NCBI RefSeq assembly: GCF_020386615.1
Contig: NZ_CP077769.1
Coordinates: forward strand, 6,869,501-6,933,500
From: Chitinophaga pendula
Lineage (GTDB): Bacteria; Bacteroidota; Bacteroidia; Chitinophagales; Chitinophagaceae
Length of the DNA stretch: 64,000 nucleotides
Direction of reading: 5' to 3'
Part shown: piece by piece, positions 1 through 64,000 of the stretch
How the letters are laid out: the number at the start of each line of letters is the position of its first letter
Numbering within the stretch: the stretch's first letter is position 1
Made by a program: the position numbers and the translations under genes
Notes under the pieces: model-generated
What the model saw: the letters and a program-made list of their open reading frames with translations, nothing else
What the model was told of the DNA's origin: nothing
Database searches by the model: none

Positions 1-2
1 TG

Positions 3-253
3 ATCACTGATGAGCTGGAAAAGGTGCATCCTGGTATTCATCAGGTTATACAGGAGATCAATATCTGGATCTGGGGGCATGGGATGATACGGTCGATACC
101 TGGCTTTATCAGCTGGGCAGCACGTATGGAGGCGCAGCAGAGCAAGGGGGACCGTATTTTTTTGCCCATTCTGATCTGAGTGGGATCTCCATATTTGAAG
201 AAGCATTTTATCATGGCAACAATGCTGCGAGAGCAGTTATCCGTTCTCTCTAA
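3..253 (+). pseudogene. FAD-dependent oxidoreductase, C-terminal end, frameshifted
   Basis: The gene runs in from the left edge. The first frame reads ELEKVHPGIHQVIQ and later GFISWAARMEAQQSKGDRIF, then stops at 178-180. The expected continuation, AHSDLSGISIFEEAFYHGNN, is found in another frame and ends at TAA 251-253. This is the typical C-terminus of Bacteroidota FAD-dependent amine-oxidase-like proteins (family from memory). The frames would join if the run of seven T at 157-163 were eight, so one T is missing. It may be a real mutation or an indel error in a homopolymer. The next gene downstream is also broken, which favours real decay. Confidence 0.6.
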
Positions 254-290
254 GGGCCCGTGTTGTGAGCAACCCTGGATCTATGCCCGT

Positions 291-640
291 TGGCTGGATG
301 GCTGGTTTATATTATTGCCACCTTCACTTTGTGCGGCAGCAATATGGATTTCTGCGTATCTACAGTCGTAGGGAGGGGCAGTCCGGCTATAGCCGCTGGC
401 TGGATAGCGCCAATACGGTGTTGTGTTGTTCCTGGGTATTGTGGTTTTCCTGGCTTATGTAGAGGAAGGGTTGTGGGATGGGCTGGTATGGCGGGAACAT
501 GCCGGTATTTTCAGTTGGGCGAGCCAGTTGCCGGGGAAGCCTGGCTGGCGGTGGTGGTGCCATTATTAGCCCTGCCTCAGTTGACGCATTATATCCTGGA
601 TGGTTTTATCTGGAAGAAGCGAGATGGCGTTGGGGTGTTG
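291..640 (+). pseudogene. Decayed multi-pass membrane protein
   Basis: Four pieces of one plausible protein are scattered over different frames: WLDGWFILLPP at about 291-323, HFVRQQYGFLRIYSRRE at about 325-378, FLAYVEEGLWDGLVWREH at about 444-500, and VPLLALPQLTHYILDGFIWK at about 560-625. I recall these motifs, in this order, from an uncharacterised Bacteroidota membrane protein of several hundred residues, so this copy has lost internal segments and picked up several frameshifts. No frame is open throughout. From 641 to 876 I see only the terminator hairpin listed next. Confidence 0.55.
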
Positions 641-812
641 CATCAGTAGGGGCCGGATATACGTTTGGGTATAGGAATGATATAGGATAACTATAGGTTA
701 ATTATGGGAGAGGTGGACGTGAGGGTGTATCTATTTAATAATCAGTTGATTACAAAGCATTTTCCGCATATTTAAGTGTGTCATAAATGCGCTCTCTTGG
801 GTGTGATTGTGC

Positions 813-862
813 AAAAAAGAAAAGCGACTACCTTGTTTTGGAGGGTAGTCGTTTTTCTTTTT
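813..862. terminator. Bidirectional terminator
   Basis: An A-rich arm plus GCGACTACC pairs with GGGTAGTCG followed by a T-rich arm, around a loop of about ten bases. It lies just past the stop of the ABC exporter on the minus strand and is also usable from the plus strand. Confidence 0.7.
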
Positions 863-876
863 TATAGGCCGTGTGA

Positions 877-2703
877 TTATTTGAATTCCTGCATTTCCAC
901 CAATCTTTTGTAGATACCATTTTGTGCGATGAGTGCTTCGTGGTTACCTCTTTCTTTGATTTCTCCTTTGTCGAGTACGATGATCTCGTGTGCGTGCTGG
1001 ATGGTGGAGAGTCGGTGAGCGATTACGATGGTGGTTCTATTTTCCATCAGTTTATCGAGGGCTTCCTGTACGAGTTTTTCTGACTCGGTATCCAGTGCGG
1101 AGGTGGCTTCGTCGAGGATGAGGATGGGGGGATTTTTGAAGATGGCGCGAGCGATGGTCAGGCGTTGGCGTTGGCCACCGCTTAGTTTGGAGCCTCTTTC
1201 ACCTATGACGGTATCGTATCCGTTTTCCAGTTGCGCGATGAATTCGTGGGCGTTGGCGATCTTGGCGGCCCGTATGACGGCTTCGGGGTCGGGGTTGGGT
1301 TGGCCGAAGGCGATGTTGTTTAATACGGAGTCGTTGAAAAGGATGGCTTCCTGTGATACCATACCCATTTGCTGGCGGAGGTCATGGGTTTTGAGGTCTC
1401 TGATATCGTGCCCGTCGATGGTGATAGCGCCGGCGGTTACGTCGTAGAAACGGGGGAGGAGGTCGACCATAGTGGATTTACCTGCACCGCTTTTGCCGAC
1501 GAGTGCGATCATGCGGCCTTTGTGGATGGTGAGGTTGACATCTTTGAGTACGTTTGTTTGTTCGTATCCGAAGGTAACGTTGTTGTATTTGATCTCTCTT
1601 TCAAAGCCCTGGATGCTTTTGGCGTCGGGTTTGTCTTTGATTGGATTGTCGATATCGATGATGCGCAGTACTCTTTCGCCGGCGGCGAGGCCGCGTTGCA
1701 TGACGGTGAAGGCGCCTGCGATATTTTTAGCGGGGGTGATGATCTGGAAGTAAAGTGCGATATAGGCGATAAAGGCGGAGGCGGAGAGGGTGCTTTGTCC
1801 GTTGAGGATGAGGCGGCCGCCATATACGATGATCACTACTATGACGAGTACACCCAGTACTTCGGAGATGGGGGAGGCCAGCTCGCGTTGGTTTTGGATG
1901 GATTTAACGGTGTAGCTGAATTCGTTGTTCTCTTTATCGAACTTTTTACGCATGAAATTTTCGGCGTTGAAAGCTTTGATGATACGGATACCGGAGAGGC
2001 TTTCTTCAGCGACGTTGAGGATATTGCCCAGCAGGTTTTGGCTCATGCTGGCTTTTTTCTTCAGTTTGCGGGAGAGGTTGGATATCAGAAATCCTGACAC
2101 CGGGAAGAACACCAGGGTAAAGAGGGTGAGCTCTTTAGAGATGATGAATAGGGTGATGAAGGTGGATATAATGACCAGTGGGTCGCGGAAGATGGTTTGT
2201 ATCGAGGTGACTACTGAGTTTTCTACTTCGCCGACATCGCCGCTGATGGTGGACAGGAGGTCACCTTTGCGTTCGTTATGGAAGAAGCGGAGTGACTGTG
2301 TGCTATATTGTATGAACAGTCTTTCCCGCAGTTTGCGAACGAGGTTGACGCGCATGCGGGTGAGTACTTTCTGGGCGAGGAATCCGAATATGTTTTTGAG
2401 GAGGATAGAAATGAATATGATAGCGCAGACATACAGGAGTACGCCGAACTGGTTGCCATTGTCGAGATAGGGTTTCATGTAGAAGTAGAATACCTGTTTG
2501 AGGTATTCTGCGCTCAGGTTAAAGTCGGGTAGTGTGGTGACAACTTGTTGTTTGCCGGTATCGAAGAGTACGTCCATGAGAGGCATCAGCAATGCGAAGT
2601 TGGCGATGCCGAGGACGGTGTACAGGAAAATATAGATGATGTACTCTGGAACGTAGTGGTGATAAGGCTTTGATAAACCCAGCAGCCGAAAGAACGTTTT
2701 CAT
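877..2703 (-). CDS. ABC exporter, fused permease and ATPase (MsbA-like)
   Basis: This is a half-transporter of 608 residues that works as a homodimer in the inner membrane. The N-terminal half (about residues 20-330) has six hydrophobic spans. The C-terminal ATPase shows a Walker A GKSGAGKST near residue 403, the signature LSGGQRQRL near 507, Walker B ILILDEATSALD near 527 and the switch His in IAHRLS. The length and architecture match the MsbA/lipid-exporter class; drug or peptide export cannot be excluded from sequence. It is divergent from rbfA and ends at a hairpin terminator. It lies 10 kb from the RiPP locus, so there is no positional reason to link the two. Confidence 0.88.
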   Translation of the reverse strand: MKTFFRLLGLSKPYHHYVPEYIIYIFLYTVLGIANFALLMPLMDVLFDTGKQQVVTTLPDFNLSAEYLKQVFYFYMKPYLDNGNQFGVLLYVCAIIFISILLKNIFGFLAQKVLTRMRVNLVRKLRERLFIQYSTQSLRFFHNERKGDLLSTISGDVGEVENSVVTSIQTIFRDPLVIISTFITLFIISKELTLFTLVFFPVSGFLISNLSRKLKKKASMSQNLLGNILNVAEESLSGIRIIKAFNAENFMRKKFDKENNEFSYTVKSIQNQRELASPISEVLGVLVIVVIIVYGGRLILNGQSTLSASAFIAYIALYFQIITPAKNIAGAFTVMQRGLAAGERVLRIIDIDNPIKDKPDAKSIQGFEREIKYNNVTFGYEQTNVLKDVNLTIHKGRMIALVGKSGAGKSTMVDLLPRFYDVTAGAITIDGHDIRDLKTHDLRQQMGMVSQEAILFNDSVLNNIAFGQPNPDPEAVIRAAKIANAHEFIAQLENGYDTVIGERGSKLSGGQRQRLTIARAIFKNPPILILDEATSALDTESEKLVQEALDKLMENRTTIVIAHRLSTIQHAHEIIVLDKGEIKERGNHEALIAQNGIYKRLVEMQEFK

Positions 2704-2786
2704 TTTTTAAGATTTGTCTTTAATATGCCAGCTTAACGCCGGAGGGCTATTCTTGCGTATGACTAGCTGCTCAATCCGGTTTCATG

Positions 2787-2794
2787 TATCTTTG
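2787..2794 (+). promoter_or_regulatory. -7 box, promoter towards rbfA
   Basis: TATCTTTG fits the Bacteroidota -7 consensus TAnnTTTG. It would give rbfA a leader of about 120 nt. I see no clear -33 box. Confidence 0.4.
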
Positions 2795-2919
2795 CTGAAT
2801 ATACGTGTTCAAATAAGAGCGCAAGTTACTAATAAATAGCCTTGTATTGGTTATATTGCTGATGTGAGGGTAGGTAGTGAGTCGTTCGTATTTATTAAAT
2901 AGTTAATAGTTGATAGATT

Positions 2920-3294
2920 ATGCAGGAAAGTAAAAGGCAAAAGCAAATAGGACAGATGCTGCAGCAGGAGCTGAGCGACATATTCCAGCGGATGGGTTTC
3001 AATGTGATAGAGGGGGGGATGATTTCTATATCCTCTGTAAAGATGACGCCGGATTTGTTGGAGGCGAGGGTATATCTGAGTCTGTTCCAGATCAGCCAGC
3101 CTGCTGAGATGATAGGGCGTATCAAGGAGCGTACGGGGGAGATCAAGAAGGAATTGGGGCAACGGGTAGGCAAGCAACTGCGTCGTATGCCGGAGTTGTC
3201 TTTTTTCCAGGACGATACGCTGGATTATATCTTCCGTATGGAGGAATTGTTTAAGAAGATCAAGGACGAAGATTCCGGCAAGGAAAATCAATAG
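2920..3294 (+). CDS. rbfA: Ribosome-binding factor A
   Basis: The protein is 124 residues, a normal size for RbfA, a cytoplasmic KH-like factor that binds the 30S subunit during 16S rRNA maturation. The N-terminal pattern (KRQKQIGQMLQQELSDI) and the segment ISSVKMTPDLLEARVYLS match the family, as does the RRMPELSFFQDDTLD segment near residue 92. The charged tail after residue 110 is not conserved in general. The permease gene starts 35 bp downstream in the same direction, so the two may be co-transcribed. Confidence 0.93.
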   Translation: MQESKRQKQIGQMLQQELSDIFQRMGFNVIEGGMISISSVKMTPDLLEARVYLSLFQISQPAEMIGRIKERTGEIKKELGQRVGKQLRRMPELSFFQDDTLDYIFRMEELFKKIKDEDSGKENQ

Positions 3295-3329
3295 TTTCAT
3301 ATACCGGGACAGGTAGTTATATTTCCCAC

Positions 3330-4553
3330 ATGATCTGGCAGTTTGCATCCCGATATTTTCTGGCAAAAAAATCCACCAATGCGATTAACATCATCGCCTG
3401 GGTGAGTGTGGCAGCTATTGCGGTAGGTGCTGGTGCGCTGGTGATCATACTCAGTGTTTTCAATGGTTTTGAGGGCCTGGTAAAGTCTTTATATTCCTCT
3501 TTTTATCCTGATGTGAAGGTCGTGCCTGCGGCGGGTAAGACGATGTTGCTGACGCCGGCGCAATTACAGCAGGTCGGTCAGGTAGCAGGTGTTGCTAATT
3601 ATGCGCGTATTATAGAGGAGAAGGCGGTATTGCGGTCGGGGCAGGAGCCTACGATTGCTATCCTGAAGGGTGTAGATAGTGGTTATACGCGGGTGACGAC
3701 GGTGCAGGACAAGATTGTGCGTGGCCGGTTTGACATTGGCGACGATCTGGCTTATCGTGCGGTGCTTGGTTTGGACCTGGAGGGGGCGTTGGGGGTAGAT
3801 GTAGCGCATAGTATGGTGCCATTGACGGTATATGTGCCCCGGCGGAACACGACTTCTTTTGTGTTGCCGGAGGAGGCATTGAATAATGGCATCCTCTACC
3901 CTGCCGGTACTTTTGCGATACAGCAGGAATTCAACAGTAAATATGTTATCACGCATATTGATTTCATGCGCAAGTTGCTGGAGCTGGGGCCGGATGAGTT
4001 GTCGGCATTGGAGATACGTATCCGCCCGGGTGCGGACGACCGGCAGTTGAAGGTACAGCTGGAGCGTTTGCTGGGTGGGCGTTATAAGGTGCAAACCCGT
4101 TATGAACAGAACCAGGCTTTGTATGCGATCATGCAGACAGAGAAATGGGCGGTATATGTGATCTTCAGTTTTATATTGGTGATCGCGGCCTTTAATATGG
4201 TCGGATCTTTATCGATGTTAGTGATTGAGAAGCGGAAGGACATTACCATTCTGAAAGCGATGGGAGCCCGGCAGCGGTTGATACGTCGGATATTCCTGGC
4301 AGAGGGGCTTATCATTGCTGGTGTGGGGACGTTGTTAGGGTTTGGTATCGGGATATTGGTTTGTGTGGTGCAACAGCAGTTTGGTCTGATCAAGCTGGAA
4401 GGGGCTTCTTTCCTGGTGGATGCTTACCCGGTGAGTATGTATTGGGGGGATTTTGTGTTGGTGAGTATGACGATTGTGGTGATTGGGTTAGCGGCGGGGT
4501 GGTATCCTGCGCATCGTGCGGCCCGGCAGGTGATTGAATTGAAGGCGACGTAG
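3330..4553 (+). CDS. FtsX/LolC/LolE-type ABC permease
   Basis: This 407-residue inner-membrane protein has the LolC/E layout: one N-terminal transmembrane span (about residues 20-45), a large periplasmic domain (about 50-270), then three C-terminal spans (about 275-400) in an FtsX domain. The segment MLVIEKRKDITILKAMGA is the hallmark cytoplasmic loop of the family. Such permeases pair with a LolD-like ATPase for lipoprotein release, but no such ATPase gene is adjacent. It follows rbfA at 35 bp and ends before a shared terminator. Confidence 0.88.
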   Translation: MIWQFASRYFLAKKSTNAINIIAWVSVAAIAVGAGALVIILSVFNGFEGLVKSLYSSFYPDVKVVPAAGKTMLLTPAQLQQVGQVAGVANYARIIEEKAVLRSGQEPTIAILKGVDSGYTRVTTVQDKIVRGRFDIGDDLAYRAVLGLDLEGALGVDVAHSMVPLTVYVPRRNTTSFVLPEEALNNGILYPAGTFAIQQEFNSKYVITHIDFMRKLLELGPDELSALEIRIRPGADDRQLKVQLERLLGGRYKVQTRYEQNQALYAIMQTEKWAVYVIFSFILVIAAFNMVGSLSMLVIEKRKDITILKAMGARQRLIRRIFLAEGLIIAGVGTLLGFGIGILVCVVQQQFGLIKLEGASFLVDAYPVSMYWGDFVLVSMTIVVIGLAAGWYPAHRAARQVIELKAT

Positions 4554-4580
4554 TATTACTGGTACTGCCAGCTAGTATAA

Positions 4581-4633
4581 AAGGAAAGTTCCCATTTTCA
4601 TAGCGGAGGCTATATAAATGGGAACTTTCTTAT
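4581..4633. terminator. Bidirectional terminator between convergent genes
   Basis: AAGGAAAGTTCCCATTT pairs with AAATGGGAACTTTCTT across an 18-nt loop. It separates the convergent permease and transketolase genes. Confidence 0.75.
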
Positions 4634-4647
4634 TTAGCGGAGGTGGA

Positions 4648-5487
4648 TTAATAGTCGCCGAGGGTAGTCTCGGGTAGTTGCTGGAGGGCTTTAGCCAGTT
4701 GTTCGTCGTTGGGAGCGATGCCATGCCATTCGTGGTGGCCTTCCATGAAGTCAACTCCTTTACCCATGATTGTTTTCATGAGGATCATGATAGGTTTGCC
4801 TTGTCCGGTGAGGCTTTTTGCTTTTTCGAGGGTGGCTACTACTTCGTCCATATCGTTACCGTTCATGTGGAGTACGTGCCAGCCGAAGGCGGTGAATTTA
4901 GCGTCCAGGTCGCCGAGGCCGCCTACTTCTTCTGTAGGGCCATCGATTTGCTGGCCGTTCCAGTCTACGGTAGAGATGAGATTATCTACTTTATGGTGAG
5001 GTGCGAACATGGCTGCCTCCCATATCTGGCCTTCTTGTAATTCGCCATCGCCATGGAGGGAGTATACGATATGTTTGTCGCCGTTGAGTTTTTTGGTGAG
5101 CGCTGCGCCGATAGCTACGCTGAGGCCCTGGCCGAGGGAGCCGGAGGCGACGCGTATGCCGGGGAGGTGTTCATGTGTGGTAGGGTGCCCTTGCAGTCTG
5201 GAGTTCAGTTTGCGGAAGGTGCTGAGTTCTGATACTGGGAAGTATCCTGATCTTGCCAACGCGCTGTAGAAAACGGGTGAAATGTGACCATTGGAAAGAA
5301 AGAAGACGTCTTCATTCTTTGCGTCCATATCAAACGGCTGGGGATTGTGCTGCATCACCTTAAAGTATAAGGCGGTGAAGAAATCTGTACATCCCAGAGA
5401 ACCTCCAGGGTGGCCGCTTTGCACGCCATGTACCATGCGTACTATGTCTCTCCTGATTTGTGTTGCTATCTCGTTCAGCTGTGGCAT
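4648..5487 (-). CDS. Transketolase, N-terminal (thiamine-diphosphate) subunit
   Basis: This 279-residue protein covers only the ThDP/PP-binding half of transketolase: GHPGGSLGCTDFFTALYF, the GDGELQEGQIWEAAMFA cofactor segment and a DWNGQQIDGPT segment. In many Bacteroidota transketolase is split into two adjacent genes. The C-terminal pyrimidine-binding partner is not next to this gene, and I do not find it in the window; the full-length dxs at 29839 is a different enzyme. The start is the Met that opens MPQLNEIATQIRRD. A longer frame upstream to 5514 lacks support. The gene would act in the cytoplasm, in the pentose phosphate pathway. Confidence 0.87.
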   Translation of the reverse strand: MPQLNEIATQIRRDIVRMVHGVQSGHPGGSLGCTDFFTALYFKVMQHNPQPFDMDAKNEDVFFLSNGHISPVFYSALARSGYFPVSELSTFRKLNSRLQGHPTTHEHLPGIRVASGSLGQGLSVAIGAALTKKLNGDKHIVYSLHGDGELQEGQIWEAAMFAPHHKVDNLISTVDWNGQQIDGPTEEVGGLGDLDAKFTAFGWHVLHMNGNDMDEVVATLEKAKSLTGQGKPIMILMKTIMGKGVDFMEGHHEWHGIAPNDEQLAKALQQLPETTLGDY

Positions 5488-5623
5488 GATAGTTGTTATT
5501 TTGTATAGTCGCAAAACTAATAGAATTTACTAAGAATACGGAGTATTTCTCTTTTTTTGCTGCTTTGAGATCGAAAAGTTAACAGTTTTTGTATTTCAAC
5601 GATACACATTTAACTGAAATTAA

Positions 5624-5631
5624 TATCTTTG
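5624..5631 (+). promoter_or_regulatory. -7 box that decides the start of the WecA-like gene
   Basis: TATCTTTG is a perfect match to TAnnTTTG. A TTG start at 5629 would lie inside this box, so transcription should begin after it and translation should start at ATG 5650. Confidence 0.6.
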
Positions 5632-5649
5632 CACTCACAACCCCCACTG

Positions 5650-6819
5650 ATGGAGAATGTATTAATTGCAACAGCGCTAAGTTTTGTTGTAACCTATTTT
5701 GCTATTCCGATCCTGATCAGGGTAGCGGAACTGAAGCACTTGTACGACGAACCAGATGAGCGCAAAGCACATAAATCAAGGATACCTACGCTTGGTGGAT
5801 TGGGATTCTTCTTTGGATTCCTGCTGGCGTCTTCTATTTGTGTGCCCGCTTCTGCGGACTCTCCTTTTCAATATATGGTAGCGGCTTTTTTCATCATGTT
5901 CGTGGTGGGATTGAAAGATGATCTTGTTGGATTGTCTCCGTTGAAGAAACTGATCGGTCAGCTGATGGCCTCTTTTGCTGTTATTTACTTGGGTAACATC
6001 CAGATAAATAGCATGTATGGATTTTTAGGTATCAATGAATTACCTATTCATTTCAGTCTATTACTCACGTATTTTACGTTCCTAGTAATTATCAATGCAT
6101 TTAACCTGATAGACGGGGTAGATGGTCAGGCCGGCAGTATTGGTATGCTGGTGGCTGCGGTATTAGGTGCTTATTTCCTGCAGGCGGGAGAGTTGATTTA
6201 TGCAGTGATAGGGTTTGCGCTGGCAGGAGGATTGGCGGCATTCCTGATTTACAATATTACGCCAGCCCGGATTTTTATGGGTGATACCGGGTCATTGCTG
6301 ATAGGTATTATCAATGCGATTTTGATTATTAAATTTATTAATGTGGCGGGCAGTCCGGCGGCTAAGATGCCGGTATCTGCTGTACCTGCGGTGGCGTTTG
6401 CTATCCTGGTAGTGCCTTTGTTCGATACTTTGCGTGTATTCGCTATCCGTATGATGCACGGCAGATCTCCTTTTTCTGCTGACCGGAATCACGTACATCA
6501 CTATCTATTGGAGTTGAAACTGAATCACAGACAGACGACGTTAATGACAGTAACTATAAATGCACTATATATTGCAGCTGCATTTGCGTTGCAATCTATT
6601 GGTACGACCTGGTTAATGTTGCTAGTGGTAGGGTCTGCCAGCTTGTTCACGGGTCTCCTGTACATGTTGAAGAAGCGTGCAACGGAGGCGAAATTGGCGC
6701 CGGTGCCGTCTCCTGCTCCAGTATCGGTATTATCTACTACGGAACAGTACCAGGATGCTCAGTTGCCTAAGGCCAAAGTATTGCTCGTCAATACAGATGG
6801 AGTATTACAGGACAAGTAA
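5650..6819 (+). CDS. MraY/WecA-family glycosyl-1-phosphate transferase
   Basis: This is a polytopic membrane enzyme of 389 residues. It carries the family motifs: LKDDLVGLSPLKKLIGQ (the Mg-binding Asp pair), NLIDGVDGQAG, FMGDTGSLL, and the His-rich loop DRNHVHHYLLELKL that is typical of WecA/TagO rather than MraY. It should transfer a HexNAc-1-phosphate from a UDP-sugar to undecaprenyl phosphate, the first step of polysaccharide or O-antigen assembly. The tail after about residue 350 is polar, rich in Pro and Ser, and probably cytoplasmic. No other polysaccharide genes are adjacent. The start ATG is chosen because the promoter -7 box covers the upstream alternative. Confidence 0.88.
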   Translation: MENVLIATALSFVVTYFAIPILIRVAELKHLYDEPDERKAHKSRIPTLGGLGFFFGFLLASSICVPASADSPFQYMVAAFFIMFVVGLKDDLVGLSPLKKLIGQLMASFAVIYLGNIQINSMYGFLGINELPIHFSLLLTYFTFLVIINAFNLIDGVDGQAGSIGMLVAAVLGAYFLQAGELIYAVIGFALAGGLAAFLIYNITPARIFMGDTGSLLIGIINAILIIKFINVAGSPAAKMPVSAVPAVAFAILVVPLFDTLRVFAIRMMHGRSPFSADRNHVHHYLLELKLNHRQTTLMTVTINALYIAAAFALQSIGTTWLMLLVVGSASLFTGLLYMLKKRATEAKLAPVPSPAPVSVLSTTEQYQDAQLPKAKVLLVNTDGVLQDK

Positions 6820-6912
6820 TAGTTATATTTCCTAATATAGTGTACATCAATTAGTTTACCCTGGTTGGCAAGGCTGGGGTATCGATTCCCTTATATTCTC
6901 CCACTTCCCTCC

Positions 6913-6943
6913 TTTGATGATTAAAAGAAATCCTGTAGGTTTG
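6913..6943 (+). promoter_or_regulatory. Promoter of frr
   Basis: TTTG at 6913-6916 and TAGGTTTG at 6936-6943, separated by 19 bp, match the TTTG-N19-TAnnTTTG layout of Bacteroidota housekeeping promoters. The start codon of frr follows 23 bp later. Confidence 0.7.
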
Positions 6944-6966
6944 CAGGCACTTAACTATTATATGTT

Positions 6967-7530
6967 ATGCAAGATGATCTTACACTAATAATGGATGATG
7001 CCACCGAATCTATGGAGAAGGCTATCAAACACCTGGAGGTGGAATTGACCAAAATCCGCGCCGGGAAAGCCAATCCGCAGATATTGGATGGTATCACTGT
7101 GGATTATTACGGAGCGCATACACCGCTTAACCAGGTTGCCAACGTAAGTGTGGTAGATGCGCGTACCTTATCAATTCAACCCTGGGAGAAAAATATGCTG
7201 CAGCCGATAGAGCGGGCTATTATTGCTTCTAATATCGGGATCAATCCGCAGAATGATGGTATCATCATTCGTTTGTTCCTGCCGCCGCTGACAGAAGAAA
7301 GGAGACGTGAGCTAGTAAAACGTGTAAATGGAGAGGGAGAGCAAGCCAAGGTATCAGTTCGTAATATCCGTCGTGATGCGATAGAGGGGATTAAAAAGTT
7401 ACAGAAAGATGGCCTGAGTGAAGATGTGGCGAAGGATGCAGAGGCGGATGTACAGGTGTTGACCGACAAACATATTGCATTGGTTGACAAGCACTGTGTT
7501 GCTAAAGAGAAAGAGATCATGGTTGTATAG
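6967..7530 (+). CDS. frr: Ribosome recycling factor
   Basis: The protein is 187 residues, as usual for RRF, which with EF-G splits the post-termination ribosome. Recognisable segments are KIRAGKANPQILDGI, PLNQVANVSVVDARTLSIQPW, and the C-terminal helix pattern RRELVKRVNGEGEQAKVSVR followed by RRDAIEGIKKLQKDGLSED. It stands alone between its own promoter and a strong terminator. In many bacteria frr follows pyrH and tsf; that linkage is not seen here. Confidence 0.96.
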   Translation: MQDDLTLIMDDATESMEKAIKHLEVELTKIRAGKANPQILDGITVDYYGAHTPLNQVANVSVVDARTLSIQPWEKNMLQPIERAIIASNIGINPQNDGIIIRLFLPPLTEERRRELVKRVNGEGEQAKVSVRNIRRDAIEGIKKLQKDGLSEDVAKDAEADVQVLTDKHIALVDKHCVAKEKEIMVV

Positions 7531-7540
7531 TCTGACAACC

Positions 7541-7594
7541 AGGTACATAAATAAAAAAGCGGCTTTTAAGGGCCGCTTTTTTATTTATGTACCT
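7541..7594. terminator. Strong bidirectional terminator
   Basis: A perfect 23-bp inverted repeat (7541-7563 and 7572-7594) with a GCGGC/GCCGC core next to the loop and A/T runs on the outside. It serves both frr and the convergent DMT transporter gene, whose stop codon lies directly beside it. Confidence 0.85.
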
Positions 7595-7595
7595 A

Positions 7596-8549
7596 TTATT
7601 TGAATTTGTTGACCAGGTAGACGCCGATCAGGATGATACCCAGGCAGACTACCTGCAGCCAAGAGATAGATTCTCCGGCGACCAGTCCCCATCCGATTGC
7701 CACTACGGGCAATGCATAGGTAACCATAGAGGCAAACATGCCTCCTGCCTTGCGGATCAGCACATAAAAGAGTACGGAGGCGATGCCGCTACCGACGATG
7801 CCCAGCGTACTGGAGGCGGCAATGGACTTCCAGGGAATGTCTGGTCCGCTCAGCAACTGGAAGAAACCGGTGAATATCAATATGGGAAGGCCACAGAGTG
7901 CACAGAATGCGAGGGCAATGGAGCCCAGCTGTAAGGAGCCATATCCTACCAGGTGATGGTGTACCAGGCTGATATTGACTCCATAGCAGACGGTGGCCAG
8001 TACGACCAGCAGGCCATATTCCCAGTAGCCGGCATCCAGTCCTTTTGCGGCGAAAAGCCCTACTACACCGATCAGCCCTATCGTAACACCCAGCAGCTGT
8101 TGTCTTTTGATGGGTGCTTTGAAAAACAGTAGTCCCGCCAGGAGGGCCATGAGGGGGGCGAGTGCATTAAGTATCCCGGCCAGCGAGCTATCTATGCGGG
8201 TTTCGGCCCAGCAAAACAGGAAGGCGGGGAGCCCGTTGCCTAATATCCCCGAAAGAATAATGGTCGGGATCTTGGAGGCGGGTGTCTGGCGGATGAATTT
8301 AAAAAAGAAGGGTGACAGGGCTAAGCCGGCAGTGACAAGTCGAAGGCTGGCTACTTGATAGGGTGAGAGGGCTTCCATGCCCAGTTTCATCAATATGAAG
8401 GAACTACCCCAGGTGAGCGATAGGAGGAGAAATATTCCCCAATGAGATAAGCGATGGTTCAATTTAGGCGGTTTTGCACAGCAAAGTTGAGAAAAAGAAT
8501 GAAGCAAACCATATCGACAGTGAGGAATGGTATTTGCAATGTTGGGCAT
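7596..8549 (-). CDS. EamA/DMT-family transporter
   Basis: This is a ten-span inner-membrane protein with two EamA repeats. The first opens at SHWGIFLLLSLTWGSSFILMK, a classic DMT start, and the second begins in the GYWEYGLLVVLATVCYGVN segment. The substrate is unknown; the family covers metabolite exporters such as RhtA/YdcZ types. The start is uncertain. The first 29 residues from ATG 8549 are Cys- and Pro-rich and unlike the family. A TTG at 8462, right before NHRLSHWGIF, lies about 20 bp downstream of a CAACTTTG sequence resembling a -7 box. The true protein may therefore be 289 residues. Confidence 0.83.
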   Translation of the reverse strand: MPNIANTIPHCRYGLLHSFSQLCCAKPPKLNHRLSHWGIFLLLSLTWGSSFILMKLGMEALSPYQVASLRLVTAGLALSPFFFKFIRQTPASKIPTIILSGILGNGLPAFLFCWAETRIDSSLAGILNALAPLMALLAGLLFFKAPIKRQQLLGVTIGLIGVVGLFAAKGLDAGYWEYGLLVVLATVCYGVNISLVHHHLVGYGSLQLGSIALAFCALCGLPILIFTGFFQLLSGPDIPWKSIAASSTLGIVGSGIASVLFYVLIRKAGGMFASMVTYALPVVAIGWGLVAGESISWLQVVCLGIILIGVYLVNKFK

Positions 8550-8611
8550 TTTAGAACCCTTCTCCGATTATTTTGTTACATTAAATGAATCATAAATAGC
8601 ATGTATACACG

Positions 8612-9361
8612 ATGGCAAAGATCAAACTGTCAGAAATAAGCACTTTACCACCTAAAAAGCTGGACAAAGAACATATCAAAGAGGAGACCAGCATGATCCT
8701 GCAGGAATTGGATGAATTACAAAACCTGTTATATGCACAGCAGCAACACAGTGTGCTGATTGTGTTGCAGGGGATGGATGCCAGCGGGAAAGATGGCCTG
8801 ATCCGAAATGTGATGAGTCATCTTAATCCTCAGGGGGTGGATGTTCAGTCGTTTAAGGCGCCGACGGCACAAGAGCTGGGGCATGATTTCCTTTGGCGGG
8901 TACACCAGCATGCCCCCCCAAAGGGCTATATCCAGGTATTTAACCGCTCTCACTATGAGGACGTACTGGTACAGCGGGTACATAAGTGGGTAGATGAAAA
9001 GACGATTTACAAACGTATGGAGGCGATCAATGCTTTTGAGCACTTACTGGCGGAACATAATAACACGCAAATATTGAAATTTTATCTGCATATCTCTCCG
9101 GAGGAGCAGCAGCAGCGGTTAAAGGAGCGTACAACCAACCCGCGGAAGATGTGGAAGTATAATAAAAATGACGAAGTAGAGGCTAAATTCTGGAAAAAAT
9201 ATATGGAGGCCTATGACGATGTTTTCAAACATTGTAGTGATATCCCCTGGACGATCGTTCCTGCTGATCATAACTGGTATAAAGAATACCTGGTGGCGCG
9301 GATACTGCGGGATACATTGAGGGGGTTAAAGATGAAATATCCTAAGTTGGATGTTAAATAA
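8612..9361 (+). CDS. ppk2: Polyphosphate kinase 2 family protein
   Basis: This 249-residue cytoplasmic kinase moves phosphate between polyphosphate and nucleotides. It shows the P-loop GMDASGKDGLIRNV near residue 54, a lid-type HAPPKGY segment, and Walker B-like VFNRSHYEDVLVQRVH near 110, followed by the FEHLLAEHNNTQILKFYLHIS core. It is the single-domain type (class I or III); which nucleotide it prefers cannot be read from the sequence. It is divergent from the DMT transporter and upstream of mscL. Confidence 0.92.
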   Translation: MAKIKLSEISTLPPKKLDKEHIKEETSMILQELDELQNLLYAQQQHSVLIVLQGMDASGKDGLIRNVMSHLNPQGVDVQSFKAPTAQELGHDFLWRVHQHAPPKGYIQVFNRSHYEDVLVQRVHKWVDEKTIYKRMEAINAFEHLLAEHNNTQILKFYLHISPEEQQQRLKERTTNPRKMWKYNKNDEVEAKFWKKYMEAYDDVFKHCSDIPWTIVPADHNWYKEYLVARILRDTLRGLKMKYPKLDVK

Positions 9362-9364
9362 TCG

Positions 9365-9404
9365 GTTCAGAATGAGAACGTTCTGAATCAAAGAGTTAAT
9401 TTTG
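9365..9404 (+). promoter_or_regulatory. Inverted repeat and -7 box upstream of mscL
   Basis: TAATTTTG at 9397-9404 matches TAnnTTTG. Upstream lies the inverted repeat TTCAGAA-N8-TTCTGAA (about 9365-9386), which would overlap the -33 region and could be an operator or the end of the ppk2 transcript. Confidence 0.4.
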
Positions 9405-9436
9405 CGCATATAGTATTAACCAATAAACCTTTCATT

Positions 9437-9868
9437 ATGTCATTCTTCAAAGAATTCAAAGAGTTTGCCGTGAAAGGCAACGTAATGGACCTGGCAGTGG
9501 GTGTGATCATAGGCGGTGCTTTCGGCAAGATCGTTACATCGCTGGTAGATAATATCCTGATGCCTGTTATTGGTGTATTTACAGGAGGCGCCAATTTCAC
9601 TGATAGTTTTGTATTGCTGAATGACAGCAAGGGAACTGGTTTTAAATCTTTAGCAGAAGCGAAGGCGGCTGGTGCCCCGGCATTTGCTTACGGTGCTTTT
9701 ATTCAGAGTATCCTTGATTTTATTATTATTGCATTCTGTATATTTCTGCTGGTGAAATTTATGAATCGTCTGAGCCGTAAGAAAGAAGAGTCACCCGCAG
9801 CACCTGCAGAGCCTAGCACCCAGGAAAAACTACTGATGGAGATCCGTGATGCCCTGAAGTCCAGGTAA
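9437..9868 (+). CDS. mscL: Large-conductance mechanosensitive channel
   Basis: This 143-residue homopentameric inner-membrane channel opens on hypo-osmotic shock. The N-terminal [20 protein letters not shown] and the pore helix [19 protein letters not shown] are diagnostic. The second span is at about residues 92-115 ([18 protein letters not shown]), followed by a charged C-terminal helix with an Ala/Pro linker. The periplasmic loop has a short Gly/Ser-rich insert. Confidence 0.96.
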
Positions 9869-10022
9869 TTTTCCACTCGCTCTTAAACTTATCCCCGGCA
9901 GCTGGCGCACTGAGCGTATGGTATATTCATACGATCTATGCCCTGCTGCCGGTTTCTATTATTAATAGCAATACCCTTTCATCAACATATTAAAACAGTT
10001 AATCGTCCAAACAAAACGACTA

Positions 10023-10967
10023 ATGAAAAAGTTTCTATTCTCCCTGGTAGGCAGCCTACTGTTATTTTTCACCGCACAGGCACAGACGGACTGGATGAAA
10101 ACATCTAGGGAAGAGGTGAGTAAAAAGATCAAAAAAGATGATAAGGACACGGTACCGGCTGTCTGGAAAAAAGGAGCTTTATTTAACGTAAATATCAACC
10201 AGGGATCTCTTACGAACTGGGCTGCCGGCGGTGACAAGTTCTCTTTCTCTATAGCGTCTACTTTTAACGGTTTTGCTTTTTACAAAAAAGGGCGTCATTC
10301 CTGGGATAACGTACTGGACCTAGCTTACGGTTATGTAAACACCACCAGTCTGGGAGGACGTAAAAGCGATGACAGGATTGATGTGACTACCAAATATGGA
10401 TATGATATAGGCCGTAACTGGTATGTAAGCGGGTTAGTGAATATTCGTACCCAGTTCTCTGATGGTTACCTTTACCCGGCGGATACTGTACCCGATCGGG
10501 TATCGCGATTCTTTGCTCCTGCTTATATTTTGGTATCACCGGGTTTTGATTACAAACCCAATACAGCCTTGTCTGTATTTCTCTCTCCGATCACAAGCCG
10601 TTTTGTAGTGGTAATGGATAATACACTGGCCGCGAAAGGCGCTTATGGCGTAGACACCGGCAGACACGTGAAAACAGAGATAGGTGCTTATATGAGTGTT
10701 AACTTCGGGAAAGAGATATTGAAAAATATATCTTATAAAACCCGGCTGGATCTGTTCTCTGATTACAAACACAACCCGCAGAATATTGATGTGTTCTGGA
10801 CGAATATGCTGGTAATGAAGGTGAACAAGTATATTTCTGCCAACGTATCAGTAGATATGATCTATGACGACGATGTAAGGGTATTTGCAAATAGCAAGAC
10901 GGGTGTATTGGGGCCACGGTTACAACTCAAACAGGTCATAGGGGTCGGGTTTTCGCTTAAGATATGA
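10023..10967 (+). CDS. DUF3078 outer-membrane protein
   Basis: This 314-residue protein has a signal peptide (about residues 1-20, ending AQA) and beta-rich sequence after residue 45. The segment VNINQGSLTNWAAGGD is the mark of DUF3078, a Bacteroidota family of predicted outer-membrane beta barrels with no assigned function. The last residue pattern (GVGFSLKI) fits a barrel-end strand. The preceding 150 bp holds a weak long stem (CCGGCAG at 9895 with CTGCCGG at about 9947) that may end the mscL transcript. Confidence 0.82.
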   Translation: MKKFLFSLVGSLLLFFTAQAQTDWMKTSREEVSKKIKKDDKDTVPAVWKKGALFNVNINQGSLTNWAAGGDKFSFSIASTFNGFAFYKKGRHSWDNVLDLAYGYVNTTSLGGRKSDDRIDVTTKYGYDIGRNWYVSGLVNIRTQFSDGYLYPADTVPDRVSRFFAPAYILVSPGFDYKPNTALSVFLSPITSRFVVVMDNTLAAKGAYGVDTGRHVKTEIGAYMSVNFGKEILKNISYKTRLDLFSDYKHNPQNIDVFWTNMLVMKVNKYISANVSVDMIYDDDVRVFANSKTGVLGPRLQLKQVIGVGFSLKI

Positions 10968-11003
10968 TACCCGGCGGGACATAGGTCTCTGGCGGATTTT
11001 TAG

Positions 11004-11011
11004 TATTTTTG
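11004..11011 (+). promoter_or_regulatory. -7 box upstream of scpA
   Basis: TATTTTTG matches TAnnTTTG and lies 52 bp before the scpA start codon. No convincing -33 box is visible. Confidence 0.45.
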
Positions 11012-11063
11012 AATACCGCCGTACTATTTCTGACCGAAATGGAATGCGGCCAGATACCCACAT

Positions 11064-11846
11064 ATGAGTGAACAAGTAACATATAAGATAAAACTGCCTC
11101 AGTTCGAGGGACCTTTTGATCTGCTGCTATTTTTCATAGAGCGTGATGAGCTGGATATTTACAATATCCCTATTACAAAGATCACACAGGATTTCCTGGT
11201 CTATATACATGAGCTGGAATCGCTTAACATTGAACTGGCGAGCGAATTCATCTTATTTGTATCCACATTGATGCGGATCAAAGCTAAAATGTTGCTACCC
11301 AGGAAAGAAATAGATGAGCAGGGTAACGAGATAGATCCCCGCCAGGAGCTGATCGATAAGATATTGGAATACAAACGGTACAAGCAGGCGGCCGCTGAGT
11401 TAGCAGAAAAGGAAGCGGACCGCATGTTGCAGATCAAGCGGGGTAATATTGCCAAGGAATTAGCTATGATCGGAGAAGCAACCAGTGAAGGTACGGAAGT
11501 ACAGACGCTGACATTGTTCAAACTGACCAAGACTTTTGAAAAGATCATGCAGCGTGTAAAAGAGCGGGAAAATAAGCCTCAGCACGTTGTATACAAATAT
11601 GACTATACCATGGAAGGCTCCAGAATGTACATGATGGAGCTGGCAGGTAACGAAAAAACGCTTTCTTTCGAAAAGATATTTGACCATTGTAAAGACAGGG
11701 TACATGCGATCTTCCTATTCCTCAGTATGTTGGAACTGGTGCAGCAGAAATGCCTGGGGATCATGGTCGGAGAAGGTCGGAATAACTTTATTATCGACTA
11801 CATCGAACCGGAAGACCGGGAAGAAGATGTGGCGGGTGAATTTTAA
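11064..11846 (+). CDS. scpA: Segregation and condensation protein A
   Basis: This 260-residue kleisin bridges SMC heads and binds ScpB in the bacterial condensin. The N-terminus KLPQFEGPFDLLLFFIERDELDIYNI (seen in parts at residues 9-34) is the diagnostic SMC-binding region. The stretch EFILFVSTLMRIKAKMLLPR and the C-terminal winged-helix segment (about 215-245) follow. The AraC gene begins 6 bp downstream, so the two are probably co-transcribed. scpB is not in the window. Confidence 0.93.
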   Translation: MSEQVTYKIKLPQFEGPFDLLLFFIERDELDIYNIPITKITQDFLVYIHELESLNIELASEFILFVSTLMRIKAKMLLPRKEIDEQGNEIDPRQELIDKILEYKRYKQAAAELAEKEADRMLQIKRGNIAKELAMIGEATSEGTEVQTLTLFKLTKTFEKIMQRVKERENKPQHVVYKYDYTMEGSRMYMMELAGNEKTLSFEKIFDHCKDRVHAIFLFLSMLELVQQKCLGIMVGEGRNNFIIDYIEPEDREEDVAGEF

Positions 11847-11852
11847 GTAGTA

Positions 11853-12770
11853 ATGGCAGGAAAAAAAGAACATATAGAAGTAGTGTCGCTGCCGGCTTAT
11901 CTGCCGGCAAAAGCGCCATCCGTGATTGTATCCGGATTATGTGAACTGGGAGAGGATTTTTTTAGCAATAGCGAATCTCCTCACCGGCACGATTTCTATA
12001 CCGTGTATTGGATCAAAAAAGGGAAGATGGTACATACCATCGACACCACTACTTATCCGGTAGAGAAGAATACTCTTTTCCTGTTGGCACCTGGCCAGGT
12101 GCATAAAATGACCTTTAGCGAAAAGGTAGAAGGCTACATGATTGCTTTTCAGGAATCTTTCATGTGTCTGAAAGATCAGGATAGCAGTACTGTAGGTATT
12201 AATTCCGGGCTGTTTTTCAACAGCCAGTTCAGTAGCATCATAACCTTGCAGAAGGATGATGAACGGGATTTAGAGGCAGTTGTGAAACTGATGATGAAAG
12301 AGGTGGAGATGCAGGAGAATGAATATGAGACGGCTTTGCATGGACTGTTACGCTATTTCCTGGTATTGGCAGCACGTATCAAGGGCTCCAGTGTACAGGT
12401 AGGACCCGGACAGCATGCCACGCACAACAGTTCGCTATTCCTGCAATTCAAAGCACTTATTGAGAAGCAATATCACTCCTTGAAGAATGTGTCTGATTAT
12501 GCGGCCTTACTGCATATCAAACCTATCTTGCTTAATGAGATCAGCAAACAGTTATCCGGTATCACTGCCGGCGAACATATCCGTAACCGGATCATCCTGG
12601 AGGCACAGCGCTACTTGTATAATACAGATCTCTCCGCTAAAGAAATCGCCTATAAACTGGGATTTGATGATCCCCATTACTTTAGCCGCTTTTTCAAGAA
12701 ATATACCAACCAGAGCCCTTCAGAGTTCAAAGAGGCTGCTAAGAGCCCAGTGCCGGCTTTACATCCATAA
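11853..12770 (+). CDS. AraC-family transcriptional regulator
   Basis: This is a 305-residue regulator with an N-terminal cupin-type sensing domain (about residues 25-110, including HDFYTVYWIKKG and FLLAPGQVHKM) and a C-terminal double helix-turn-helix (about 205-300). The second HTH, AKEIAYKLGFDDPHYFSRFF, is canonical. The inducer is unknown. It follows scpA by 6 bp. Its stop codon abuts the stop of the convergent dehydratase gene with no terminator between, so read-through antisense transcription is possible. Confidence 0.92.
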   Translation: MAGKKEHIEVVSLPAYLPAKAPSVIVSGLCELGEDFFSNSESPHRHDFYTVYWIKKGKMVHTIDTTTYPVEKNTLFLLAPGQVHKMTFSEKVEGYMIAFQESFMCLKDQDSSTVGINSGLFFNSQFSSIITLQKDDERDLEAVVKLMMKEVEMQENEYETALHGLLRYFLVLAARIKGSSVQVGPGQHATHNSSLFLQFKALIEKQYHSLKNVSDYAALLHIKPILLNEISKQLSGITAGEHIRNRIILEAQRYLYNTDLSAKEIAYKLGFDDPHYFSRFFKKYTNQSPSEFKEAAKSPVPALHP

Positions 12771-15700
12771 TTATTTGTAGGACATCTGTCTTGCTATTTG
12801 ACTTTTGTAATACTTACTTAAGAGATTGTAAGCGATCATTTCATAACGTCGTTGTCCTGCAGGGAACAGGCGGTTGAAATGCATGTGTATCAAACTGCTG
12901 ATCAGCTGTGGCTTATTGGATGATGTCGTATGTTTCCAGATAAGTGTCAGCAATGGTTTCATCTGTCGTTGCTTCCATCTGATCAATGTCATGATCTCCG
13001 GATACTCGCTGATGTAAGCATCTGGTTGTAGCCAGGCATTCAGCTGCGTGCTGTTATTCCTGAAGTATTGATTGATGATCTCTTTCTCTTCTTTTCCGGT
13101 ATTGAACTCTTTATCGAATAAGTCTTGTGATACCTGTGTCCATTCACTTTTTTGATGCAGCGGTAGTTTGCAGAGGGTCATTATATCATCCGCATATTTC
13201 AAGGCCGCCAGCATTAGCAGTAATGATTTTTGTGGTGTCTCCTGTAATAAGTCGGTCAGCTTTATTACATAGCAGCTGTCCATCCAGAATAAGGTTTCTG
13301 TCTCTGTAATTGTTTGAGCACCGTAGCGTTCCAGTTCACGGTTATAGGTATCTGTTTGGATTTTCCAGATGATATGTTGCTGAAAGACGGTTGCCAATCT
13401 TTCATTAAGCAGCCTTTCTAATGTACCGGTAAATTGCTCGTCCCGCAAATGGAAGCGCACTCTTAAATGAGGTTGCGGATCGTTGTAGCGGATAAAGAAC
13501 CACTTATCGATCTGTGAGGTAGCCAATAGTTCATTGGCAAGCGGAAGTATTAGTTCTTCCAGTATTTCATTGGCTTTTCTATTGTTGCAGTATAGCTTAT
13601 AATATGCCCATTCGGAACCTGGAGGGAAGTCGCGGGGCGTATCTACCAGTGCTTGTTGAATATCGTCGGCAGCAATATTGGTAGGTGCTACTTTAGCGAT
13701 TGCGACAAACTGGTGTGCATGTATTTGTCCGGCTGCATTGTGAACAACAGGAGCTGGTAACAAGTATTCTCTTAAATGGATAGTTTCTTTACGTTTGATC
13801 TCTGCGAGGAAGGTATCGATCGTTATGGGCTCCTCTTGATCAACCAACATGGTCTTGTCACCTTCTACCAGTACAAAGTATCTGGGTAATCGCCATTCCT
13901 TACAGAAAGCAGCAAAAGCAGCCGGTAGCTTAGCTGCTGAAGTAGTTAGTAGGCTATTCCATTTGTCTGCCGGTAGTTTCCATTCTGCGGCAGACAGGAT
14001 AATATGTTTATACTGTAGCCTGGGGAAGAAATAGATTCCAGGTAGGGTGGCGTTCCAAGAGAAGCCGAGAGAGTGTGTACAGTTTTCTCCTTGTATGGCT
14101 CCTAACAGACGATACAAAGGGAGTGTTTTATACTGGAAATTGTGTGCATTATCGATGCGTGGTAATACCTGCTTACCGAGCTTTTTGGAGAATAGCTGTA
14201 GGATCTGGTTTTCCATACGAAGATAAAGATCTTCAATGGGTAGCTGCTGTGCTAAGGGCAATGAGGACTGCGCTAGGTAAGGTATTTCAAATTGGCGGGT
14301 AACGGGATGTAGTAATATGTTTCCTACCCGGTCCTCCGGTAGATACACCACATCTGCGAGGACTTGGTTGGGATGTTGTTGCTGCTCGTATTCGGCTATC
14401 TCTCGTAGAAGTTGATGTGTTTCATCGCCTGTTCTGGCAAATCTCCCTAATAACGATGTTCCTGTAATCCCACCTACTACTTCGATATAAAGAGAAGCAT
14501 CTTCATCGTCTATTAACTGGAAGATAACCGGGAAGGTATCTGTCATGGGCACTTTGCTTTCAGTACCTTTTAGTTTTCCCAATTCATCAGCAGTGACCTG
14601 TACAGTATATGTATCGTCTTTATAGGCTTGCAGTAGCTTAGCCGCAAGTAAATCTTTGACTGGATGCTCTTCCCGTGGTGCGGTCATCGGAGGAATGGAG
14701 GTATTGTAATTATTAAGTTGATTTAAGAATGGATCATCGTAGTCCAGGTGATAAGGACCATTAGCATCAGGAATACCGGTATCCGGATCAATAACCTGTG
14801 GTAGTGGCACTGGACGTGATTCATATCTTTCAGCAAATTGTTCTTTAAAAGATGCTAGCCAAAGTAACTGCTTGGTCTTACCACAGAGAATATGTAGTAC
14901 TTGGATAGCTTCAGCGATGTCTTGCTGAAGCCCTTGGCTTACGGAGGTGTTGTGTAAAGTTATGCGTGTATCTACTTGTATTAATTTGTTGTGATCAAAT
15001 GGAATTCCTGTGGCTGTTATCAGCGTGGTGATTTCATCGATTGTGGCAAAGATGTTTGCTGTTGAAACACTACAGATATGATGTATTTGCTGTAGCGTTT
15101 TTAGTAGTGTTTGTCCTGGGGCGTAAGATGTCGGAACATTGCTCAGTGCCTCAATGATTTGATGTAAATAATCTCTTCCTGTAATCTGTACAGTGAGGTT
15201 GCTTACCAATATTTGATGTTGTATCAGTTCCTCTGTGAAGGCGGTAGCTTCTTCTATTTCGACCTGTCCACTATCGCGAATGAAAGTTGATATTGTAGTG
15301 AAACTCAAACCGTTTTGATGTTGGCTACAGCCGTCAAGTATCTTTTCCAATAATACAGAACCGGTGATGGCACTAACCTGGTATTTTTTATGCAATTCCT
15401 CGAAGTAACATTCATAATACCGATATTCTCCTCCCAGATCATAAAGCGAAGTATTAACATGATAATAGAGGCAACGACGGATGGCGGGATCCTGCTGTAT
15501 ATGTTGTACCAGGATACAGAGGAAGTCCATATCCAAGCGGACTTGTCTTTGCTTCTCGTTAATATTAATATCAGTTTGATCTGCCCAGGTCGCTAGCGAA
15601 TAACCAGAGAAGGCGCCAAAGGGGGTTGCCCGGCTGCGCATCCGATTATAGTATTTGCTGACTGTCAGCTTTAATTTTTTGATTTTCCTGATATCCTGGA

Positions 15701-15878
15701 TATCTCCTGCTTTCCATCGTTGGCATTCTTCATAAAGGTTAGCGGATGCTATACGGAGAGCTTCGAGAAAGGTTGAATTTTCCAGTAGTGCGCTCATCTC
15801 CGGTAGTTGCTCATGATCCCGGATGAATGGCAAAGTAGGCAGCCTGAGCATTAGCTTAGGGAAAAATGATACATTCAT
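12771..15878 (-). CDS. Class I lanthipeptide dehydratase (LanB), full length
   Basis: This 1035-residue enzyme joins a Lant_dehydr_N glutamylation domain (about 1-650) to a SpaB_C elimination domain (about 755-1020). LanB uses Glu-tRNA to glutamylate Ser/Thr of a precursor and then eliminates to Dha/Dhb. Residues expected by analogy with NisB are present: R79, R83 and T85 in NRMRSRATPFG, the HLRVRF arginines near 803, the NRELERYG arginine, and the His in LIHMHFNRLF near 1000. Both halves thus look functional. The gene is read away from the two-component genes, and a perfect palindrome lies 15 bp upstream of its start. It is convergent with the AraC gene. Confidence 0.92.
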   Translation of the reverse strand: MNVSFFPKLMLRLPTLPFIRDHEQLPEMSALLENSTFLEALRIASANLYEECQRWKAGDIQDIRKIKKLKLTVSKYYNRMRSRATPFGAFSGYSLATWADQTDININEKQRQVRLDMDFLCILVQHIQQDPAIRRCLYYHVNTSLYDLGGEYRYYECYFEELHKKYQVSAITGSVLLEKILDGCSQHQNGLSFTTISTFIRDSGQVEIEEATAFTEELIQHQILVSNLTVQITGRDYLHQIIEALSNVPTSYAPGQTLLKTLQQIHHICSVSTANIFATIDEITTLITATGIPFDHNKLIQVDTRITLHNTSVSQGLQQDIAEAIQVLHILCGKTKQLLWLASFKEQFAERYESRPVPLPQVIDPDTGIPDANGPYHLDYDDPFLNQLNNYNTSIPPMTAPREEHPVKDLLAAKLLQAYKDDTYTVQVTADELGKLKGTESKVPMTDTFPVIFQLIDDEDASLYIEVVGGITGTSLLGRFARTGDETHQLLREIAEYEQQQHPNQVLADVVYLPEDRVGNILLHPVTRQFEIPYLAQSSLPLAQQLPIEDLYLRMENQILQLFSKKLGKQVLPRIDNAHNFQYKTLPLYRLLGAIQGENCTHSLGFSWNATLPGIYFFPRLQYKHIILSAAEWKLPADKWNSLLTTSAAKLPAAFAAFCKEWRLPRYFVLVEGDKTMLVDQEEPITIDTFLAEIKRKETIHLREYLLPAPVVHNAAGQIHAHQFVAIAKVAPTNIAADDIQQALVDTPRDFPPGSEWAYYKLYCNNRKANEILEELILPLANELLATSQIDKWFFIRYNDPQPHLRVRFHLRDEQFTGTLERLLNERLATVFQQHIIWKIQTDTYNRELERYGAQTITETETLFWMDSCYVIKLTDLLQETPQKSLLLMLAALKYADDIMTLCKLPLHQKSEWTQVSQDLFDKEFNTGKEEKEIINQYFRNNSTQLNAWLQPDAYISEYPEIMTLIRWKQRQMKPLLTLIWKHTTSSNKPQLISSLIHMHFNRLFPAGQRRYEMIAYNLLSKYYKSQIARQMSYK

Positions 15879-15892
15879 TTAGACAATTTGAA

Positions 15893-15914
15893 AATTGATG
15901 ACATGTCATCAATT
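15893..15914. promoter_or_regulatory. Perfect 22-bp palindrome upstream of the dehydratase
   Basis: The half-site AATTGATGACA is followed directly by its exact reverse complement TGTCATCAATT, with no spacer. It ends 15 bp before the dehydratase start codon, where a repressor or activator could control this promoter. LytTR regulators usually bind direct repeats, so a different dimeric regulator may be involved. Confidence 0.6.
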
Positions 15915-16022
15915 ATATTTATAGTGCGTGACAGATGGATTCCTTGTGGAATATCACATGACAATTAACCTGGCTGTATCTCTAATATAAACGGAATTTT
16001 TGCTACTTGCGGATTGGAATAA

Positions 16023-16754
16023 TTATATCTTACGTTTGTTACCTACTAAACTTTGTTTAAGGATGTTAAAAAATGCTGTTTTATAAGTATCGCTTAATTG
16101 AATACCATCTTTTACATTTTTCAGGTAAATTTGATTCCCATCTATGGATTTGATACGTTCAATCGCGATGATATATGATTTGTGAACTCTGATAAACTGA
16201 TCCCTTGGAAGGCCTTCCTCCAAATCGTTCATATTTAACAAGGTAACGATTCTCTGTTGGTCAGTATGGATGGCTACATAGTTTTTGAGACCTTCAATAT
16301 GTGAGATCTCATTCAGTTCTATCTTTTGTAATTTATTTTTTGCATCGGTTTTTACAACTATAAAGTCAGTTTGTTTTTCCTGTTGCTTTTCTTCTTCAAA
16401 GGCCAATTGGTTCATGACTTTTTGTACGGCTCTGAAGAAGCGGTCATAAGAAATAGGTTTTAGGAGATAGTCTACGACTTCGTATTCAAAACCTTCCAAG
16501 GCATATTCCTTAAATGCGGAGGTAATGATGATGTTTGTCTTGCGTTTGACTAATTTGATAAAATCCAGTCCGGTTAGTTGCGGCATCTGGATATCTACGA
16601 AAATAAGATCGATAGCTTGCTCATTAACATAGTGTAATGCTTCCAGTGGATTGTTGAAAGCACCTTTCAAATCCAGAAAGGATACTTGTGAGACGTAATC
16701 GCGTAATAGGTCAAGGGCGTGCTGCTCGTCGTCTATTATTACACACGTTAACAT
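16023..16754 (-). CDS. LytTR-family response regulator in the RiPP locus
   Basis: This 243-residue protein has an N-terminal receiver domain (about 1-115: acidic pocket IDDEQ, phospho-Asp in FVDIQMPQLTG near residue 55, conserved Thr/Ser in IITSAF, Lys in YLLKPI) and a C-terminal LytTR DNA-binding domain (about 140-240, FIRVHKSYIIAIERI). It follows the kinase gene by 4 bp and forms an operon with it. The position between dehydratase and precursor genes suggests it controls peptide production, but no LytTR site was identified. Confidence 0.9.
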   Translation of the reverse strand: MLTCVIIDDEQHALDLLRDYVSQVSFLDLKGAFNNPLEALHYVNEQAIDLIFVDIQMPQLTGLDFIKLVKRKTNIIITSAFKEYALEGFEYEVVDYLLKPISYDRFFRAVQKVMNQLAFEEEKQQEKQTDFIVVKTDAKNKLQKIELNEISHIEGLKNYVAIHTDQQRIVTLLNMNDLEEGLPRDQFIRVHKSYIIAIERIKSIDGNQIYLKNVKDGIQLSDTYKTAFFNILKQSLVGNKRKI

Positions 16755-16758
16755 AGGT

Positions 16759-17877
16759 TCATAGTTTTAAGGTTAGGTCTACTGTATAAAATTCATCTTT
16801 ATCGTCTATTAGCAGTTGATACTTATTATTGCCATAAGCAAGATCCAGTCGCTTTTTGACATTGACCAGGCCAATTCCGCTACTGATCATATTGGTAGCG
16901 CTCGTTTTCTTTTTATTAAAGGTATGAAAATGGAGCTCATCATCTAAAACATCGATTTTTATCGTGGCGGGGTGCTCAGGATCATTGACATCTCCGTACT
17001 TAAAGAGATTCTCTACAAAAGTGATCAGGAGCATAGGGACTATACGTCTGTATTTAAAAGCATAGTCATTTTCGGGCTCAAATTCAATATAAAGACTGTT
17101 ATTGAATCGCAATTGGTGTATTTCTATCAGATTGTGAATATGTTGAACTTCGGTTTCCAGCGCGGTTTTGCCATCGTCATGATCATGTAATGCATAGCGC
17201 ATGATATCTGATAATAGCATGACACTGCGGGATGCACTTTGAGAGCATTTCATTACCTGCGTATAGATAAAGCTGAGTGTATTGAATAAAAAATGCGGTT
17301 GAATTTGGTATCTTAGATAGTTTAGATTTGAAATAAGTATTTCTTTTTCGAGCTGATTCCTTTTTTGCAATTCCTCGTTCCTCAATTTCTCAAGGTGTAC
17401 TAATTCCTTATTAATTTGAATAGTATGGGTTGTAAAAGAATAAGCATAACTGAGAGAGGCAAAATAGAGAAAGCGTGTACCTCTTATTGCTAAAAAATGT
17501 TTTAAAGTGAGAAAAGAATACATTGTTGGAATCTTAGCAACCTTCATGTATTCTGTTAGAGAATAATTCAAAAGCATATAAAAGACAATTAGCAGTAATG
17601 TTGCTATGGCTAGTTGATTATACTTTCTTGTGAAAGCAAACAATGGTATTAATAGAAAACTGTTGATATAAAATATCAGTGCATTTAATAAGAAGAATAA
17701 TAATGTGGAGGTGAGTGTTAGTCGAGCCGGATCTATAATAATGATAACTCCGTTTTCATATAGAAAATAAATTACCCATATTAACAGATGTATGTAAAAT
17801 TTCTGCAAATACCCATTTTTTCTGTCAGCTAGTATACTTTTAATTTGGAAGGCATGGTAAGGAGAATTTTTTTTCAT
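16759..17877 (-). CDS. LytS/YpdA-like sensor histidine kinase in the RiPP locus
   Basis: This 372-residue kinase has about four hydrophobic spans in the first 150 residues, with no recognisable extracytoplasmic sensor domain, then a coiled linker and a His_kinase domain with the phospho-acceptor in QIQPHFLFNTLSFIYTQV (near residue 195). The ATPase part shows the N-box variant FVENLFKYG and G-box SGIGLVNVKKRL. It is clearly more AT-rich than neighbouring genes, as is the precursor region beyond it, which may point to transfer. It is divergent from the precursor genes across about 150 bp that must hold both promoters; I could not place either with confidence. Confidence 0.9.
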   Translation of the reverse strand: MKKNSPYHAFQIKSILADRKNGYLQKFYIHLLIWVIYFLYENGVIIIIDPARLTLTSTLLFFLLNALIFYINSFLLIPLFAFTRKYNQLAIATLLLIVFYMLLNYSLTEYMKVAKIPTMYSFLTLKHFLAIRGTRFLYFASLSYAYSFTTHTIQINKELVHLEKLRNEELQKRNQLEKEILISNLNYLRYQIQPHFLFNTLSFIYTQVMKCSQSASRSVMLLSDIMRYALHDHDDGKTALETEVQHIHNLIEIHQLRFNNSLYIEFEPENDYAFKYRRIVPMLLITFVENLFKYGDVNDPEHPATIKIDVLDDELHFHTFNKKKTSATNMISSGIGLVNVKKRLDLAYGNNKYQLLIDDKDEFYTVDLTLKL

Positions 17878-18024
17878 GGAAAAAACAGCTTTTGTGTATT
17901 GATTAGCCCATTTCGTGTAATGAATTTCTATAAGTTAGTTAGGATTTCGAATTTTACTAGGTCTGGAATAAGTTTCTTAGTTTTTACATGAATGGATCAC
18001 TTGGAATTCGGTAATTTTTTATAT

Positions 18025-18213
18025 ATGAATAAATTTACTATTAATCATTTAGGTTGTTTGCAACTTGGAAAGAAAGTTATAATGAAAGTTGACGTTGCAA
18101 ATACTTCTTTTAAGATTTACGCGAAAATGCCAACTCAACCGACGACTGTGACAGATCCAATCACGACGATAATTACACTTACAACTAGTGGAGCGTTACC
18201 TGTCGAAAATTGA
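18025..18213 (+). CDS. RiPP precursor peptide 1, Cys-free Thr-rich core
   Basis: This 62-residue peptide has the Bacteroidota class I leader motif LxLxKxxI (L12, L14, K16, I19 in LQLGKKVIM). The region after residue 25 carries twelve Ser/Thr, many in clusters (QPTTVTDPITTIITLTTSG), and no Cys. The only Cys (C11) is in the leader. So no lanthionine can form within the core. Start M at 18025 is chosen because it puts the motif near residue 12, as is usual; an in-frame ATG at 17992 would add 11 residues. The segment PTTVTDP resembles PTFVDP in the second precursor, which supports a common origin. Confidence 0.72.
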   Translation: MNKFTINHLGCLQLGKKVIMKVDVANTSFKIYAKMPTQPTTVTDPITTIITLTTSGALPVEN

Positions 18214-18266
18214 TATTGGTTTTCCACGGTGTTGAAAATGTTTTATTGAAAATAAACGTCATAGAA

Positions 18267-18449
18267 ATGAATTATCCCAATTTAGTAAATGCTAACAACA
18301 GATTGCAACTCAAGAAAAAAATTATATTAAAAGTAGTGAATAATCAGATACCTGTCAAGGGTATGGGGATTCCTACATTTGTCGATCCTACTGGTGGTGA
18401 AAAATCAATGGATGCACTTTGTACTATATCTGTCACCGGCCGGCCATGA
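18267..18449 (+). CDS. RiPP precursor peptide 2, single-Cys core
   Basis: This 60-residue peptide has the leader motif LxLxKxxI (L13, L15, K17, I20 in LQLKKKIIL). The core region has one Cys (C52) in MDALCTISVTGRP and six Ser/Thr. A Gly-Gly pair at 43-44 could be the leader cleavage site, leaving a 16-residue core that begins EKS. If Ser47 were dehydrated, Cys52 could add to it to make one ring. Start ATG 18267 is preferred: earlier in-frame options are a TTG overlapping the first precursor's stop. It lies 53 bp after precursor 1 and 20 bp before the LanC-like gene, so one transcript is likely. Confidence 0.72.
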   Translation: MNYPNLVNANNRLQLKKKIILKVVNNQIPVKGMGIPTFVDPTGGEKSMDALCTISVTGRP

Positions 18450-18469
18450 TACTTTAAGAAAATAACTTC

Positions 18470-19645
18470 ATGATAAATGCCAATATCATCCATCGTAGAC
18501 AGTTAGCCAACATTATCACAACTATCAATAGGTATTTTGGCCGGAAGTCAACGTTTTCGTTGGAAGATCTCTCTTTGGCACTCTTTTATCATCACCTTTT
18601 CTATTTGGAAGAGAACGTGATATATAAGGGAAAAAGGGATCAGATATTGGAGCAAATAGTGCGGAAGATAAAAGTGGAAGGATTAGCAGGTATAATGGGA
18701 ACCCCACAAGGGCCGTTCCTGATGAATTGCCTGGCTAATGTAATAAAGGGGATGTATCGTAATGAAGAAAACTCCCCCGCTCTTTATGACAGTGTAAACC
18801 AATTTAGCCACGAGTTACTCAACGAAGGTTGGATCACGAAAGAATGGTCCAACTGGGGGTATCTGGATGGATGGGCAGGAATGGCCAACTATTATCTGGA
18901 ATTGCCCAAGGAGTTCTCCTCTAGAGCCGCTTTCCTGAAGCGACTGGACCAGGTACCTGACGAGTGGATATTAACAAGTTTCGGACAATACCCAGGTTTA
19001 CCGTTCCGGCAAAGACCCCTGGTGGAAGTTGGTCTTGGAAGTGGCATCACTGGCATCTTAACAGTATTGGAGCGACTGGCAACAGCAACTGGTAATCCTT
19101 TATTAGCTACTTTGCTGGAAGAAAATGTTCGACAGCTGCTACAATGGCGCCAAGAGGTAGATCAGACCGCTTCAAAATGTTCTTTCTTTCCTTTCATGAT
19201 TGACAGAACGAAAAGAGAGGCCCATTACGATAATCGCCTATGGTGGAAAAGTGGAGACCTAGGACAGGTACTGTTACTCTACCGGAATGGACAGCTGCAA
19301 CATAATGATCATCAAGCCCGTACAGCGCTCCTCGTAGCCCTGAACACGCTAATGCGCAAAGTGCCGCAACATACGAATATCGAAAATGCCACAATAGAAG
19401 AAGGAGCAGCTGGCGTAGCAGAGTTATACCGCAAGCTTTTTCACCTGATGGGAAATACCCAATTGCTGGATGGATACCATTATTGGATATCCGAAACAGA
19501 GCGATTGCTGGAAAAGGAGGTTTCCGAAGGCCGTTGGTATTCGAGAGGGGTCGGTGTCCTGGATGGACTAACCGGTATTGGCTTGACACTTGCCTTCAGC
19601 GAATACGGAATGACAACTTCCTGGAGTGACGTTTTGCTAATATGA
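18470..19645 (+). CDS. LanC-like protein lacking the zinc and catalytic residues
   Basis: This 391-residue protein has the spaced Gly motifs of the LanC alpha-toroid: GLAGIMG (71), YLDGWAGMANYYLEL (131), VGLGSGITGIL (187), WWKSGDLGQVLLL (258), IEEGAAGVAELY (309) and GVLDGLTGIGLTL (362). In active LanC these motifs hold HGxxG, WCxGxPG and CHGxAG. Here the His is Ser191, the first zinc Cys is Lys260 and the Cys-His pair is Glu310-Glu311. No other Cys or His sits at these places, so zinc-dependent thiol addition is not expected. It may serve as a scaffold, leader-binding or substrate-guiding protein. It follows the precursors by 20 bp. Confidence 0.8.
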   Translation: MINANIIHRRQLANIITTINRYFGRKSTFSLEDLSLALFYHHLFYLEENVIYKGKRDQILEQIVRKIKVEGLAGIMGTPQGPFLMNCLANVIKGMYRNEENSPALYDSVNQFSHELLNEGWITKEWSNWGYLDGWAGMANYYLELPKEFSSRAAFLKRLDQVPDEWILTSFGQYPGLPFRQRPLVEVGLGSGITGILTVLERLATATGNPLLATLLEENVRQLLQWRQEVDQTASKCSFFPFMIDRTKREAHYDNRLWWKSGDLGQVLLLYRNGQLQHNDHQARTALLVALNTLMRKVPQHTNIENATIEEGAAGVAELYRKLFHLMGNTQLLDGYHYWISETERLLEKEVSEGRWYSRGVGVLDGLTGIGLTLAFSEYGMTTSWSDVLLI

Positions 19646-20210
19646 GATAAAAGAGTAGCGTGTGCGTGTGACCACTTTTATTCATCGTGTTTGTATTGGC
19701 AGTGTAGGCCTAACATTTTATCAGCCAGAATCAACGTGTAAATACCAAGTTTCAAAGATATTTTAGACCAAACCTCGATACCCAAAGCCCTTTTACAACT
19801 TTCAAAGCTGTTTTTAGGTGCCAAGTATCAGGTCAGTAACCCAAATGACTGAGGACAGTCATGGCTTTCATCCATTTCATTATATACAACAAGGGGGCAT
19901 CAGCCGGCCTCCTGACGTAAGAGGAATATATAATCCCGTAAGATTATTCCGCTTACATTGTCAAAATGATAACAGTTAGGACGATTAAAGAAAGGTAGTG
20001 GCATAGTAGTAAATATGATAGACTGACTATTGCGTGTAAGATTTGCCAACAGTTGCCTGCAGAAATGCTATGCTAACAGAACGAATAGGCCAGGCTGTAC
20101 GATATCAGCTAATAAAACATTACTTCATAAAAACGCATTGGAACCTGGCTCCGCGCTTTTGACGCGTTGAAGGATACGACAAAATTTGAGCCATTTTCCT
20201 ATAAAAAACA
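19646..20210. other. Gene-free stretch after the LanC-like gene
   Basis: I see no ORF with recognisable protein character here and no further LxLxKxxI leader. Two diverged direct copies of about 20 bp, AGTTTCAAAGATATTTTAG (about 19748-19766) and ACTTTCAAAGCTGTTTTTAG (about 19798-19817), lie 50 bp apart. The stretch may be the remains of lost genes of the RiPP locus. Confidence 0.4.
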
Positions 20211-20333
20211 TTACCAGGGCACTCACAGTACCTCTGTCCCCCCACCCCAAAAAGAGTGCCCTGGTGTTCGTACTTATGTCCAACGAAGACCCCCAAGGGC
20301 CGCCTTTCTGATGAAGAGGGCGGCCCTTTTTTT
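20211..20333 (+). ncRNA. Candidate small RNA with two hairpins and a terminator
   Basis: A perfect 12-bp stem, ACCAGGGCACTC (20213-20224) with GAGTGCCCTGGT (20254-20265), encloses a 29-nt C-rich loop. It is followed by an intrinsic terminator, AAGGGCCGCC (20295-20304) with GGGCGGCCC and seven or more T (20318-20333). No ORF fits the plus strand. The 5' end and promoter are not clear. Alternatively, this is only the end of the RiPP operon transcript; in that case the first hairpin has no obvious role. Confidence 0.4.
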
Positions 20334-20449
20334 ATAACTATTTCATAAACAATAAGATGTAGCGCGAATTGCCTCCCCCCTCTCCTACTGGCGAAAAAAA
20401 GTCCATCACTTACAACAATTAATCCATTCACAAAATATGTTGCAACAAC

Positions 20450-20457
20450 TATTTTTG
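20450..20457 (+). promoter_or_regulatory. -7 box of the first pirin gene
   Basis: TATTTTTG matches TAnnTTTG and lies 21 bp before ATG 20479, with a GGAGG-type ribosome binding site between (about 20468-20473). Confidence 0.6.
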
Positions 20458-20478
20458 TGTTGTATTTCGGAGGTTAAT

Positions 20479-21336
20479 ATGAAAACACGTAAAAAAGTCA
20501 TAGAAGTAGCAAATGTAGCCGCCCCTCACATGGTCGGCGACGGATTCAGGGTAAGCAGTATATTTCACAGTACGAAAAAGCTGAGCCCTTTTTTCCTGAT
20601 GGATTATGCAGCGCCCGCGTACTTCCCTCCTACTAATAGACCCAGAGGCGTAGATCAACACCCGCACCGGGGCTTTGAAACGGTAACGGTAGTATACCAG
20701 GGCGAACTGGAGCACCGGGATTCTAATGGCGGACACGGAAAGATCGGCCCCGGCGACGTACAATGGATGACTGCTGCGTCGGGAGTTGTACACGAAGAAA
20801 AACATAGTGAAGCATTCAGCAAGACGGGGGGTAAAGTGGAAATGGCCCAAATCTGGGTGAACCTTCCCAAAGCATATAAAATGTCCGCACCTGGATATCA
20901 AACCTTGCTGAAAGACCAGATACCGGTAGTACCAGTCGGAGACGAGAGCTATATACGTATTATAGCCGGTCAATACCAACAACAGGCCGGGGCGGCCCAA
21001 ACATTCTCTCCGCTTAATCTTTGGGATATACAGCTAAAGGCTGGACAAGCAACAACTATTTCTCTTCCGGAAGGACATAATACAGGTATCGTAGTATTGA
21101 AAGGTGACGCAAGTTTCAACGAAGCTGAAACAGCAAAAGGAATACAATTGGTAGTATTTGATCCTAACGGCGAAGAGATCGCCATAAAAGCTACGACAGA
21201 TACCAGTTTAATCCTTTTAAGCGGCGAACCTATCAATGAGCCTGTATTTGCTTATGGACCTTTTGTAATGAACTCTCAGGAAGAGATCGCCGAAGCCATC
21301 GAAGATTATAATAGCGGTAAGATGGGCTTCCTTTAA
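20479..21336 (+). CDS. Pirin family protein (first of two)
   Basis: This 285-residue bicupin has the metal-binding N-terminal cupin of pirins: HPHRGFETVTVVYQGELEHRD and later GDVQWMTAASGVVHEE, which supply the His/Glu iron ligands. The C-terminal cupin has the family ending FNSGKMG-like (YNSGKMGFL). Pirins include quercetinases and redox-sensing nuclear cofactors; no substrate can be named. The start is ATG 20479, behind a GGAGG site and after a promoter -7 box; a longer frame from 20437 would begin upstream of the box. It heads a run of redox-stress genes. Confidence 0.9.
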   Translation: MKTRKKVIEVANVAAPHMVGDGFRVSSIFHSTKKLSPFFLMDYAAPAYFPPTNRPRGVDQHPHRGFETVTVVYQGELEHRDSNGGHGKIGPGDVQWMTAASGVVHEEKHSEAFSKTGGKVEMAQIWVNLPKAYKMSAPGYQTLLKDQIPVVPVGDESYIRIIAGQYQQQAGAAQTFSPLNLWDIQLKAGQATTISLPEGHNTGIVVLKGDASFNEAETAKGIQLVVFDPNGEEIAIKATTDTSLILLSGEPINEPVFAYGPFVMNSQEEIAEAIEDYNSGKMGFL

Positions 21337-21389
21337 TCCTTGAATAAATTCACTGACAATATACATTTATAAAACTAAAATTGATAACA

Positions 21390-21917
21390 ATGACAACCTG
21401 GAAAATAGATTCCGCACATAGCGACATACAGTTTAAGGTAAAACACCTGATGATCACCACGGTTACCGGACAATTCGCAGCTTTTGACGCAACCATGCAA
21501 ACAACCACAGAAGACGGATTTGCCGGAGCACAGATCAATTTCGAAGCAGATATTAATAGCGTAAGCACAAAGAATGAGCAACGCGATCAACACCTGCTCG
21601 CGGAAGATTTCTTTGATGCTGCTAAATATCCTAAACTTTCCTTCAGATCAAAAGAATTCAAAAAAGTAGATGACGAGACCTACACCCTCACCGGCGATCT
21701 TACCATCCGTGAACATACTAAACCGGTAGAACTGAAAGTAGAGTATGGTGGTACCATGAAAGACCCATGGGGGCAGACTAAGGCTGGTTTTGAACTTACT
21801 GGTAAGATCAGCAGAAAAGACTTTGGTCTTTCCTTTAATGCCACTACCGATACAGGTGGTGTAGTGCTGGGAGATGAAGTGAAACTGTTGGCAAACGTAC
21901 AGATGATAAAACAATAA
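21390..21917 (+). CDS. YceI family protein
   Basis: This 175-residue protein has the YceI lipocalin-like fold, which binds isoprenoid or amphiphilic ligands. The start WKIDSAHSDIQFKVKHLMIT, the segment EADINSVSTKNEQRDQHL and FFDAAKYPKLSFRS are characteristic. No signal peptide is visible, so it is likely cytoplasmic, unlike the periplasmic E. coli protein. Translation starts at ATG 21390; a TTG at 21381 in frame is less likely. It sits 53 bp after the pirin gene and 26 bp before the nitroreductase, so the three probably form an operon. Confidence 0.9.
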   Translation: MTTWKIDSAHSDIQFKVKHLMITTVTGQFAAFDATMQTTTEDGFAGAQINFEADINSVSTKNEQRDQHLLAEDFFDAAKYPKLSFRSKEFKKVDDETYTLTGDLTIREHTKPVELKVEYGGTMKDPWGQTKAGFELTGKISRKDFGLSFNATTDTGGVVLGDEVKLLANVQMIKQ

Positions 21918-21943
21918 TCAGATACTAATAACGCGATATAACA

Positions 21944-22573
21944 ATGGACATTTTAGAAAAACTGGAGTGGCGTTACGCGACCAAGAAATTCGACGCTACT
22001 AAAAAGTTAGATAAAGATAAACTGAATCGTATCCTCCGTGCTACAAGTCTCTCTGCTTCTTCTTACGGTTTGCAACCATATAAGGTATTGGTGATAGAGG
22101 ATGCTGAAGTACGTGAGAAATTAAAAGCGGCTTCTTATGGGCAACCGCAGGTTACAGATGCATCTCAGCTAATCGTATTTGTAAGATATAGGGATCTGTC
22201 GGAGAATCATGTGGATCAATACATCAATAATATCGCAACGACCCGCAGTATAGGAGTGGAAACGTTGGCTGGATACGCCGGCCTTATGAAACAGGTCGTA
22301 TCAAACCTGGATGAAACAAAAGCAGGAATATGGACATCAAAACAGGCTTACTTAGCACTGGGTACACTATTGACAGCTGCTGCGGCGGAAGGTGTAGATG
22401 CTGCTCCTATGGAAGGATTTGATCCAGCTCAATACGATGAGATATTGGGACTAAAAGATAGGAACCTGGCTTCCGTAGTAATCGTTGCACTAGGTTATAG
22501 ATCGGCGGAGGACGAAATGCAACATGCAAAGAAAGTAAGGAAATCATTAGATGAATTAGTTGAAGTAATTTAA
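21944..22573 (+). CDS. Nitroreductase-family NAD(P)H-dependent oxidoreductase
   Basis: This 209-residue FMN enzyme is of the NfsB/DrgA type: it starts with LEWRYATKKFDATKKL, has SASSYGLQPYKVLVIED (FMN contact) near residue 35, and GVDAAPMEGFDPAQYDEILGL near 145. Such proteins reduce nitro compounds or quinones as homodimers in the cytoplasm. It follows YceI closely and ends at a terminator hairpin, closing the pirin-YceI-nitroreductase unit. Confidence 0.91.
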   Translation: MDILEKLEWRYATKKFDATKKLDKDKLNRILRATSLSASSYGLQPYKVLVIEDAEVREKLKAASYGQPQVTDASQLIVFVRYRDLSENHVDQYINNIATTRSIGVETLAGYAGLMKQVVSNLDETKAGIWTSKQAYLALGTLLTAAAAEGVDAAPMEGFDPAQYDEILGLKDRNLASVVIVALGYRSAEDEMQHAKKVRKSLDELVEVI

Positions 22574-22594
22574 GTATCAGGTTGTCAGGAATGT

Positions 22595-22634
22595 AAAAGC
22601 CAGCAGATAATTATCTGTTGGCTTTTCTGTTTTA
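22595..22634 (+). terminator. Terminator after the nitroreductase
   Basis: AAAAGCCAGCAGATA pairs with TTATCTGTTGGCTTTT (one G-U pair), followed by CTGTTTTAT. It ends the pirin-YceI-nitroreductase transcript. Confidence 0.7.
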
Positions 22635-22723
22635 TATCCTTGTGGGGGCCAGGTGTGAACTGGCCAGAATTTTGTAGCTTACTGATATCACATACTAATT
22701 ATAATCATACAAAAAGATACACT

Positions 22724-23134
22724 ATGAAAAGATTTGCTAGCGCTAATTGGCAGGGTACCGGTAAAGAAGGTAAAGGTACGCTGACTACAGAAACAGGTGT
22801 ATTGCAAAGTACACCCTATTCTTTCAGCAGCCGTTTTGAAGATGGGGCAGGTACTAACCCGGAAGAGCTTATTGCTGCCGCGCATGCAGGTTGCTTTACT
22901 ATGAAGTTAAGCTTTCTCATTACAGATGCCGGGTTTACACCAGGTTCGCTAGATACCAAAGCCACGGTGAAGTTTGAGAATGGTGCAGTAACCGAGAGCC
23001 ATCTGGAATTAAGAGCCAATATACCAGGAATAGAAAGTGATAGATTCACGAAGCTGGCAGAAGATGCCCGGGCTAATTGTCCTATCTCCAAATTGCTTAA
23101 TACGACAATTACACTTGATGCGCAACTAGTATAA
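22724..23134 (+). CDS. OsmC family hydroperoxide reductase
   Basis: This 136-residue protein matches the OsmC (not Ohr) branch: KRFASANWQGTGKEGKGTL at the start, the first redox Cys in AAAHAGCFTMKLS and the second in ARANCPISKLL. OsmC proteins reduce organic hydroperoxides in the cytoplasm. ATG 22724 is chosen because the longer frame from 22640 has a preface unlike the family. Upstream is an inverted repeat GGCCAG-N7-CTGGCC (about 22648-22666) that might be an operator. Confidence 0.91.
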   Translation: MKRFASANWQGTGKEGKGTLTTETGVLQSTPYSFSSRFEDGAGTNPEELIAAAHAGCFTMKLSFLITDAGFTPGSLDTKATVKFENGAVTESHLELRANIPGIESDRFTKLAEDARANCPISKLLNTTITLDAQLV

Positions 23135-23151
23135 ATGACTTCGCATAATAC

Positions 23152-23195
23152 ACAATGCCGGTGTGTTCTGAATGGATACACCGGCATTGTTTTTT
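23152..23195 (+). terminator. Terminator after osmC-like gene
   Basis: ACAATGCCGGTGT pairs perfectly with ACACCGGCATTGT across a 13-nt loop, followed by a T run. Confidence 0.8.
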
Positions 23196-23275
23196 AGTCC
23201 ACGTTTTCCTTTATTCCATCCATTGTATATCCCCCGCTGTTGACGGACCTTTGTGTTACAAAAGGAGTAAATATT

Positions 23276-23986
23276 ATGAACAAGATCATTCATCGGGCAA
23301 ACAGCAGAGGCTATGCAAATCATGGCTGGTTACAGAGTTATCATACTTTTAGTTTTGCAGGTTATTATAACCCGGAAGCTATGCAGTTCGGCGCACTACG
23401 TGTGCTGAATGATGACTGGGTAAAAGGTGGTATGGGCTTTGGCGCACATCCCCATGAAAATATGGAGATCGTTTCTATTCCACTCAGTGGTGCATTAGAA
23501 CACAAGGATAACACAGGACGTAACGAAATCATCCGAAGTAATGATGTACAGATCATGAGCGCCGGAACTGGTATCACACATGCAGAGTATAATGCTTCTA
23601 AAACAGATCCGGTTAGTTTTCTGCAGATATGGGTGTTCCCCAAAGTGAGGAATATCGCCCCACGATATCAACAGTTGACATTTGATCCTGCTGCCCGGAA
23701 AAATACATTACAAGTAGTAGTATCTCCTGATAAAGATACCGACGCGTTATGGATCAATCAGGATGCGTGGTTCTCTCTTGGACAATTAGATCAGGATGGT
23801 TCGCTGAGCATAACACCTAAATTAACAGGACATGGTAGCTATATTTTTGTGTTGGAAGGAGAGCTGCAGGTTGGTGGCGAAACCCTCAAACGGCGTGATG
23901 CAATAGGCCTTTCAGACTATACACAAGCTAATATTACAGCAACAAAAGCGGCAGAGTTTTTGATCATTGATGTTCCTTTGAATTAA
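23276..23986 (+). CDS. Pirin family protein (second, YhaK-like)
   Basis: This 236-residue bicupin starts NKIIHRANSRGYANHGWLQ and carries the pirin metal motif HPHENMEIVSIPLSGALEHKD and the later SAGTGITHAEYN. It belongs to the YhaK/quercetinase-like branch and differs from the pirin at 20479, so this is not a recent duplication. The start ATG 23276 has an AAAGGAG site 10 bp upstream. A TTG (23223-23225) and GACCTTTG (23246-23253) spaced 20 bp form a reasonable promoter. Confidence 0.9.
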   Translation: MNKIIHRANSRGYANHGWLQSYHTFSFAGYYNPEAMQFGALRVLNDDWVKGGMGFGAHPHENMEIVSIPLSGALEHKDNTGRNEIIRSNDVQIMSAGTGITHAEYNASKTDPVSFLQIWVFPKVRNIAPRYQQLTFDPAARKNTLQVVVSPDKDTDALWINQDAWFSLGQLDQDGSLSITPKLTGHGSYIFVLEGELQVGGETLKRRDAIGLSDYTQANITATKAAEFLIIDVPLN

Positions 23987-24025
23987 TAGAAAAAACATTA
24001 CTATCACCAATAAATATCGTGATAT

Positions 24026-24496
24026 ATGAGTACTACCACTATTGGATTGGAGAAAAAAACTTCTAAGGAATTAGCAGAAAAATTGAATGTACTACTTTCT
24101 GCTTATCAGGTGTTTTATATGAATACGCGCGGATTTCATTGGAATATAAAAGGAGACAAATTTTTCACTCTGCATGTAAAGTTTGAAGAGATATACACAG
24201 ATGCACTCGCAAAAATAGATGAGATCGCAGAACGTATCCTTACACTTGGGTTCACTCCAACACATACATTTTCAGACTATGTTAGTCATTCGTCTATACG
24301 TGAGATAAAAAACGAAGGGAAGGACACTGCTTGTGTCCAGGCTATAGTAGCAGGTTTACAGACATTGATAGAAATAGAAAGAGAAGTGTCAGCATTGAGT
24401 AATGAAGTAGGAGATGATGGCACAAATGACCTTATCACTACTTACATCCGGGAGCAGGAGAAACTAGTATGGATGTACAATGCTTATCTGCATTAA
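24026..24496 (+). CDS. dps: Dps family DNA-protection/ferritin-like protein
   Basis: This 156-residue protein forms dodecamers that oxidise and store iron with peroxide and shield DNA. Ferroxidase ligands are visible in RGFHWNIKGDKFFTLHVKFEE (His, His) and YTDALAKIDEIAERI (Asp, Glu). The C-terminus is short, without a Lys-rich DNA-binding tail. It lies 39 bp downstream of the second pirin gene and is probably co-transcribed with it. Confidence 0.94.
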   Translation: MSTTTIGLEKKTSKELAEKLNVLLSAYQVFYMNTRGFHWNIKGDKFFTLHVKFEEIYTDALAKIDEIAERILTLGFTPTHTFSDYVSHSSIREIKNEGKDTACVQAIVAGLQTLIEIEREVSALSNEVGDDGTNDLITTYIREQEKLVWMYNAYLH

Positions 24497-24517
24497 AAAA
24501 AATAACATTCTTTTAGT

Positions 24518-24551
24518 AAAAGATCAGCCCATAAGGCTGGTCTTTTCTTTT
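24518..24551 (+). terminator. Terminator after dps
   Basis: AAAAGATCAGCC pairs with GGCTGGTCTTTT (one G-U pair) around a 5-nt loop, followed by CTTTT. Confidence 0.75.
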
Positions 24552-24631
24552 GATGTTCCTTATTATTGCGCTTCCACCCGAAACAAGATATGGTGCTGTA
24601 CAATGATCATTGTTTAACCGGTTAAATATAG

Positions 24632-25714
24632 ATGACTATGCAGGATGTATTACAACAACAGTATTGGAACAATTCTATACAGCAATATATTATTGCTGTG
24701 GGTATTTTCTTATTGAGTATTGTCATAATACTTATATTGAAAAAGTTATTATTGAAACGGTTAAGAAAATGGGCCGGAGATACGGATAGTAATATCGATG
24801 ATTTTGTTGTGAGAAGGGCGGAACGTTCGTTAGTACCTTTATTATATATAGCCGCATTTTATATCGGAATATCAACACTTAACCTAACACCCAAAGCTGC
24901 TCGCGTCACTCACATTGGGGTCTCTTTACTTTCTACTTTTTTTGTGTTGCAGGTACTGACAGCGACACTCAGATTCCTTTTGCACGGATATCTTTCGAGA
25001 CGGGAAAATGGGGAAGAGAAAGCCAAACAGATAAATGGGATTATGTTGATCATCTCCGGAGTGATTTGGATGCTTGGTATTGTGTTCTTGTTGGATAACT
25101 GGGGCTTTAATGTAACTACAATCATCACTGGCTTGGGGATAGGGGGTATTGCTATCGCATTGGCAGCGCAGACCATACTGGGAGACCTGTTCAGTTATTT
25201 TGTTATCTTCTTCGATCGGCCTTTCGAAATTGGGGATTTTATTGTAGTACAGGATAAAGCCGGGGTGGTAGAGTTTATTGGTATTAAAACGACTCGTCTG
25301 CGTAGTCTCAGTGGGGAGCAGCTGGTATTTTCTAATACAGATCTGACCAATTCCAGGGTACATAACTACAAGCGAATGGAAAGGAGACGTATCGTTTTTA
25401 AGTTCGGTGTAGTCTACCAGACTCCTAAAGAGAAGCTGGAACAAATACCAGCCATCGTAAAAGGGATCATTAACGGCAATCCGGACCTGCAGTTCGACCG
25501 AGCGCACTTCCTAAGCTTTGATAGTTCTCAGCTTACCTATGAGGTAGTTTATTTTGTATTAACAGGTGATTACAATAAATATATGGATAACCAGCAAGCC
25601 ATTAATCTGGCATTGTTTGATGCATTTAGACAAGCAGGAATCGCTTTTGCCTTACCAACACAAACGTTATTCATACGGAATAATAATGGTAACGGTGCAG
25701 CTATGGCTTCTTAA
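24632..25714 (+). CDS. MscS-type mechanosensitive channel
   Basis: This 360-residue membrane protein has four to five spans (about residues 15-190), with the pore helix GLGIGGIAIALAAQTILGDL near 170-190, then the MscS beta domain (ITFFDRPFEIGDFIVV-type segment, VVEFIGIKTTRLRSLSGEQL, NTDLTNSRVHNYKR). It is longer than E. coli MscS at the N-terminus. Two Met codons (24632 and 24638) could start it. With mscL at 9437 the window encodes both main channel types. The HAD gene follows 35 bp later. Confidence 0.92.
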   Translation: MTMQDVLQQQYWNNSIQQYIIAVGIFLLSIVIILILKKLLLKRLRKWAGDTDSNIDDFVVRRAERSLVPLLYIAAFYIGISTLNLTPKAARVTHIGVSLLSTFFVLQVLTATLRFLLHGYLSRRENGEEKAKQINGIMLIISGVIWMLGIVFLLDNWGFNVTTIITGLGIGGIAIALAAQTILGDLFSYFVIFFDRPFEIGDFIVVQDKAGVVEFIGIKTTRLRSLSGEQLVFSNTDLTNSRVHNYKRMERRRIVFKFGVVYQTPKEKLEQIPAIVKGIINGNPDLQFDRAHFLSFDSSQLTYEVVYFVLTGDYNKYMDNQQAINLALFDAFRQAGIAFALPTQTLFIRNNNGNGAAMAS

Positions 25715-25749
25715 AATAACCAATAGTCTCAAATAAAAATTGAAGTATT

Positions 25750-26460
25750 ATGTTGTTGGCAACAGACCTGGATGGTACCTTTTTGGGAGGTAGTGAAGAA
25801 GATAGAACACAGTTGTACCGCTATATCCGTGCAGATAAGAATATTATATTAGTATTTGTGACAGGTAGGGGGCTGCAAAGTATTCTGCCATTATTGGAGG
25901 ACGAACAAATGCCTCGCCCCCATTTTATTATTGGGGATGTCGGAGCTACGATCGTGCATGGATTAACCTTGGAGCCTGTACAGCCACTGCAGGACGAAAT
26001 TGCAGGCAAATGGCCGGGGCAGGAGATCATACGGCAGCATTTGGAGCATGTAAAGGGATTGCGGTTCCAGGAAGTGCCACAGGAAAGACGCTGTTCATTT
26101 TTTTATGATCAGGACACTGATATAGCCGCAGCGATTCATATTGTGACTGATCTCGGCTGCGACTTCATCCAGTCTGCAGGCAAATACCTGGATGTATTGC
26201 CTAAGGGGGTAAATAAAGGACATACATTACATCAACTGATACAACAACTTGGATATCCGGAAGATAAGATATTAGTAGCTGGAGATACTATGAACGATCG
26301 CTCCCTCTATGATCTGGGGTTTAAAGGGGTGGTAGTAGGTGGTGCAGAACCCGCATTGTTAGGTTATACAGGTGAATTGCGCCATGTACTACAGGCTCGC
26401 AAGACAGGAGCCGGGGGTATTTCTGAAGCAATAGATGCCTTTCCCACACTGCTGAGCTGA
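25750..26460 (+). CDS. HAD-superfamily phosphatase, sucrose-phosphatase-like
   Basis: This 236-residue enzyme has the nucleophile motif LLATDLDGTFLGG at the N-terminus, motif II FVTGRG, a Lys in PKGVNKGHTL, and motif IV AGDTMNDRSLYD with metal-binding acids. The cap and order resemble the sucrose-6-phosphate or mannosylfructose-phosphate phosphatases (S6PP type). Its position after mscS suggests a link to compatible-solute metabolism, which is an inference. No glycosyl-phosphate synthase gene is adjacent. Confidence 0.85.
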   Translation: MLLATDLDGTFLGGSEEDRTQLYRYIRADKNIILVFVTGRGLQSILPLLEDEQMPRPHFIIGDVGATIVHGLTLEPVQPLQDEIAGKWPGQEIIRQHLEHVKGLRFQEVPQERRCSFFYDQDTDIAAAIHIVTDLGCDFIQSAGKYLDVLPKGVNKGHTLHQLIQQLGYPEDKILVAGDTMNDRSLYDLGFKGVVVGGAEPALLGYTGELRHVLQARKTGAGGISEAIDAFPTLLS

Positions 26461-26619
26461 TCAATACACATATATGCTTGGATATGAAAAAGATCGTAAC
26501 TTAGGATAACGATCAGAATAACATACCGGTTATAAGATCGTTCCTAATAAATAGCAGATAAAACATATTGGAGAAGATATAGTAAACCTTATCATTTAAC
26601 TGCTTAAATCCATACGTTT

Positions 26620-26991
26620 ATGGAAATTCCAACACAGATTACCAACCTGCAGCAACAAATCGATACCTGGAAAGGTGAAGTCGATAAGGTAAGGAGAGAT
26701 GTGAAAGAAATGCGCAGCAGGTTAGAAGAATTGGTAACCCAACAGGGTGATCAGGAAAAACTGATACACGTAGAACATTTTCAGAACCGCTTCATCCGGC
26801 AGCTGGAAGTGGCAGATGAAATGTTTCATGATCTGAAGCAATCCTCCCGGAAAATTCTGGGTGGAGACAAACCATTACTAGTACACAATGACCGCCCGGT
26901 AGAGGATTATGATGGATTACATGATCGCATGGAGACATTCCATAAACTTTATGATGAACTTAAAGGTGAATTCAACGGATTTATTTTGTAA
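26620..26991 (+). CDS. Hypothetical coiled-coil protein
   Basis: I do not recognise this 123-residue protein. Residues 1-45 have heptad-like spacing (QITNLQQQIDTWKGEVDKV) and look like a coiled coil. The rest is helical and charged, with no Cys, no signal peptide and no membrane span, so it should be cytoplasmic. Preserved codon structure, an ATG start and spacing from neighbours support a real gene. It follows the stress genes by 160 bp and could belong with them. Confidence 0.7.
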   Translation: MEIPTQITNLQQQIDTWKGEVDKVRRDVKEMRSRLEELVTQQGDQEKLIHVEHFQNRFIRQLEVADEMFHDLKQSSRKILGGDKPLLVHNDRPVEDYDGLHDRMETFHKLYDELKGEFNGFIL

Positions 26992-27000
26992 TACCGCCAG

Positions 27001-27037
27001 CTTCCCGGTGGTATAAAACCAGTATACTGCCGGGAAG
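27001..27037. terminator. Possible terminator hairpin
   Basis: CTTCCCGG (27001-27008) pairs with CCGGGAAG (27030-27037) across a 21-nt loop. It lies between convergent genes but lacks a T run on either side. Confidence 0.35.
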
Positions 27038-27054
27038 TAATTGCAACGACGACC

Positions 27055-28605
27055 CTATTCCTGCATTTCCTTTACCTTATGCTCTATCTTGTGTATGATC
27101 TCATCCAGCTGTATGGTCGATTTATGTAACCAATCTATCAGCTTGCGATTCATATCAGGATCTTCATTTTGTTCATTCAATAGCTGCGCTATACTCAATA
27201 TAGATACCACTGGTCGTCGTATTTCATGACTGTTGATCCAGGCAATATCACGTAACGCCTTATTCTGCTCCTGTAATTGCTGTATGAACTGCTTTTTCTC
27301 TGTGATATCAGAAATAATAACTACAAACCGCGCTATCCCATACTGGTCGTTTAACACCGGGGTAACAGCCGCATTTACCCAATAGGGAGTGCCATGTTTG
27401 TCTTGGCAAATGACTTCTGCAGAAAAAGATACTTTTTCTTTTATTTTATCCTTGATGAATTGTATAGTTGCAGTGTCTTCCTGGTGCAGCAAAAGCCTGA
27501 GCGGATGCACTTTTTTAATGTCCTCCAGGGTGAATCCAAATTGAAGCGTGAATCCATCATTGATCCATTCGACGTCACCTTGTGTGTTTGTGATCAGAAT
27601 CGCATTACTGGTCTTACTGGCGACTAATGATAACATACTGATCTGCTGTGCCTGTCTTACCTGCTGATCTATATCCTGTATAATACCGATGATACGCGCA
27701 GGTAGGCCTTGCTCACAAATAAGATAAGCCTTCTCCAATACATATTTATAAGTCCCGTCTGCGCAAAGGAAACGATACTCATCTCTAGCATATGTTAATG
27801 CGCCGCTGGCAAGCTGCAGGCATACTGCTGTAATATGGTCTTTATCTTCCGGATGTATTTTTTCACGCCACCATTCTATTTGTTGCATCTGCTCTGCAGT
27901 ACCGTAGCCAAAGAGACTGTGGAGACCATGATTCCAGTGGATCGTATTACCATGCATATCCCAATCGAAGATGGCATCGTGAGTGGCATTCGCCAATAGC
28001 TCATAACGCAGGCTCATTTCATGAGCGGCCTTACTGGCTTTTACCTGTGCATCTACATCACGGGCGGTAACAATACGGGCATTTTTGCCAAAATAAGTAC
28101 AGGGATGACTGTAAATTTCTACATGAAAGGTAGCACCGTCCTTACTCTGATGCAACCAGGTACCACGATAGGAGGTATTACCATTACAATTTGATGCAAC
28201 GTCTTCCAGTAGTTTTTTAACTTCGGCAGGTTCCCGGATGTCCTTTAATGTCATAGACAGAAACTCACTTTCCGTATAGCCATATCGGATAATTGATGCT
28301 TTATTGACAGATAGAAAACGCAATGTTTGTTTATCGTATATCCACATAGGGATAGGATGATTGTGGAATAATTGTGCATGTTGACTAGCACGGTAGTTAC
28401 GACGTAATGCAAAAAAGAACAACGCTCCTAGTACGAAGAAACTAAGAACACCGCTAACTAATAAAAGATGTTGTTTGAAGGGCGTTAATGGATGTGCTGT
28501 TAGCAGATCAACTAACCATAGATGGGCAGGTATCCACAAGACGGTAAATATTACACAGGTACATACGATCTTAATAAGGGGATAACGCATTACTGCATTT
28601 TCCAT
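27055..28605 (-). CDS. Multi-PAS signalling protein with a DHp-like end but no ATPase
   Basis: This 516-residue protein has two hydrophobic spans (about 8-30 and 45-68), then three PAS domains at about 75-190, 198-315 and 320-445 (for example LFGYGTAEQMQQIEWWREKI in the second and TNTQGDVEWINDGFTLQFG in the third). The C-terminus, AWINSHEIRRPVVSILSIAQ, looks like a histidine-kinase DHp helix with its His, but the protein stops about 55 residues later and no HATPase follows. The short form is known to me from other Bacteroidota proteins, so it is probably not a truncation. It may pass a signal through a partner or act as phosphotransfer protein. Confidence 0.82.
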   Translation of the reverse strand: MENAVMRYPLIKIVCTCVIFTVLWIPAHLWLVDLLTAHPLTPFKQHLLLVSGVLSFFVLGALFFFALRRNYRASQHAQLFHNHPIPMWIYDKQTLRFLSVNKASIIRYGYTESEFLSMTLKDIREPAEVKKLLEDVASNCNGNTSYRGTWLHQSKDGATFHVEIYSHPCTYFGKNARIVTARDVDAQVKASKAAHEMSLRYELLANATHDAIFDWDMHGNTIHWNHGLHSLFGYGTAEQMQQIEWWREKIHPEDKDHITAVCLQLASGALTYARDEYRFLCADGTYKYVLEKAYLICEQGLPARIIGIIQDIDQQVRQAQQISMLSLVASKTSNAILITNTQGDVEWINDGFTLQFGFTLEDIKKVHPLRLLLHQEDTATIQFIKDKIKEKVSFSAEVICQDKHGTPYWVNAAVTPVLNDQYGIARFVVIISDITEKKQFIQQLQEQNKALRDIAWINSHEIRRPVVSILSIAQLLNEQNEDPDMNRKLIDWLHKSTIQLDEIIHKIEHKVKEMQE

Positions 28606-28684
28606 AAAATATAAGGGTTAAAGTTGTAAGTGACAAAAAAAGCCCCAGAGGCTTGTTGTATAACTCTATCTACATTAGAATATT

Positions 28685-29743
28685 TTACAATTCAATTGTT
28701 ATTTCTTCGCTTACCGGATATCCTACACAAGTTAATATAAAGCCCTCAGCCAGTTCTTTATCAGTCAATACTTCATTTACAGACATCCACACTTTGCCAG
28801 TGGTGCAACGGGCGGTACAGGAGCCGCAAACACCTCCTTTACAGCTGTAAGGTAGCGCAACACCTTGTGACAGTGCACTATCCAGGATTGGTTTATTGCC
28901 GGGCATCGGAATTTGGAATACCTGATCATGTAATCTCAATTGAACGGATTTTTCTGTGGTGTCCTGTGGAATTACAGTCCTGGCAATAAGTACATCCGTA
29001 TTTACAACAAAGTTTTCCTTGTGCAATTGTTCATCCTGAAATCCCATAAAACGAAGTGTCAGGAGGATCATGCGCATGTAATCAGGGGGACCGCACACGA
29101 AAAAATGAGCCGCAGTAAGGTCATACTTTAACTCTCTTTTTACAAGCGGTTCCAGTAGGATATTATTCAGACGTCTTGGATGATTGATAGCATGATCTTC
29201 TTCGCTGCTGAACAAGTGGATAATATGCAAACGAGCTGCGAAGGTTACCGCCAACGTCTCCAGCTGACGATAGAAAATGGTACGCTCCCGGGTACTGTTA
29301 CTATATACCAATACAACCCTGCTTAATGGCTCAAAATACAGGATATGTTTCAGTAAGGAAAATAGCGGGGTGATCCCGCTGCCAGCACCGAGCAGAAAGA
29401 TATCTCTTGGTTGCGCACCTGGCTGTACTGGGGTGAAACGACCTGTTGGCATTAGCGCGGTGACGATCATGCCTACATGCCAGCTGCTAAGTATATATCG
29501 GGATATTTCACCATTTTCCTTTTTCCGGATCGTTACCGACAAATGATCGTCAATGCCCGGGGTGGAACTGAAAGAATAGGAGCGGCGATATTCGGTATTG
29601 TGAAGTGTGATCAGGAAGGTCAGGAACTGGCCGGCTTCGTACAATACAGGCATACCCTCGGTATTTTCGAGATGATAGGTGAAAGTGTCAGGTGCTTCGG
29701 CTATGACAGCGGTGATGCGTAATTGCAGATACAGTTCAGCCAT
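28685..29743 (-). CDS. Ferredoxin-NAD(P)H reductase with C-terminal 2Fe-2S domain (PaaE/Hcr-like)
   Basis: This 352-residue flavoprotein has a FAD domain (RRSYSFSSTPG near 52), a NAD(P) domain (LLGAGSGITPLFSLL near 118, FFVCGPPDYMRMILL near 213) and a plant-type 2Fe-2S domain at the C-terminus with Cys in PYSCKGGVCGSCTARC and LTCVGYP. Such proteins feed electrons to an oxygenase, but no oxygenase is adjacent. The product is cytoplasmic. Its start codon lies only 4 bp after a perfect -7 box, so the mRNA may have almost no leader. Confidence 0.9.
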   Translation of the reverse strand: MAELYLQLRITAVIAEAPDTFTYHLENTEGMPVLYEAGQFLTFLITLHNTEYRRSYSFSSTPGIDDHLSVTIRKKENGEISRYILSSWHVGMIVTALMPTGRFTPVQPGAQPRDIFLLGAGSGITPLFSLLKHILYFEPLSRVVLVYSNSTRERTIFYRQLETLAVTFAARLHIIHLFSSEEDHAINHPRRLNNILLEPLVKRELKYDLTAAHFFVCGPPDYMRMILLTLRFMGFQDEQLHKENFVVNTDVLIARTVIPQDTTEKSVQLRLHDQVFQIPMPGNKPILDSALSQGVALPYSCKGGVCGSCTARCTTGKVWMSVNEVLTDKELAEGFILTCVGYPVSEEITIEL

Positions 29744-29747
29744 TTGA

Positions 29748-29755
29748 CAAATGTA
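29748..29755 (-). promoter_or_regulatory. -7 box abutting the reductase start
   Basis: Read on the minus strand this is TACATTTG, a perfect TAnnTTTG match, with a TTG 20 bp upstream (29776-29778). The ATG follows after TCAA. Confidence 0.6.
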
Positions 29756-29781
29756 GCCATTTGATATTGTACAGTCAATAT

Positions 29782-29814
29782 AAAAGCCTGAGACAGGATA
29801 CGTCTCAGGCTTTT
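29782..29814 (-). terminator. Terminator of dxs
   Basis: AAAAGCCTGAGAC pairs perfectly with GTCTCAGGCTTTT around a 7-nt loop, just past the dxs stop codon. Confidence 0.85.
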
Positions 29815-29838
29815 ATAAAAATTCCAGAATAAGTAGCT

Positions 29839-31764
29839 TTATACGGTTACGCTGATCTTACTTTTTAACATGGTACGTACTGTATTGGCAATGCTTGCAG
29901 CGTCGTATCCACATTCACGGTGCAGTTCTTCCGGTTTACCATGCTCGATGATCCTATCCGGGATACCCAGCATTTGTACATCTGCCTTGTAACCATTCAT
30001 CGCCATGAACTCGAGTATTGCACTGCCAAATCCACCTTGAATAGAGGCGTCCTCAATCGTTATCACCTTATCAAACTTACTGAATACCTCATGTAGCATT
30101 ACTGTATCCAGCGGCTTCACAAAACGCATGTCATAATGAGCCGGTTGCAGCCCATCTGCCAAGAGTTCTTTAAGTGCTTCTGTTACAAAATTACCCGGAT
30201 GTCCCAGCGAAAGAATGGCGATATCATTACCATCCCTGAGTTTACGTCCGGTACCTATCTTAATTTCCCGGAATGGCTGCCTCCAGTTAGGCATAACTCC
30301 CTGCCCTCTAGGGTAACGTATCACGAAAGGTGACTGGTTGGAAGGTAATTGAGCGGTATACATCAGGTTACGTAACTCCTCCTCATTCATAGGAGAGCTG
30401 ATCACCATATTCGGGATACAACGTAAGTAGGCAATGTCATAAGCGCCGTGATGGGTAGGGCCATCCTCTCCTACCAATCCCGCCCGGTCAAGGCAGAATA
30501 TTACCGGTAACCCTTGTATCGCTACGTCGTGTACTGCCTGGTCATATGCTCTTTGCATGAAAGAAGAATAGACATTACAGTATACGCGCATACCTTGAGT
30601 CGCCAATCCCGCAGAAAGGGTAACGGCATGTTGTTCACAAATGCCAACATCAAAAGCGCGTTCCGGCATTTGTTCCATCATGAACTTCAGGGAAGAACCG
30701 GATGGCATAGCCGGCGTGATCCCCATGATCTTATCATTTTCCTTCGCAAGTTCAATGATGGTATGACCAAACACATCCTGGTATTTGGGAGGTTGTGGCA
30801 TTTCCACCACCTTTTTAAAGATCTCACCAGTGATCTTGTCAAACAAACCTGGCGCATGCCAGGTCGTTTGGTCTTTTTCCGCCAGGGCATATCCTTTCCC
30901 TTTTGTTGTGACAATATGCAATAGCTTCGGACCAGGGATATCTTTCAGATCCTGTAAGGTATCTACTAATTTGATGATGTTGTGCCCGTCGATAGGACCA
31001 AAATAGCGGAGATTTAACGATTCAAAAAGGTTACTGCTGCTGGAGACCATACCTTTCAGGCTGGCTTCAAGTTTAGACGCCATTTCCCTCGTAAACCTCT
31101 TACCTACTGGCAATTTGCCAAGCAAATTCCAAACGTCATCTCTCAGTTTGTTGTAAGTAGGAGAAGTGGTAATATCGGTCAGGTATTCCTTCAGCGCGCC
31201 CACATTAGGATCAATGGACATGCAGTTGTCGTTCAAAATGATCAGGACGTTAGCATTGGCAACACCAGCATGGTTCATGGCTTCGAATGCCATCCCCGCT
31301 GTCATTGCACCATCACCGATAACAGCGATGTGCTGACGGTCAAATTCTCCTTTGTAATGAGAAGCCATTGCCATACCCAACGCTGCAGAAATAGAAGTAG
31401 ACGAATGTCCTACTCCAAAAGTATCGTATTCGCTTTCGTCCCTTTTGGGAAATCCGCTGATGCCCTTGTACTTCCGGTTGGTATGAAATACTTCGCGGCG
31501 TCCAGTCAGGATCTTATGGCCATATGCCTGATGCCCTACGTCCCATACCAGCTGGTCATACGGTGTGTTAAACACGTAATGCAGTGCTACAGATAACTCC
31601 ACTACACCCAGACTGGCAGCAAAGTGTCCGCCATGTACACTTACCACATCTATGATATACTGACGCAGCTCCTCAGAGACCTGGTGGAGTTGCTCTTTAC
31701 TTAACTTGCGTAGATCTGCTGGATATTCGATCTGTCCCAGCAGCTGACCCGGCATAATATTCAT
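29839..31764 (-). CDS. dxs: 1-deoxy-D-xylulose-5-phosphate synthase
   Basis: This 641-residue ThDP enzyme makes DXP from pyruvate and glyceraldehyde-3-phosphate, the first step of the MEP isoprenoid pathway. Seen are the His in HGGHFAASLGVVEL, GVGHSSTSISAALGMA, the ThDP-Mg motif GDGAMTAGMAFEAMN with NDN downstream, and the pyrimidine-domain DVGICEQHAVTLSAGLA. Start MNIMPGQLL (31764) is preferred, because a -7 box at 31789-31796 lies inside the longer frame that begins at 31824. It stands alone with its own terminator. Confidence 0.95.
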   Translation of the reverse strand: MNIMPGQLLGQIEYPADLRKLSKEQLHQVSEELRQYIIDVVSVHGGHFAASLGVVELSVALHYVFNTPYDQLVWDVGHQAYGHKILTGRREVFHTNRKYKGISGFPKRDESEYDTFGVGHSSTSISAALGMAMASHYKGEFDRQHIAVIGDGAMTAGMAFEAMNHAGVANANVLIILNDNCMSIDPNVGALKEYLTDITTSPTYNKLRDDVWNLLGKLPVGKRFTREMASKLEASLKGMVSSSSNLFESLNLRYFGPIDGHNIIKLVDTLQDLKDIPGPKLLHIVTTKGKGYALAEKDQTTWHAPGLFDKITGEIFKKVVEMPQPPKYQDVFGHTIIELAKENDKIMGITPAMPSGSSLKFMMEQMPERAFDVGICEQHAVTLSAGLATQGMRVYCNVYSSFMQRAYDQAVHDVAIQGLPVIFCLDRAGLVGEDGPTHHGAYDIAYLRCIPNMVISSPMNEEELRNLMYTAQLPSNQSPFVIRYPRGQGVMPNWRQPFREIKIGTGRKLRDGNDIAILSLGHPGNFVTEALKELLADGLQPAHYDMRFVKPLDTVMLHEVFSKFDKVITIEDASIQGGFGSAILEFMAMNGYKADVQMLGIPDRIIEHGKPEELHRECGYDAASIANTVRTMLKSKISVTV

Positions 31765-31788
31765 ACTTTGGCTCAGGGTTTTAATGAG

Positions 31789-31796
31789 CAAAAATA
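31789..31796 (-). promoter_or_regulatory. -7 box of dxs
   Basis: On the minus strand this reads TATTTTTG, a TAnnTTTG match, 24 bp before the chosen start codon. It rules against the 31824 start. Confidence 0.5.
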
Positions 31797-32061
31797 CTGG
31801 AAAATAGGCAAATGTTGTGCCCATAACTCCTTACACTTTAAAAATAGATACATGTTGTAAATATCCCCGGATCATCGGCAAATAGGCCGGTAGCCACTGT
31901 GCCCAGACCAGCTTCTTGCTTCGTTTTTCAGCTATAAAGGGACTATTTTGGGCCTCAACCTCCGTTGCTCCTGCTTATATACCATTGATAACAATTACTT
32001 TTAGCCCGGTACCGGCATATGGTATTTTTGACATTCAGCTTAGTTTCCTAATTTTAGATAG

Positions 32062-33099
32062 ATGTTTAAACAGGTATCAAAATATTGGTGGTGTCAGGGT
32101 TTGGGATGGATGGCATATTTTCTGATGACTATCTACAATTTCTTCTCCACTTTTGGAATCATACGATATATTGAAATATTTAACCTGTTAATATTCATTA
32201 CATTCGGTATACTATCCACCCACCTTTTTAGAAATATCCTCAAGCGCTACAATTGGCTTAGTTATAGTTTCGAAAAACAGGTATGGTTGTTTTTCATATG
32301 CGTCATTAGCTCGGGGGTCATTATCAGGTTTGGCGTGTTAGTGGTGACTAATCTTTTCCGGTATCCGTCCCAAAAAAAGGCGCTTTCCAGTGAAACAACC
32401 GTATTGGAATTGTTGGGTACCTCATTACTCATGGTGGTATGGTGGCTCATTTACTTTATCTGGCACTATGTCGATCGTAACCGTAAAGCCCAGGTAGATC
32501 AATTGAAACTGGAAAGTACAGTAAAAGAACTGGAATTGAAGACGATCAAGGCGCAAATGAATCCGCATTTTATCTTTAACGCACTCAACAGTATACGGGC
32601 GTTAGTAGACGAAAATCCGCAACGAGCAAGGGCTGCAATTACAGAATTGTCTAATATACTACGGAACTCCATGCAGGTAGAAAAGGGGGAAACAGTACCA
32701 CTTGAGCACGAGCTGAATATTGTAAAAGATTACCTTGCACTGGAGAACATCCGATTCGAAGAGCGTCTGCACGTCACATACGATATTGATCCGGATACGC
32801 TGGAACTGCCAGTACCGCCTATGATGTTGCAGACACTGGTGGAAAATGCGATAAAACATGGGATCTCACGTTCTGTTAATGGCGGGACTATTCATATCAG
32901 CTCCCATGTATTAGGGGTATTACACGAGATACAAATAGAAAATACCGGACAGATGCTGGAAGAAGTAGGAGAGCATGGATTTGGTCTGCAAAGTACCCGC
33001 CAGCGCTTGAATGTGTTGTTTGGCCATAAGGCATCTTTCGAGATCCATAACAAAGACACGGAAATGGTAGCCGCCAAAGTAGTGATGCCTTTGATTTAG
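32062..33099 (+). CDS. LytS-like sensor histidine kinase (second LytTR system)
   Basis: This 345-residue kinase has four hydrophobic spans in residues 10-135 and no extra sensor domain, then a His_kinase domain with QMNPHFIFNALNSIRALV (phospho-acceptor near 171) and an ATPase with LVENAIKHGI and HGFGLQSTRQRL. The response regulator gene follows 70 bp later. It is similar in layout to the kinase at 16759 but its residues are those of the common Bacteroidota form. The target is unknown. Confidence 0.91.
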   Translation: MFKQVSKYWWCQGLGWMAYFLMTIYNFFSTFGIIRYIEIFNLLIFITFGILSTHLFRNILKRYNWLSYSFEKQVWLFFICVISSGVIIRFGVLVVTNLFRYPSQKKALSSETTVLELLGTSLLMVVWWLIYFIWHYVDRNRKAQVDQLKLESTVKELELKTIKAQMNPHFIFNALNSIRALVDENPQRARAAITELSNILRNSMQVEKGETVPLEHELNIVKDYLALENIRFEERLHVTYDIDPDTLELPVPPMMLQTLVENAIKHGISRSVNGGTIHISSHVLGVLHEIQIENTGQMLEEVGEHGFGLQSTRQRLNVLFGHKASFEIHNKDTEMVAAKVVMPLI

Positions 33100-33169
33100 A
33101 TGGATTGCTTACCGGTCGATTTATGTAAAGTCCAAATATATACTCATCAACCAAACCTTATAGTTGACA

Positions 33170-33898
33170 ATGAAAAAAGCATTGATCATTGATGATGAAC
33201 GCCTGGCCAGAAGCGAACTGAAGAAGTTATTGGCCGAGCACCCGGAAATTGTAGTAGTAGGAGAAGCAGTAAACGCTAAGGATGGGCTGGAAAAAATAGA
33301 AACCTTACATCCTGACCTGCTGTTTCTCGACATACAAATGCCGGATAAAACGGGTTTTGAATTGTTAGCGGAACTGGAAAAGGTGCCGCAAGTGATCTTT
33401 ACGACCGCATATGACGAATATGCCCTCAAGGCATTTGAATACAACGCTCTTGATTATCTGCTTAAACCTGTAGAACCTAAACGCCTTGCGGATGCTATCC
33501 ATAAATTACATCAGCAGGAAGAAAAAGAACGACAGGCAGCTGCTGGTATCATTCGTACCACACTGTCTGAAAATGACCAGGTGTTTGTAAAGGATGGAGA
33601 TCGTTGCTGGTTTGTTAAATTACAGGAAATCAGGCTTTTTGAGAGTGTGGGTAATTATGCCAGGGTATACTTTGAGAATAATAAGCCATTGATACTCAAG
33701 TCACTCAACGCGCTTGAAGAGCGATTAGACGAGCGGACTTTTTTCCGAGCTAACCGTAAGCATATCGTTAATCTGAGAATGATCGAAAAGATCGATACTT
33801 ATTTTAATGGTGGGTTGTTGCTGGAAATGCGTGGGGGAGAAAAGATTGAGGTGAGTCGCCGGCAAGCTGTGAAATTCAAAGAAATGATGAGCCTTTAA
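33170..33898 (+). CDS. LytTR-family response regulator (second system)
   Basis: This 242-residue protein has a receiver domain (IIDDERLARSELKKLL, phospho-Asp in LLFLDIQMPDKTG, YLLKPVEPKRL) and a LytTR domain (FFRANRKHIVNLRMIEKI and VSRRQAVKFKEMM at the end). ATG 33170 is preferred to a TTG two codons upstream. It acts with the kinase gene just before it. Confidence 0.92.
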   Translation: MKKALIIDDERLARSELKKLLAEHPEIVVVGEAVNAKDGLEKIETLHPDLLFLDIQMPDKTGFELLAELEKVPQVIFTTAYDEYALKAFEYNALDYLLKPVEPKRLADAIHKLHQQEEKERQAAAGIIRTTLSENDQVFVKDGDRCWFVKLQEIRLFESVGNYARVYFENNKPLILKSLNALEERLDERTFFRANRKHIVNLRMIEKIDTYFNGGLLLEMRGGEKIEVSRRQAVKFKEMMSL

Positions 33899-34502
33899 AC
33901 AAAGAGGATACCACCGATCTGTCAATACCATTGCCCTGATATAGACGGATTGGTGATTTCCTGCATATTAGATTGTTATTATGTTGTTTAATATCAATTA
34001 AAGTACTTTAAAATAAAAAGGGCCGCCCTGGAAAGGGCAGCCTTTGGGTTTTATGTTGCTTATGAGAATAAACTATGGAACGATATATTACAAATTATAA
34101 AAAGCTTCTTTAAAAAAACAGCGCTATTTTATACGGACTGTCTGCTGATTGCATTACTTTTTCCTTTCTTCTCTTTCTCCTCTCCAGCCTCATTCATCCC
34201 TTATTCCAGTAGTCGTCACGTCATCTTTCTGACATGATTATAAGCATATCAAGCCTGTAAATCCTTATAGGATAATCTGTTATATTGTATGATGTAATTT
34301 GATGTTTTGCCTGTTAGCATAAACCTGAGCCGGTATGAACTGCCTTTTGGGGCAGGAGATATCCTGGTTGATCATTTGGGTCTTCAATAAGCTGGCGGTT
34401 TACATTTTGGTTGAATATTAAACACCTGCCGGAATAAAATGGTTGTCCATCTCCCGACTGGTAAGTATTATTGTGTCAGCTACATAGTATTAACTGTGTA
34501 AC
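33899..34502. other. Gene-free stretch with a weak terminator
   Basis: An imperfect stem AAAGGGCCGCCC with GGGCAGCCTTT followed by GGGTTTT at about 34017-34052 may end the response-regulator transcript. I see no ORF, RNA gene or repeat in the rest, which is AT-rich. Confidence 0.4.
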
Positions 34503-35258
34503 TTACACATTTACAGGTGCTGTGTGAACAGCATCTGCGACCTCTTTTATAAGAGAAAGATCTTTTTCAATAGCATTGCCTACTACTATAATGTCAGCTC
34601 CTGCTTTACAATTTAAGTAAGCCTTTTCTGCGTCTCTGATGCCGCCACCAACGATTACGGGGGCACTTACTTGGCTGGACACTCGGCTGATCATACTCTC
34701 CGTAATTGGTTTTCGGGCGCCGCTGCCAGCATCCATGTAAATTACCTTCATTCCCAGCATCTCTCCGGCCATGGCAGTACACATCGCAATATCGTCCTTA
34801 TCTGCCGGAATAGGCGTGGTATTGCTGATATAAGATACAGTAGTCGGGGCGCCGCCGTCGACTACCATATAACCTGTCGATATCACTTCCAGACCACTTT
34901 TCTTGACTGCAGCAGCAGACACCACATGTTGTCCAATAAGTAATTCCGGATTTCTGCCTGAAATAACGGACAAGTATAACAACGCGTCTGCGAAACGAGA
35001 TACCTGTGAAGGACTCCCGGGGAATAATACCACGGGAATGTCACAACTGCTTTTAAGCTGTTGTACACATTCATCGAGATGTTGAGTGATCACGAGGCTT
35101 CCTCCTAAAAAAATATAGTCAACATTTGCAGCAGTACACTTCTCCGCCAGCTCAATCACGCCAGCAGGGGTCACCTTATCCGGATCAATCAGAACTGCAA
35201 ATGACTTTATACCTTTTGCCTTTCTTTCTAAAAATGAATTGTATATTTTATTGGACAT
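34503..35258 (-). CDS. Geranylgeranylglyceryl phosphate synthase family protein
   Basis: This 251-residue TIM-barrel prenyltransferase has the family features: VLIDPDKVTPAGV at the N-terminus, the ether-lipid loop segment FLGGSLVITQHLDECV, a Tyr in YMDAGSGARKPI and the phosphate-binding VIVGGGIRDAEKA and GADIIVVGNAIEKD. In archaea GGGPS starts membrane ether lipids; Bacteroidota carry a homologous clade that joins geranylgeranyl diphosphate to glycerol-1-phosphate in vitro. Its role here is not known. A promoter box lies upstream. Confidence 0.92.
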   Translation of the reverse strand: MSNKIYNSFLERKAKGIKSFAVLIDPDKVTPAGVIELAEKCTAANVDYIFLGGSLVITQHLDECVQQLKSSCDIPVVLFPGSPSQVSRFADALLYLSVISGRNPELLIGQHVVSAAAVKKSGLEVISTGYMVVDGGAPTTVSYISNTTPIPADKDDIAMCTAMAGEMLGMKVIYMDAGSGARKPITESMISRVSSQVSAPVIVGGGIRDAEKAYLNCKAGADIIVVGNAIEKDLSLIKEVADAVHTAPVNV

Positions 35259-35283
35259 TAAGATAGCATTGTTCCGGTTGTCG

Positions 35284-35291
35284 CAAATGTA
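35284..35291 (-). promoter_or_regulatory. -7 box of the GGGP synthase gene
   Basis: On the minus strand this reads TACATTTG, a perfect TAnnTTTG match, 26 bp upstream of the start codon. Confidence 0.6.
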
Positions 35292-35507
35292 TAAATTTTT
35301 CGGAAATAAGTCACATTGTTAAATAAATATGCATATAATGCATTCTTTATTCGACCCAACGCCCTCCCAGGACACTTTTAAACCCCTCTCTACAGCAAGC
35401 TTCGGGCCATACTCTACCTCTTAAAACCACTAACGCTTAAAAAGGTTACAAAGTTGAAAAAAATGGTGTAAAAATTGTTACTGGGGAGGGACAGCCAACG
35501 TCTCCTA

Positions 35508-35528
35508 TTATCCACAAGCTGTGCATAA
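35508..35528. promoter_or_regulatory. Inverted pair of DnaA-box sequences before the ribonucleotide reductase
   Basis: TTATCCACA at 35508-35516 and TGTGCATAA at 35520-35528 (TTATGCACA on the other strand) are both perfect matches to TTATNCACA, separated by AGC. They lie about 100 bp before the reductase start. DnaA control of ribonucleotide reductase is known in other bacteria; here it is inference. Confidence 0.5.
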
Positions 35529-35625
35529 TAAAAATAAGCCGCAGCTGGTATAAAAGGCTACTTTAGCAACACCCGCAATGTTGAATGTTTTAGTCTATTC
35601 CTAATCCTCATAAAAAATCTTGGGC

Positions 35626-38600
35626 ATGAAAAATCAAGTCAATAAAGGCGGACTTACTTTCCGGCGTCATTTTACGAAGGAAAATGTAAGTCCATATGAG
35701 CTATTTGAGTATGAACTTCGCTCATCAGTGATCCGAAATCCTGGCGGCGACGTCGTATTTGAAATGAATAATGTGGAAGTGCCCAAAGCGTGGTCGCAGA
35801 TTGCGACAGATATACTAGCCCAGAAATATTTTCGCAAGGCGGGTGTTCCCCAACCCGATGGGACCATTGGTAGAGAAACCTCCGTAAAAGAGGTAGTGCA
35901 TCGTATGGCAAACTGCTGGCGGGTATGGGGGGAGCGCCATAATTACTTTGCAGCTCCGCAGGATGCACAGATATTCTATGACGAATTAGCCTACTGTATG
36001 CTTAATCAGGCTTGTGTCCCTAATTCTCCCCAGTGGTTCAACACTGGCCTTTATGAAAGTTATGGAATTGCAGGTTCCCCTCAGGGGCATTATTTCATTG
36101 ATCCGGCCACGGAACAATTGCAAAAGTCAACTTCTGCTTATGAGCGTCCCCAGCCCCACGCTTGTTTTATCCTCAATGTGAACGATGATCTCGTTAATGA
36201 TGGTGGCATCATGGACCTTTGGGTAAGGGAGGCACGTATTTTCAAATACGGTTCAGGAGTAGGTACGAACTATTCTGCTATCCGGGGAGAGGGGGAGCAA
36301 CTAAGTGGCGGAGGCACCTCCAGTGGACTAATGAGCTTCCTTAAGATAGGAGATCGGGCAGCAGCTGCTATTAAATCGGGAGGTACTACCCGCAGAGCCG
36401 CCAAAATGGTATGCCTGGATCTAGATCACCCGGAGATAGAATCATTTATTAATTGGAAAGTAGAAGAAGAAAAAAAGGTAGCCGCCCTTATAGCTGCCGG
36501 ATATTCATCCGATTACGAAGGAGAGGCCTATCGTACCGTCTCCGGACAAAACTCCAACAATTCAGTCCGGATACCCAATGCATTCTTTCACAGGTTGGAA
36601 AACAACGAGGATTGGGAGCTAACCGCACGTTCTACCGGAAAACCAATAAAGACCGTCAAGGCAAAGGATCTATGGGAGCAAATTGCTTATGCTGCCTGGC
36701 GCTGTGCTGATCCGGGTACTCAATATGATACTACTATCAACGAATGGCATACCTGCCCGCAGGGAGGACGTATCAATGCTTCCAATCCCTGTTCAGAATA
36801 CATGTTTTTGGATAATACAGCTTGTAACCTTGCTTCTGTAAACCTTCGCCGTTTTTTTGATGAAAGTAATAACCAGTTCGATGTGAGTGGTTTTGAATAC
36901 ACCGTCCGCCTATGGACCGTTGTACTTGAGATTTCGGTGCTTATGGCCCAGTTCCCATCAAAAGAAGTCGCCCAGCTCAGTTACGAATACCGTACGCTGG
37001 GATTAGGATATGCCAATCTGGGCTCTATGCTGATGGTAAGCGGTATTGCTTATGATAGTGAGGAAGCTCGTGGTATCGCCGGAGCAATCACCGCTATCAT
37101 GACAGGCGTGGCCTATAAGACTTCTGCGGAAATGGCGGCTCACCTGGGCGCTTTTCCCCGATACGAAGAAAATAGGAAGGATATGCTTCGCGTAATGCGG
37201 AATCATCGGGCGGCGGCATATGATGCCATAGATGCCTATGAAGGGATAGAAATAAAGCCAATGGGTATTAATGCCCGGTTCTGCCCTGATTATCTGCTTA
37301 AAGCGGCTACTAAGGCATGGGATGATGCGGTAAAGCTGGGAGAGGAATATGGCTATCGCAATGCTCAGGCAACAGTTATTGCTCCCACTGGTACTATCGG
37401 CCTGGTAATGGACTGTGACACCACCGGAGTAGAGCCGGACTTCGCGTTAGTGAAATTCAAAAAATTAAGCGGCGGCGGATATTTTAAGATCATTAATCAG
37501 TCCATTCCTTCTGCATTAAAGAATTTAGGATACAAGCCGAATGAGATCACGGCGATTGTTGATTATGCAAAGGGAAGTGGCTCCTTCGCCGGTGCTCCTT
37601 ATATCAATCATCAGACCCTGAGTGAAAAAGGTTTTATAGCGGATGAAATGAAAAAACTGGATGCAGCAGTCATCTCTTCTTTCGATATTTCGTTTGTCTT
37701 TAACGTCTATACGCTGGGGGAAGAGTGTTTGCAACGCCTGGGTTTCCAGCCGGAGCAGTATTACAACCTGGAATTCAGCCTGCTACACGAACTGGGCTTT
37801 ACGGAAGAGCAGATGGAGGCTGCAAATGACTTTATTTGTGGCACGATGACGGTTGAAGGAGCGCCTTATCTGAAGGCGGAACATTTACCTGTATTCGATT
37901 GTGCAAATAAGTGTGGTAAAAAGGGAGAACGTTACATTCACCCGCACGGGCATATCCGTATGATGGCAGCAGCCCAGCCGTTTATTTCGGGGGCGATCTC
38001 CAAAACGATCAATCTGCCTAACGAAGCGGTCGTAGAGGAAATAGCAGATTCCTATAAACTGAGCTGGGAACTCGGCCTTAAAGCCTGTGCACTTTACCGG
38101 GACGGATCAAAACTAAGTCAGCCGCTCAGTAATAAAAGTGATAAAAAGAAAAAGCTCATTGCTAGTACAGAAGCACCTGCAACTGCTACCCAGATCATAG
38201 ATCTCGATCAGCTCACAATAGATGAGTTGCTGGGTGAGATCAACAAACGGATGATGGCCAGCCCGGATACAACTTTGAAGCGCGCGTTATCCCGTATAGT
38301 AGAGAGGAAAAGCCTGCCTGCGAAGAGACGCGGCTTTACCCAGAAAGCCAAGGTCGGAGGACAGGCCATATTTCTGCGGACGGGGGATTACAATGATGGT
38401 ACACTAGGTGAGATCTTTATAGATCTTGCAAAAGAAGGTTCTACTTTGCGGAGCCTTATGAACTGTTTTGCTATAGCCGTCTCCGTAGGTTTACAATATG
38501 GTGTCCCGTTGGAAGAATTTGTAGACAAATTTGTGTTTACACGTTTTGAACCGGCAGGTATGGTAGACCATCCCAATATTAAGTCCGCTACCTCATTGAT

Positions 38601-38949
38601 CGATTATATCTTCCGTGTATTAGGATATGAATACCTGGGACGCACTGACCTGGTACATATATTGGATACACCGGATGATATGGGAGGAGAGCAAAAGCAC
38701 GAGGAGCCGGATCAGGGAACTACAGAATTATCCAATGTCAGGATTACAGTGGTGGGTAACAATTTTGTTGCTAAGCCGGTAAAACAGGCTGCTGTGGCAA
38801 TGTCCGGTAGTCACGAAAGCAATACCCAGGATTATATGCGTAGCATGCAAAGCGATGCGCCTGCCTGTAATACCTGTGGACATATCACCGTACGGTCGGG
38901 CACTTGCTACAAATGTCTCAACTGTGGTAATAGTATGGGATGTAGTTGA
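35626..38949 (+). CDS. nrdJ: Adenosylcobalamin-dependent ribonucleotide reductase (class II)
   Basis: This protein of 1107 residues reduces ribonucleotides with a B12 radical. Visible are [15 protein letters not shown] near residue 130, [32 protein letters not shown], the [20 protein letters not shown] active-site segment (the usual Cys and Glu neighbourhood), and [21 protein letters not shown]. The C-terminal part (about 860-1000) is the extra domain of the long bacterial form, and the tail has two CxxC pairs ([17 protein letters not shown]) likely for thiol relay or zinc. ATG 35626 is preferred to a TTG at 35620. No B12 riboswitch is visible upstream. Confidence 0.95.
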
Positions 38950-38970
38950 TGAAGTGGCAAAAAATATGGG

Positions 38971-39007
38971 AAAATGGGAGCTGTCATTTGTAAACAGCTC
39001 CCATTTT
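38971..39007 (+). terminator. Terminator of the ribonucleotide reductase
   Basis: AAAATGGGAGCTGT pairs with ACAGCTCCCATTTTT around a 9-nt loop, 22 bp after the stop codon. Confidence 0.85.
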
Positions 39008-39106
39008 TCGTTTAACATTTCCCTGAAAGTCGGCTACCACAGAGGAGTTCATTGTTAATGATTTGTTATTGTGCCCTTAAAATTTCAAAGAAAAATAACA
39101 CGCCCT

Positions 39107-39185
39107 TATCTTTGTATTCAAATAGGGTTTTCATAGGATAGTAACAAATTGAGGGCGCTTTTCTAGGCGCCCTTACTATTTCTCT
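39107..39185 (+). ncRNA. Candidate small RNA, promoter to hairpin
   Basis: TATCTTTG at 39107-39114 is a perfect -7 box, with TTTC about 20 bp upstream. About 40 bp later AGGGCGC (39152-39158) pairs with GCGCCCT (39167-39173). The T run after the stem is weak (TTACTATTTCT). No ORF lies between. It is 600 bp from the next gene, which is on the other strand. Confidence 0.3.
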
Positions 39186-39480
39186 AAACCATACAAGTAC
39201 GCCTGTTTTACTACTCACACCGGTTGACTTATTGTCAGAGCAACACTTCTTCTATAACTACTGCCTTTTCCACACGACGACTATATAAAAATTAGCATTA
39301 AAATACTCGCTAGATAAGTTGATAGTTTTGTGATATTTTTTGCTTACAAAGATCGCTGCCCGTGTATGTATCTAGCGGATATGCTGTCCGCCTTATAGTA
39401 GTACCTCTCTCCTATCGCTGCTAAATGCCCGTTTCACAGCTCTTATCCAATAAATAATTTTCTTAATGATATATTTTTAT

Positions 39481-39611
39481 TATATTTGTTATTGTATTAA
39501 TTTTATTATGGTTACTGTCCTATGAAAAACCAAATATTCCTACACGCGTGATTCATCATGCACGTAAATGACTCTCGAAAGCAATGGTTCGTCCATTGCT
39601 TTTGTTTTTTA
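39481..39611 (+). ncRNA. Candidate small RNA with strong terminator
   Basis: TATATTTG at 39481-39488 is followed about 90 bp later by a strong intrinsic terminator, AAAGCAATGG (39578-39587) with CCATTGCTTT (39593-39602) and TTGTTTTTT. The T run is on the plus strand, so it does not serve the minus-strand gene that ends at 39614. No plus-strand ORF ends here. From 39186 to 39480 I see nothing else. Confidence 0.4.
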
Positions 39612-39613
39612 GG

Positions 39614-40339
39614 CTATAATTCAATTAAGTCCTTGAAAAAGAAGCGGGTATCCCAGTTTAGGGTTTCTTCTTCCTGGTAACAATTGTCATCTTTGGGAGC
39701 GGGGGTGTAGGTACGTTCAACAGTTTCTCCCAACTGAAAGGGTACGGGTTGCCGAAATAACGGGCCATCAAAGACAAAGGAGTGGAATTCTCCGTTTTCG
39801 CCACAAGGATCTACTCCGGGAGGAAGGTCGCGTAGAAAGGTCTCGTCAATAACCCGGCCGGCAAAGCTGGCGTCCAGGTGTTTGGCATTCACGCAGACAA
39901 TTATTGCCTTGAAGCCATCAGCTACGAACCTTTTCACTAATTCCGTGGTGTTCTGTTGCCATAAAGGGAAAATACCCTGCATACCTATCTTGGCCAATTG
40001 CGTTTCCCGGTATCGTTTCAAGTCCTCCAGAAAAATATCCCCGAATACGGCGTGTTGCATCCCTTGGGCTGATAGTTCGGCCAAGTGACACTGCATGAGT
40101 TCGTCGTAAGCCTCCATACCGGCATGTTCTTCCAGCCAGGCCTTTTTAAGTGGGATTCCTATTTGCTCTGCCTGCCTGTCGAGCAAAGCTGCCCGGACAC
40201 CATGCATGGAAATACGTTGATGTGTGGCATTCAATACTGTAAACAGGCAGCCAATGTCATATTGCCGGGACTGCTGTAGCTGCCAGAGGGCGTAGCAGGC
40301 ATCTTTACCACTACTCCAATTAATAAAAGCTGATTGCAT
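39614..40339 (-). CDS. DUF71/Dph6-like ATP-binding protein (adenine nucleotide alpha hydrolase fold)
   Basis: This 241-residue PP-loop ATPase starts FINWSSGKDACYALWQLQ, with the SGGKD-type loop, and carries the DUF71 motifs SMHGVRAALLDRQAEQIGIPL, VFGDIFLEDLKRYRE, and the C-terminal DPCGENGEFHSFVFDGPLF. In eukaryotes and archaea the family makes diphthamide. Bacteria lack diphthamide; published comparative genomics assigns one bacterial subgroup a predicted role in B12 salvage. The neighbouring B12-dependent reductase fits this, though the genes are convergent and not an operon. Confidence 0.88.
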   Translation of the reverse strand: MQSAFINWSSGKDACYALWQLQQSRQYDIGCLFTVLNATHQRISMHGVRAALLDRQAEQIGIPLKKAWLEEHAGMEAYDELMQCHLAELSAQGMQHAVFGDIFLEDLKRYRETQLAKIGMQGIFPLWQQNTTELVKRFVADGFKAIIVCVNAKHLDASFAGRVIDETFLRDLPPGVDPCGENGEFHSFVFDGPLFRQPVPFQLGETVERTYTPAPKDDNCYQEEETLNWDTRFFFKDLIEL

Positions 40340-40502
40340 ACTTCAGAAATTAAAAAAACAAATAAAGAACAAAAAAAGAACTCAGTAGCATCATCTTTCC
40401 TTGTTAATACATGTGAATTAGTTTAATGTATGTCCTGGCGCCCGGGGTCATTAGGATTTATAATTTTCATTTAGTATTTTTAATGCCTAATATTTGCCTC
40501 AT

Positions 40503-40976
40503 ATGAAAAAGCTGTTGTTATTGTTGTTGGTTCTTACAGCCGCAGCCGCATCAGCATACGCCAGCAAATGGGAGGAAAAAAAGAACGGGGAAAAAGACAA
40601 GGACAAGAATCAGAACCAGCATCCCAAACCGGGTAAAGTAGAGGAATACGTCTGGATGTTACCTCGAGAGACCCAACGGGTTGATGAACAGGAACTTGAA
40701 AATGCTATTGTAGATCTCTATAAGTGGTATCTGCAAAACGAGAACAAGATCAATAGTAATGAATTCCTGAAGAATAGTGGTAAAGAAATAGTGTTTCCTT
40801 TTAAGGTGGAAGCCAAGACTTTACAGCAGTATTTTCAGTTCATCAAGAAGAATTTCCCGGGCTTAAGTGAGTTAGATCTGGAGAATTGCAAGCGCGTATT
40901 ATCCACAAATAAGAAATATGCTCCCGTCACCACAAGAGATGACGCAGAAAGCACATTATCTATTTCCAACAGATAA
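40503..40976 (+). CDS. Hypothetical secreted protein
   Basis: I do not recognise this 157-residue protein. It has a clear signal peptide (residues 1-20, a Leu-rich core ending in AYA-S), then a short charged linker rich in Lys/Asp/Asn, and a helical domain from about residue 45 to 145. No lipobox is present, so it is probably periplasmic. A TTTG that resembles a -7 box ends 6 bp before ATG 40503; the in-frame TTG at 40494 lies inside it. The YcxB-like gene follows 22 bp after. Confidence 0.75.
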   Translation: MKKLLLLLLVLTAAAASAYASKWEEKKNGEKDKDKNQNQHPKPGKVEEYVWMLPRETQRVDEQELENAIVDLYKWYLQNENKINSNEFLKNSGKEIVFPFKVEAKTLQQYFQFIKKNFPGLSELDLENCKRVLSTNKKYAPVTTRDDAESTLSISNR

Positions 40977-40998
40977 TTAAACTGTCCGCTGGGCCTGC

Positions 40999-41478
40999 AT
41001 GCATTTAGAGTTTAGCTATAACAAGGAGGATGTTGTGAATGCACTACGCTATCATTTCCTGAATAGAGGGGAAGTGAAAGTATTCCGTAACACCCTTATT
41101 ATACTGCTGATCGCTACCCTGGCAGGGCATCTCTTCCGGGTAGTCACTATGGGGGCACTAATTGGCATCGTTGCCATGATATTCGTCATTGCCTGGGTCT
41201 TCTGGTACTTATTGCCTATCTCCACTTATAACAAAGCCACTACTTTCAAAGATAATATCCACCTGGTCTTCTCTGATGAGGGCATGTCCATTTCCACCCG
41301 TATCCGCGAACATCAGCGTCAGATACCCTGGACCAGTTTTAGCCAGGTTGTAGAAACAAGGCTCTTCTTTTACCTCTACAGGGATAAAAAGTCATTCTTC
41401 CTAATTCCGGTCAGTGCTTTTGAGACAGAACATGCCAAACAGCATTTTACTGAGTTAGTGAAGGAGAAGATCGGTTAA
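40999..41478 (+). CDS. YcxB-like membrane protein
   Basis: This 159-residue protein has two adjacent hydrophobic spans (about residues 30-72) and then a soluble domain with FSDEGMSISTRIREHQRQIPWTSF and FFLIPVSAF, a pattern I associate with the YcxB-like C-terminal domain. Its function is unknown. It follows the secreted protein gene by 22 bp and probably shares its transcript. Confidence 0.75.
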   Translation: MHLEFSYNKEDVVNALRYHFLNRGEVKVFRNTLIILLIATLAGHLFRVVTMGALIGIVAMIFVIAWVFWYLLPISTYNKATTFKDNIHLVFSDEGMSISTRIREHQRQIPWTSFSQVVETRLFFYLYRDKKSFFLIPVSAFETEHAKQHFTELVKEKIG

Positions 41479-41506
41479 CCCAAGCCTCTCCCCTTTTACC
41501 GTTACT

Positions 41507-42232
41507 TTAAAAATTATGGAAGACTGCGAAATGCAGGATGTGATTCATGGTCTGGCTGCCGGCGGCGGTCTGGAGGAATTGATTCATGTAGCCGATTTCC
41601 AGTTTTAGCGCGGCATTCAGTAAATAGCCCGGTGTGAGCAGCAGACGGTTCTGGTCAATGAATTTGTCGTTGATCTGGTTGTTCCACAGGTTCAGGAATA
41701 TTTCGTTCTGTAGGGCGACGTAAAATTTGGTGGATTGGGTGTGTTTTTGAACGGGAATGATGGTGCGGTGGAAGTACCGTACCCGGTTGCCGTATTGCCA
41801 ATCTCTTTCGGTAGGGGCACCTGGTCTGCTGGTTTGTTGGGCGACCCAGCGTTGTTCCAGCCGGAAACGGTGACTCATAGATGCTTTACCGGCAGGATGC
41901 TGATATATGTATTGCTGAAAGATCCGGTGTTCGGGCAGGTATACATCTGGTACATCTGCATAAGTAGTGACGTAGGCATATCCCAGTAAGAAACTATTCC
42001 TTTTGTTGGCGGCGTACTGGAGCCCTCCCCGTGTGAGGATCTGGCCTTTATCGGTAAAGCCATCCCTGATACGTACTTGTACATCAAAGGGGATAGACCA
42101 GCGATCGCTGAGTTTGAAATTGCCAAAATAGGTATACCAGTGCTGATATTTCTGCTGTAGCTTTTGTTGTGCGCGTATCGGCAAGCCGATCAGGCATATG
42201 ATCATCAATGACAATAGGAACTTTCTTATCAT
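41507..42232 (-). CDS. DUF2490 outer-membrane protein
   Basis: This 241-residue protein has a signal peptide (residues 1-21, ending in IRAQ), then WYTYFGNFKLSDRWSIPFDVQVR, the opening typical of DUF2490, a predicted small outer-membrane beta barrel. Alternating aromatic residues and the C-terminal Phe (HFAVFHNF) fit a barrel. Its role is unknown. A palindrome lies 47 bp upstream of the start. Confidence 0.85.
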   Translation of the reverse strand: MIRKFLLSLMIICLIGLPIRAQQKLQQKYQHWYTYFGNFKLSDRWSIPFDVQVRIRDGFTDKGQILTRGGLQYAANKRNSFLLGYAYVTTYADVPDVYLPEHRIFQQYIYQHPAGKASMSHRFRLEQRWVAQQTSRPGAPTERDWQYGNRVRYFHRTIIPVQKHTQSTKFYVALQNEIFLNLWNNQINDKFIDQNRLLLTPGYLLNAALKLEIGYMNQFLQTAAGSQTMNHILHFAVFHNF

Positions 42233-42278
42233 CTTTTCTCCTTTTTTAGTCCGCGGTTAATAGTCTTCAGGTGGCATT

Positions 42279-42298
42279 TTAACGAAAGACTTCGTTAA
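42279..42298. promoter_or_regulatory. Inverted repeat upstream of the DUF2490 gene
   Basis: TTAACGAA-N4-TTCGTTAA, a perfect 8+8 inverted repeat 47 bp before the start codon, may be an operator. Confidence 0.4.
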
Positions 42299-42364
42299 GA
42301 CGGTGAAAATAGTGAAAAAGGAGCTGAATTGCTAAAATATGAGGGTGGGTCTATGGTAGATGAA

Positions 42365-42401
42365 GTCCACTATAGGGGACGTAAAACGGCCTATAGTGGA
42401 C
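42365..42401. repeat. Perfect 12-bp hairpin downstream of the Tyr-rich gene
   Basis: GTCCACTATAGG (42365-42376) and CCTATAGTGGAC (42390-42401) form a perfect stem with a 13-nt loop. It lies 30 bp past the end of the Tyr-rich gene on the minus strand. There is no T run, so it may act as an RNA stabiliser or operator rather than as a terminator. Confidence 0.45.
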
Positions 42402-42431
42402 AAGACAAATATCGGGAGTGTTTGAATTGTA

Positions 42432-42719
42432 CTAAAGGTGTACGGAGATGTGGACATGCCCGCGGGGGCCGTAATAAGGCCTGTAATATTGTGGATAATA
42501 GTAGGGCCGGTAGTAATAGGCCGGTCCGTAGTATGCACGATAGACGGGACGGCAGCGCCCATGGAAATAGTAACCTGCTGGTGTGACCATCGAGGTAGCT
42601 ATACTAGTTGTGCTGGTGTTGCTGTAACTCCTGGAGGAGGCGAAGGTGCTGGAAACTGAAAGTATGCATAATAAGCTGACCGTCACTATCAGGATACGAG
42701 TGCTGTTTTTCATATGCAT
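42432..42719 (-). CDS. Small secreted Tyr/Pro-rich protein
   Basis: This 95-residue protein has a signal peptide (about residues 3-27, ending in FA-S), a Ser/Thr-rich stretch, and then a low-complexity segment of Tyr, Pro, Arg and Gly (RAYYGPAYYYRPYYYPQYY) ending in a His-containing tail. Short Tyr-rich secreted proteins with such YxxYYGP runs are common in Chitinophagaceae and have no known role. Two Met codons (42719 and 42713) could start it. It is read away from the SusD terminator. Confidence 0.6.
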   Translation of the reverse strand: MHMKNSTRILIVTVSLLCILSVSSTFASSRSYSNTSTTSIATSMVTPAGYYFHGRCRPVYRAYYGPAYYYRPYYYPQYYRPYYGPRGHVHISVHL

Positions 42720-42771
42720 TCATTTTGTGATTATTGGACAGTTTTACGGGAAAAAGGTTTAATAGCAAAAA

Positions 42772-42793
42772 GGCCAGCCTGAAAAGGCTGGCC
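42772..42793 (-). terminator. Terminator of the SusC-SusD operon
   Basis: On the minus strand GGCCAGCCT and AGGCTGGCC pair around a 4-nt loop and are followed by a T run, 30 bp past the SusD stop. Confidence 0.8.
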
Positions 42794-42824
42794 CAAGTTG
42801 AGAAGCGCATATAGCAAAAAGTCT

Positions 42825-44309
42825 TTATTGTTTATCCCACCACAATTTGGTGCCTTTGGTGTCTCCGCCTATGGCAGCAGCGGCTTTGTCATAGTTCTCT
42901 TTATTCTGCTGTTGCTCACCCGTAGGGTAAGTAAGGCGGAACGGTACGAACTCCGGTGCTTTTACATTAGGGTCCAGTACAGGATCCAGGGGGGCGGTGA
43001 ACAGGGCGGTACCATCTGGTTTTTTAATATCCAGGCGGAGTCTTTCGGCCCATCCCTGAAACCCTTGGGGATACAGGGCCAGCCATTTCTGGCTACCGAT
43101 CACATTTTTCCAATTGCCTCCGTTGTAAGGTACTTTGGTGAGGTAGGCAGATACTTTGGCCTCGTCGGTGATGCCCCAGTATGCCAGTGAGGCGGTAACT
43201 CCTTTATTATAGTGGGTGGCTGCGTCCACGCCGGTGTTGAAACCGCGGGCGGCTGCCTCTGCTAAAATGAACTCGACTTCCGGATAGGTCATCAATATCC
43301 CTGCGGCATCGGGTGCATATATTTTAGTACCTGGGTAGGAGTAATTGTCTGCTGGGAGGCGTGCTGTGTTGGCGTCGGATGCTCCATAAGGCATGCCACG
43401 TAGTGCAGCGCCGGCTTTGGAAGGGCGGGCATATACGGCCAGGCGTGGGTCATCGACGCTTTTCATATAATCTACCAGTGAGCTGCTCACGAAGAAGTCA
43501 TTGATTTCACGTTCAGAGTCGTTCTGCGGGTATTTGTTGGGCGCTATATTCACATAGGCGAATACGGCGTTGTCTGTATTGCTGGACATTGCCTGCTGGT
43601 AATGGGCTTCTATGATGCTGCGTGCTTTGGCTGCGTCGACATCTACCATACGAATAGCGAGTCTGAGCATCAGGGAGTGTCCCAGTTTTTTCCAGGCGGC
43701 GATGTTGCCTTTGAAGATGACGTCGCCGGAAGGATAGGAGGGTTGTGTTTCATCCAGTTTGGCTATCTGGTTCTGGAGGGTATCGAGCAGGGCGTTGTAG
43801 ATGGTTTTAGCATCATCGTAAGCCGGGCGGATACCGTCGGTACCTTTACCGGCAGCCTGGTAGGGTACGTTGCCGTAGGTGTCTACGAGGAACTGGTAGA
43901 TCCAGGCTTTGAGAATATGAGCGATGGCGATCTGATTGGGAGCGGCCAATGGGTTGGTCTGCTGCCCGTTTTTGTTCTGGGCGATGATCTGGTCCAGGCT
44001 TCTCAACGAGTTGGTATATAAAGCTGTCCAGAGGTTGTTGTTGTTGATCTCATCGACCAGGTAGCGGCTGTCATTTGTACGGCTGTTACCGGACCAGTAT
44101 TGTGCGAAGTGCATACCTATGTAGCCATTCTGTAATCCGTTGTACAGGATGTCCATAGCGCTTTTCTGTGCGCCGGTCAGCAGATAGGATTCTGGTGCGG
44201 TGGTCGGTTTGGTCGGGTCCGTATTCATGGTATCCAGCTTCTTACAGCCGGTCATGATCAGACCGGAGGCCAGGAGCAGTATACCTAATCGAAAAAACGC
44301 TTTTCTCAT
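42825..44309 (-). CDS. SusD/RagB-family nutrient-binding lipoprotein
   Basis: This 494-residue lipoprotein has a type II signal peptide with lipobox LIMTGC (Cys near residue 21) followed by KKLD. The body matches the SusD-like_2 group: NTDPTKPTTAPESYLLTGAQ, HFAQYWSGNSR, LKAWIYQFLVDTYGNVPY and the C-terminal GNWKNVIGSQKWLALYPQG. It caps the SusC barrel at the outer membrane and binds the substrate. No glycoside hydrolase is adjacent, so the substrate may be a peptide or unknown; this is inference from SusD-like_2 context. It follows SusC by 50 bp. Confidence 0.92.
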   Translation of the reverse strand: MRKAFFRLGILLLASGLIMTGCKKLDTMNTDPTKPTTAPESYLLTGAQKSAMDILYNGLQNGYIGMHFAQYWSGNSRTNDSRYLVDEINNNNLWTALYTNSLRSLDQIIAQNKNGQQTNPLAAPNQIAIAHILKAWIYQFLVDTYGNVPYQAAGKGTDGIRPAYDDAKTIYNALLDTLQNQIAKLDETQPSYPSGDVIFKGNIAAWKKLGHSLMLRLAIRMVDVDAAKARSIIEAHYQQAMSSNTDNAVFAYVNIAPNKYPQNDSEREINDFFVSSSLVDYMKSVDDPRLAVYARPSKAGAALRGMPYGASDANTARLPADNYSYPGTKIYAPDAAGILMTYPEVEFILAEAAARGFNTGVDAATHYNKGVTASLAYWGITDEAKVSAYLTKVPYNGGNWKNVIGSQKWLALYPQGFQGWAERLRLDIKKPDGTALFTAPLDPVLDPNVKAPEFVPFRLTYPTGEQQQNKENYDKAAAAIGGDTKGTKLWWDKQ

Positions 44310-44359
44310 CTTTACAAATATTTAGGACAGCAGCCACAGTCGCTGTGGCTGCTGATCAT

Positions 44360-47300
44360 TTAGAATGAAATATTTAGGTTCACCCCGTAAGAGCGCAGGG
44401 AAGGTAACGCGCCACCTTCTACTCCCTGAATATTGGAGGAGGAGTTGGTAATGTTGGAAGGGTCCACATTGGGGGCGTTAGATTTAATCAACCAGAGGTT
44501 ACGGCCGTATAGTGAGATACGGGCGTTCTGTGCGCCTATCCGTTTGAACCAGGCATCTGGCAGGTTGTATCCCAGTTTCACTTCACGGAGGTAGATATAG
44601 CTGGCGTCGTAGAGGTCGGCTTTGCTGATTACGTTACCACCATTTTGGTTAAAGTGGTCTTTAGCGGTGATACGTTTTTCGTTAGGCTTACCATCTTCTG
44701 TTACGCCGGGTACGATGATCCCATTCTCACGGATACCATTTTCGGCTGTTTCGGCAAACATACCTGACTTTTTACCGTACAGGTTCGTATAGGAGAAGAA
44801 ATCGCCACCTTTCTGGAAGTCTACCAGGGCGGAGAGATAGACCCCTTTATAGGTAAAGCTGTTGGTAACACCACCGAAGAAATCAGGGTTCACATTACCG
44901 ATGATGTGAGGTGCGCTTACTTTGTAGAAACCGTTCTGGTCTACTACGCGATTGCCGCTGCCATCATATACATAGTCGGTACCCATGATGGCTCCCAGTC
45001 CTGAGCCGGTGATGGCTGCGATGGAAACTTTAGCGGTACGGCGGTCAGTGGCCAGGATCTGTTGAGACAAGGACTCACCAAATTGAGGAATGTCCATATT
45101 CAGCAATTTGTTGCGGTTGATGGCGAGGTTACCATTGATATCCCAACGGAAGCCGTTTTTAAGGCGGATCGGATTCAGGTTGAGGCCGAATTCAAAGCCC
45201 TGGTTGCGTACGCTACCTCCATTTACTACAGCGGTTGTATAGCCGGTAGAAGAGGGCAATGACAGGGTGAGGATCTGGTCGGTAGTTGTACGGTTATAGT
45301 AGGTTACATCTACGCCGATACGGTTGTCCAGGAACTTCAGTTCGGTACCTATTTCATATTCTTTTGTACGCTCTGGTTTCAGATTCGGATTATTCTTTAT
45401 TGTCAGCGGCTGTAAGATCGGGTTGGTTGTGAACGGCGGCAGGATGCTATATGTATCGAACTGGCGGTAAGGATCGGTATCACTACCTACGGCAGCAATA
45501 CTGGCGCGTATTTTACCGAATTCGAGCCATTTCCAGTCTTTCAGCAGTTCGGAGAATACGAAGGAACCGCTTGCGGATGGATAGAAATAGCTATCGTTAA
45601 GTGTGGAGCTTTTATCGTTACGGCCGGTCAGTTCGAGGAACAGCATGTCGCGATATCCGAGGGTGGCTGTTGCGAAGACGGAGTTGATCTGTTTTTCGAA
45701 GTATTCATCGATAGGCAGTGCCGTTTGTACGGAGTTGGCCAGGTTGTATACGTTAGGAACGATCAGGCCGCCTACGGTGCTGCCGCCAGTGGTAGACCAT
45801 TTACGGTGCATTACGTTGCCACCTACTGTTGCGTTGAGGCTGAAAGCTTCGCTGAATTTTTTATTAATGTTGGCTGTAAACTGGTAGTTCAGTTCACGGC
45901 TGTCGCGTACACGTTTTATGTAAGAACCTACGAGGTAGTCTTTCGCGTTGCGTTCTTCTTCGAGGGTGTTGTACTGATCCATGAATACGCGGCCGCTGAG
46001 GTTTAACCAGTCGGTCACTTCATAGTCCAGGCCACCGTATCCGAAGAGGCGGGTGCGGGAGTCTGTTTCGTAGTCGCGGTAACGGTTCCAGTAGGAGCCA
46101 TTGTGGAAGTTGACAGCAGGATCGTTCCAGGATTTACGGTTCCAGGTGATCTGGGAGCCATCAGGATAAGCAAAGCGGCGTTGCATTTCGTCATCCAGCT
46201 GGCGTTGGCCGAACATGGAGAACTGTAATGCGGGGTTGGGACCGGTAAAGCCGGTACCGGGACGGGCATTTGCTTTGAGGATGCTATAGTTAACGGAAGC
46301 TACGGCGGTCAGTTTTTTATGTAACTGATAGTTACCATTAACGGAGAGGTTGTTACGGGTCAGTTCTGCATTGGAGATAACGAACTCCTGTTTCATATTA
46401 CCATATGACAAGCGGAATGCACCTTTTTCGTTGCTACCGCTTAAGGAGATATTATTGGTGAGTGTAAAACCGGTTCTATAGAAATCTTTTACGTTATTGG
46501 GTTGAGGAGACCAGGGAGCGGTCTGACCGAAATAGGGGTTGTTTTTATTCTTGTCCCAAGACCAGTAGTGGCGTACTTGTCTGCCATCCAGTTTAGGGCC
46601 CCATGATTCATCGGAGTAATATTGTGGCATGAGGTCGTAACGGCCTTTGCCATTGTTATCATCGTAGGTTGCGCTTTGTTCGTTCAGGAAGCCTTCGGGG
46701 TGCTGATTATAATATAGGGTATCAAATTTACCGTTGGAGCCGCCACCATAGCCGTTTTGGTATTTAGGCAGTACGTATACCTGGTCCATTTGAGCGTTGA
46801 GGCTGTAGGTAATGCCCAGGCCTTTTTCGGATTCCGGTCTTTTTTTGGTGGTGATCAGGAGTACGCCATTGGAACCGCGGCTACCGTAGAGTGCGGTAGC
46901 GCCTGCACCTTTGAGTACGGAGATATTCTCCATGTCTTCCGGGTTGAGGTCTTGTAGGGGACTACCAAAGTCATAGCCACCGCCGCCACGTTGCTGATCG
47001 AAGGTGTTGGTGGAGTTGTTGATGATGGGTACGCCATCTACTACGATGAATGCGTTGTTGTCGCCGAGGATGGATTTGGTACCACGTATTGTTACTTTAG
47101 AGGAGCCACCCATGGATCCTGTGTTGGTATTTACCTGTAAGCCAGGTACTTTACCGGAGAGGGCGTTGACGAAGTTGACTTCTTTGGCTTCCTGTACTGC
47201 GGAGCCTCTGATATCGGAGATGGCATAACCTACGGAGCGGGTATTTTTCTGAATACCCAAGGCGGTTACGACCACTTCATTCAATTGTTTTTTGGTGGCA

Positions 47301-48217
47301 TTTGTTGCTGTCAGGTTGACTTTGACTGGTTCCCTGTCTTTTACGGGGATGGCTTGTTCTCCGAAAGTCGGTGCGGCAACGAGCAGGGTATCGTTTACGC
47401 CTGCTTTGATGGAGAAGTTACCGGCGGTATCGGCCTGAATGCCCTGTTTGGTGGTTTTATTCTGCACGGTGGCACCGGGGATAGGCGAGTTGTTGGCGTC
47501 TAATACGGTACCGCGGAGGGTGAATTTACCTATTTCTTTGCGGAGGGTAGCGGAGTCGGGCGGTAATATCAGTCCGGTATCCTGTTTAGGTCTGGCGGCG
47601 GTAGAATCCGGTTTAGCGGTGGAAGTGCTGTCCGTTTGGGATTTAGGCCGGGAGGGATCTTGTGCAGGTTGGCCGGTGGTATCTTTTTTACCAGGCGTGA
47701 TGGTTACTGGTGTTGCAGCGGGTTGGCCGGCAGGTTTTGTGGTATCTGCTGGTTTGGCGCTGGTATCCTTTTTGGCTGGCGTGATAGTTACCGGTGCTGC
47801 AGTCGGTTGACTAGCTGGCTTGGTGGTATCGGCAGGTTTGGTGCCGGTATCTTTTTTGGCCGGTGTGATCACTACAGGTGTAGTTGTGGGTTGTATAGCC
47901 GGTTGGGTAGATTGCTGCGGTTTAGTACTGGTATCCTTGCTGGCAGGTTTTACCACAACGGGTGTGGGGGTACCTGGTTTTACGGTAGTATCCTTTTGCT
48001 GAAAGAATGCAGCGTAGGATGCCGTTTCGGCGTTAAGGCCGACCGGTGCATCATGTAAAGATGGCAAGTGCAGGGAATAGTCAGTACTGGCGAATGCTTT
48101 ATTGCTGACGGTAGTACAGTATAAAGCACAGCACACCCCTAACCAGGTAAGTACATGGCTTCTCATTATGACTGAAGATTTGGTTTTAAAATTTTTTGAG
48201 CAGTTAATAATATTCAT
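44360..48217 (-). CDS. SusC/RagA-family TonB-dependent receptor with N-terminal repeats
   Basis: This 1285-residue outer-membrane receptor has a signal peptide, an unusual Pro/Lys/Thr-rich region (about residues 75-220), a CarboxypepD_reg-like domain (about 232-315, LRGTVLDANNSPIPGATVQNKT), a plug (about 320-430 with NEVVVTALGIQKNTRSVGYA and GATALYGSRGSNGVLLITT) and the barrel ending RSYGVNLNISF. The repeats lie where the protein leaves the periplasm-facing N-terminus and could form a spacer to TonB. The start is either 48217 or Met18 at 48166, which opens the better signal peptide. A 28-bp palindromic site lies just upstream. Confidence 0.93.
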   Translation of the reverse strand: MNIINCSKNFKTKSSVIMRSHVLTWLGVCCALYCTTVSNKAFASTDYSLHLPSLHDAPVGLNAETASYAAFFQQKDTTVKPGTPTPVVVKPASKDTSTKPQQSTQPAIQPTTTPVVITPAKKDTGTKPADTTKPASQPTAAPVTITPAKKDTSAKPADTTKPAGQPAATPVTITPGKKDTTGQPAQDPSRPKSQTDSTSTAKPDSTAARPKQDTGLILPPDSATLRKEIGKFTLRGTVLDANNSPIPGATVQNKTTKQGIQADTAGNFSIKAGVNDTLLVAAPTFGEQAIPVKDREPVKVNLTATNATKKQLNEVVVTALGIQKNTRSVGYAISDIRGSAVQEAKEVNFVNALSGKVPGLQVNTNTGSMGGSSKVTIRGTKSILGDNNAFIVVDGVPIINNSTNTFDQQRGGGGYDFGSPLQDLNPEDMENISVLKGAGATALYGSRGSNGVLLITTKKRPESEKGLGITYSLNAQMDQVYVLPKYQNGYGGGSNGKFDTLYYNQHPEGFLNEQSATYDDNNGKGRYDLMPQYYSDESWGPKLDGRQVRHYWSWDKNKNNPYFGQTAPWSPQPNNVKDFYRTGFTLTNNISLSGSNEKGAFRLSYGNMKQEFVISNAELTRNNLSVNGNYQLHKKLTAVASVNYSILKANARPGTGFTGPNPALQFSMFGQRQLDDEMQRRFAYPDGSQITWNRKSWNDPAVNFHNGSYWNRYRDYETDSRTRLFGYGGLDYEVTDWLNLSGRVFMDQYNTLEEERNAKDYLVGSYIKRVRDSRELNYQFTANINKKFSEAFSLNATVGGNVMHRKWSTTGGSTVGGLIVPNVYNLANSVQTALPIDEYFEKQINSVFATATLGYRDMLFLELTGRNDKSSTLNDSYFYPSASGSFVFSELLKDWKWLEFGKIRASIAAVGSDTDPYRQFDTYSILPPFTTNPILQPLTIKNNPNLKPERTKEYEIGTELKFLDNRIGVDVTYYNRTTTDQILTLSLPSSTGYTTAVVNGGSVRNQGFEFGLNLNPIRLKNGFRWDINGNLAINRNKLLNMDIPQFGESLSQQILATDRRTAKVSIAAITGSGLGAIMGTDYVYDGSGNRVVDQNGFYKVSAPHIIGNVNPDFFGGVTNSFTYKGVYLSALVDFQKGGDFFSYTNLYGKKSGMFAETAENGIRENGIIVPGVTEDGKPNEKRITAKDHFNQNGGNVISKADLYDASYIYLREVKLGYNLPDAWFKRIGAQNARISLYGRNLWLIKSNAPNVDPSNITNSSSNIQGVEGGALPSLRSYGVNLNISF
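47630..47965 (-). repeat. Four tandem 28-residue (84-bp) repeats in the SusC N-terminus
   Basis: Residues 85-196 divide into four units of 28 residues that begin TPVVVKP, TPVVITP, APVTITP and TPVTITP and continue with a KKDT-like core and KPADTTKPA-like end. Units 2 and 3 are nearly identical, and units 1 and 4 diverge. The units are rich in Pro, Thr, Lys and Ala, without aromatic residues, so they are probably an extended linker. Confidence 0.8.
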
Positions 48218-48227
48218 AGCTGCGTAT

Positions 48228-48255
48228 ATTATATTGACTGTTTAGTCAATATAAT
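48228..48255. promoter_or_regulatory. 28-bp palindromic operator-like site before SusC
   Basis: ATTATATTGACT-GTTT-AGTCAATATAAT is a perfect 12+4+12 inverted repeat. It begins 11 bp before the longer SusC start and 62 bp before the shorter one. Its form resembles TetR-type operators, but no TetR gene is in the window. Confidence 0.6.
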
Positions 48256-48379
48256 ACAATCGAAAAGGCCGCTACCATGAGCCTGTATGCCTGTTTATTT
48301 ACGCACTATCAGACTATAAGTTCGCAAAAGTGTTGACAGTGGCGGATCGTATTGGAACGAGCCGCTGAAAAAAAGCGTA

Positions 48380-48835
48380 TTATTCAGGCTCCTGTAGTGT
48401 TTTAGACATTTTAACGTGAGGCACCCCCGCTTCATCGAATTCATCGCCCGTTACGATGTAGCCTTGATGTTGGTAAAAGGATACCACCGGTTTTTTGGCA
48501 TGCATCATCAGGGTGTGAAAACCATTGTTTCTGGCCTGGTCTTCTGCGAAAGCAAGCAGTTTGCTACCGATACCTTTTTGCTGAAGTGTTGGCGTGACCG
48601 CCATTTGCCGCAGCTGCACGGTATTTTCATCAACTGGTGTCAATATACAGCAACCTATCAGCTCTGATTTATCTGCCGCTGTATTGAAACAGCCGATCAG
48701 TACATCATTGATCTCTTGTTGTAATTGCTTCTGGGTGAATGTAAGCCCCAGCGGACGGCGTAGTACATTATCTCTCATGGACACCATATCCTGGTAATCA
48801 CAACTACCGTATTCGATTATACGAAGAGTATACAT
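48380..48835 (-). CDS. GNAT-family N-acetyltransferase
   Basis: This 151-residue protein matches the ElaA-like GNAT group: the N-terminal RDNVLRRPLGLTF segment, and the acetyl-CoA site VRQMAVTPTLQQKGIGSKLL (Q/RxxGxG/A with QQKGIG) near residue 85, then FYQHQGYIVTGDEFDEAGVPH. The substrate is unknown. The Met of MYTLRIIEYG (48835) is chosen as the start; 13 residues upstream are unlike the family. It is the last gene before the SusC operator region. Confidence 0.85.
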   Translation of the reverse strand: MYTLRIIEYGSCDYQDMVSMRDNVLRRPLGLTFTQKQLQQEINDVLIGCFNTAADKSELIGCCILTPVDENTVQLRQMAVTPTLQQKGIGSKLLAFAEDQARNNGFHTLMMHAKKPVVSFYQHQGYIVTGDEFDEAGVPHVKMSKTLQEPE

Positions 48836-48984
48836 GCTACATTGTTGATCGTTTTCAAGATATGGTATTGGCAAATCTGCTCTGCTGCCCGCTCCTCGTG
48901 GGTGGGTACTACAAACACCTTGCCAATGGTCAGTTGTGGAGGTAGGGATTGAGATGGCGCTGCAACGATATGGTCTTCAGTTAT

Positions 48985-49908
48985 TTAAATTCCGATAAAA
49001 CTGGTGATCAGGGTGTCGACTGATTTTACTTCCAGCATCGGATCGTGTATATTCAGCACATTGGGATGGGTATCGGTACACACTACTTTACGTATGAGGC
49101 CGCTTTGGCGGATGCGTTCGAAGCCGCCGCCGGCGAAGATACCATGTGTGGTGATGACGGATATTTCCCGTGCGCCGGCATCAAGGTATGCCTGTGCGGC
49201 GTGCAGCAGTGAGCCACCTGTGCGTATCATATCGTCGTAGATGATGACCAGTTTATCCTGTACATCTGCGCTGATAGCGGTGATGCTGGTTTCTTCACCG
49301 GAAAGTCTTTTTTTGAAGACGAATGCGGCAGGTACATGGAGGTCGTTGGCGAGTGATTCTACCCATTTGGCCCTACCGGCGTCGGTGCTGGCTAATACGA
49401 AAGGGGCGCCGTCAGATAGCGAGGTGGCGGCTTCACGTACGATGTCTTTGGCGTAAAGATGTACGGGGCGTATACCACTTTCGAAATAGTAAGTGATGCC
49501 ATCGACATGGAGGTCTATCATGATCACCCGGTTGCCGGTGGCGGTGGCGGGAAGTGCGGAGAATAGCAGGGCCCGGGTTTTGGCTTTTACGATCTCTCCG
49601 GGTTTTACGGCTCTTTCCATGGTAGAATATCCGAAGTAGGGGATCACGATATGTAAACCCAGTGCACCTTGCTGTACGCAGCCATGAGCAAGGTCGAATA
49701 GTTCCATTGTTTCTTTATCGTCGATGGTGCCACCTATCAACACGACTTCTTTTTTACTTACATCGCTGAGGATGCGGTGGTAGTGTTCGCCATCAGGGAA
49801 GTCCAGGATTTCTGTTGCACCATTTTCCCAATACGGGGAACTGGCGATGAGTATCTTGTCTTTCAGGTACTGGTAGCGTTGTGTGGCAAAAATGATTTTA
49901 TCGGGCAT
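48985..49908 (-). CDS. Divergent ribose-phosphate pyrophosphokinase-like protein
   Basis: This 307-residue protein has the tandem phosphoribosyltransferase fold of PRPP synthetase: the FPDGEHYHRILSDV region (FxDGE motif), VIPYFGYSTMERAVKPGE in place of the usual RQDR-containing loop, IDLHVDGITYYFESG in place of the LHAxQIQGFF motif, the VFKKRLSGEET flexible-loop Lys-Arg, and the PRPP loop LVIIYDDMIRTGGSLL. The main catalytic features are kept, but it differs from housekeeping Prs. It may be a paralogue with its own role. The neighbours give no clue. Confidence 0.8.
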   Translation of the reverse strand: MPDKIIFATQRYQYLKDKILIASSPYWENGATEILDFPDGEHYHRILSDVSKKEVVLIGGTIDDKETMELFDLAHGCVQQGALGLHIVIPYFGYSTMERAVKPGEIVKAKTRALLFSALPATATGNRVIMIDLHVDGITYYFESGIRPVHLYAKDIVREAATSLSDGAPFVLASTDAGRAKWVESLANDLHVPAAFVFKKRLSGEETSITAISADVQDKLVIIYDDMIRTGGSLLHAAQAYLDAGAREISVITTHGIFAGGGFERIRQSGLIRKVVCTDTHPNVLNIHDPMLEVKSVDTLITSFIGI

Positions 49909-50151
49909 ATATTATGACGCAGGTAAATGTAAACTACAGACGAATATACCATGATTGTTTAAAAAATTACATTTATTTGCCGTTCAAAGCTAATCTGCTA
50001 CTTATTTTCATAGCGGTAGGATTGTCTGAAAGTACTTGTGGTACGGTGTTTTGCGGGGTGCGTTGTGAGAGAGTGCCTACAGTATTGAGTTCTGGCCAGA
50101 TAATTGCGTTTTAAATATGTAACTTTAACTTTTTATTTGAAGTGTGAATTT

Positions 50152-50159
50152 TATATTTG
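50152..50159 (+). promoter_or_regulatory. -7 box abutting the start of the CarboxypepD_reg-like gene
   Basis: TATATTTG is a perfect TAnnTTTG match that ends 4 bp before ATG 50164, so the mRNA may be almost leaderless. Confidence 0.5.
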
Positions 50160-50163
50160 AGTG

Positions 50164-50913
50164 ATGCCAAAGATTAACCTCCGACTGTCGGGATATATAG
50201 GAGCGATACTGTTTATACTTTTTCTTGATCTGCAATCAGCCACTGCGCAGGTGAGGGTTTCTGGTATGGTAGCTGACCAGGACACTAAAACTGGTTTGCC
50301 TGCGGTTACGATTATCAACAGGCGGACGATGACGGGTACCTTAAGTAATGAGACTGGCCGTTATTATATTGAGTCGATGCCTGGTGATACGTTGGAATTT
50401 TCCATGTTGAGTTATTATAGTAAACTTATTGTTACGCCGGCTATGTCTGCGAGTCTGAATATAGACCTGGTGAAGCGGGTATTTGGATTGCAGGAGGTAT
50501 TTGTGCGTGGCCGGAACTATCATCGTGACTCTTTGGCTACGCGGGAGGAGTATGGTAAGTATTTCAACTATAAGCGGCCTGGTGCGATGGATGTCTTAAA
50601 GACACTTCCTGCGAATCCGATCACGGCGTTGAGTTACCTGGTGCCGAGCAGGGCACGTAAACGGAAGGAGAATTTCAGGGAGCAGCTGGAGTATTGGGAG
50701 AAGGAGAAATTCATTGACTATCGTTATTCTCCGGAGTTGATACAGCGGATGACGAAGTTGGAGGGAGGAGAACTGGATACGTTCATTTTAAGGACCCGGC
50801 CTGGTTATCAGTTTTTGCAATCTGCGACGGATTATGACCTGATGTTGTATATCAAGGATGCGTTTGCGCGGTATCAGCAGGCCCGGAAAAGAGAAGACAT
50901 TCCCGGTAATTAG
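50164..50913 (+). CDS. Secreted CarboxypepD_reg-like domain protein
   Basis: This 249-residue protein has a signal peptide (to about residue 27, ATAQ) and a carboxypeptidase-regulatory-like beta domain (about 30-115: RVSGMVADQDTKTGLPAVTI, LSNETGRYYIESMPGDTLEF). The rest is helical and charged, with no barrel. Such proteins are common in Bacteroidota envelopes; the role is unknown. ATG 50164 is preferred to GTG 50161. It is monocistronic, with its own terminator. Confidence 0.82.
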   Translation: MPKINLRLSGYIGAILFILFLDLQSATAQVRVSGMVADQDTKTGLPAVTIINRRTMTGTLSNETGRYYIESMPGDTLEFSMLSYYSKLIVTPAMSASLNIDLVKRVFGLQEVFVRGRNYHRDSLATREEYGKYFNYKRPGAMDVLKTLPANPITALSYLVPSRARKRKENFREQLEYWEKEKFIDYRYSPELIQRMTKLEGGELDTFILRTRPGYQFLQSATDYDLMLYIKDAFARYQQARKREDIPGN

Positions 50914-50937
50914 GACATACACCTGTTTTATATATGA

Positions 50938-50985
50938 AGGGCTGACGGTAGGCGAAGAGCTGGCTGTCAGCCCTGATGGTTTTTA
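50938..50985 (+). terminator. Terminator after the CarboxypepD_reg-like gene
   Basis: AGGGCTGAC (50938-50946) pairs with GTCAGCCCT (50966-50974), then GATGGTTTTT. Confidence 0.7.
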
Positions 50986-51018
50986 GGAGGTAGGTGATAC
51001 GATATGCGTTTAAAAGGG

Positions 51019-51050
51019 AACGCCGCCATTCTATTTGAACAGCGGCGTTT
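51019..51050 (-). terminator. Terminator of the RND efflux operon
   Basis: AACGCCGC pairs with GCGGCGTT around a 15-nt loop; on the minus strand CCCTTTTA follows. It lies just past the TolC-like gene. Confidence 0.65.
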
Positions 51051-51072
51051 ATACCTCATAAGCAACAAATCA

Positions 51073-52401
51073 TTATTTAAATAATTCTCCTTTTAGTCTC
51101 CGTAATTCTGTTTCCGCTAATTTGGCATTATAGCGTGCCTGTATGAGCCGGTAATTGGCATCTTCGAGGCTTTGTTGTGCTTCTTTTACTTCTATGGTAG
51201 TGGATACGCCCTGCCGGAAACGCTCGAGTGCTACCATTGCATTTTCCCGCGCCAGTTCCAGGTTTTCTTCTTCGAGGCCCAGGGATGTTTTGAAGTATTC
51301 GTAATCTTTATATGCATTGTTAACTGCGAGGTTGACTTTGCTGGATTCGTTATCGAGTACCAGTTGTTGTGCCTGTATGTCCAGTTGTGCGGCTTTGATC
51401 TGTCTTCTTACGTTCATGCCATTGAAGAGGGGGATGGTGGCATTGAGGCCGTAGTTGAAGATGCCGTTCTGGTTGAATACGGGGCTGAAGGAGTTGGTGG
51501 CTGCGTTGGAATTGACCCGAGTAAAGTTATAAGCAGAGTTGAAGGTGATGACAGGGAAGAGGTCTCCTTTACGCTCTTTGAGGGCGATGCGGGATATTTC
51601 CAGGTTTTGCCGTGCGATGCGCAGGCCGGCATTCTCATGTTGTGCGTCTTGCAAGGCATTGCCGAAGGAGAGGTCCATGGCAACGGGAATGGAGTCTTGT
51701 ACATCGTACAATGCGCTGGCATCTTCTATGACCATGAGTTGATTGAGTACAGCTTTGGTTTGTAGTATAACGGTTTGCTGCCGGAGGAATGCTGCTTTCT
51801 GGGCATTGTAATCTACTTTGGATTGGAGCCAATCTGTTTTAGGTCCCAGGCCGGTCTGGAATTTGGCATCGGACAGTTTGACTCTTTCTTCTGAGATGGA
51901 GAGCTGCTCGGAGATGGCGTGCAGTTGTTGTTTTTGCTGTACGATGTTGTAGTAGTTATTGATGACGGTAGCGACGGTGTTGATCAGTTGATTTTTGAGG
52001 GTGAGCTCGCCGAGGTCTCGGGTTGCTTCCAGTCGTTGTCGGGTGGCGAACATTTTGAGGCCATCGAACAAGGTCCAGGCGAGGTTGATGTTGGCGGTCA
52101 GGTTATTGCTTTTGATACCGCTGGTGTCGCGTTTGTTGCCATTGGCAAATTCCTGTTTGGTGGCCTGGCGGTTCCATACTTTGGAGACGGTACCATTAAG
52201 GCGTGGGGCGAAAGCGAAGTTCGCGTAGGCGTAGTCGTTAGCTGCGATATCAGCGGTATTTTTTGCCAGCCTGATATCGAAGTTGTTCTTGAGTGCGAGG
52301 TCTATTGCCTGCTCCAGTGTAAGCACCTGTTGCTGGGCCTTTGTATAGAGGCTGGTGGTGAGGAGGAGTAAGCTAAATATGATGATTCGTTTCATTTTCA
52401 T
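51073..52401 (-). CDS. TolC-family outer-membrane efflux protein
   Basis: This 442-residue protein has a signal peptide (to about residue 22, TKAQ) and the two-repeat OEP layout of TolC: LTLEQAIDLALKNNFDIRLAKN at the start of the first repeat and a long helix, LQDAQHENAGLRIARQNLEI, in the second, and ends RYNAKLAETELRRLKGELFK. It forms the trimeric outer-membrane channel of the pump encoded just upstream in the same operon. Confidence 0.93.
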   Translation of the reverse strand: MKMKRIIIFSLLLLTTSLYTKAQQQVLTLEQAIDLALKNNFDIRLAKNTADIAANDYAYANFAFAPRLNGTVSKVWNRQATKQEFANGNKRDTSGIKSNNLTANINLAWTLFDGLKMFATRQRLEATRDLGELTLKNQLINTVATVINNYYNIVQQKQQLHAISEQLSISEERVKLSDAKFQTGLGPKTDWLQSKVDYNAQKAAFLRQQTVILQTKAVLNQLMVIEDASALYDVQDSIPVAMDLSFGNALQDAQHENAGLRIARQNLEISRIALKERKGDLFPVITFNSAYNFTRVNSNAATNSFSPVFNQNGIFNYGLNATIPLFNGMNVRRQIKAAQLDIQAQQLVLDNESSKVNLAVNNAYKDYEYFKTSLGLEEENLELARENAMVALERFRQGVSTTIEVKEAQQSLEDANYRLIQARYNAKLAETELRRLKGELFK

Positions 52402-52442
52402 GTAAGATCGCGGTTACCAATTTTTTCCTATCCCATTATTTG

Positions 52443-55400
52443 TCAGGCGTGAGCGGCTGCGGCTACTTCTTCGGGAGAGGGGGTGGTATCTTCCTCTTCC
52501 GGTTGTTGTTTCCTTCTGGACAGGAAGGTGTACATGGCCGGGATCACGTATAGGGTGAGTATGAGGGAGAATATGATCCCTCCTACTATTACGATACCTA
52601 ACGGGATACGGCTGGTGGCGGCGGCGCCCAGCGACAATGCGATGGGTAATGCGCCCAGGGCCATGGCGAGGCTTGTCATCAGGATGGGGCGTAGGCGCAT
52701 TACGGCGGCATCTACGGCGGCATCTGATTTGGGCAGGCCATGGTCGCGCATGTGATTGGCGAATTCGACGATAAGGATCCCGTTTTTGGTAACGAGGCCT
52801 ATGAGCATGATCACGCCGATCTGGGAGAAGATGTTCCAGGTCTGGTTGAAGATCCAGAGGGAGAGCATGGCTCCTGCGAAGGCCAGTGGTACGGTGAGCA
52901 TGATGATGAGGGGATCTATCCAGCTTTCGAACTGGGCTGCCAGTACGAGGTAGATGAGTACCAATGCGAGTACTAATGCGAACATGGTATTGGAGCCACT
53001 TTCTGCATAGTCGCGGGAGGAGCCGGATAATGCGGTATAGAAGGAGTCGTCTATTACTTTTTCCTGTTTCAATTTATTGAATATGCCGTACATGGCAGCG
53101 ATGCCATCGCCGATGGTTTTGCCAGGGGCGAGGCCGGCGGAGATGGTGGCGGATTTATAGCGATTGAAGTGATAGATCACCGGCGGGCTGGTTTCTTCTT
53201 TGATGCTTACCAGGTTATCCAGCTGGATGGCTTCTCCGCGGCTGTTGCGGACATAGATATTTTGCAGGTCCATGGGGTCGTCGCGATCGGACCGGAATAC
53301 CTGTCCCATTACCTGATATTGTTTACCATTACGGATGAAGTAGCCGTAGCGTAGGTTACTGAGGGCGAGTTGTAAGGTGGAGGAGATATCGCCGATGGAT
53401 ACGCCCAGTTCGCTTGCTTTTTCGCGATTGATGTGGATGCGTAGTTCGGGTTTATTGAATTTTAGATCGACGTCTACGCCTTGGAATACCGGGCTATTGT
53501 TGGCTTCTTCGAGGAAGCGGGGCAATACGGAGGCGAGGCTGTCGAAGTTGATATGCTGGAGTACGAAGGCTACCGGGAGGCCGGCGCGGCGTCCTACCTG
53601 GATGGTTTGGGATTCGATGGCGAATACTTTTCCTTCGGAGAATTTGAACATGTTACGGTTGACCATGTTAACCACTTCTTTTTGGGAGCGGGTACGGTCG
53701 TGTGGTTCGGAGAGCATAACGTTGGCGAAGGCGGTATTGACGGAGCCTGCGCCGCTGAATCCGGGAGCTGTTACGGACAGTACGATCTTTTTTTCCGGGA
53801 CGGAGTCGATGAGGAAGTCTGTGATCCGGGTGACGTAGTTGTCCATATAGTCGAAGGAGGTGCCTTCGGGTGCGGTGATGGACAGGCGGAACTGGCTACG
53901 GTCTTCCAGGGGGGCCAGTTCGGATTGTAAGGTACGGAAGAGGAAGTAGATCATGCCGAGGCAGACGAGGATGATGAGTCCTGCTACCCATCGTATGCGC
54001 ATGAATGCGGAGAGGGAGCTTTTGTAACTATCTTCCATCCAGCGGAAGAACGGTTCTGTTTTTTCGTATAGCCAGGAGTGTTTATGAGTGTCGCTACCCA
54101 GTTTTACGTTGAGTACCGGTGTGAGTGTGAGGGATACGAAGGCGGATATGAGCACGGCGCCGGCGACGACGATACCGAATTCCCGGAACAGTCGTCCTAC
54201 GAAACCCTGCAGGAATATGATGGGTAGGAATACGAATGCGAGGGTGATGGAGGTGGCGATCACTGCGAAAAATATTTCTTCTGAGCCTTCTCTGGCGGCG
54301 CGCATGCGGGGCATACCGGCTTCTATTTTCTTATAGATATTTTCTGTTACCACGATACCATCATCTACTACGAGTCCGGTGGCCAGTACGATAGCCAGCA
54401 AGGTGAGGATATTGATGGTGAAGCCGCATACGTACATGATAAAGAAAGCGCCGATGAGGGATACGGGGATATCTATGAGGGGGCGGAAGGCCATGAGCCA
54501 GTCGCGGAAGAAAAGGTATATGATGAGGATAACGAGTACGAGAGCGACTACGAGTGTTTCTTCTACTTCTTCGATAGATTTTTTAATAAACCGGGTATTA
54601 TCCATCGCGATATCTGTTTTGAGATCGGCGGGTAATTCTTTTTTGAGTTGTTCGTAGCGTTTATAGAATTCGTCGGCGATGGCGACGTAGTTGGATCCTG
54701 GTTGTGGGTTGAGTGCGAGGGCGATCATGGGGATGCCGGATTCTTTGAGGATGGTTTCTTCATTTTCCGGTCCGAGGATGGCCTGGCCGACATCGCGGAG
54801 GTGGATAACGCTACCGTTAACATTTTTGATGATGAGGTCATTGAACTCTTCTTCTGTGTCGAGGCGGCCGAAGGTGCGTACGGTGAGTTCGGTGGCATTG
54901 CCGGCGATCTTACCGGAGGGTAGTTCGACGTTTTCGCGTTGGAGGGCGGCCTGTACGTCGGTGGGTGTGAGGCTGTAGGCGGAGAGCCGGGCGGGGTCCA
55001 TCCAGATGCGCATGGCATATTTTTTCTCTCCCATATGCGGATGGAGCTTACGCCCGGTATGGTCTGTAATTTTTCGAGTAGTACGTTATTGGCGAACTCG
55101 GTTACTTCGAGTTGGTTGCGGGTATTGCTTTGTACTGTCATGGAGATGATGGCATCTGAGTTGGCATCTTCTTTAGACACGACGGGGGGGGCGTCGATAT
55201 CCGGCGGCAGGTTGCGGAGGGCCTGGGATACTTTATCGCGTACGTCGTTGGTGGCGGCTTCCAGGTCTACGTTCAGTTCGAATTCGACGGTGATGCTGCT
55301 GGTACCCTGGCTGCTGCTGGAGGATATGTTTTTGATACCGGCGATCCCGTTGATACTTTTCTCGAGTGGTTCTGTGATTTGGGTTTCGATGATATCCGAG

Positions 55401-55564
55401 TTGGCGCCTGCGTAGGAGGCGCGTACGTTCACGATAGGAGGATCAATTGCCGGGAAGTCGCGAACGCCGAGGTAATTGAATCCCACCAAGCCGAATATCA
55501 CGATAATGATATTCATCACAATGGCCATTACTGGCCGTTTAAGGGATATCGAAGGTAAACTCAT
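52443..55564 (-). pseudogene. RND efflux permease (AcrB/MexB-like), split by a frameshift
   Basis: Read together, the two frames give a full permease of about 1040 residues. The N-terminal part (from 55564) begins SLPSISLKRPVMAIVMNIII and runs in frame to VSSIRIWERKN. The rest, in another frame, resumes at GEKKYAMRIWMDPARLSAYS and continues to the C-terminus at 52443 with all expected RND spans. In homologues the junction reads IWGEKKYAMRIW, so one G is missing in the run at 55030-55032 (GGG for GGGG). Right after lies A-AAA-AAT, a possible -1 slippage site that would restore the frame with the same length. Thus the gene may be dead, mis-sequenced, or frameshifted during expression. Confidence 0.85.
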
Positions 55565-55605
55565 GATAAGTTATTTATTACGGGGATGGAGGTCCATCGC
55601 TGGTA

Positions 55606-56679
55606 TTACTGTACTTTATTGAATTTGAGAGGCATTCCGGCTTTAAGCTGGAGGATGCCGCTGGTGGCGATGGTATCGCCGGGTTTGAGACCATCGGTGA
55701 TCTGTACGTTATTTTCGTTTCTGATGCCGGTCTGTACGATGATGAATTTGGCTTTACCGCTGTCGGCGACGATCACTTTTTTGTCTCTGGTGCCAGGTAT
55801 AACGGCCTGGGAGGGGATGACGATTGCATTGGGTTGATCGCGGAGGCGGATATTGACCCTGGCGAATGATCCTGGGAACAGGTTGCCTGTGTTGGGCATA
55901 ATGGCGCGCAGGCGGATGGTGCGTGTGGTGAGATCGATTTTGGGATCTACCACGTAGATGCTGCCTTTGTAGGTGCTGGTGTCGCCGGCAACTTTGAATT
56001 GGACGGCATCTCCTACTTTGACGGTTGTACGATATTTTTCCGGTATAGCGAAGTCGATCTTAAGCGGATCTATCTGTTGGAGGGTGGTGATGACGGTGGT
56101 GGGGGCTACGATGGCGCCTACGCTGACATTGCGGAGGCTGAGGCGGCCATTGAAGGGCGCTCTGAGTTCGGTACGTTGCAACTGGGTGAGGGTGTAGGCG
56201 ATATCGGCGCCATAGGCGCTAACCTGGTTGCGGGTGACGTCTACATCCTGGCGGCTGATCCCATTTATTTTGAGCAGGTTTTCCTGTCTTTCGAGGGTGG
56301 TTTTAGCCAGTTGTTGTTGTAGCTGGAGTTTTTGCAGTTGTGCCCGGAGGTCTTCGTCATAGAGTTTTACGAGGAGGGTTCCTTTGGTGACGGGGGTACC
56401 TTCTTTGAAGTAGAGGGCAATGATGCGGCCGTTTATTTCCGGTTTGATCTCTACTTCTTCGTTGCTTTGGAGGGTACCGCTGGCTTCGATTATTTCATCG
56501 AGGGAAGCTGCTTTAACGACATAACCATCAATAAGCGGTGTTTTGGAGTTGCCTTTGGCGTTGCCGGCGGGGTCGGCGGATTTGTTCTTGTCTCCACCCG
56601 GTTTGCAACCCAACCAGGGGATGGTACTCAGTATGACTACTCCTGTTACGATGCTTATGATCTTTTTACTGCTGGACAT
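55606..56679 (-). CDS. RND efflux periplasmic adaptor (membrane fusion protein)
   Basis: This 357-residue protein has a lipoprotein-like signal (PWLGC, Cys near 25), a barrel-sandwich (lipoyl-like) domain with a helical hairpin (about 60-190: EIKPEINGRIIALYFKEGTPV, TLERQENLLKINGISRQ, LRAPFNGRLSLRNVSVG) and beta-barrel plus membrane-proximal domains (about 200-350, RTIRLRAIMPNTGNLFPGSFARV). It links the permease to the TolC channel. It is the first gene of the operon, 41 bp before the permease. Confidence 0.93.
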   Translation of the reverse strand: MSSSKKIISIVTGVVILSTIPWLGCKPGGDKNKSADPAGNAKGNSKTPLIDGYVVKAASLDEIIEASGTLQSNEEVEIKPEINGRIIALYFKEGTPVTKGTLLVKLYDEDLRAQLQKLQLQQQLAKTTLERQENLLKINGISRQDVDVTRNQVSAYGADIAYTLTQLQRTELRAPFNGRLSLRNVSVGAIVAPTTVITTLQQIDPLKIDFAIPEKYRTTVKVGDAVQFKVAGDTSTYKGSIYVVDPKIDLTTRTIRLRAIMPNTGNLFPGSFARVNIRLRDQPNAIVIPSQAVIPGTRDKKVIVADSGKAKFIIVQTGIRNENNVQITDGLKPGDTIATSGILQLKAGMPLKFNKVQ

Positions 56680-57132
56680 GTTTGGATCAGGTGATGGTGA
56701 TAACGTTATAGTTACAATAAGGTGAAAAGAATGCTAAATAGAACTACGTATAGGCAGCCGGATTGTTGCAGGCCCGGGTATTTAGGGCTGCGGGTGTTCC
56801 ATGCGCTGTAAATTTCCATATGGGGCAAATTTAGTAAATGGGTTTACTGGTTGCATATTGACAGTGTTAATTAAAGTTAACCGGGTAGATAAAAGGTATT
56901 TTAAGCTGTTGAATGGTTGGTTTGGAGGGGGGCGAAGTGTGGAATAATAGGGGCAGTTGGCTATGGTGGGCAGTTTCGGAGGATTTTCCCGGTGAAAACG
57001 GGATATAAGGGAGGAGGTGATGGAAAATAAGAGGAGGATGGCGGTGGAAGAGGAGGGGGCTGGCGGATGGGAATGGGGGGTTGGAAGACATTTTTAACAT
57101 AACTACTTGTCTATTATGTCGTTGTGATTGTA
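56680..57132. other. Purine-rich intergenic region upstream of the efflux operon
   Basis: From about 56930 to 57090 the plus strand is strongly enriched in G and A, with many GGAGG and GGGG runs, and again at 57309-57350 after the 11-bp repeats. No ORF with protein character is visible on either strand. The efflux operon promoter must lie near 56700-56850, but I could not place a convincing box. Confidence 0.5.
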
Positions 57133-57308
57133 TTGTATAAGCGTTGTATAAGCATTGTATAAGTGTTGTATAAGCAAGCTATAGTGATGGTATAGCTGGG
57201 GTATAAGTGGGGTATACCTTTTGTATAGGGGTGGTATAGGGTTGGATATGGTTAGCTTACAGGAATGATATACGAATGTTATACGAATGCTACGGGAATG
57301 ATATAGGA
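57133..57308. repeat. Sixteen degenerate 11-bp tandem repeats
   Basis: The stretch divides without gaps into sixteen units of 11 bp. The first four are nearly identical (TTGTATAAGCG, TTGTATAAGCA, TTGTATAAGTG, TTGTATAAGCA), and the rest keep the centre GTATA or ATATA in the same phase with diverged edges, up to ATGATATAGGA at 57298-57308. A further partial unit may precede at 57122. The period is close to one DNA helical turn, and 11 is not a multiple of 3, so this is not coding. Confidence 0.8.
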
Positions 57309-57493
57309 AGGAGGGAGATTGGGGGGGAGAAGGAGGTAGGGTTTGTGGGGATTGTTTTTTTGAATAAATTGCAGTAAGGGAATGCGGGAGTGAGCACTAT
57401 AACGAGATTATTAACAATGCCGTCAGAAACCCTACTATGCTGGCTTTGCGAAGCTTTCCACTAGCCTGTTGCTGGTAAAATTCCGGCATGCTC

Positions 57494-57522
57494 TTGGCAA
57501 TTCAATAAAAATTATATTTTTG
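57494..57522 (+). promoter_or_regulatory. Promoter of acpP-fabF-rnc
   Basis: TTG at 57494-57496 and TATTTTTG at 57515-57522 are separated by 18 bp and match the Bacteroidota promoter layout. The acpP start follows 33 bp later. Confidence 0.7.
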
Positions 57523-57555
57523 CAGTCGAGTTTTAAACCAAAAACACTTAAAATT

Positions 57556-57792
57556 ATGTCAGACATTGCATCAAGAGTTAAAAAGATCATCATTGACAAA
57601 TTGGGCGTTGACGAAGCCGAGGTAACTCCTGAAGCCAGCTTCACCAATGACTTAGGCGCTGACTCTTTGGATACGGTAGAACTGATTATGGAATTCGAAA
57701 AAGAATTCAACATCTCCATTCCTGACGAACAAGCTGAAACTATTACTACTGTTGGCCAGGCTGTAGCTTACCTGGAAGAACATGTAAAATAA
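57556..57792 (+). CDS. acpP: Acyl carrier protein
   Basis: This 78-residue acidic protein carries growing acyl chains on a phosphopantetheine attached to the Ser of the motif [19 protein letters not shown]. It starts [20 protein letters not shown] 57556 gives the usual ACP length; a frame open upstream to 57469 overlaps the promoter and is not used. It is followed directly by fabF, as in many bacteria. Confidence 0.97.
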
Positions 57793-57815
57793 TCCTACTA
57801 ATCAGAATTGTTTTA

Positions 57816-59069
57816 ATGCAACCAAGACGAGTTGTCGTTACAGGTTTAGGCGCGCTTACACCGCTCGGCAATTCCGTGCAAGAATACTGGCATGGATTGA
57901 CGAACGGTGTATCTGGCGCAGATTACATCAAGCAATTTGACGCTTCCAAGTTCAAAACCCGTTTTGCTTGCGAACTGAAGAATTTTGATCCCACTAATTA
58001 CCTGGACAAGAAAGAGGCCCGCAAGATGGACCCCTTCACCCAAACGGCTGTAATTTCTGCAGACCAAGCGGTGCAGGATGCTAAGATAGATCGTAACACT
58101 GTTAATGTAGACAGGGTTGGGGTTATTTGGGCGTCCGGTATCGGAGGTATGAACAGTTTCTGCCAGGAGTTGAAAGAGTTTCATCAGGGTGACGGAACCC
58201 CTAAATTTAGTCCCTTCCTTATTCCTCGCTTGATATTGGATATTGCGGCGGGGCATATTTCTATCCGTAATGGATTCCGAGGTCCTAACTTTTCTGTTGT
58301 ATCAGCCTGTGCTTCTGCTACCAATGCTATTTTGGAGGCGATGTACTATATCCGTTACGGAAAGGCTGATGTGATGGTAACGGGTGGATCGGAGAATGTG
58401 ATCAATGAGGCTTGTATTGGCGGATTTAATGCAATGAAGGCACTTTCTGAGCGAAACGACGATCCCAAGACGGCATCCCGGCCATTTGACCTGGACCGTG
58501 AGGGGTTTGTTATGGGTGAGGGCGCTGGTGCGTTTGTACTGGAGTCTTACGAACATGCGGTAGCCAGGGGTGCTAAGATATATGTAGAATTAGCTGGCGG
58601 CGGTGCTACCGCTGATGCGCATCACATTACGGCGCCTCATCCGGAGGGATTGGGTGCTACCAACGTAATGCGGCAGGCGCTGGAGGATGCCAACATGAGC
58701 AGTGCTGATATAGATTATATCAACGTGCATGGTACTTCTACCCCATTGGGAGATGTGGCGGAGGTACGGGCTATCCAGAAGGTGTTTGGCGATGATGCTT
58801 ACCGGTTGAATATCAGCTCTACCAAATCGATGACTGGTCACCTGTTGGGTGCGGCCGGGGCGGTGGAGTCGATAGCGGCTATTATGTCTATTCTGCATGG
58901 AATAGTGCCCCCTACGATCAATCATTTTACGGATGATCCGCAGCTAGATCCCAAATTAAACTTTACCTTTAACAAAGCGCAAGAGCGCGAGGTTAGGGCC
59001 GCCTTAAGTAATACATTTGGATTTGGCGGGCACAATGCCTCTGTTATTTTCAAAAAATTTGTTTCTTGA
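57816..59069 (+). CDS. fabF: 3-oxoacyl-ACP synthase II (KAS II)
   Basis: This 417-residue condensing enzyme extends acyl-ACP with malonyl-ACP. The catalytic Cys is in FSVVSACASATNAILE (near residue 165), with the His residues in INVHGTSTPLGD and SMTGHLLGAAGAVE and the Lys in SSTKSMTGH. It starts RRVVVTGLGALTPLG. It lies 23 bp after acpP, and its end overlaps the likely start of rnc. Confidence 0.97.
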   Translation: MQPRRVVVTGLGALTPLGNSVQEYWHGLTNGVSGADYIKQFDASKFKTRFACELKNFDPTNYLDKKEARKMDPFTQTAVISADQAVQDAKIDRNTVNVDRVGVIWASGIGGMNSFCQELKEFHQGDGTPKFSPFLIPRLILDIAAGHISIRNGFRGPNFSVVSACASATNAILEAMYYIRYGKADVMVTGGSENVINEACIGGFNAMKALSERNDDPKTASRPFDLDREGFVMGEGAGAFVLESYEHAVARGAKIYVELAGGGATADAHHITAPHPEGLGATNVMRQALEDANMSSADIDYINVHGTSTPLGDVAEVRAIQKVFGDDAYRLNISSTKSMTGHLLGAAGAVESIAAIMSILHGIVPPTINHFTDDPQLDPKLNFTFNKAQEREVRAALSNTFGFGGHNASVIFKKFVS

Positions 59070-59814
59070 TAGTGTGAAGATACTCCCAGGGTTTCTATAT
59101 CGCTTATTCTCGAATAAAGGTCAGCTGAATAAGGACCTTTACAATCTGCTTGGCTTCTGGCCTGGTAACTTCGCGTTGTATGAGGTAGCGTTAAGCCACC
59201 GGAGTAGCAAGGAGAAGTTCCTGGAAAGTAACGAGCGGTTGGAGTATTTGGGTGATGCGATCCTGGGGGCTATTATTGGTGACTATTTGTTTAAGAAATA
59301 TCCCTATAAGACGGAGGGTTACCTTACTGAGATGCGATCCAAGATCGTGAATCGTCAGCAATTGAATGAGATTGCGATCAAGATGGGTTTACGCAAACTT
59401 ACCATTTACGATAAGTACAATAGTTTCCTGAAGATCAGCCAGATCTTTGGTAATACGTTGGAGGCGTTGGTGGGGGCGGTTTATCTTGACAAAGGGTATA
59501 ACCGTACCAAACAATTTGTGTACAAACGTATCATCATCCCTTACATTGACCTGGAAGTGCTGGAAAGTGTAGAGATGAACCATAAGAACAAGCTGTATGG
59601 GTGGGCCAATAAACATGGCAAGACCCTGGAGTTTGAGTTACTGGAGGAGCAGATGGATAGTGGCCGGCGTATATTTACGGTAGGTGCTGTTGTGGATGGT
59701 GAGTTGATCTGTAGTGGTAAGGCCTTCAATAAAAAAGATGCCAGCCAGATTGCGGCTTCCCAGGCTATTGAATTGTTGGGGCTGGCGGATAATAAGGAGG
59801 CTACTGATAAGTAG
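59035..59814 (+). CDS. rnc: Ribonuclease III
   Basis: The enzyme cuts double-stranded RNA in rRNA and mRNA processing. Its RNase III domain carries the signature NERLEYLGDAILGAIIGDYLF with the acidic metal ligands, and a later EALVGAVYLDKG; the dsRNA-binding domain occupies about the last 75 residues and ends GKAFNKKDASQIAASQAI. The start is uncertain. ATG 59035 overlaps fabF by 35 bp. A GTG at 59074, just after the fabF stop, would give VKILPGFLYRLFS as the N-terminus and fits homologue length well. It is the last gene of acpP-fabF-rnc. Confidence 0.92.
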   Translation: MPLLFSKNLFLDSVKILPGFLYRLFSNKGQLNKDLYNLLGFWPGNFALYEVALSHRSSKEKFLESNERLEYLGDAILGAIIGDYLFKKYPYKTEGYLTEMRSKIVNRQQLNEIAIKMGLRKLTIYDKYNSFLKISQIFGNTLEALVGAVYLDKGYNRTKQFVYKRIIIPYIDLEVLESVEMNHKNKLYGWANKHGKTLEFELLEEQMDSGRRIFTVGAVVDGELICSGKAFNKKDASQIAASQAIELLGLADNKEATDK

Positions 59815-59829
59815 CGCTCCTCCCCTATG

Positions 59830-60453
59830 TTACTTTACGGGTTGTCTTAGAATTGTTTTCATTTTTCCTGGTGCCGTCTTACGCGGATCGGACAAGTATA
59901 TTTCGTGATGTAGTCCGTTCTGTTGCCAGTTATTTTCCGTTATATAATCGTGCATGTGTTGAATACTCCTGAGCTCGTCGGCGTATGGGCCTATGTGGAG
60001 CATTTGCACGCATTTGCCTTCTGTGAGGGTGCTGAATGCTATTGCGGACAGCAGGGGGAGTTGTTTTTTGCGGATGGCGGTGTCCAGTCCTTGCCGGAAC
60101 ATTTCGGTGGTGACGAATGCCGGCATCCGGATGAGTAATTGCCATCGCCAGAGGTCGCGGGAGACGTTGAGTGCGCGGAGGTGGTCGGAGGCGGGTACTT
60201 CGACTTCGTCTGCCAGCCACCACAGGCCTTCCAATTTTGGCACAATAAAGTCCATATTAGCCGCTTTACAGCCCATTTTGATACTGTAGGCGGTAGTATA
60301 TAGGGCTTGGGTACTTTCGGCGAATAAAGGGCCATTGGGATCGCCTTTGCCCGGTAGTGAGATATAGGCTGCCTCTTCTACATGGATGAGTTGTGGTTGT
60401 GTGGTAGCGCTATATGCTGTTTTATACTGTTTGAGCAGGTCTATCTTTTGCAT
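59830..60453 (-). CDS. GyrI-like small-molecule-binding domain protein
   Basis: This 207-residue protein matches stand-alone GyrI-like/effector-binding proteins: LIHVEEAAYISLPGKGDPNG, FIVPKLEGLWWLADE, KQLPLLSAIAFSTLTEGKCVQMLHIGPYADE and the end HHEIYLSDPRKTAPGKMKTILR. The family binds small molecules and includes hydrolase-like members. It is convergent with rnc (15 bp apart) and the last gene of a minus-strand run behind the WYL regulator. Confidence 0.88.
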   Translation of the reverse strand: MQKIDLLKQYKTAYSATTQPQLIHVEEAAYISLPGKGDPNGPLFAESTQALYTTAYSIKMGCKAANMDFIVPKLEGLWWLADEVEVPASDHLRALNVSRDLWRWQLLIRMPAFVTTEMFRQGLDTAIRKKQLPLLSAIAFSTLTEGKCVQMLHIGPYADELRSIQHMHDYITENNWQQNGLHHEIYLSDPRKTAPGKMKTILRQPVK

Positions 60454-60671
60454 AGTTTGCTGGTATTAGGTGTATTGGTAGGGTGGTTGGTGGCGGGCGG
60501 GCCCATCAGGCGGCGGATAAATACGATCCTGGTGGGTACTGGCCGTTTGGCGGCGGTGCAGTTATTGGTAGTTGCAGGCGGGATACCTCTCTGGATTTTA
60601 CGCTTCAGTTGTTTATTCTCCATCAGGAGTATGAGCACCAGTAGCCAAGGGAAGAAGAGATATGTTTTCAT
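60441..60671 (-). CDS. Small hypothetical membrane-anchored protein
   Basis: This 76-residue ORF fills most of the gap between the two GyrI-like genes and overlaps the next start by 13 bp. The N-terminus (KTYLFFPWLLVLILLMENK) looks like a signal anchor; the rest is basic, with Pro, Thr and Asn, and has a single Cys pair only. I do not recognise it, and it could be spurious. Confidence 0.4.
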   Translation of the reverse strand: MKTYLFFPWLLVLILLMENKQLKRKIQRGIPPATTNNCTAAKRPVPTRIVFIRRLMGPPATNHPTNTPNTSKLCKR

Positions 60672-60713
60672 GATTTACCGTATGTATGATAACTGCCGTT
60701 TGATTTGTAATCT

Positions 60714-61211
60714 TTATGCTTGCAGGCCTACCTGTATGTAGGTGATATGTGCATCGGGATTGTCGAAGTTGCATTGGATGTATGTTTCCCTTTGTTGTCC
60801 ATTTAATTGCAGGCCGGCCTGGTGAGCGTTGTTTATGAGGGAGGTGTATACATCGGAGAGTTGTAGCCAGGTGCCGTGGAGTGATTTGCCGAGGCAGTGG
60901 AAGGGTGGTAGTGTTTTGCAGGTGTAGGGAGGGGCAACTTGTTTTACGGCGGCTACGGGTACGCCTATCTCCAATGTGAAGATGGTATTGGGATGGCCAT
61001 CTGCGCCGTCATAATGCCAATGTTGCGGACCGGTTATTTCGAGACCGTTGGCGACGGCAGCTTGAAAGATATCGATGGCTACTACCCGAACGAGGGAGAG
61101 GAGGTTTTTATAGGAGGTCTGGTAGCTGCGGCTGAAGAAATGGAATGGCGCTACTGTTTCCAGCCGTATGTCTGCTGGCAGGTGATGTTGGGTGTTGGCG
61201 TTGTGTATCAT
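60714..61211 (-). CDS. GyrI-like/effector-binding domain protein (second)
   Basis: This 165-residue protein shows a GyrI-type beta-alpha pattern: IRLETVAPFHFFSRSYQTSYKN in the first repeat, TIFTLEIGVPVAAVKQ, and LPPFHCLGKSLHGTWLQLSDVYTSL in the second, with NFDNPDAHITYIQVGLQ at the end. The match is weaker than for the neighbour at 59830. Start at ATG 61211 is preferred to 61238. It probably senses or sequesters a small molecule and is co-transcribed with the WYL regulator upstream. Confidence 0.7.
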   Translation of the reverse strand: MIHNANTQHHLPADIRLETVAPFHFFSRSYQTSYKNLLSLVRVVAIDIFQAAVANGLEITGPQHWHYDGADGHPNTIFTLEIGVPVAAVKQVAPPYTCKTLPPFHCLGKSLHGTWLQLSDVYTSLINNAHQAGLQLNGQQRETYIQCNFDNPDAHITYIQVGLQA

Positions 61212-61293
61212 GACGGTTTGTTTTTGATGTTGGTACAAAGTACTTACCGCCTGATGACAACCTTATGTCAGGAGCCTTTAAAAAAAGTTGAAT

Positions 61294-62247
61294 TTAGAGG
61301 TAGTGTGCATGGAGTTGTGCGATCATTTCTTTCATTTGCTGGCGTAGGGCGTCGGATTCGACGATGAGCATTTCGTTGCCGAACATGAGGCTCCAGCGGG
61401 CGAAGTATTCGATATGGCCGGTTAGGAAGCTCATTTCGATGTAGTCTTGTTCTCTTGTTTCTGCAATGAGGCCGTAGTAGTATTTCTGTTCGCTGATATA
61501 CCGGGCGATATGGTGGGAGAAGCGGACTTTGATAAGGTGAGGCCGTTCTGGATTTTTATCTTGTTGTTTAAGGTATTCCTGGAGGGAAGGGTGTTGTGAT
61601 TTTTTGAATACGGTGGTGGTGGCGGACAGTTTTTTGATACGATCTATGCGGAAGTCGCGATAGTCTTTACGCAGGCGGCAGTAGGCGATGAGGTGCCAGC
61701 GGTTGCCGGAGTAGAATACGCCGATGGGTTCTACTTCGCGTTGGTTGGTTTCGGCGCTGTGATGGGAGAAGTATTCTAGGCGCAGGACTTTTTGTCCGCC
61801 GAGGGCTTGTTGAACATCGGTGAGGAAGCGGTTGGGGAATTCTTCCTGTTGTGGTGGGATGGGTTTGAGGATGGCGATATTTTCTTCCAGGGATTCGAGG
61901 AAGTCTTTTTCGCTGCCGCGGAGTACAGCTCTTATCTTGTGCATGGCGTTGCTGAACTGTTTTTGGCCGGAGTGGTCGCTGAACTGTTCCATGAGTTTTT
62001 CGCCGGTGAGGAGGGCGGCTGCTTCTTCCTGGCTGAACATGACCGGTGGGAGGTGATATCCTTCTACAATGTAGTATCCGGTACCTGCTTCGGCGCCGAT
62101 GGGTACTCCTGCTTCCTGGAGGGCTTTTACATCGCGGTAGACGGTACGCAGGCTCATACCGAAGCGTTCGGCTATCTCAGCGGCTTTAACCACCTTTTTA
62201 CTCTGTAATTGTATTAAAATAGCGGTGAGACGGTCGATGCGATTCAT
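61294..62247 (-). CDS. YafY-type HTH/WYL transcriptional regulator
   Basis: This 317-residue regulator has an N-terminal winged HTH (NRIDRLTAILIQLQSKKVV, IAERFGMSLRTVYRDVKAL), the YafY linker (GVPIGAEAGTGYYIVEGYHLPPV), and a WYL domain (about 150-225, RLEYFSHHSAETNQREVEPIG followed by WHLIAYCRLRKDYRDFRID) with a WCX end. WYL domains bind nucleic acids or small ligands. It leads a minus-strand run with two GyrI-like genes and may control them. Confidence 0.92.
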   Translation of the reverse strand: MNRIDRLTAILIQLQSKKVVKAAEIAERFGMSLRTVYRDVKALQEAGVPIGAEAGTGYYIVEGYHLPPVMFSQEEAAALLTGEKLMEQFSDHSGQKQFSNAMHKIRAVLRGSEKDFLESLEENIAILKPIPPQQEEFPNRFLTDVQQALGGQKVLRLEYFSHHSAETNQREVEPIGVFYSGNRWHLIAYCRLRKDYRDFRIDRIKKLSATTTVFKKSQHPSLQEYLKQQDKNPERPHLIKVRFSHHIARYISEQKYYYGLIAETREQDYIEMSFLTGHIEYFARWSLMFGNEMLIVESDALRQQMKEMIAQLHAHYL

Positions 62248-62317
62248 GGTTGTGAAATGATTAGTTAATTTTTTTCATTTTTTGATACAATTATGTCCTT
62301 GGTGTCTAAAGTCAGTG

Positions 62318-62692
62318 TATCTTTGTAAAATGACCAGGGGAACTTTTGGCTGAGTTCCCGGCATCAAGAAAAAACCTGAGATCAAAATTACTTATAAGTA
62401 AAGGAATTATCTGACCGACTATTCTTAAGTTCAATCTGCCAGCTTCAAAACTAGAATGACGTTAAAGTCGTAAATGATAATAAAAATTTCAGTGTCGATT
62501 AAACTTTGAGCTTATTTGCTGGTCTAAGATATAAATCAATCCACAAGATTACTAATAACTCGTTGATAATAAACTAATTAATATAAAACGACGATGTACT
62601 GCGTCTAACAAAGATCTTTTTTAAGAAGCTACAGTACAGAATATAGGTTAAATGGTAAGCCTCTGCAAATCCTTGCGGGGGCCTTTTTTTTG
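62318..62692 (+). ncRNA. Candidate non-coding RNA of about 360 nt
   Basis: TATCTTTG at 62318-62325 is a perfect -7 box on the plus strand. The next strong signal is an intrinsic terminator, GCCTCTGCAA (62659-62668) with TTGCGGGGGC (62673-62682) and eight T, also on the plus strand. No plus-strand ORF lies between, and both flanking genes are on the other strand. The 5' end forms a hairpin GGGAAC-N10-GTTCCC (about 62338-62363), and GTACTG (62595-62600) can pair with CAGTAC (about 62631-62636). It does not contain tmRNA, RNase P RNA, SRP RNA or TPP-riboswitch motifs I know. It is AT-rich. Confidence 0.5.
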
Positions 62693-62760
62693 TGGTAATA
62701 TGATGTTTGAGCCGGTAATTCCGGCTTTATTTTTTTGTTTTTGAGCGTTTGGATGGGTGT

Positions 62761-63795
62761 TTAGTAGCTCATTTCGTTCAATTTCACTTTGCCCCGGAAG
62801 GTCCAGAATACGAATGTGCTGTACGCGATGACCAGCGGGGTGCCTATGCAGGCGATGAGGAGCATGATCTTTAATGATTTTTCGGAGGAGGCGGCTTTAT
62901 AGATACTGATGCTAAAGGCTGGGTCGGTTGTGGATATAATGATGCGTGGGTACAGTCCTATTGCGAAGAGTATGAGTAGTATGGCGGTGATGAAGCTGGA
63001 GAATATGAAGGCGATGAAATATTTGCGGCCATCAATATTCCGTTTGATATTCAGCACGGTTAGTACGGCCAGCAGGGGGAGGAGGAAGAGGGCTGGGTTG
63101 CGTTTGAATTCGTGGGTCATATGCGGGATATATATTAAGGTGGCCATAGAGGTCAGGATAAAGCAGAGGATAAAGAATTTACTGCAATTATTGACCAGGA
63201 CGGTGAGTTTGGTATAGAGGCGGTTTTCGGTTTTCATGACGAGGTAGATGGCGCCATGGAGCATGAAAAGGGAGAGGGTGGTAACGGCGATGAGGATGGC
63301 GTATGGATTGAAGAAAGTAAGGAGGTCGCCGGTGAATTCCTGATGGGCGTTGATGGGGATACCTTGTATAAGGTTGCCTAGTATAAGTCCGAGGAGCAGG
63401 GTAATTACGACACTGGATACCATATAGCTGATATCCCACATTTTGCGCCACCAGCGCATGGGTTCTTTGCTTCGAAATTCTATGGAGATAGCCCGGAAGA
63501 TGAGGCTTACGAGGAATAGCATGAAAGGGATGTAGAAGGTTGACAGGATGATACCGTATACGAGTGGGAATCCGGCGAAGAGTGCGCCGCCGGCTATTAC
63601 CAGCCATACTTCATTGCCATCCCATACGGGGCCGATGGCGTTGAGAGCGAGGCGTCTGCTTTCTTCTTTGTTGAAGAACAGGTGGAGAGCGCCGGCGCCC
63701 AGGTCGAAGCCATCGAGTACGCCGTAGCCGGTGATCAGTCCGCCTATCACGAGGAACCACCATGTGGGGAGATCCAGTCCGAGAATTGTTTCCAT
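62761..63795 (-). CDS. cydB: Cytochrome bd oxidase subunit II
   Basis: This 344-residue membrane protein has eight to nine spans. The N-terminus (PTWWFLVIGGLITGYGVLDG and FDLGAGALHLF) and the segment AIGPVWDGNEVWLVIAGGALFA are diagnostic of CydB. Together with CydA it forms the quinol oxidase used at low oxygen. It follows cydA by 27 bp in an operon. No cydX-like small gene is seen after it. Confidence 0.95.
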   Translation of the reverse strand: METILGLDLPTWWFLVIGGLITGYGVLDGFDLGAGALHLFFNKEESRRLALNAIGPVWDGNEVWLVIAGGALFAGFPLVYGIILSTFYIPFMLFLVSLIFRAISIEFRSKEPMRWWRKMWDISYMVSSVVITLLLGLILGNLIQGIPINAHQEFTGDLLTFFNPYAILIAVTTLSLFMLHGAIYLVMKTENRLYTKLTVLVNNCSKFFILCFILTSMATLIYIPHMTHEFKRNPALFLLPLLAVLTVLNIKRNIDGRKYFIAFIFSSFITAILLILFAIGLYPRIIISTTDPAFSISIYKAASSEKSLKIMLLIACIGTPLVIAYSTFVFWTFRGKVKLNEMSY

Positions 63796-63822
63796 AAAGC
63801 AGCAGTATAAGGTCTATAAGTA

Positions 63823-64000
63823 TTAATTGATCTGAGCGATGTTACGTTTGGAGTATTCATCGCTTTCTTCCTCTTCGTTGGTGGTTACGTCAGGGCCATG
63901 CTGGATTTTGCGATGCAGCAGGAAGAGGAACAACACGAATAGCAAGGCGTATACCAAAGTGAATAATACGAGTGAGAAAATGACCTGTTGGGCGGTGACT
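63823..64000 (-). CDS. cydA: Cytochrome bd oxidase subunit I, C-terminal end
   Basis: Only the last 58 residues are inside the window: VTAQQVIFSLVLFTLVYALL (the final transmembrane helix), FLFLLHRKIQHGP, and an acidic tail that ends RNIAQIN at the stop (63823-63825). The family identity follows from the helix, the KIQHGP motif and its place before cydB. The heme-binding parts lie outside. Confidence 0.85.
   Translation of the reverse strand, partial: VTAQQVIFSLVLFTLVYALLFVLFLFLLHRKIQHGPDVTTNEEEESDEYSKRNIAQIN

Follow-up and report, generated by a model that had tools for sequence, protein, structure and literature searches.

A class I lanthipeptide-type cassette with a zinc-less LanC-like protein and a linked sensor pair in Chitinophaga pendula

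The soil bacterium Chitinophaga pendula harbors a class I lanthipeptide-type gene cassette in the stretch of 64,000 nucleotides analyzed here (the window; contig NZ_CP077769.1, positions 6,869,501 to 6,933,500). Three genes lie on the minus strand, encoding a full-length LanB dehydratase (12771..15878), a LytTR response regulator (16023..16754) and a histidine kinase (PF06580) with hydrophobic N-terminal segments (16759..17877). Divergent to the kinase gene, on the plus strand, are two precursor genes (17992..18213, with ATG at 17992 or 18025, and 18267..18449) and the gene for a LanC-like protein of 391 aa (18470..19645), the boundaries of which match an open reading frame exactly. Near the cassette we identified neither an exporter nor a leader protease. 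Within 6 kb, all four loci of the clade described below likewise lack a C39-type exporter, but this says little since only 28 of 100 intact-LanC loci have one. A scan near the precursors for a Bacteroidota-type promoter consensus returned one -7-like site with no -33 partner. A second histidine kinase/LytTR-like pair is found at 32062-33898, more than 12 kb from the LanC gene.

Residues 36-390 of the LanC-like protein match the Pfam LANC_like profile (PF05147) at 64.8 bits (cut-off 23.2), and this match together with a predicted alpha/alpha toroid fold places it in that family. The Cys-Cys-His triad of zinc-dependent class I LanC enzymes is nevertheless gone: on alignment with NisC, C284 is replaced by K260, C330 by E310 and H331 by E311, and the acid/base residues D141 and H212 are replaced by G130 and S191. 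The ligand losses read in the earlier note (Ser191, Lys260, Glu310-Glu311) are thus borne out. Its wording that all zinc and catalytic positions are replaced goes one residue too far, as Arg280 is kept as R256 (H or S in clade relatives), and the Gly-rich toroid motifs, described there as kept, survive only in part. Five later Gly pairs are retained, while the first two are lost (E/S at 32/35 and L/C at 84/87, positions that are 97-99% Gly in 120 intact LanC proteins). The protein contains two Cys (87 and 237) and ten His, of which only Cys87 and His41 are both invariant in the clade and rare in intact LanC proteins.

The comparison covered the window and 120 regions fetched around LanC matches at family and genus level, 40 chosen from matches to PF05147 and the window protein and 80 from the stronger genus-search matches, a sample that leans to likeness with the window clade. 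Near-identical loci are counted separately except where stated. Among the 130 LanC proteins in this set, 108 align with the His and the CCH triad intact (103 with the full DHRCCH), which argues that the lost site is no alignment quirk, and 22 do not retain them. A further 11 order-level regions were used only in the tree and among the 120 intact LanC proteins of the position comparison. The Ser/Lys/Glu-Glu pattern, which the earlier note proposed to look for in other Bacteroidota, appeared nowhere else among the 130.

The window protein groups in one clade with the proteins of three other genomes (G006, G431 and G447) and the database protein P0002, which is 94% identical to that of G006 (SH-aLRT support 100, by a quick method). 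The genus search gave some match to the window protein in 53 of 79 genomes, and the four matches above 300 bits were those of the four clade genomes. At family level 28 of 394 genomes had some match, with only two full-length close matches, both in Chitinophaga; at order level (396 genomes) the clade was not found beyond the family, the best extra-family match (G704) having intact sites (DHMCCH). A scan of genome contigs with two word patterns found only C. tropicalis, missing both G431 and G447, and protein-database searches, each scoring about 8000 candidates, added only P0002. The sites are lost in all five clade sequences, which read GLHRMN at the six positions in G006 and P0002 and GKSDQY in G431 and G447. 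Because the clade members all lack the sites at identities to the window protein of 36-49%, the loss is old, and the replacing residues are not conserved. The dN/dS value, from G431 and G447 as the sole measurable clade pair (the window and G006 are too divergent), is 0.14 for lanC, 0.07 for lanB and 0.06 for the kinase gene, and the precursors of this pair have no amino-acid changes (dN 0). The earlier note preferred changed function to a chance mutation, and this preference is supported by a loss common to a well-supported clade, by purifying selection on lanC and by its kept place in the LanB cassette. Although the clade comprises only three distinct lineages, its LanC looks re-purposed rather than decaying.

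On the LanC tree the zinc-site losses require at least 4 changes and are most simply explained by 7. In our reading of the tree one of the seven is a clade of degenerate proteins (support 98) from twin-LanC clusters, which also holds the LanC proteins of L090, L216 and L221; the remaining six (the window clade, L053/L055, L136, the L123 group, L135 and L124) are all sensor-linked. In the six twin-LanC clusters (L089, L139, L148, L149, L165 and L179) an intact LanC adjoins the degenerate one, the precursors have 2-4 core Cys, at most 12 bases separate a LanC gene from a luciferase-like monooxygenase gene (PF00296 checked in L089), and a C39-type exporter lies within 6 kb. The L123 group (L123, L126, L128, L131 and L133) is a second group to lose the zinc site, reading DQRCCN or DQRCLN. 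Its precursors have one Cys, and a sensor pair and an S41-like protease (Pfam match checked in L123) accompany them, but the fetched 20 kb include no LanB; lanC dN/dS is 0.04-0.09 in three pairs. LanC-like proteins with lost sites also occur in L053 (9530-10759) and L055 (9454-10680), where no LanB or precursor was recognized; the neighborhood encodes a sensor pair, a protein resembling lipid A acyltransferases and a protein with a weak, sub-cut-off M50 match.

The LanB of the window retains both the glutamylation and the elimination residues that we checked, namely R83, R87, T89, D121, D299, R464, R784, R786, E823, R826 and an HMHxNR motif, those that matter according to work on NisB. They are kept in all four clade loci. 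In 75 LanB proteins from intact loci, 102 columns are at least 95% conserved; 91 of them are kept in the window LanB and 90-92 in its relatives. The dehydratase is thus full-length with both residue sets, as expected of a class I lanthipeptide system and as the earlier note had it for both halves, and from these retained columns and residues dehydration by LanB is expected.

Both precursors carry the Bacteroidota leader motif (LxLxKx5 followed by a hydrophobic residue) beside the enzymes. Precursor 1, with leader LQLGKKVIMKV, has a Thr-rich core without Cys, its only Cys lying ahead of the leader motif; precursor 2, with leader LQLKKKIILKV, has one core Cys, and its start was read from the sequence at ATG 18267 (the listed ORF starts at TTG 18210). 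Precursors were sought with a leader profile built here from 169 seeds, the core being everything after the leader motif, and the two score 7.6 and 9.2 (99.5% level of shuffled sequences, 0.13). Five precursors were found in the four clade loci, including that of G431/G447, which scores 0.1, marginally under the initial cut-off of 0.13, but was retained because it adjoins lanC and has a TLPTT core. Cys was counted in precursors scoring at least 5 plus the G431/G447 pair, and the 7 loci in which an intact LanC coexists with a lost one were left out. Four of the five clade cores are Cys-free, that of window precursor 2 being the one with Cys, as compared with 6 of the 263 cores from loci with intact LanC (Fisher 5e-6; 1e-4 if the G431/G447 precursors, which are identical, enter as one; kinship ignored). 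Small Cys-free ORFs scoring from 0 at intact loci number 11 and mostly look spurious. The Thr fraction of the clade cores is 0.11-0.25 (0.11 in precursor 2) against an intact mean of 0.11, and TLPTT(L/I)TG is common to the G006 and G431/G447 precursors.

At the other single-LanC lost-site loci 11 of 13 precursors have one Cys and 2 have two. Given these counts and the Cys-free clade cores, loss of the zinc site tends to go with fewer Cys. Few Cys alone is no marker of a lost site, because 8 of 15 sensor-linked intact loci have only one-Cys precursors and L137 (7262-8777), with intact LanC and LanB, has five precursor-like ORFs of which two have Cys-free cores. Mean core Cys at intact-LanC loci is 2.64 with a sensor pair near and 3.31 without. 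L136, the tree sister of L137, has a lost LanC site, making L137 a possible intermediate. The precursors of L125 (13843-14037), L129 (5635-5814) and L132 (5737-5913), sensor-linked loci with an intact LanC, have their only core Cys within an [ST]xRPxC motif and are candidate signal peptides with one ring; the end of window precursor 2 reads TGRP and lacks the Cys of that motif.

The sensor pair is a fixed part of the cassette. Gene order is identical in all four clade loci, with 0.36-0.59 kb between lanC and the kinase end of the pair, and the regulator is the best-conserved cassette gene (67-76% identity to the three relatives, followed by the kinase at 53-62%, LanB at 43-48% and LanC at 36-47%). 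With intact-LanC loci as the control, a histidine kinase and LytTR regulator lie within 4 kb in 14 of 14 single-LanC lost-site loci (4 of the clade, 10 others) versus 15 of 100 intact loci, and within 1.5 kb in 9 of 14 versus 14 of 100 (Fisher 2.5e-10 and 1.3e-4, kinship ignored). Loci holding both an intact and a lost LanC have the pair in 1 of 7 cases. This linkage raises the question of whether the LanC-like protein acts away from any peptide, as an effector downstream of the LytTR system. A precedent exists in CA_C0082 of Clostridium acetobutylicum, a LanM-like protein that has also lost its zinc ligands and adjoins an agr-type quorum-sensing system (PMC10301443), and in 8 of the 10 non-clade lost-site loci the fetched 20 kb do not include a LanB. 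However, the linkage is weaker at 1.5 kb, and all four clade loci have retained precursors and a conserved LanB, which speaks for peptide processing. C. acetobutylicum has no other lanthipeptide genes, and CA_C0082 is of the LanM family and lies beside agr genes; the window protein has a LanC domain only, and no AgrB- or AgrD-like match was found among eight scanned window proteins, so it does not resemble an agr effector of that type. We consider such an effector role unlikely.

The reading we prefer, at a probability of roughly one half, is that of a class I lanthipeptide-type cassette that hardly needs thioether rings, in which the zinc-less LanC is kept as a helper of the peptide or of LanB and the product is a linear, dehydrobutyrine-rich peptide, plausibly a signal. 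LanB would glutamylate and then eliminate Thr and Ser of the small, Thr-rich precursors. The LanC-like protein, with the toroid kept but the zinc site absent, very likely would not catalyze Cys addition and could instead bind the leader or the dehydrated peptide and hold or assist LanB. Of the roles proposed in the earlier note, a scaffold or leader-binding one fits best, because the clade cores are nearly Cys-free; an enzyme using the Ser/Lys/Glu-Glu residues is not supported, because the replacing residues vary among lineages. Precedents for a helper exist in the zinc-free cyclase domain of ThurKC, which is required for the formation of dehydroamino acids even when supplied in trans (PMC10604976), and in the complex formed by NisB, NisC and NisT (PMC8546558), though LanB need not require one, since NisB dehydrates without NisC (PMC8546558). 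As the metal site is lost, LanB appears intact, the sensor pair is kept and the peptides are almost free of Cys, the product is probably dehydrated and uncyclized, and perhaps a signal. Because the kinase and LytTR regulator are fixed in the cassette, the peptide could plausibly be sensed by the pair or, alternatively, the pair could control its synthesis, although this step is weaker than the others. A ring may still form, as precursor 2 has a core Cys and a further class I LanC (L071), its sites intact, is encoded in the source genome.

A rebuilt active site, with Cys87, His41, Asn86, Trp135 and other residues, could instead make the LanC-like protein a new enzyme that adds a nucleophile to, isomerizes or otherwise modifies Dhb or Dha. 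Invariant in all five clade members yet present in fewer than 20% of the 120 intact LanC proteins are 46 of 391 positions, among them Cys87 (replacing a Gly present in 119 of 120), the new His41 and Asn86, and Gly130 in place of Asp141. Purifying selection on lanC is consistent with this idea, but invariance across three distinct lineages partly reflects common ancestry, the former active-site positions differ between lineages, and neither Lys, His nor Cys occurs in the Thr-rich tail of the G006 precursor. Such an enzyme seems about as improbable as the effector.

Somewhat less probable again is a cyclase that needs no metal and forms lanthionine or labionin with the one core Cys in precursor 2. 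Class III LanKC cyclase domains are zinc-free (PMC10604976, PMC7268733) and cyclize without zinc ligands (PMC10604976). LanKC enzymes are fused lyase-kinase-cyclase proteins, whereas PF05147 is the only domain found in the window protein, which stands alone beside a LanB. Against such a cyclase, the replacements differ from those of ThurKC (Ser, Phe and Asp) and vary among the relatives, and neither precursor 1 nor the precursors of the three relatives have a core Cys. A decaying gene retained by chance is very improbable, even though lanC shows the lowest conservation in the cassette, given a full-length ORF in all four genomes, a dN/dS of 0.14 and a loss shared, with invariant residues, by three distinct lineages.

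Lantibiotic clusters have been reported in Chitinophaga (PMC3091789). Compared with NisC and other class I LanC proteins (PF05147), the clade described here lacks the zinc ligands, the His212/Asp141 pair and the first two Gly pairs, and its precursors are Cys-poor. The combination of an active dehydratase and a zinc-less cyclase fold, described as unusual in the earlier note, is less rare than was thought, in view of LanKC, of the further losses in Chitinophagaceae and of a 'B-Unk' class in which LanB is paired with a cyclase of undefined triad (14 peptides; PMC11251773). The latter survey was of short ORFs containing C, S and T, and its passages on this class give a count, with no treatment of the window clade. 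Bacteroidales LanC-like proteins without the C-CH motif also occur, but these have no LanB and lie near radical SAM or carbohydrate enzymes, and the authors doubt a lanthipeptide role (PMC10352776). Among titles and abstract openings, in a search of mostly open-access literature, we found no description of a Cys-free, LytTR-linked, zinc-less class I cassette.

A wider version of the helper reading is tentative, and we hold it rather less probable than the helper reading itself. The LytTR-linked Chitinophagaceae might contain a lanthionine-free class I branch, in which core Cys fell to one and then to none, the zinc site was lost repeatedly and independently, and a linear, Dhb-rich pheromone is the product of LanB and a pseudo-LanC, the rebuilt LanC with its invariant Cys87 and His41 serving as chaperone or new tailoring enzyme. 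As a case in which the zinc site and nearly all core Cys are gone and the protein is kept, the cassette offers a natural test for a job of LanC besides ring-making, and a tractable Gram-negative case of possible signaling by a modified peptide. Filing every locus with LanB and LanC as a lanthionine producer may mislead for some of them.
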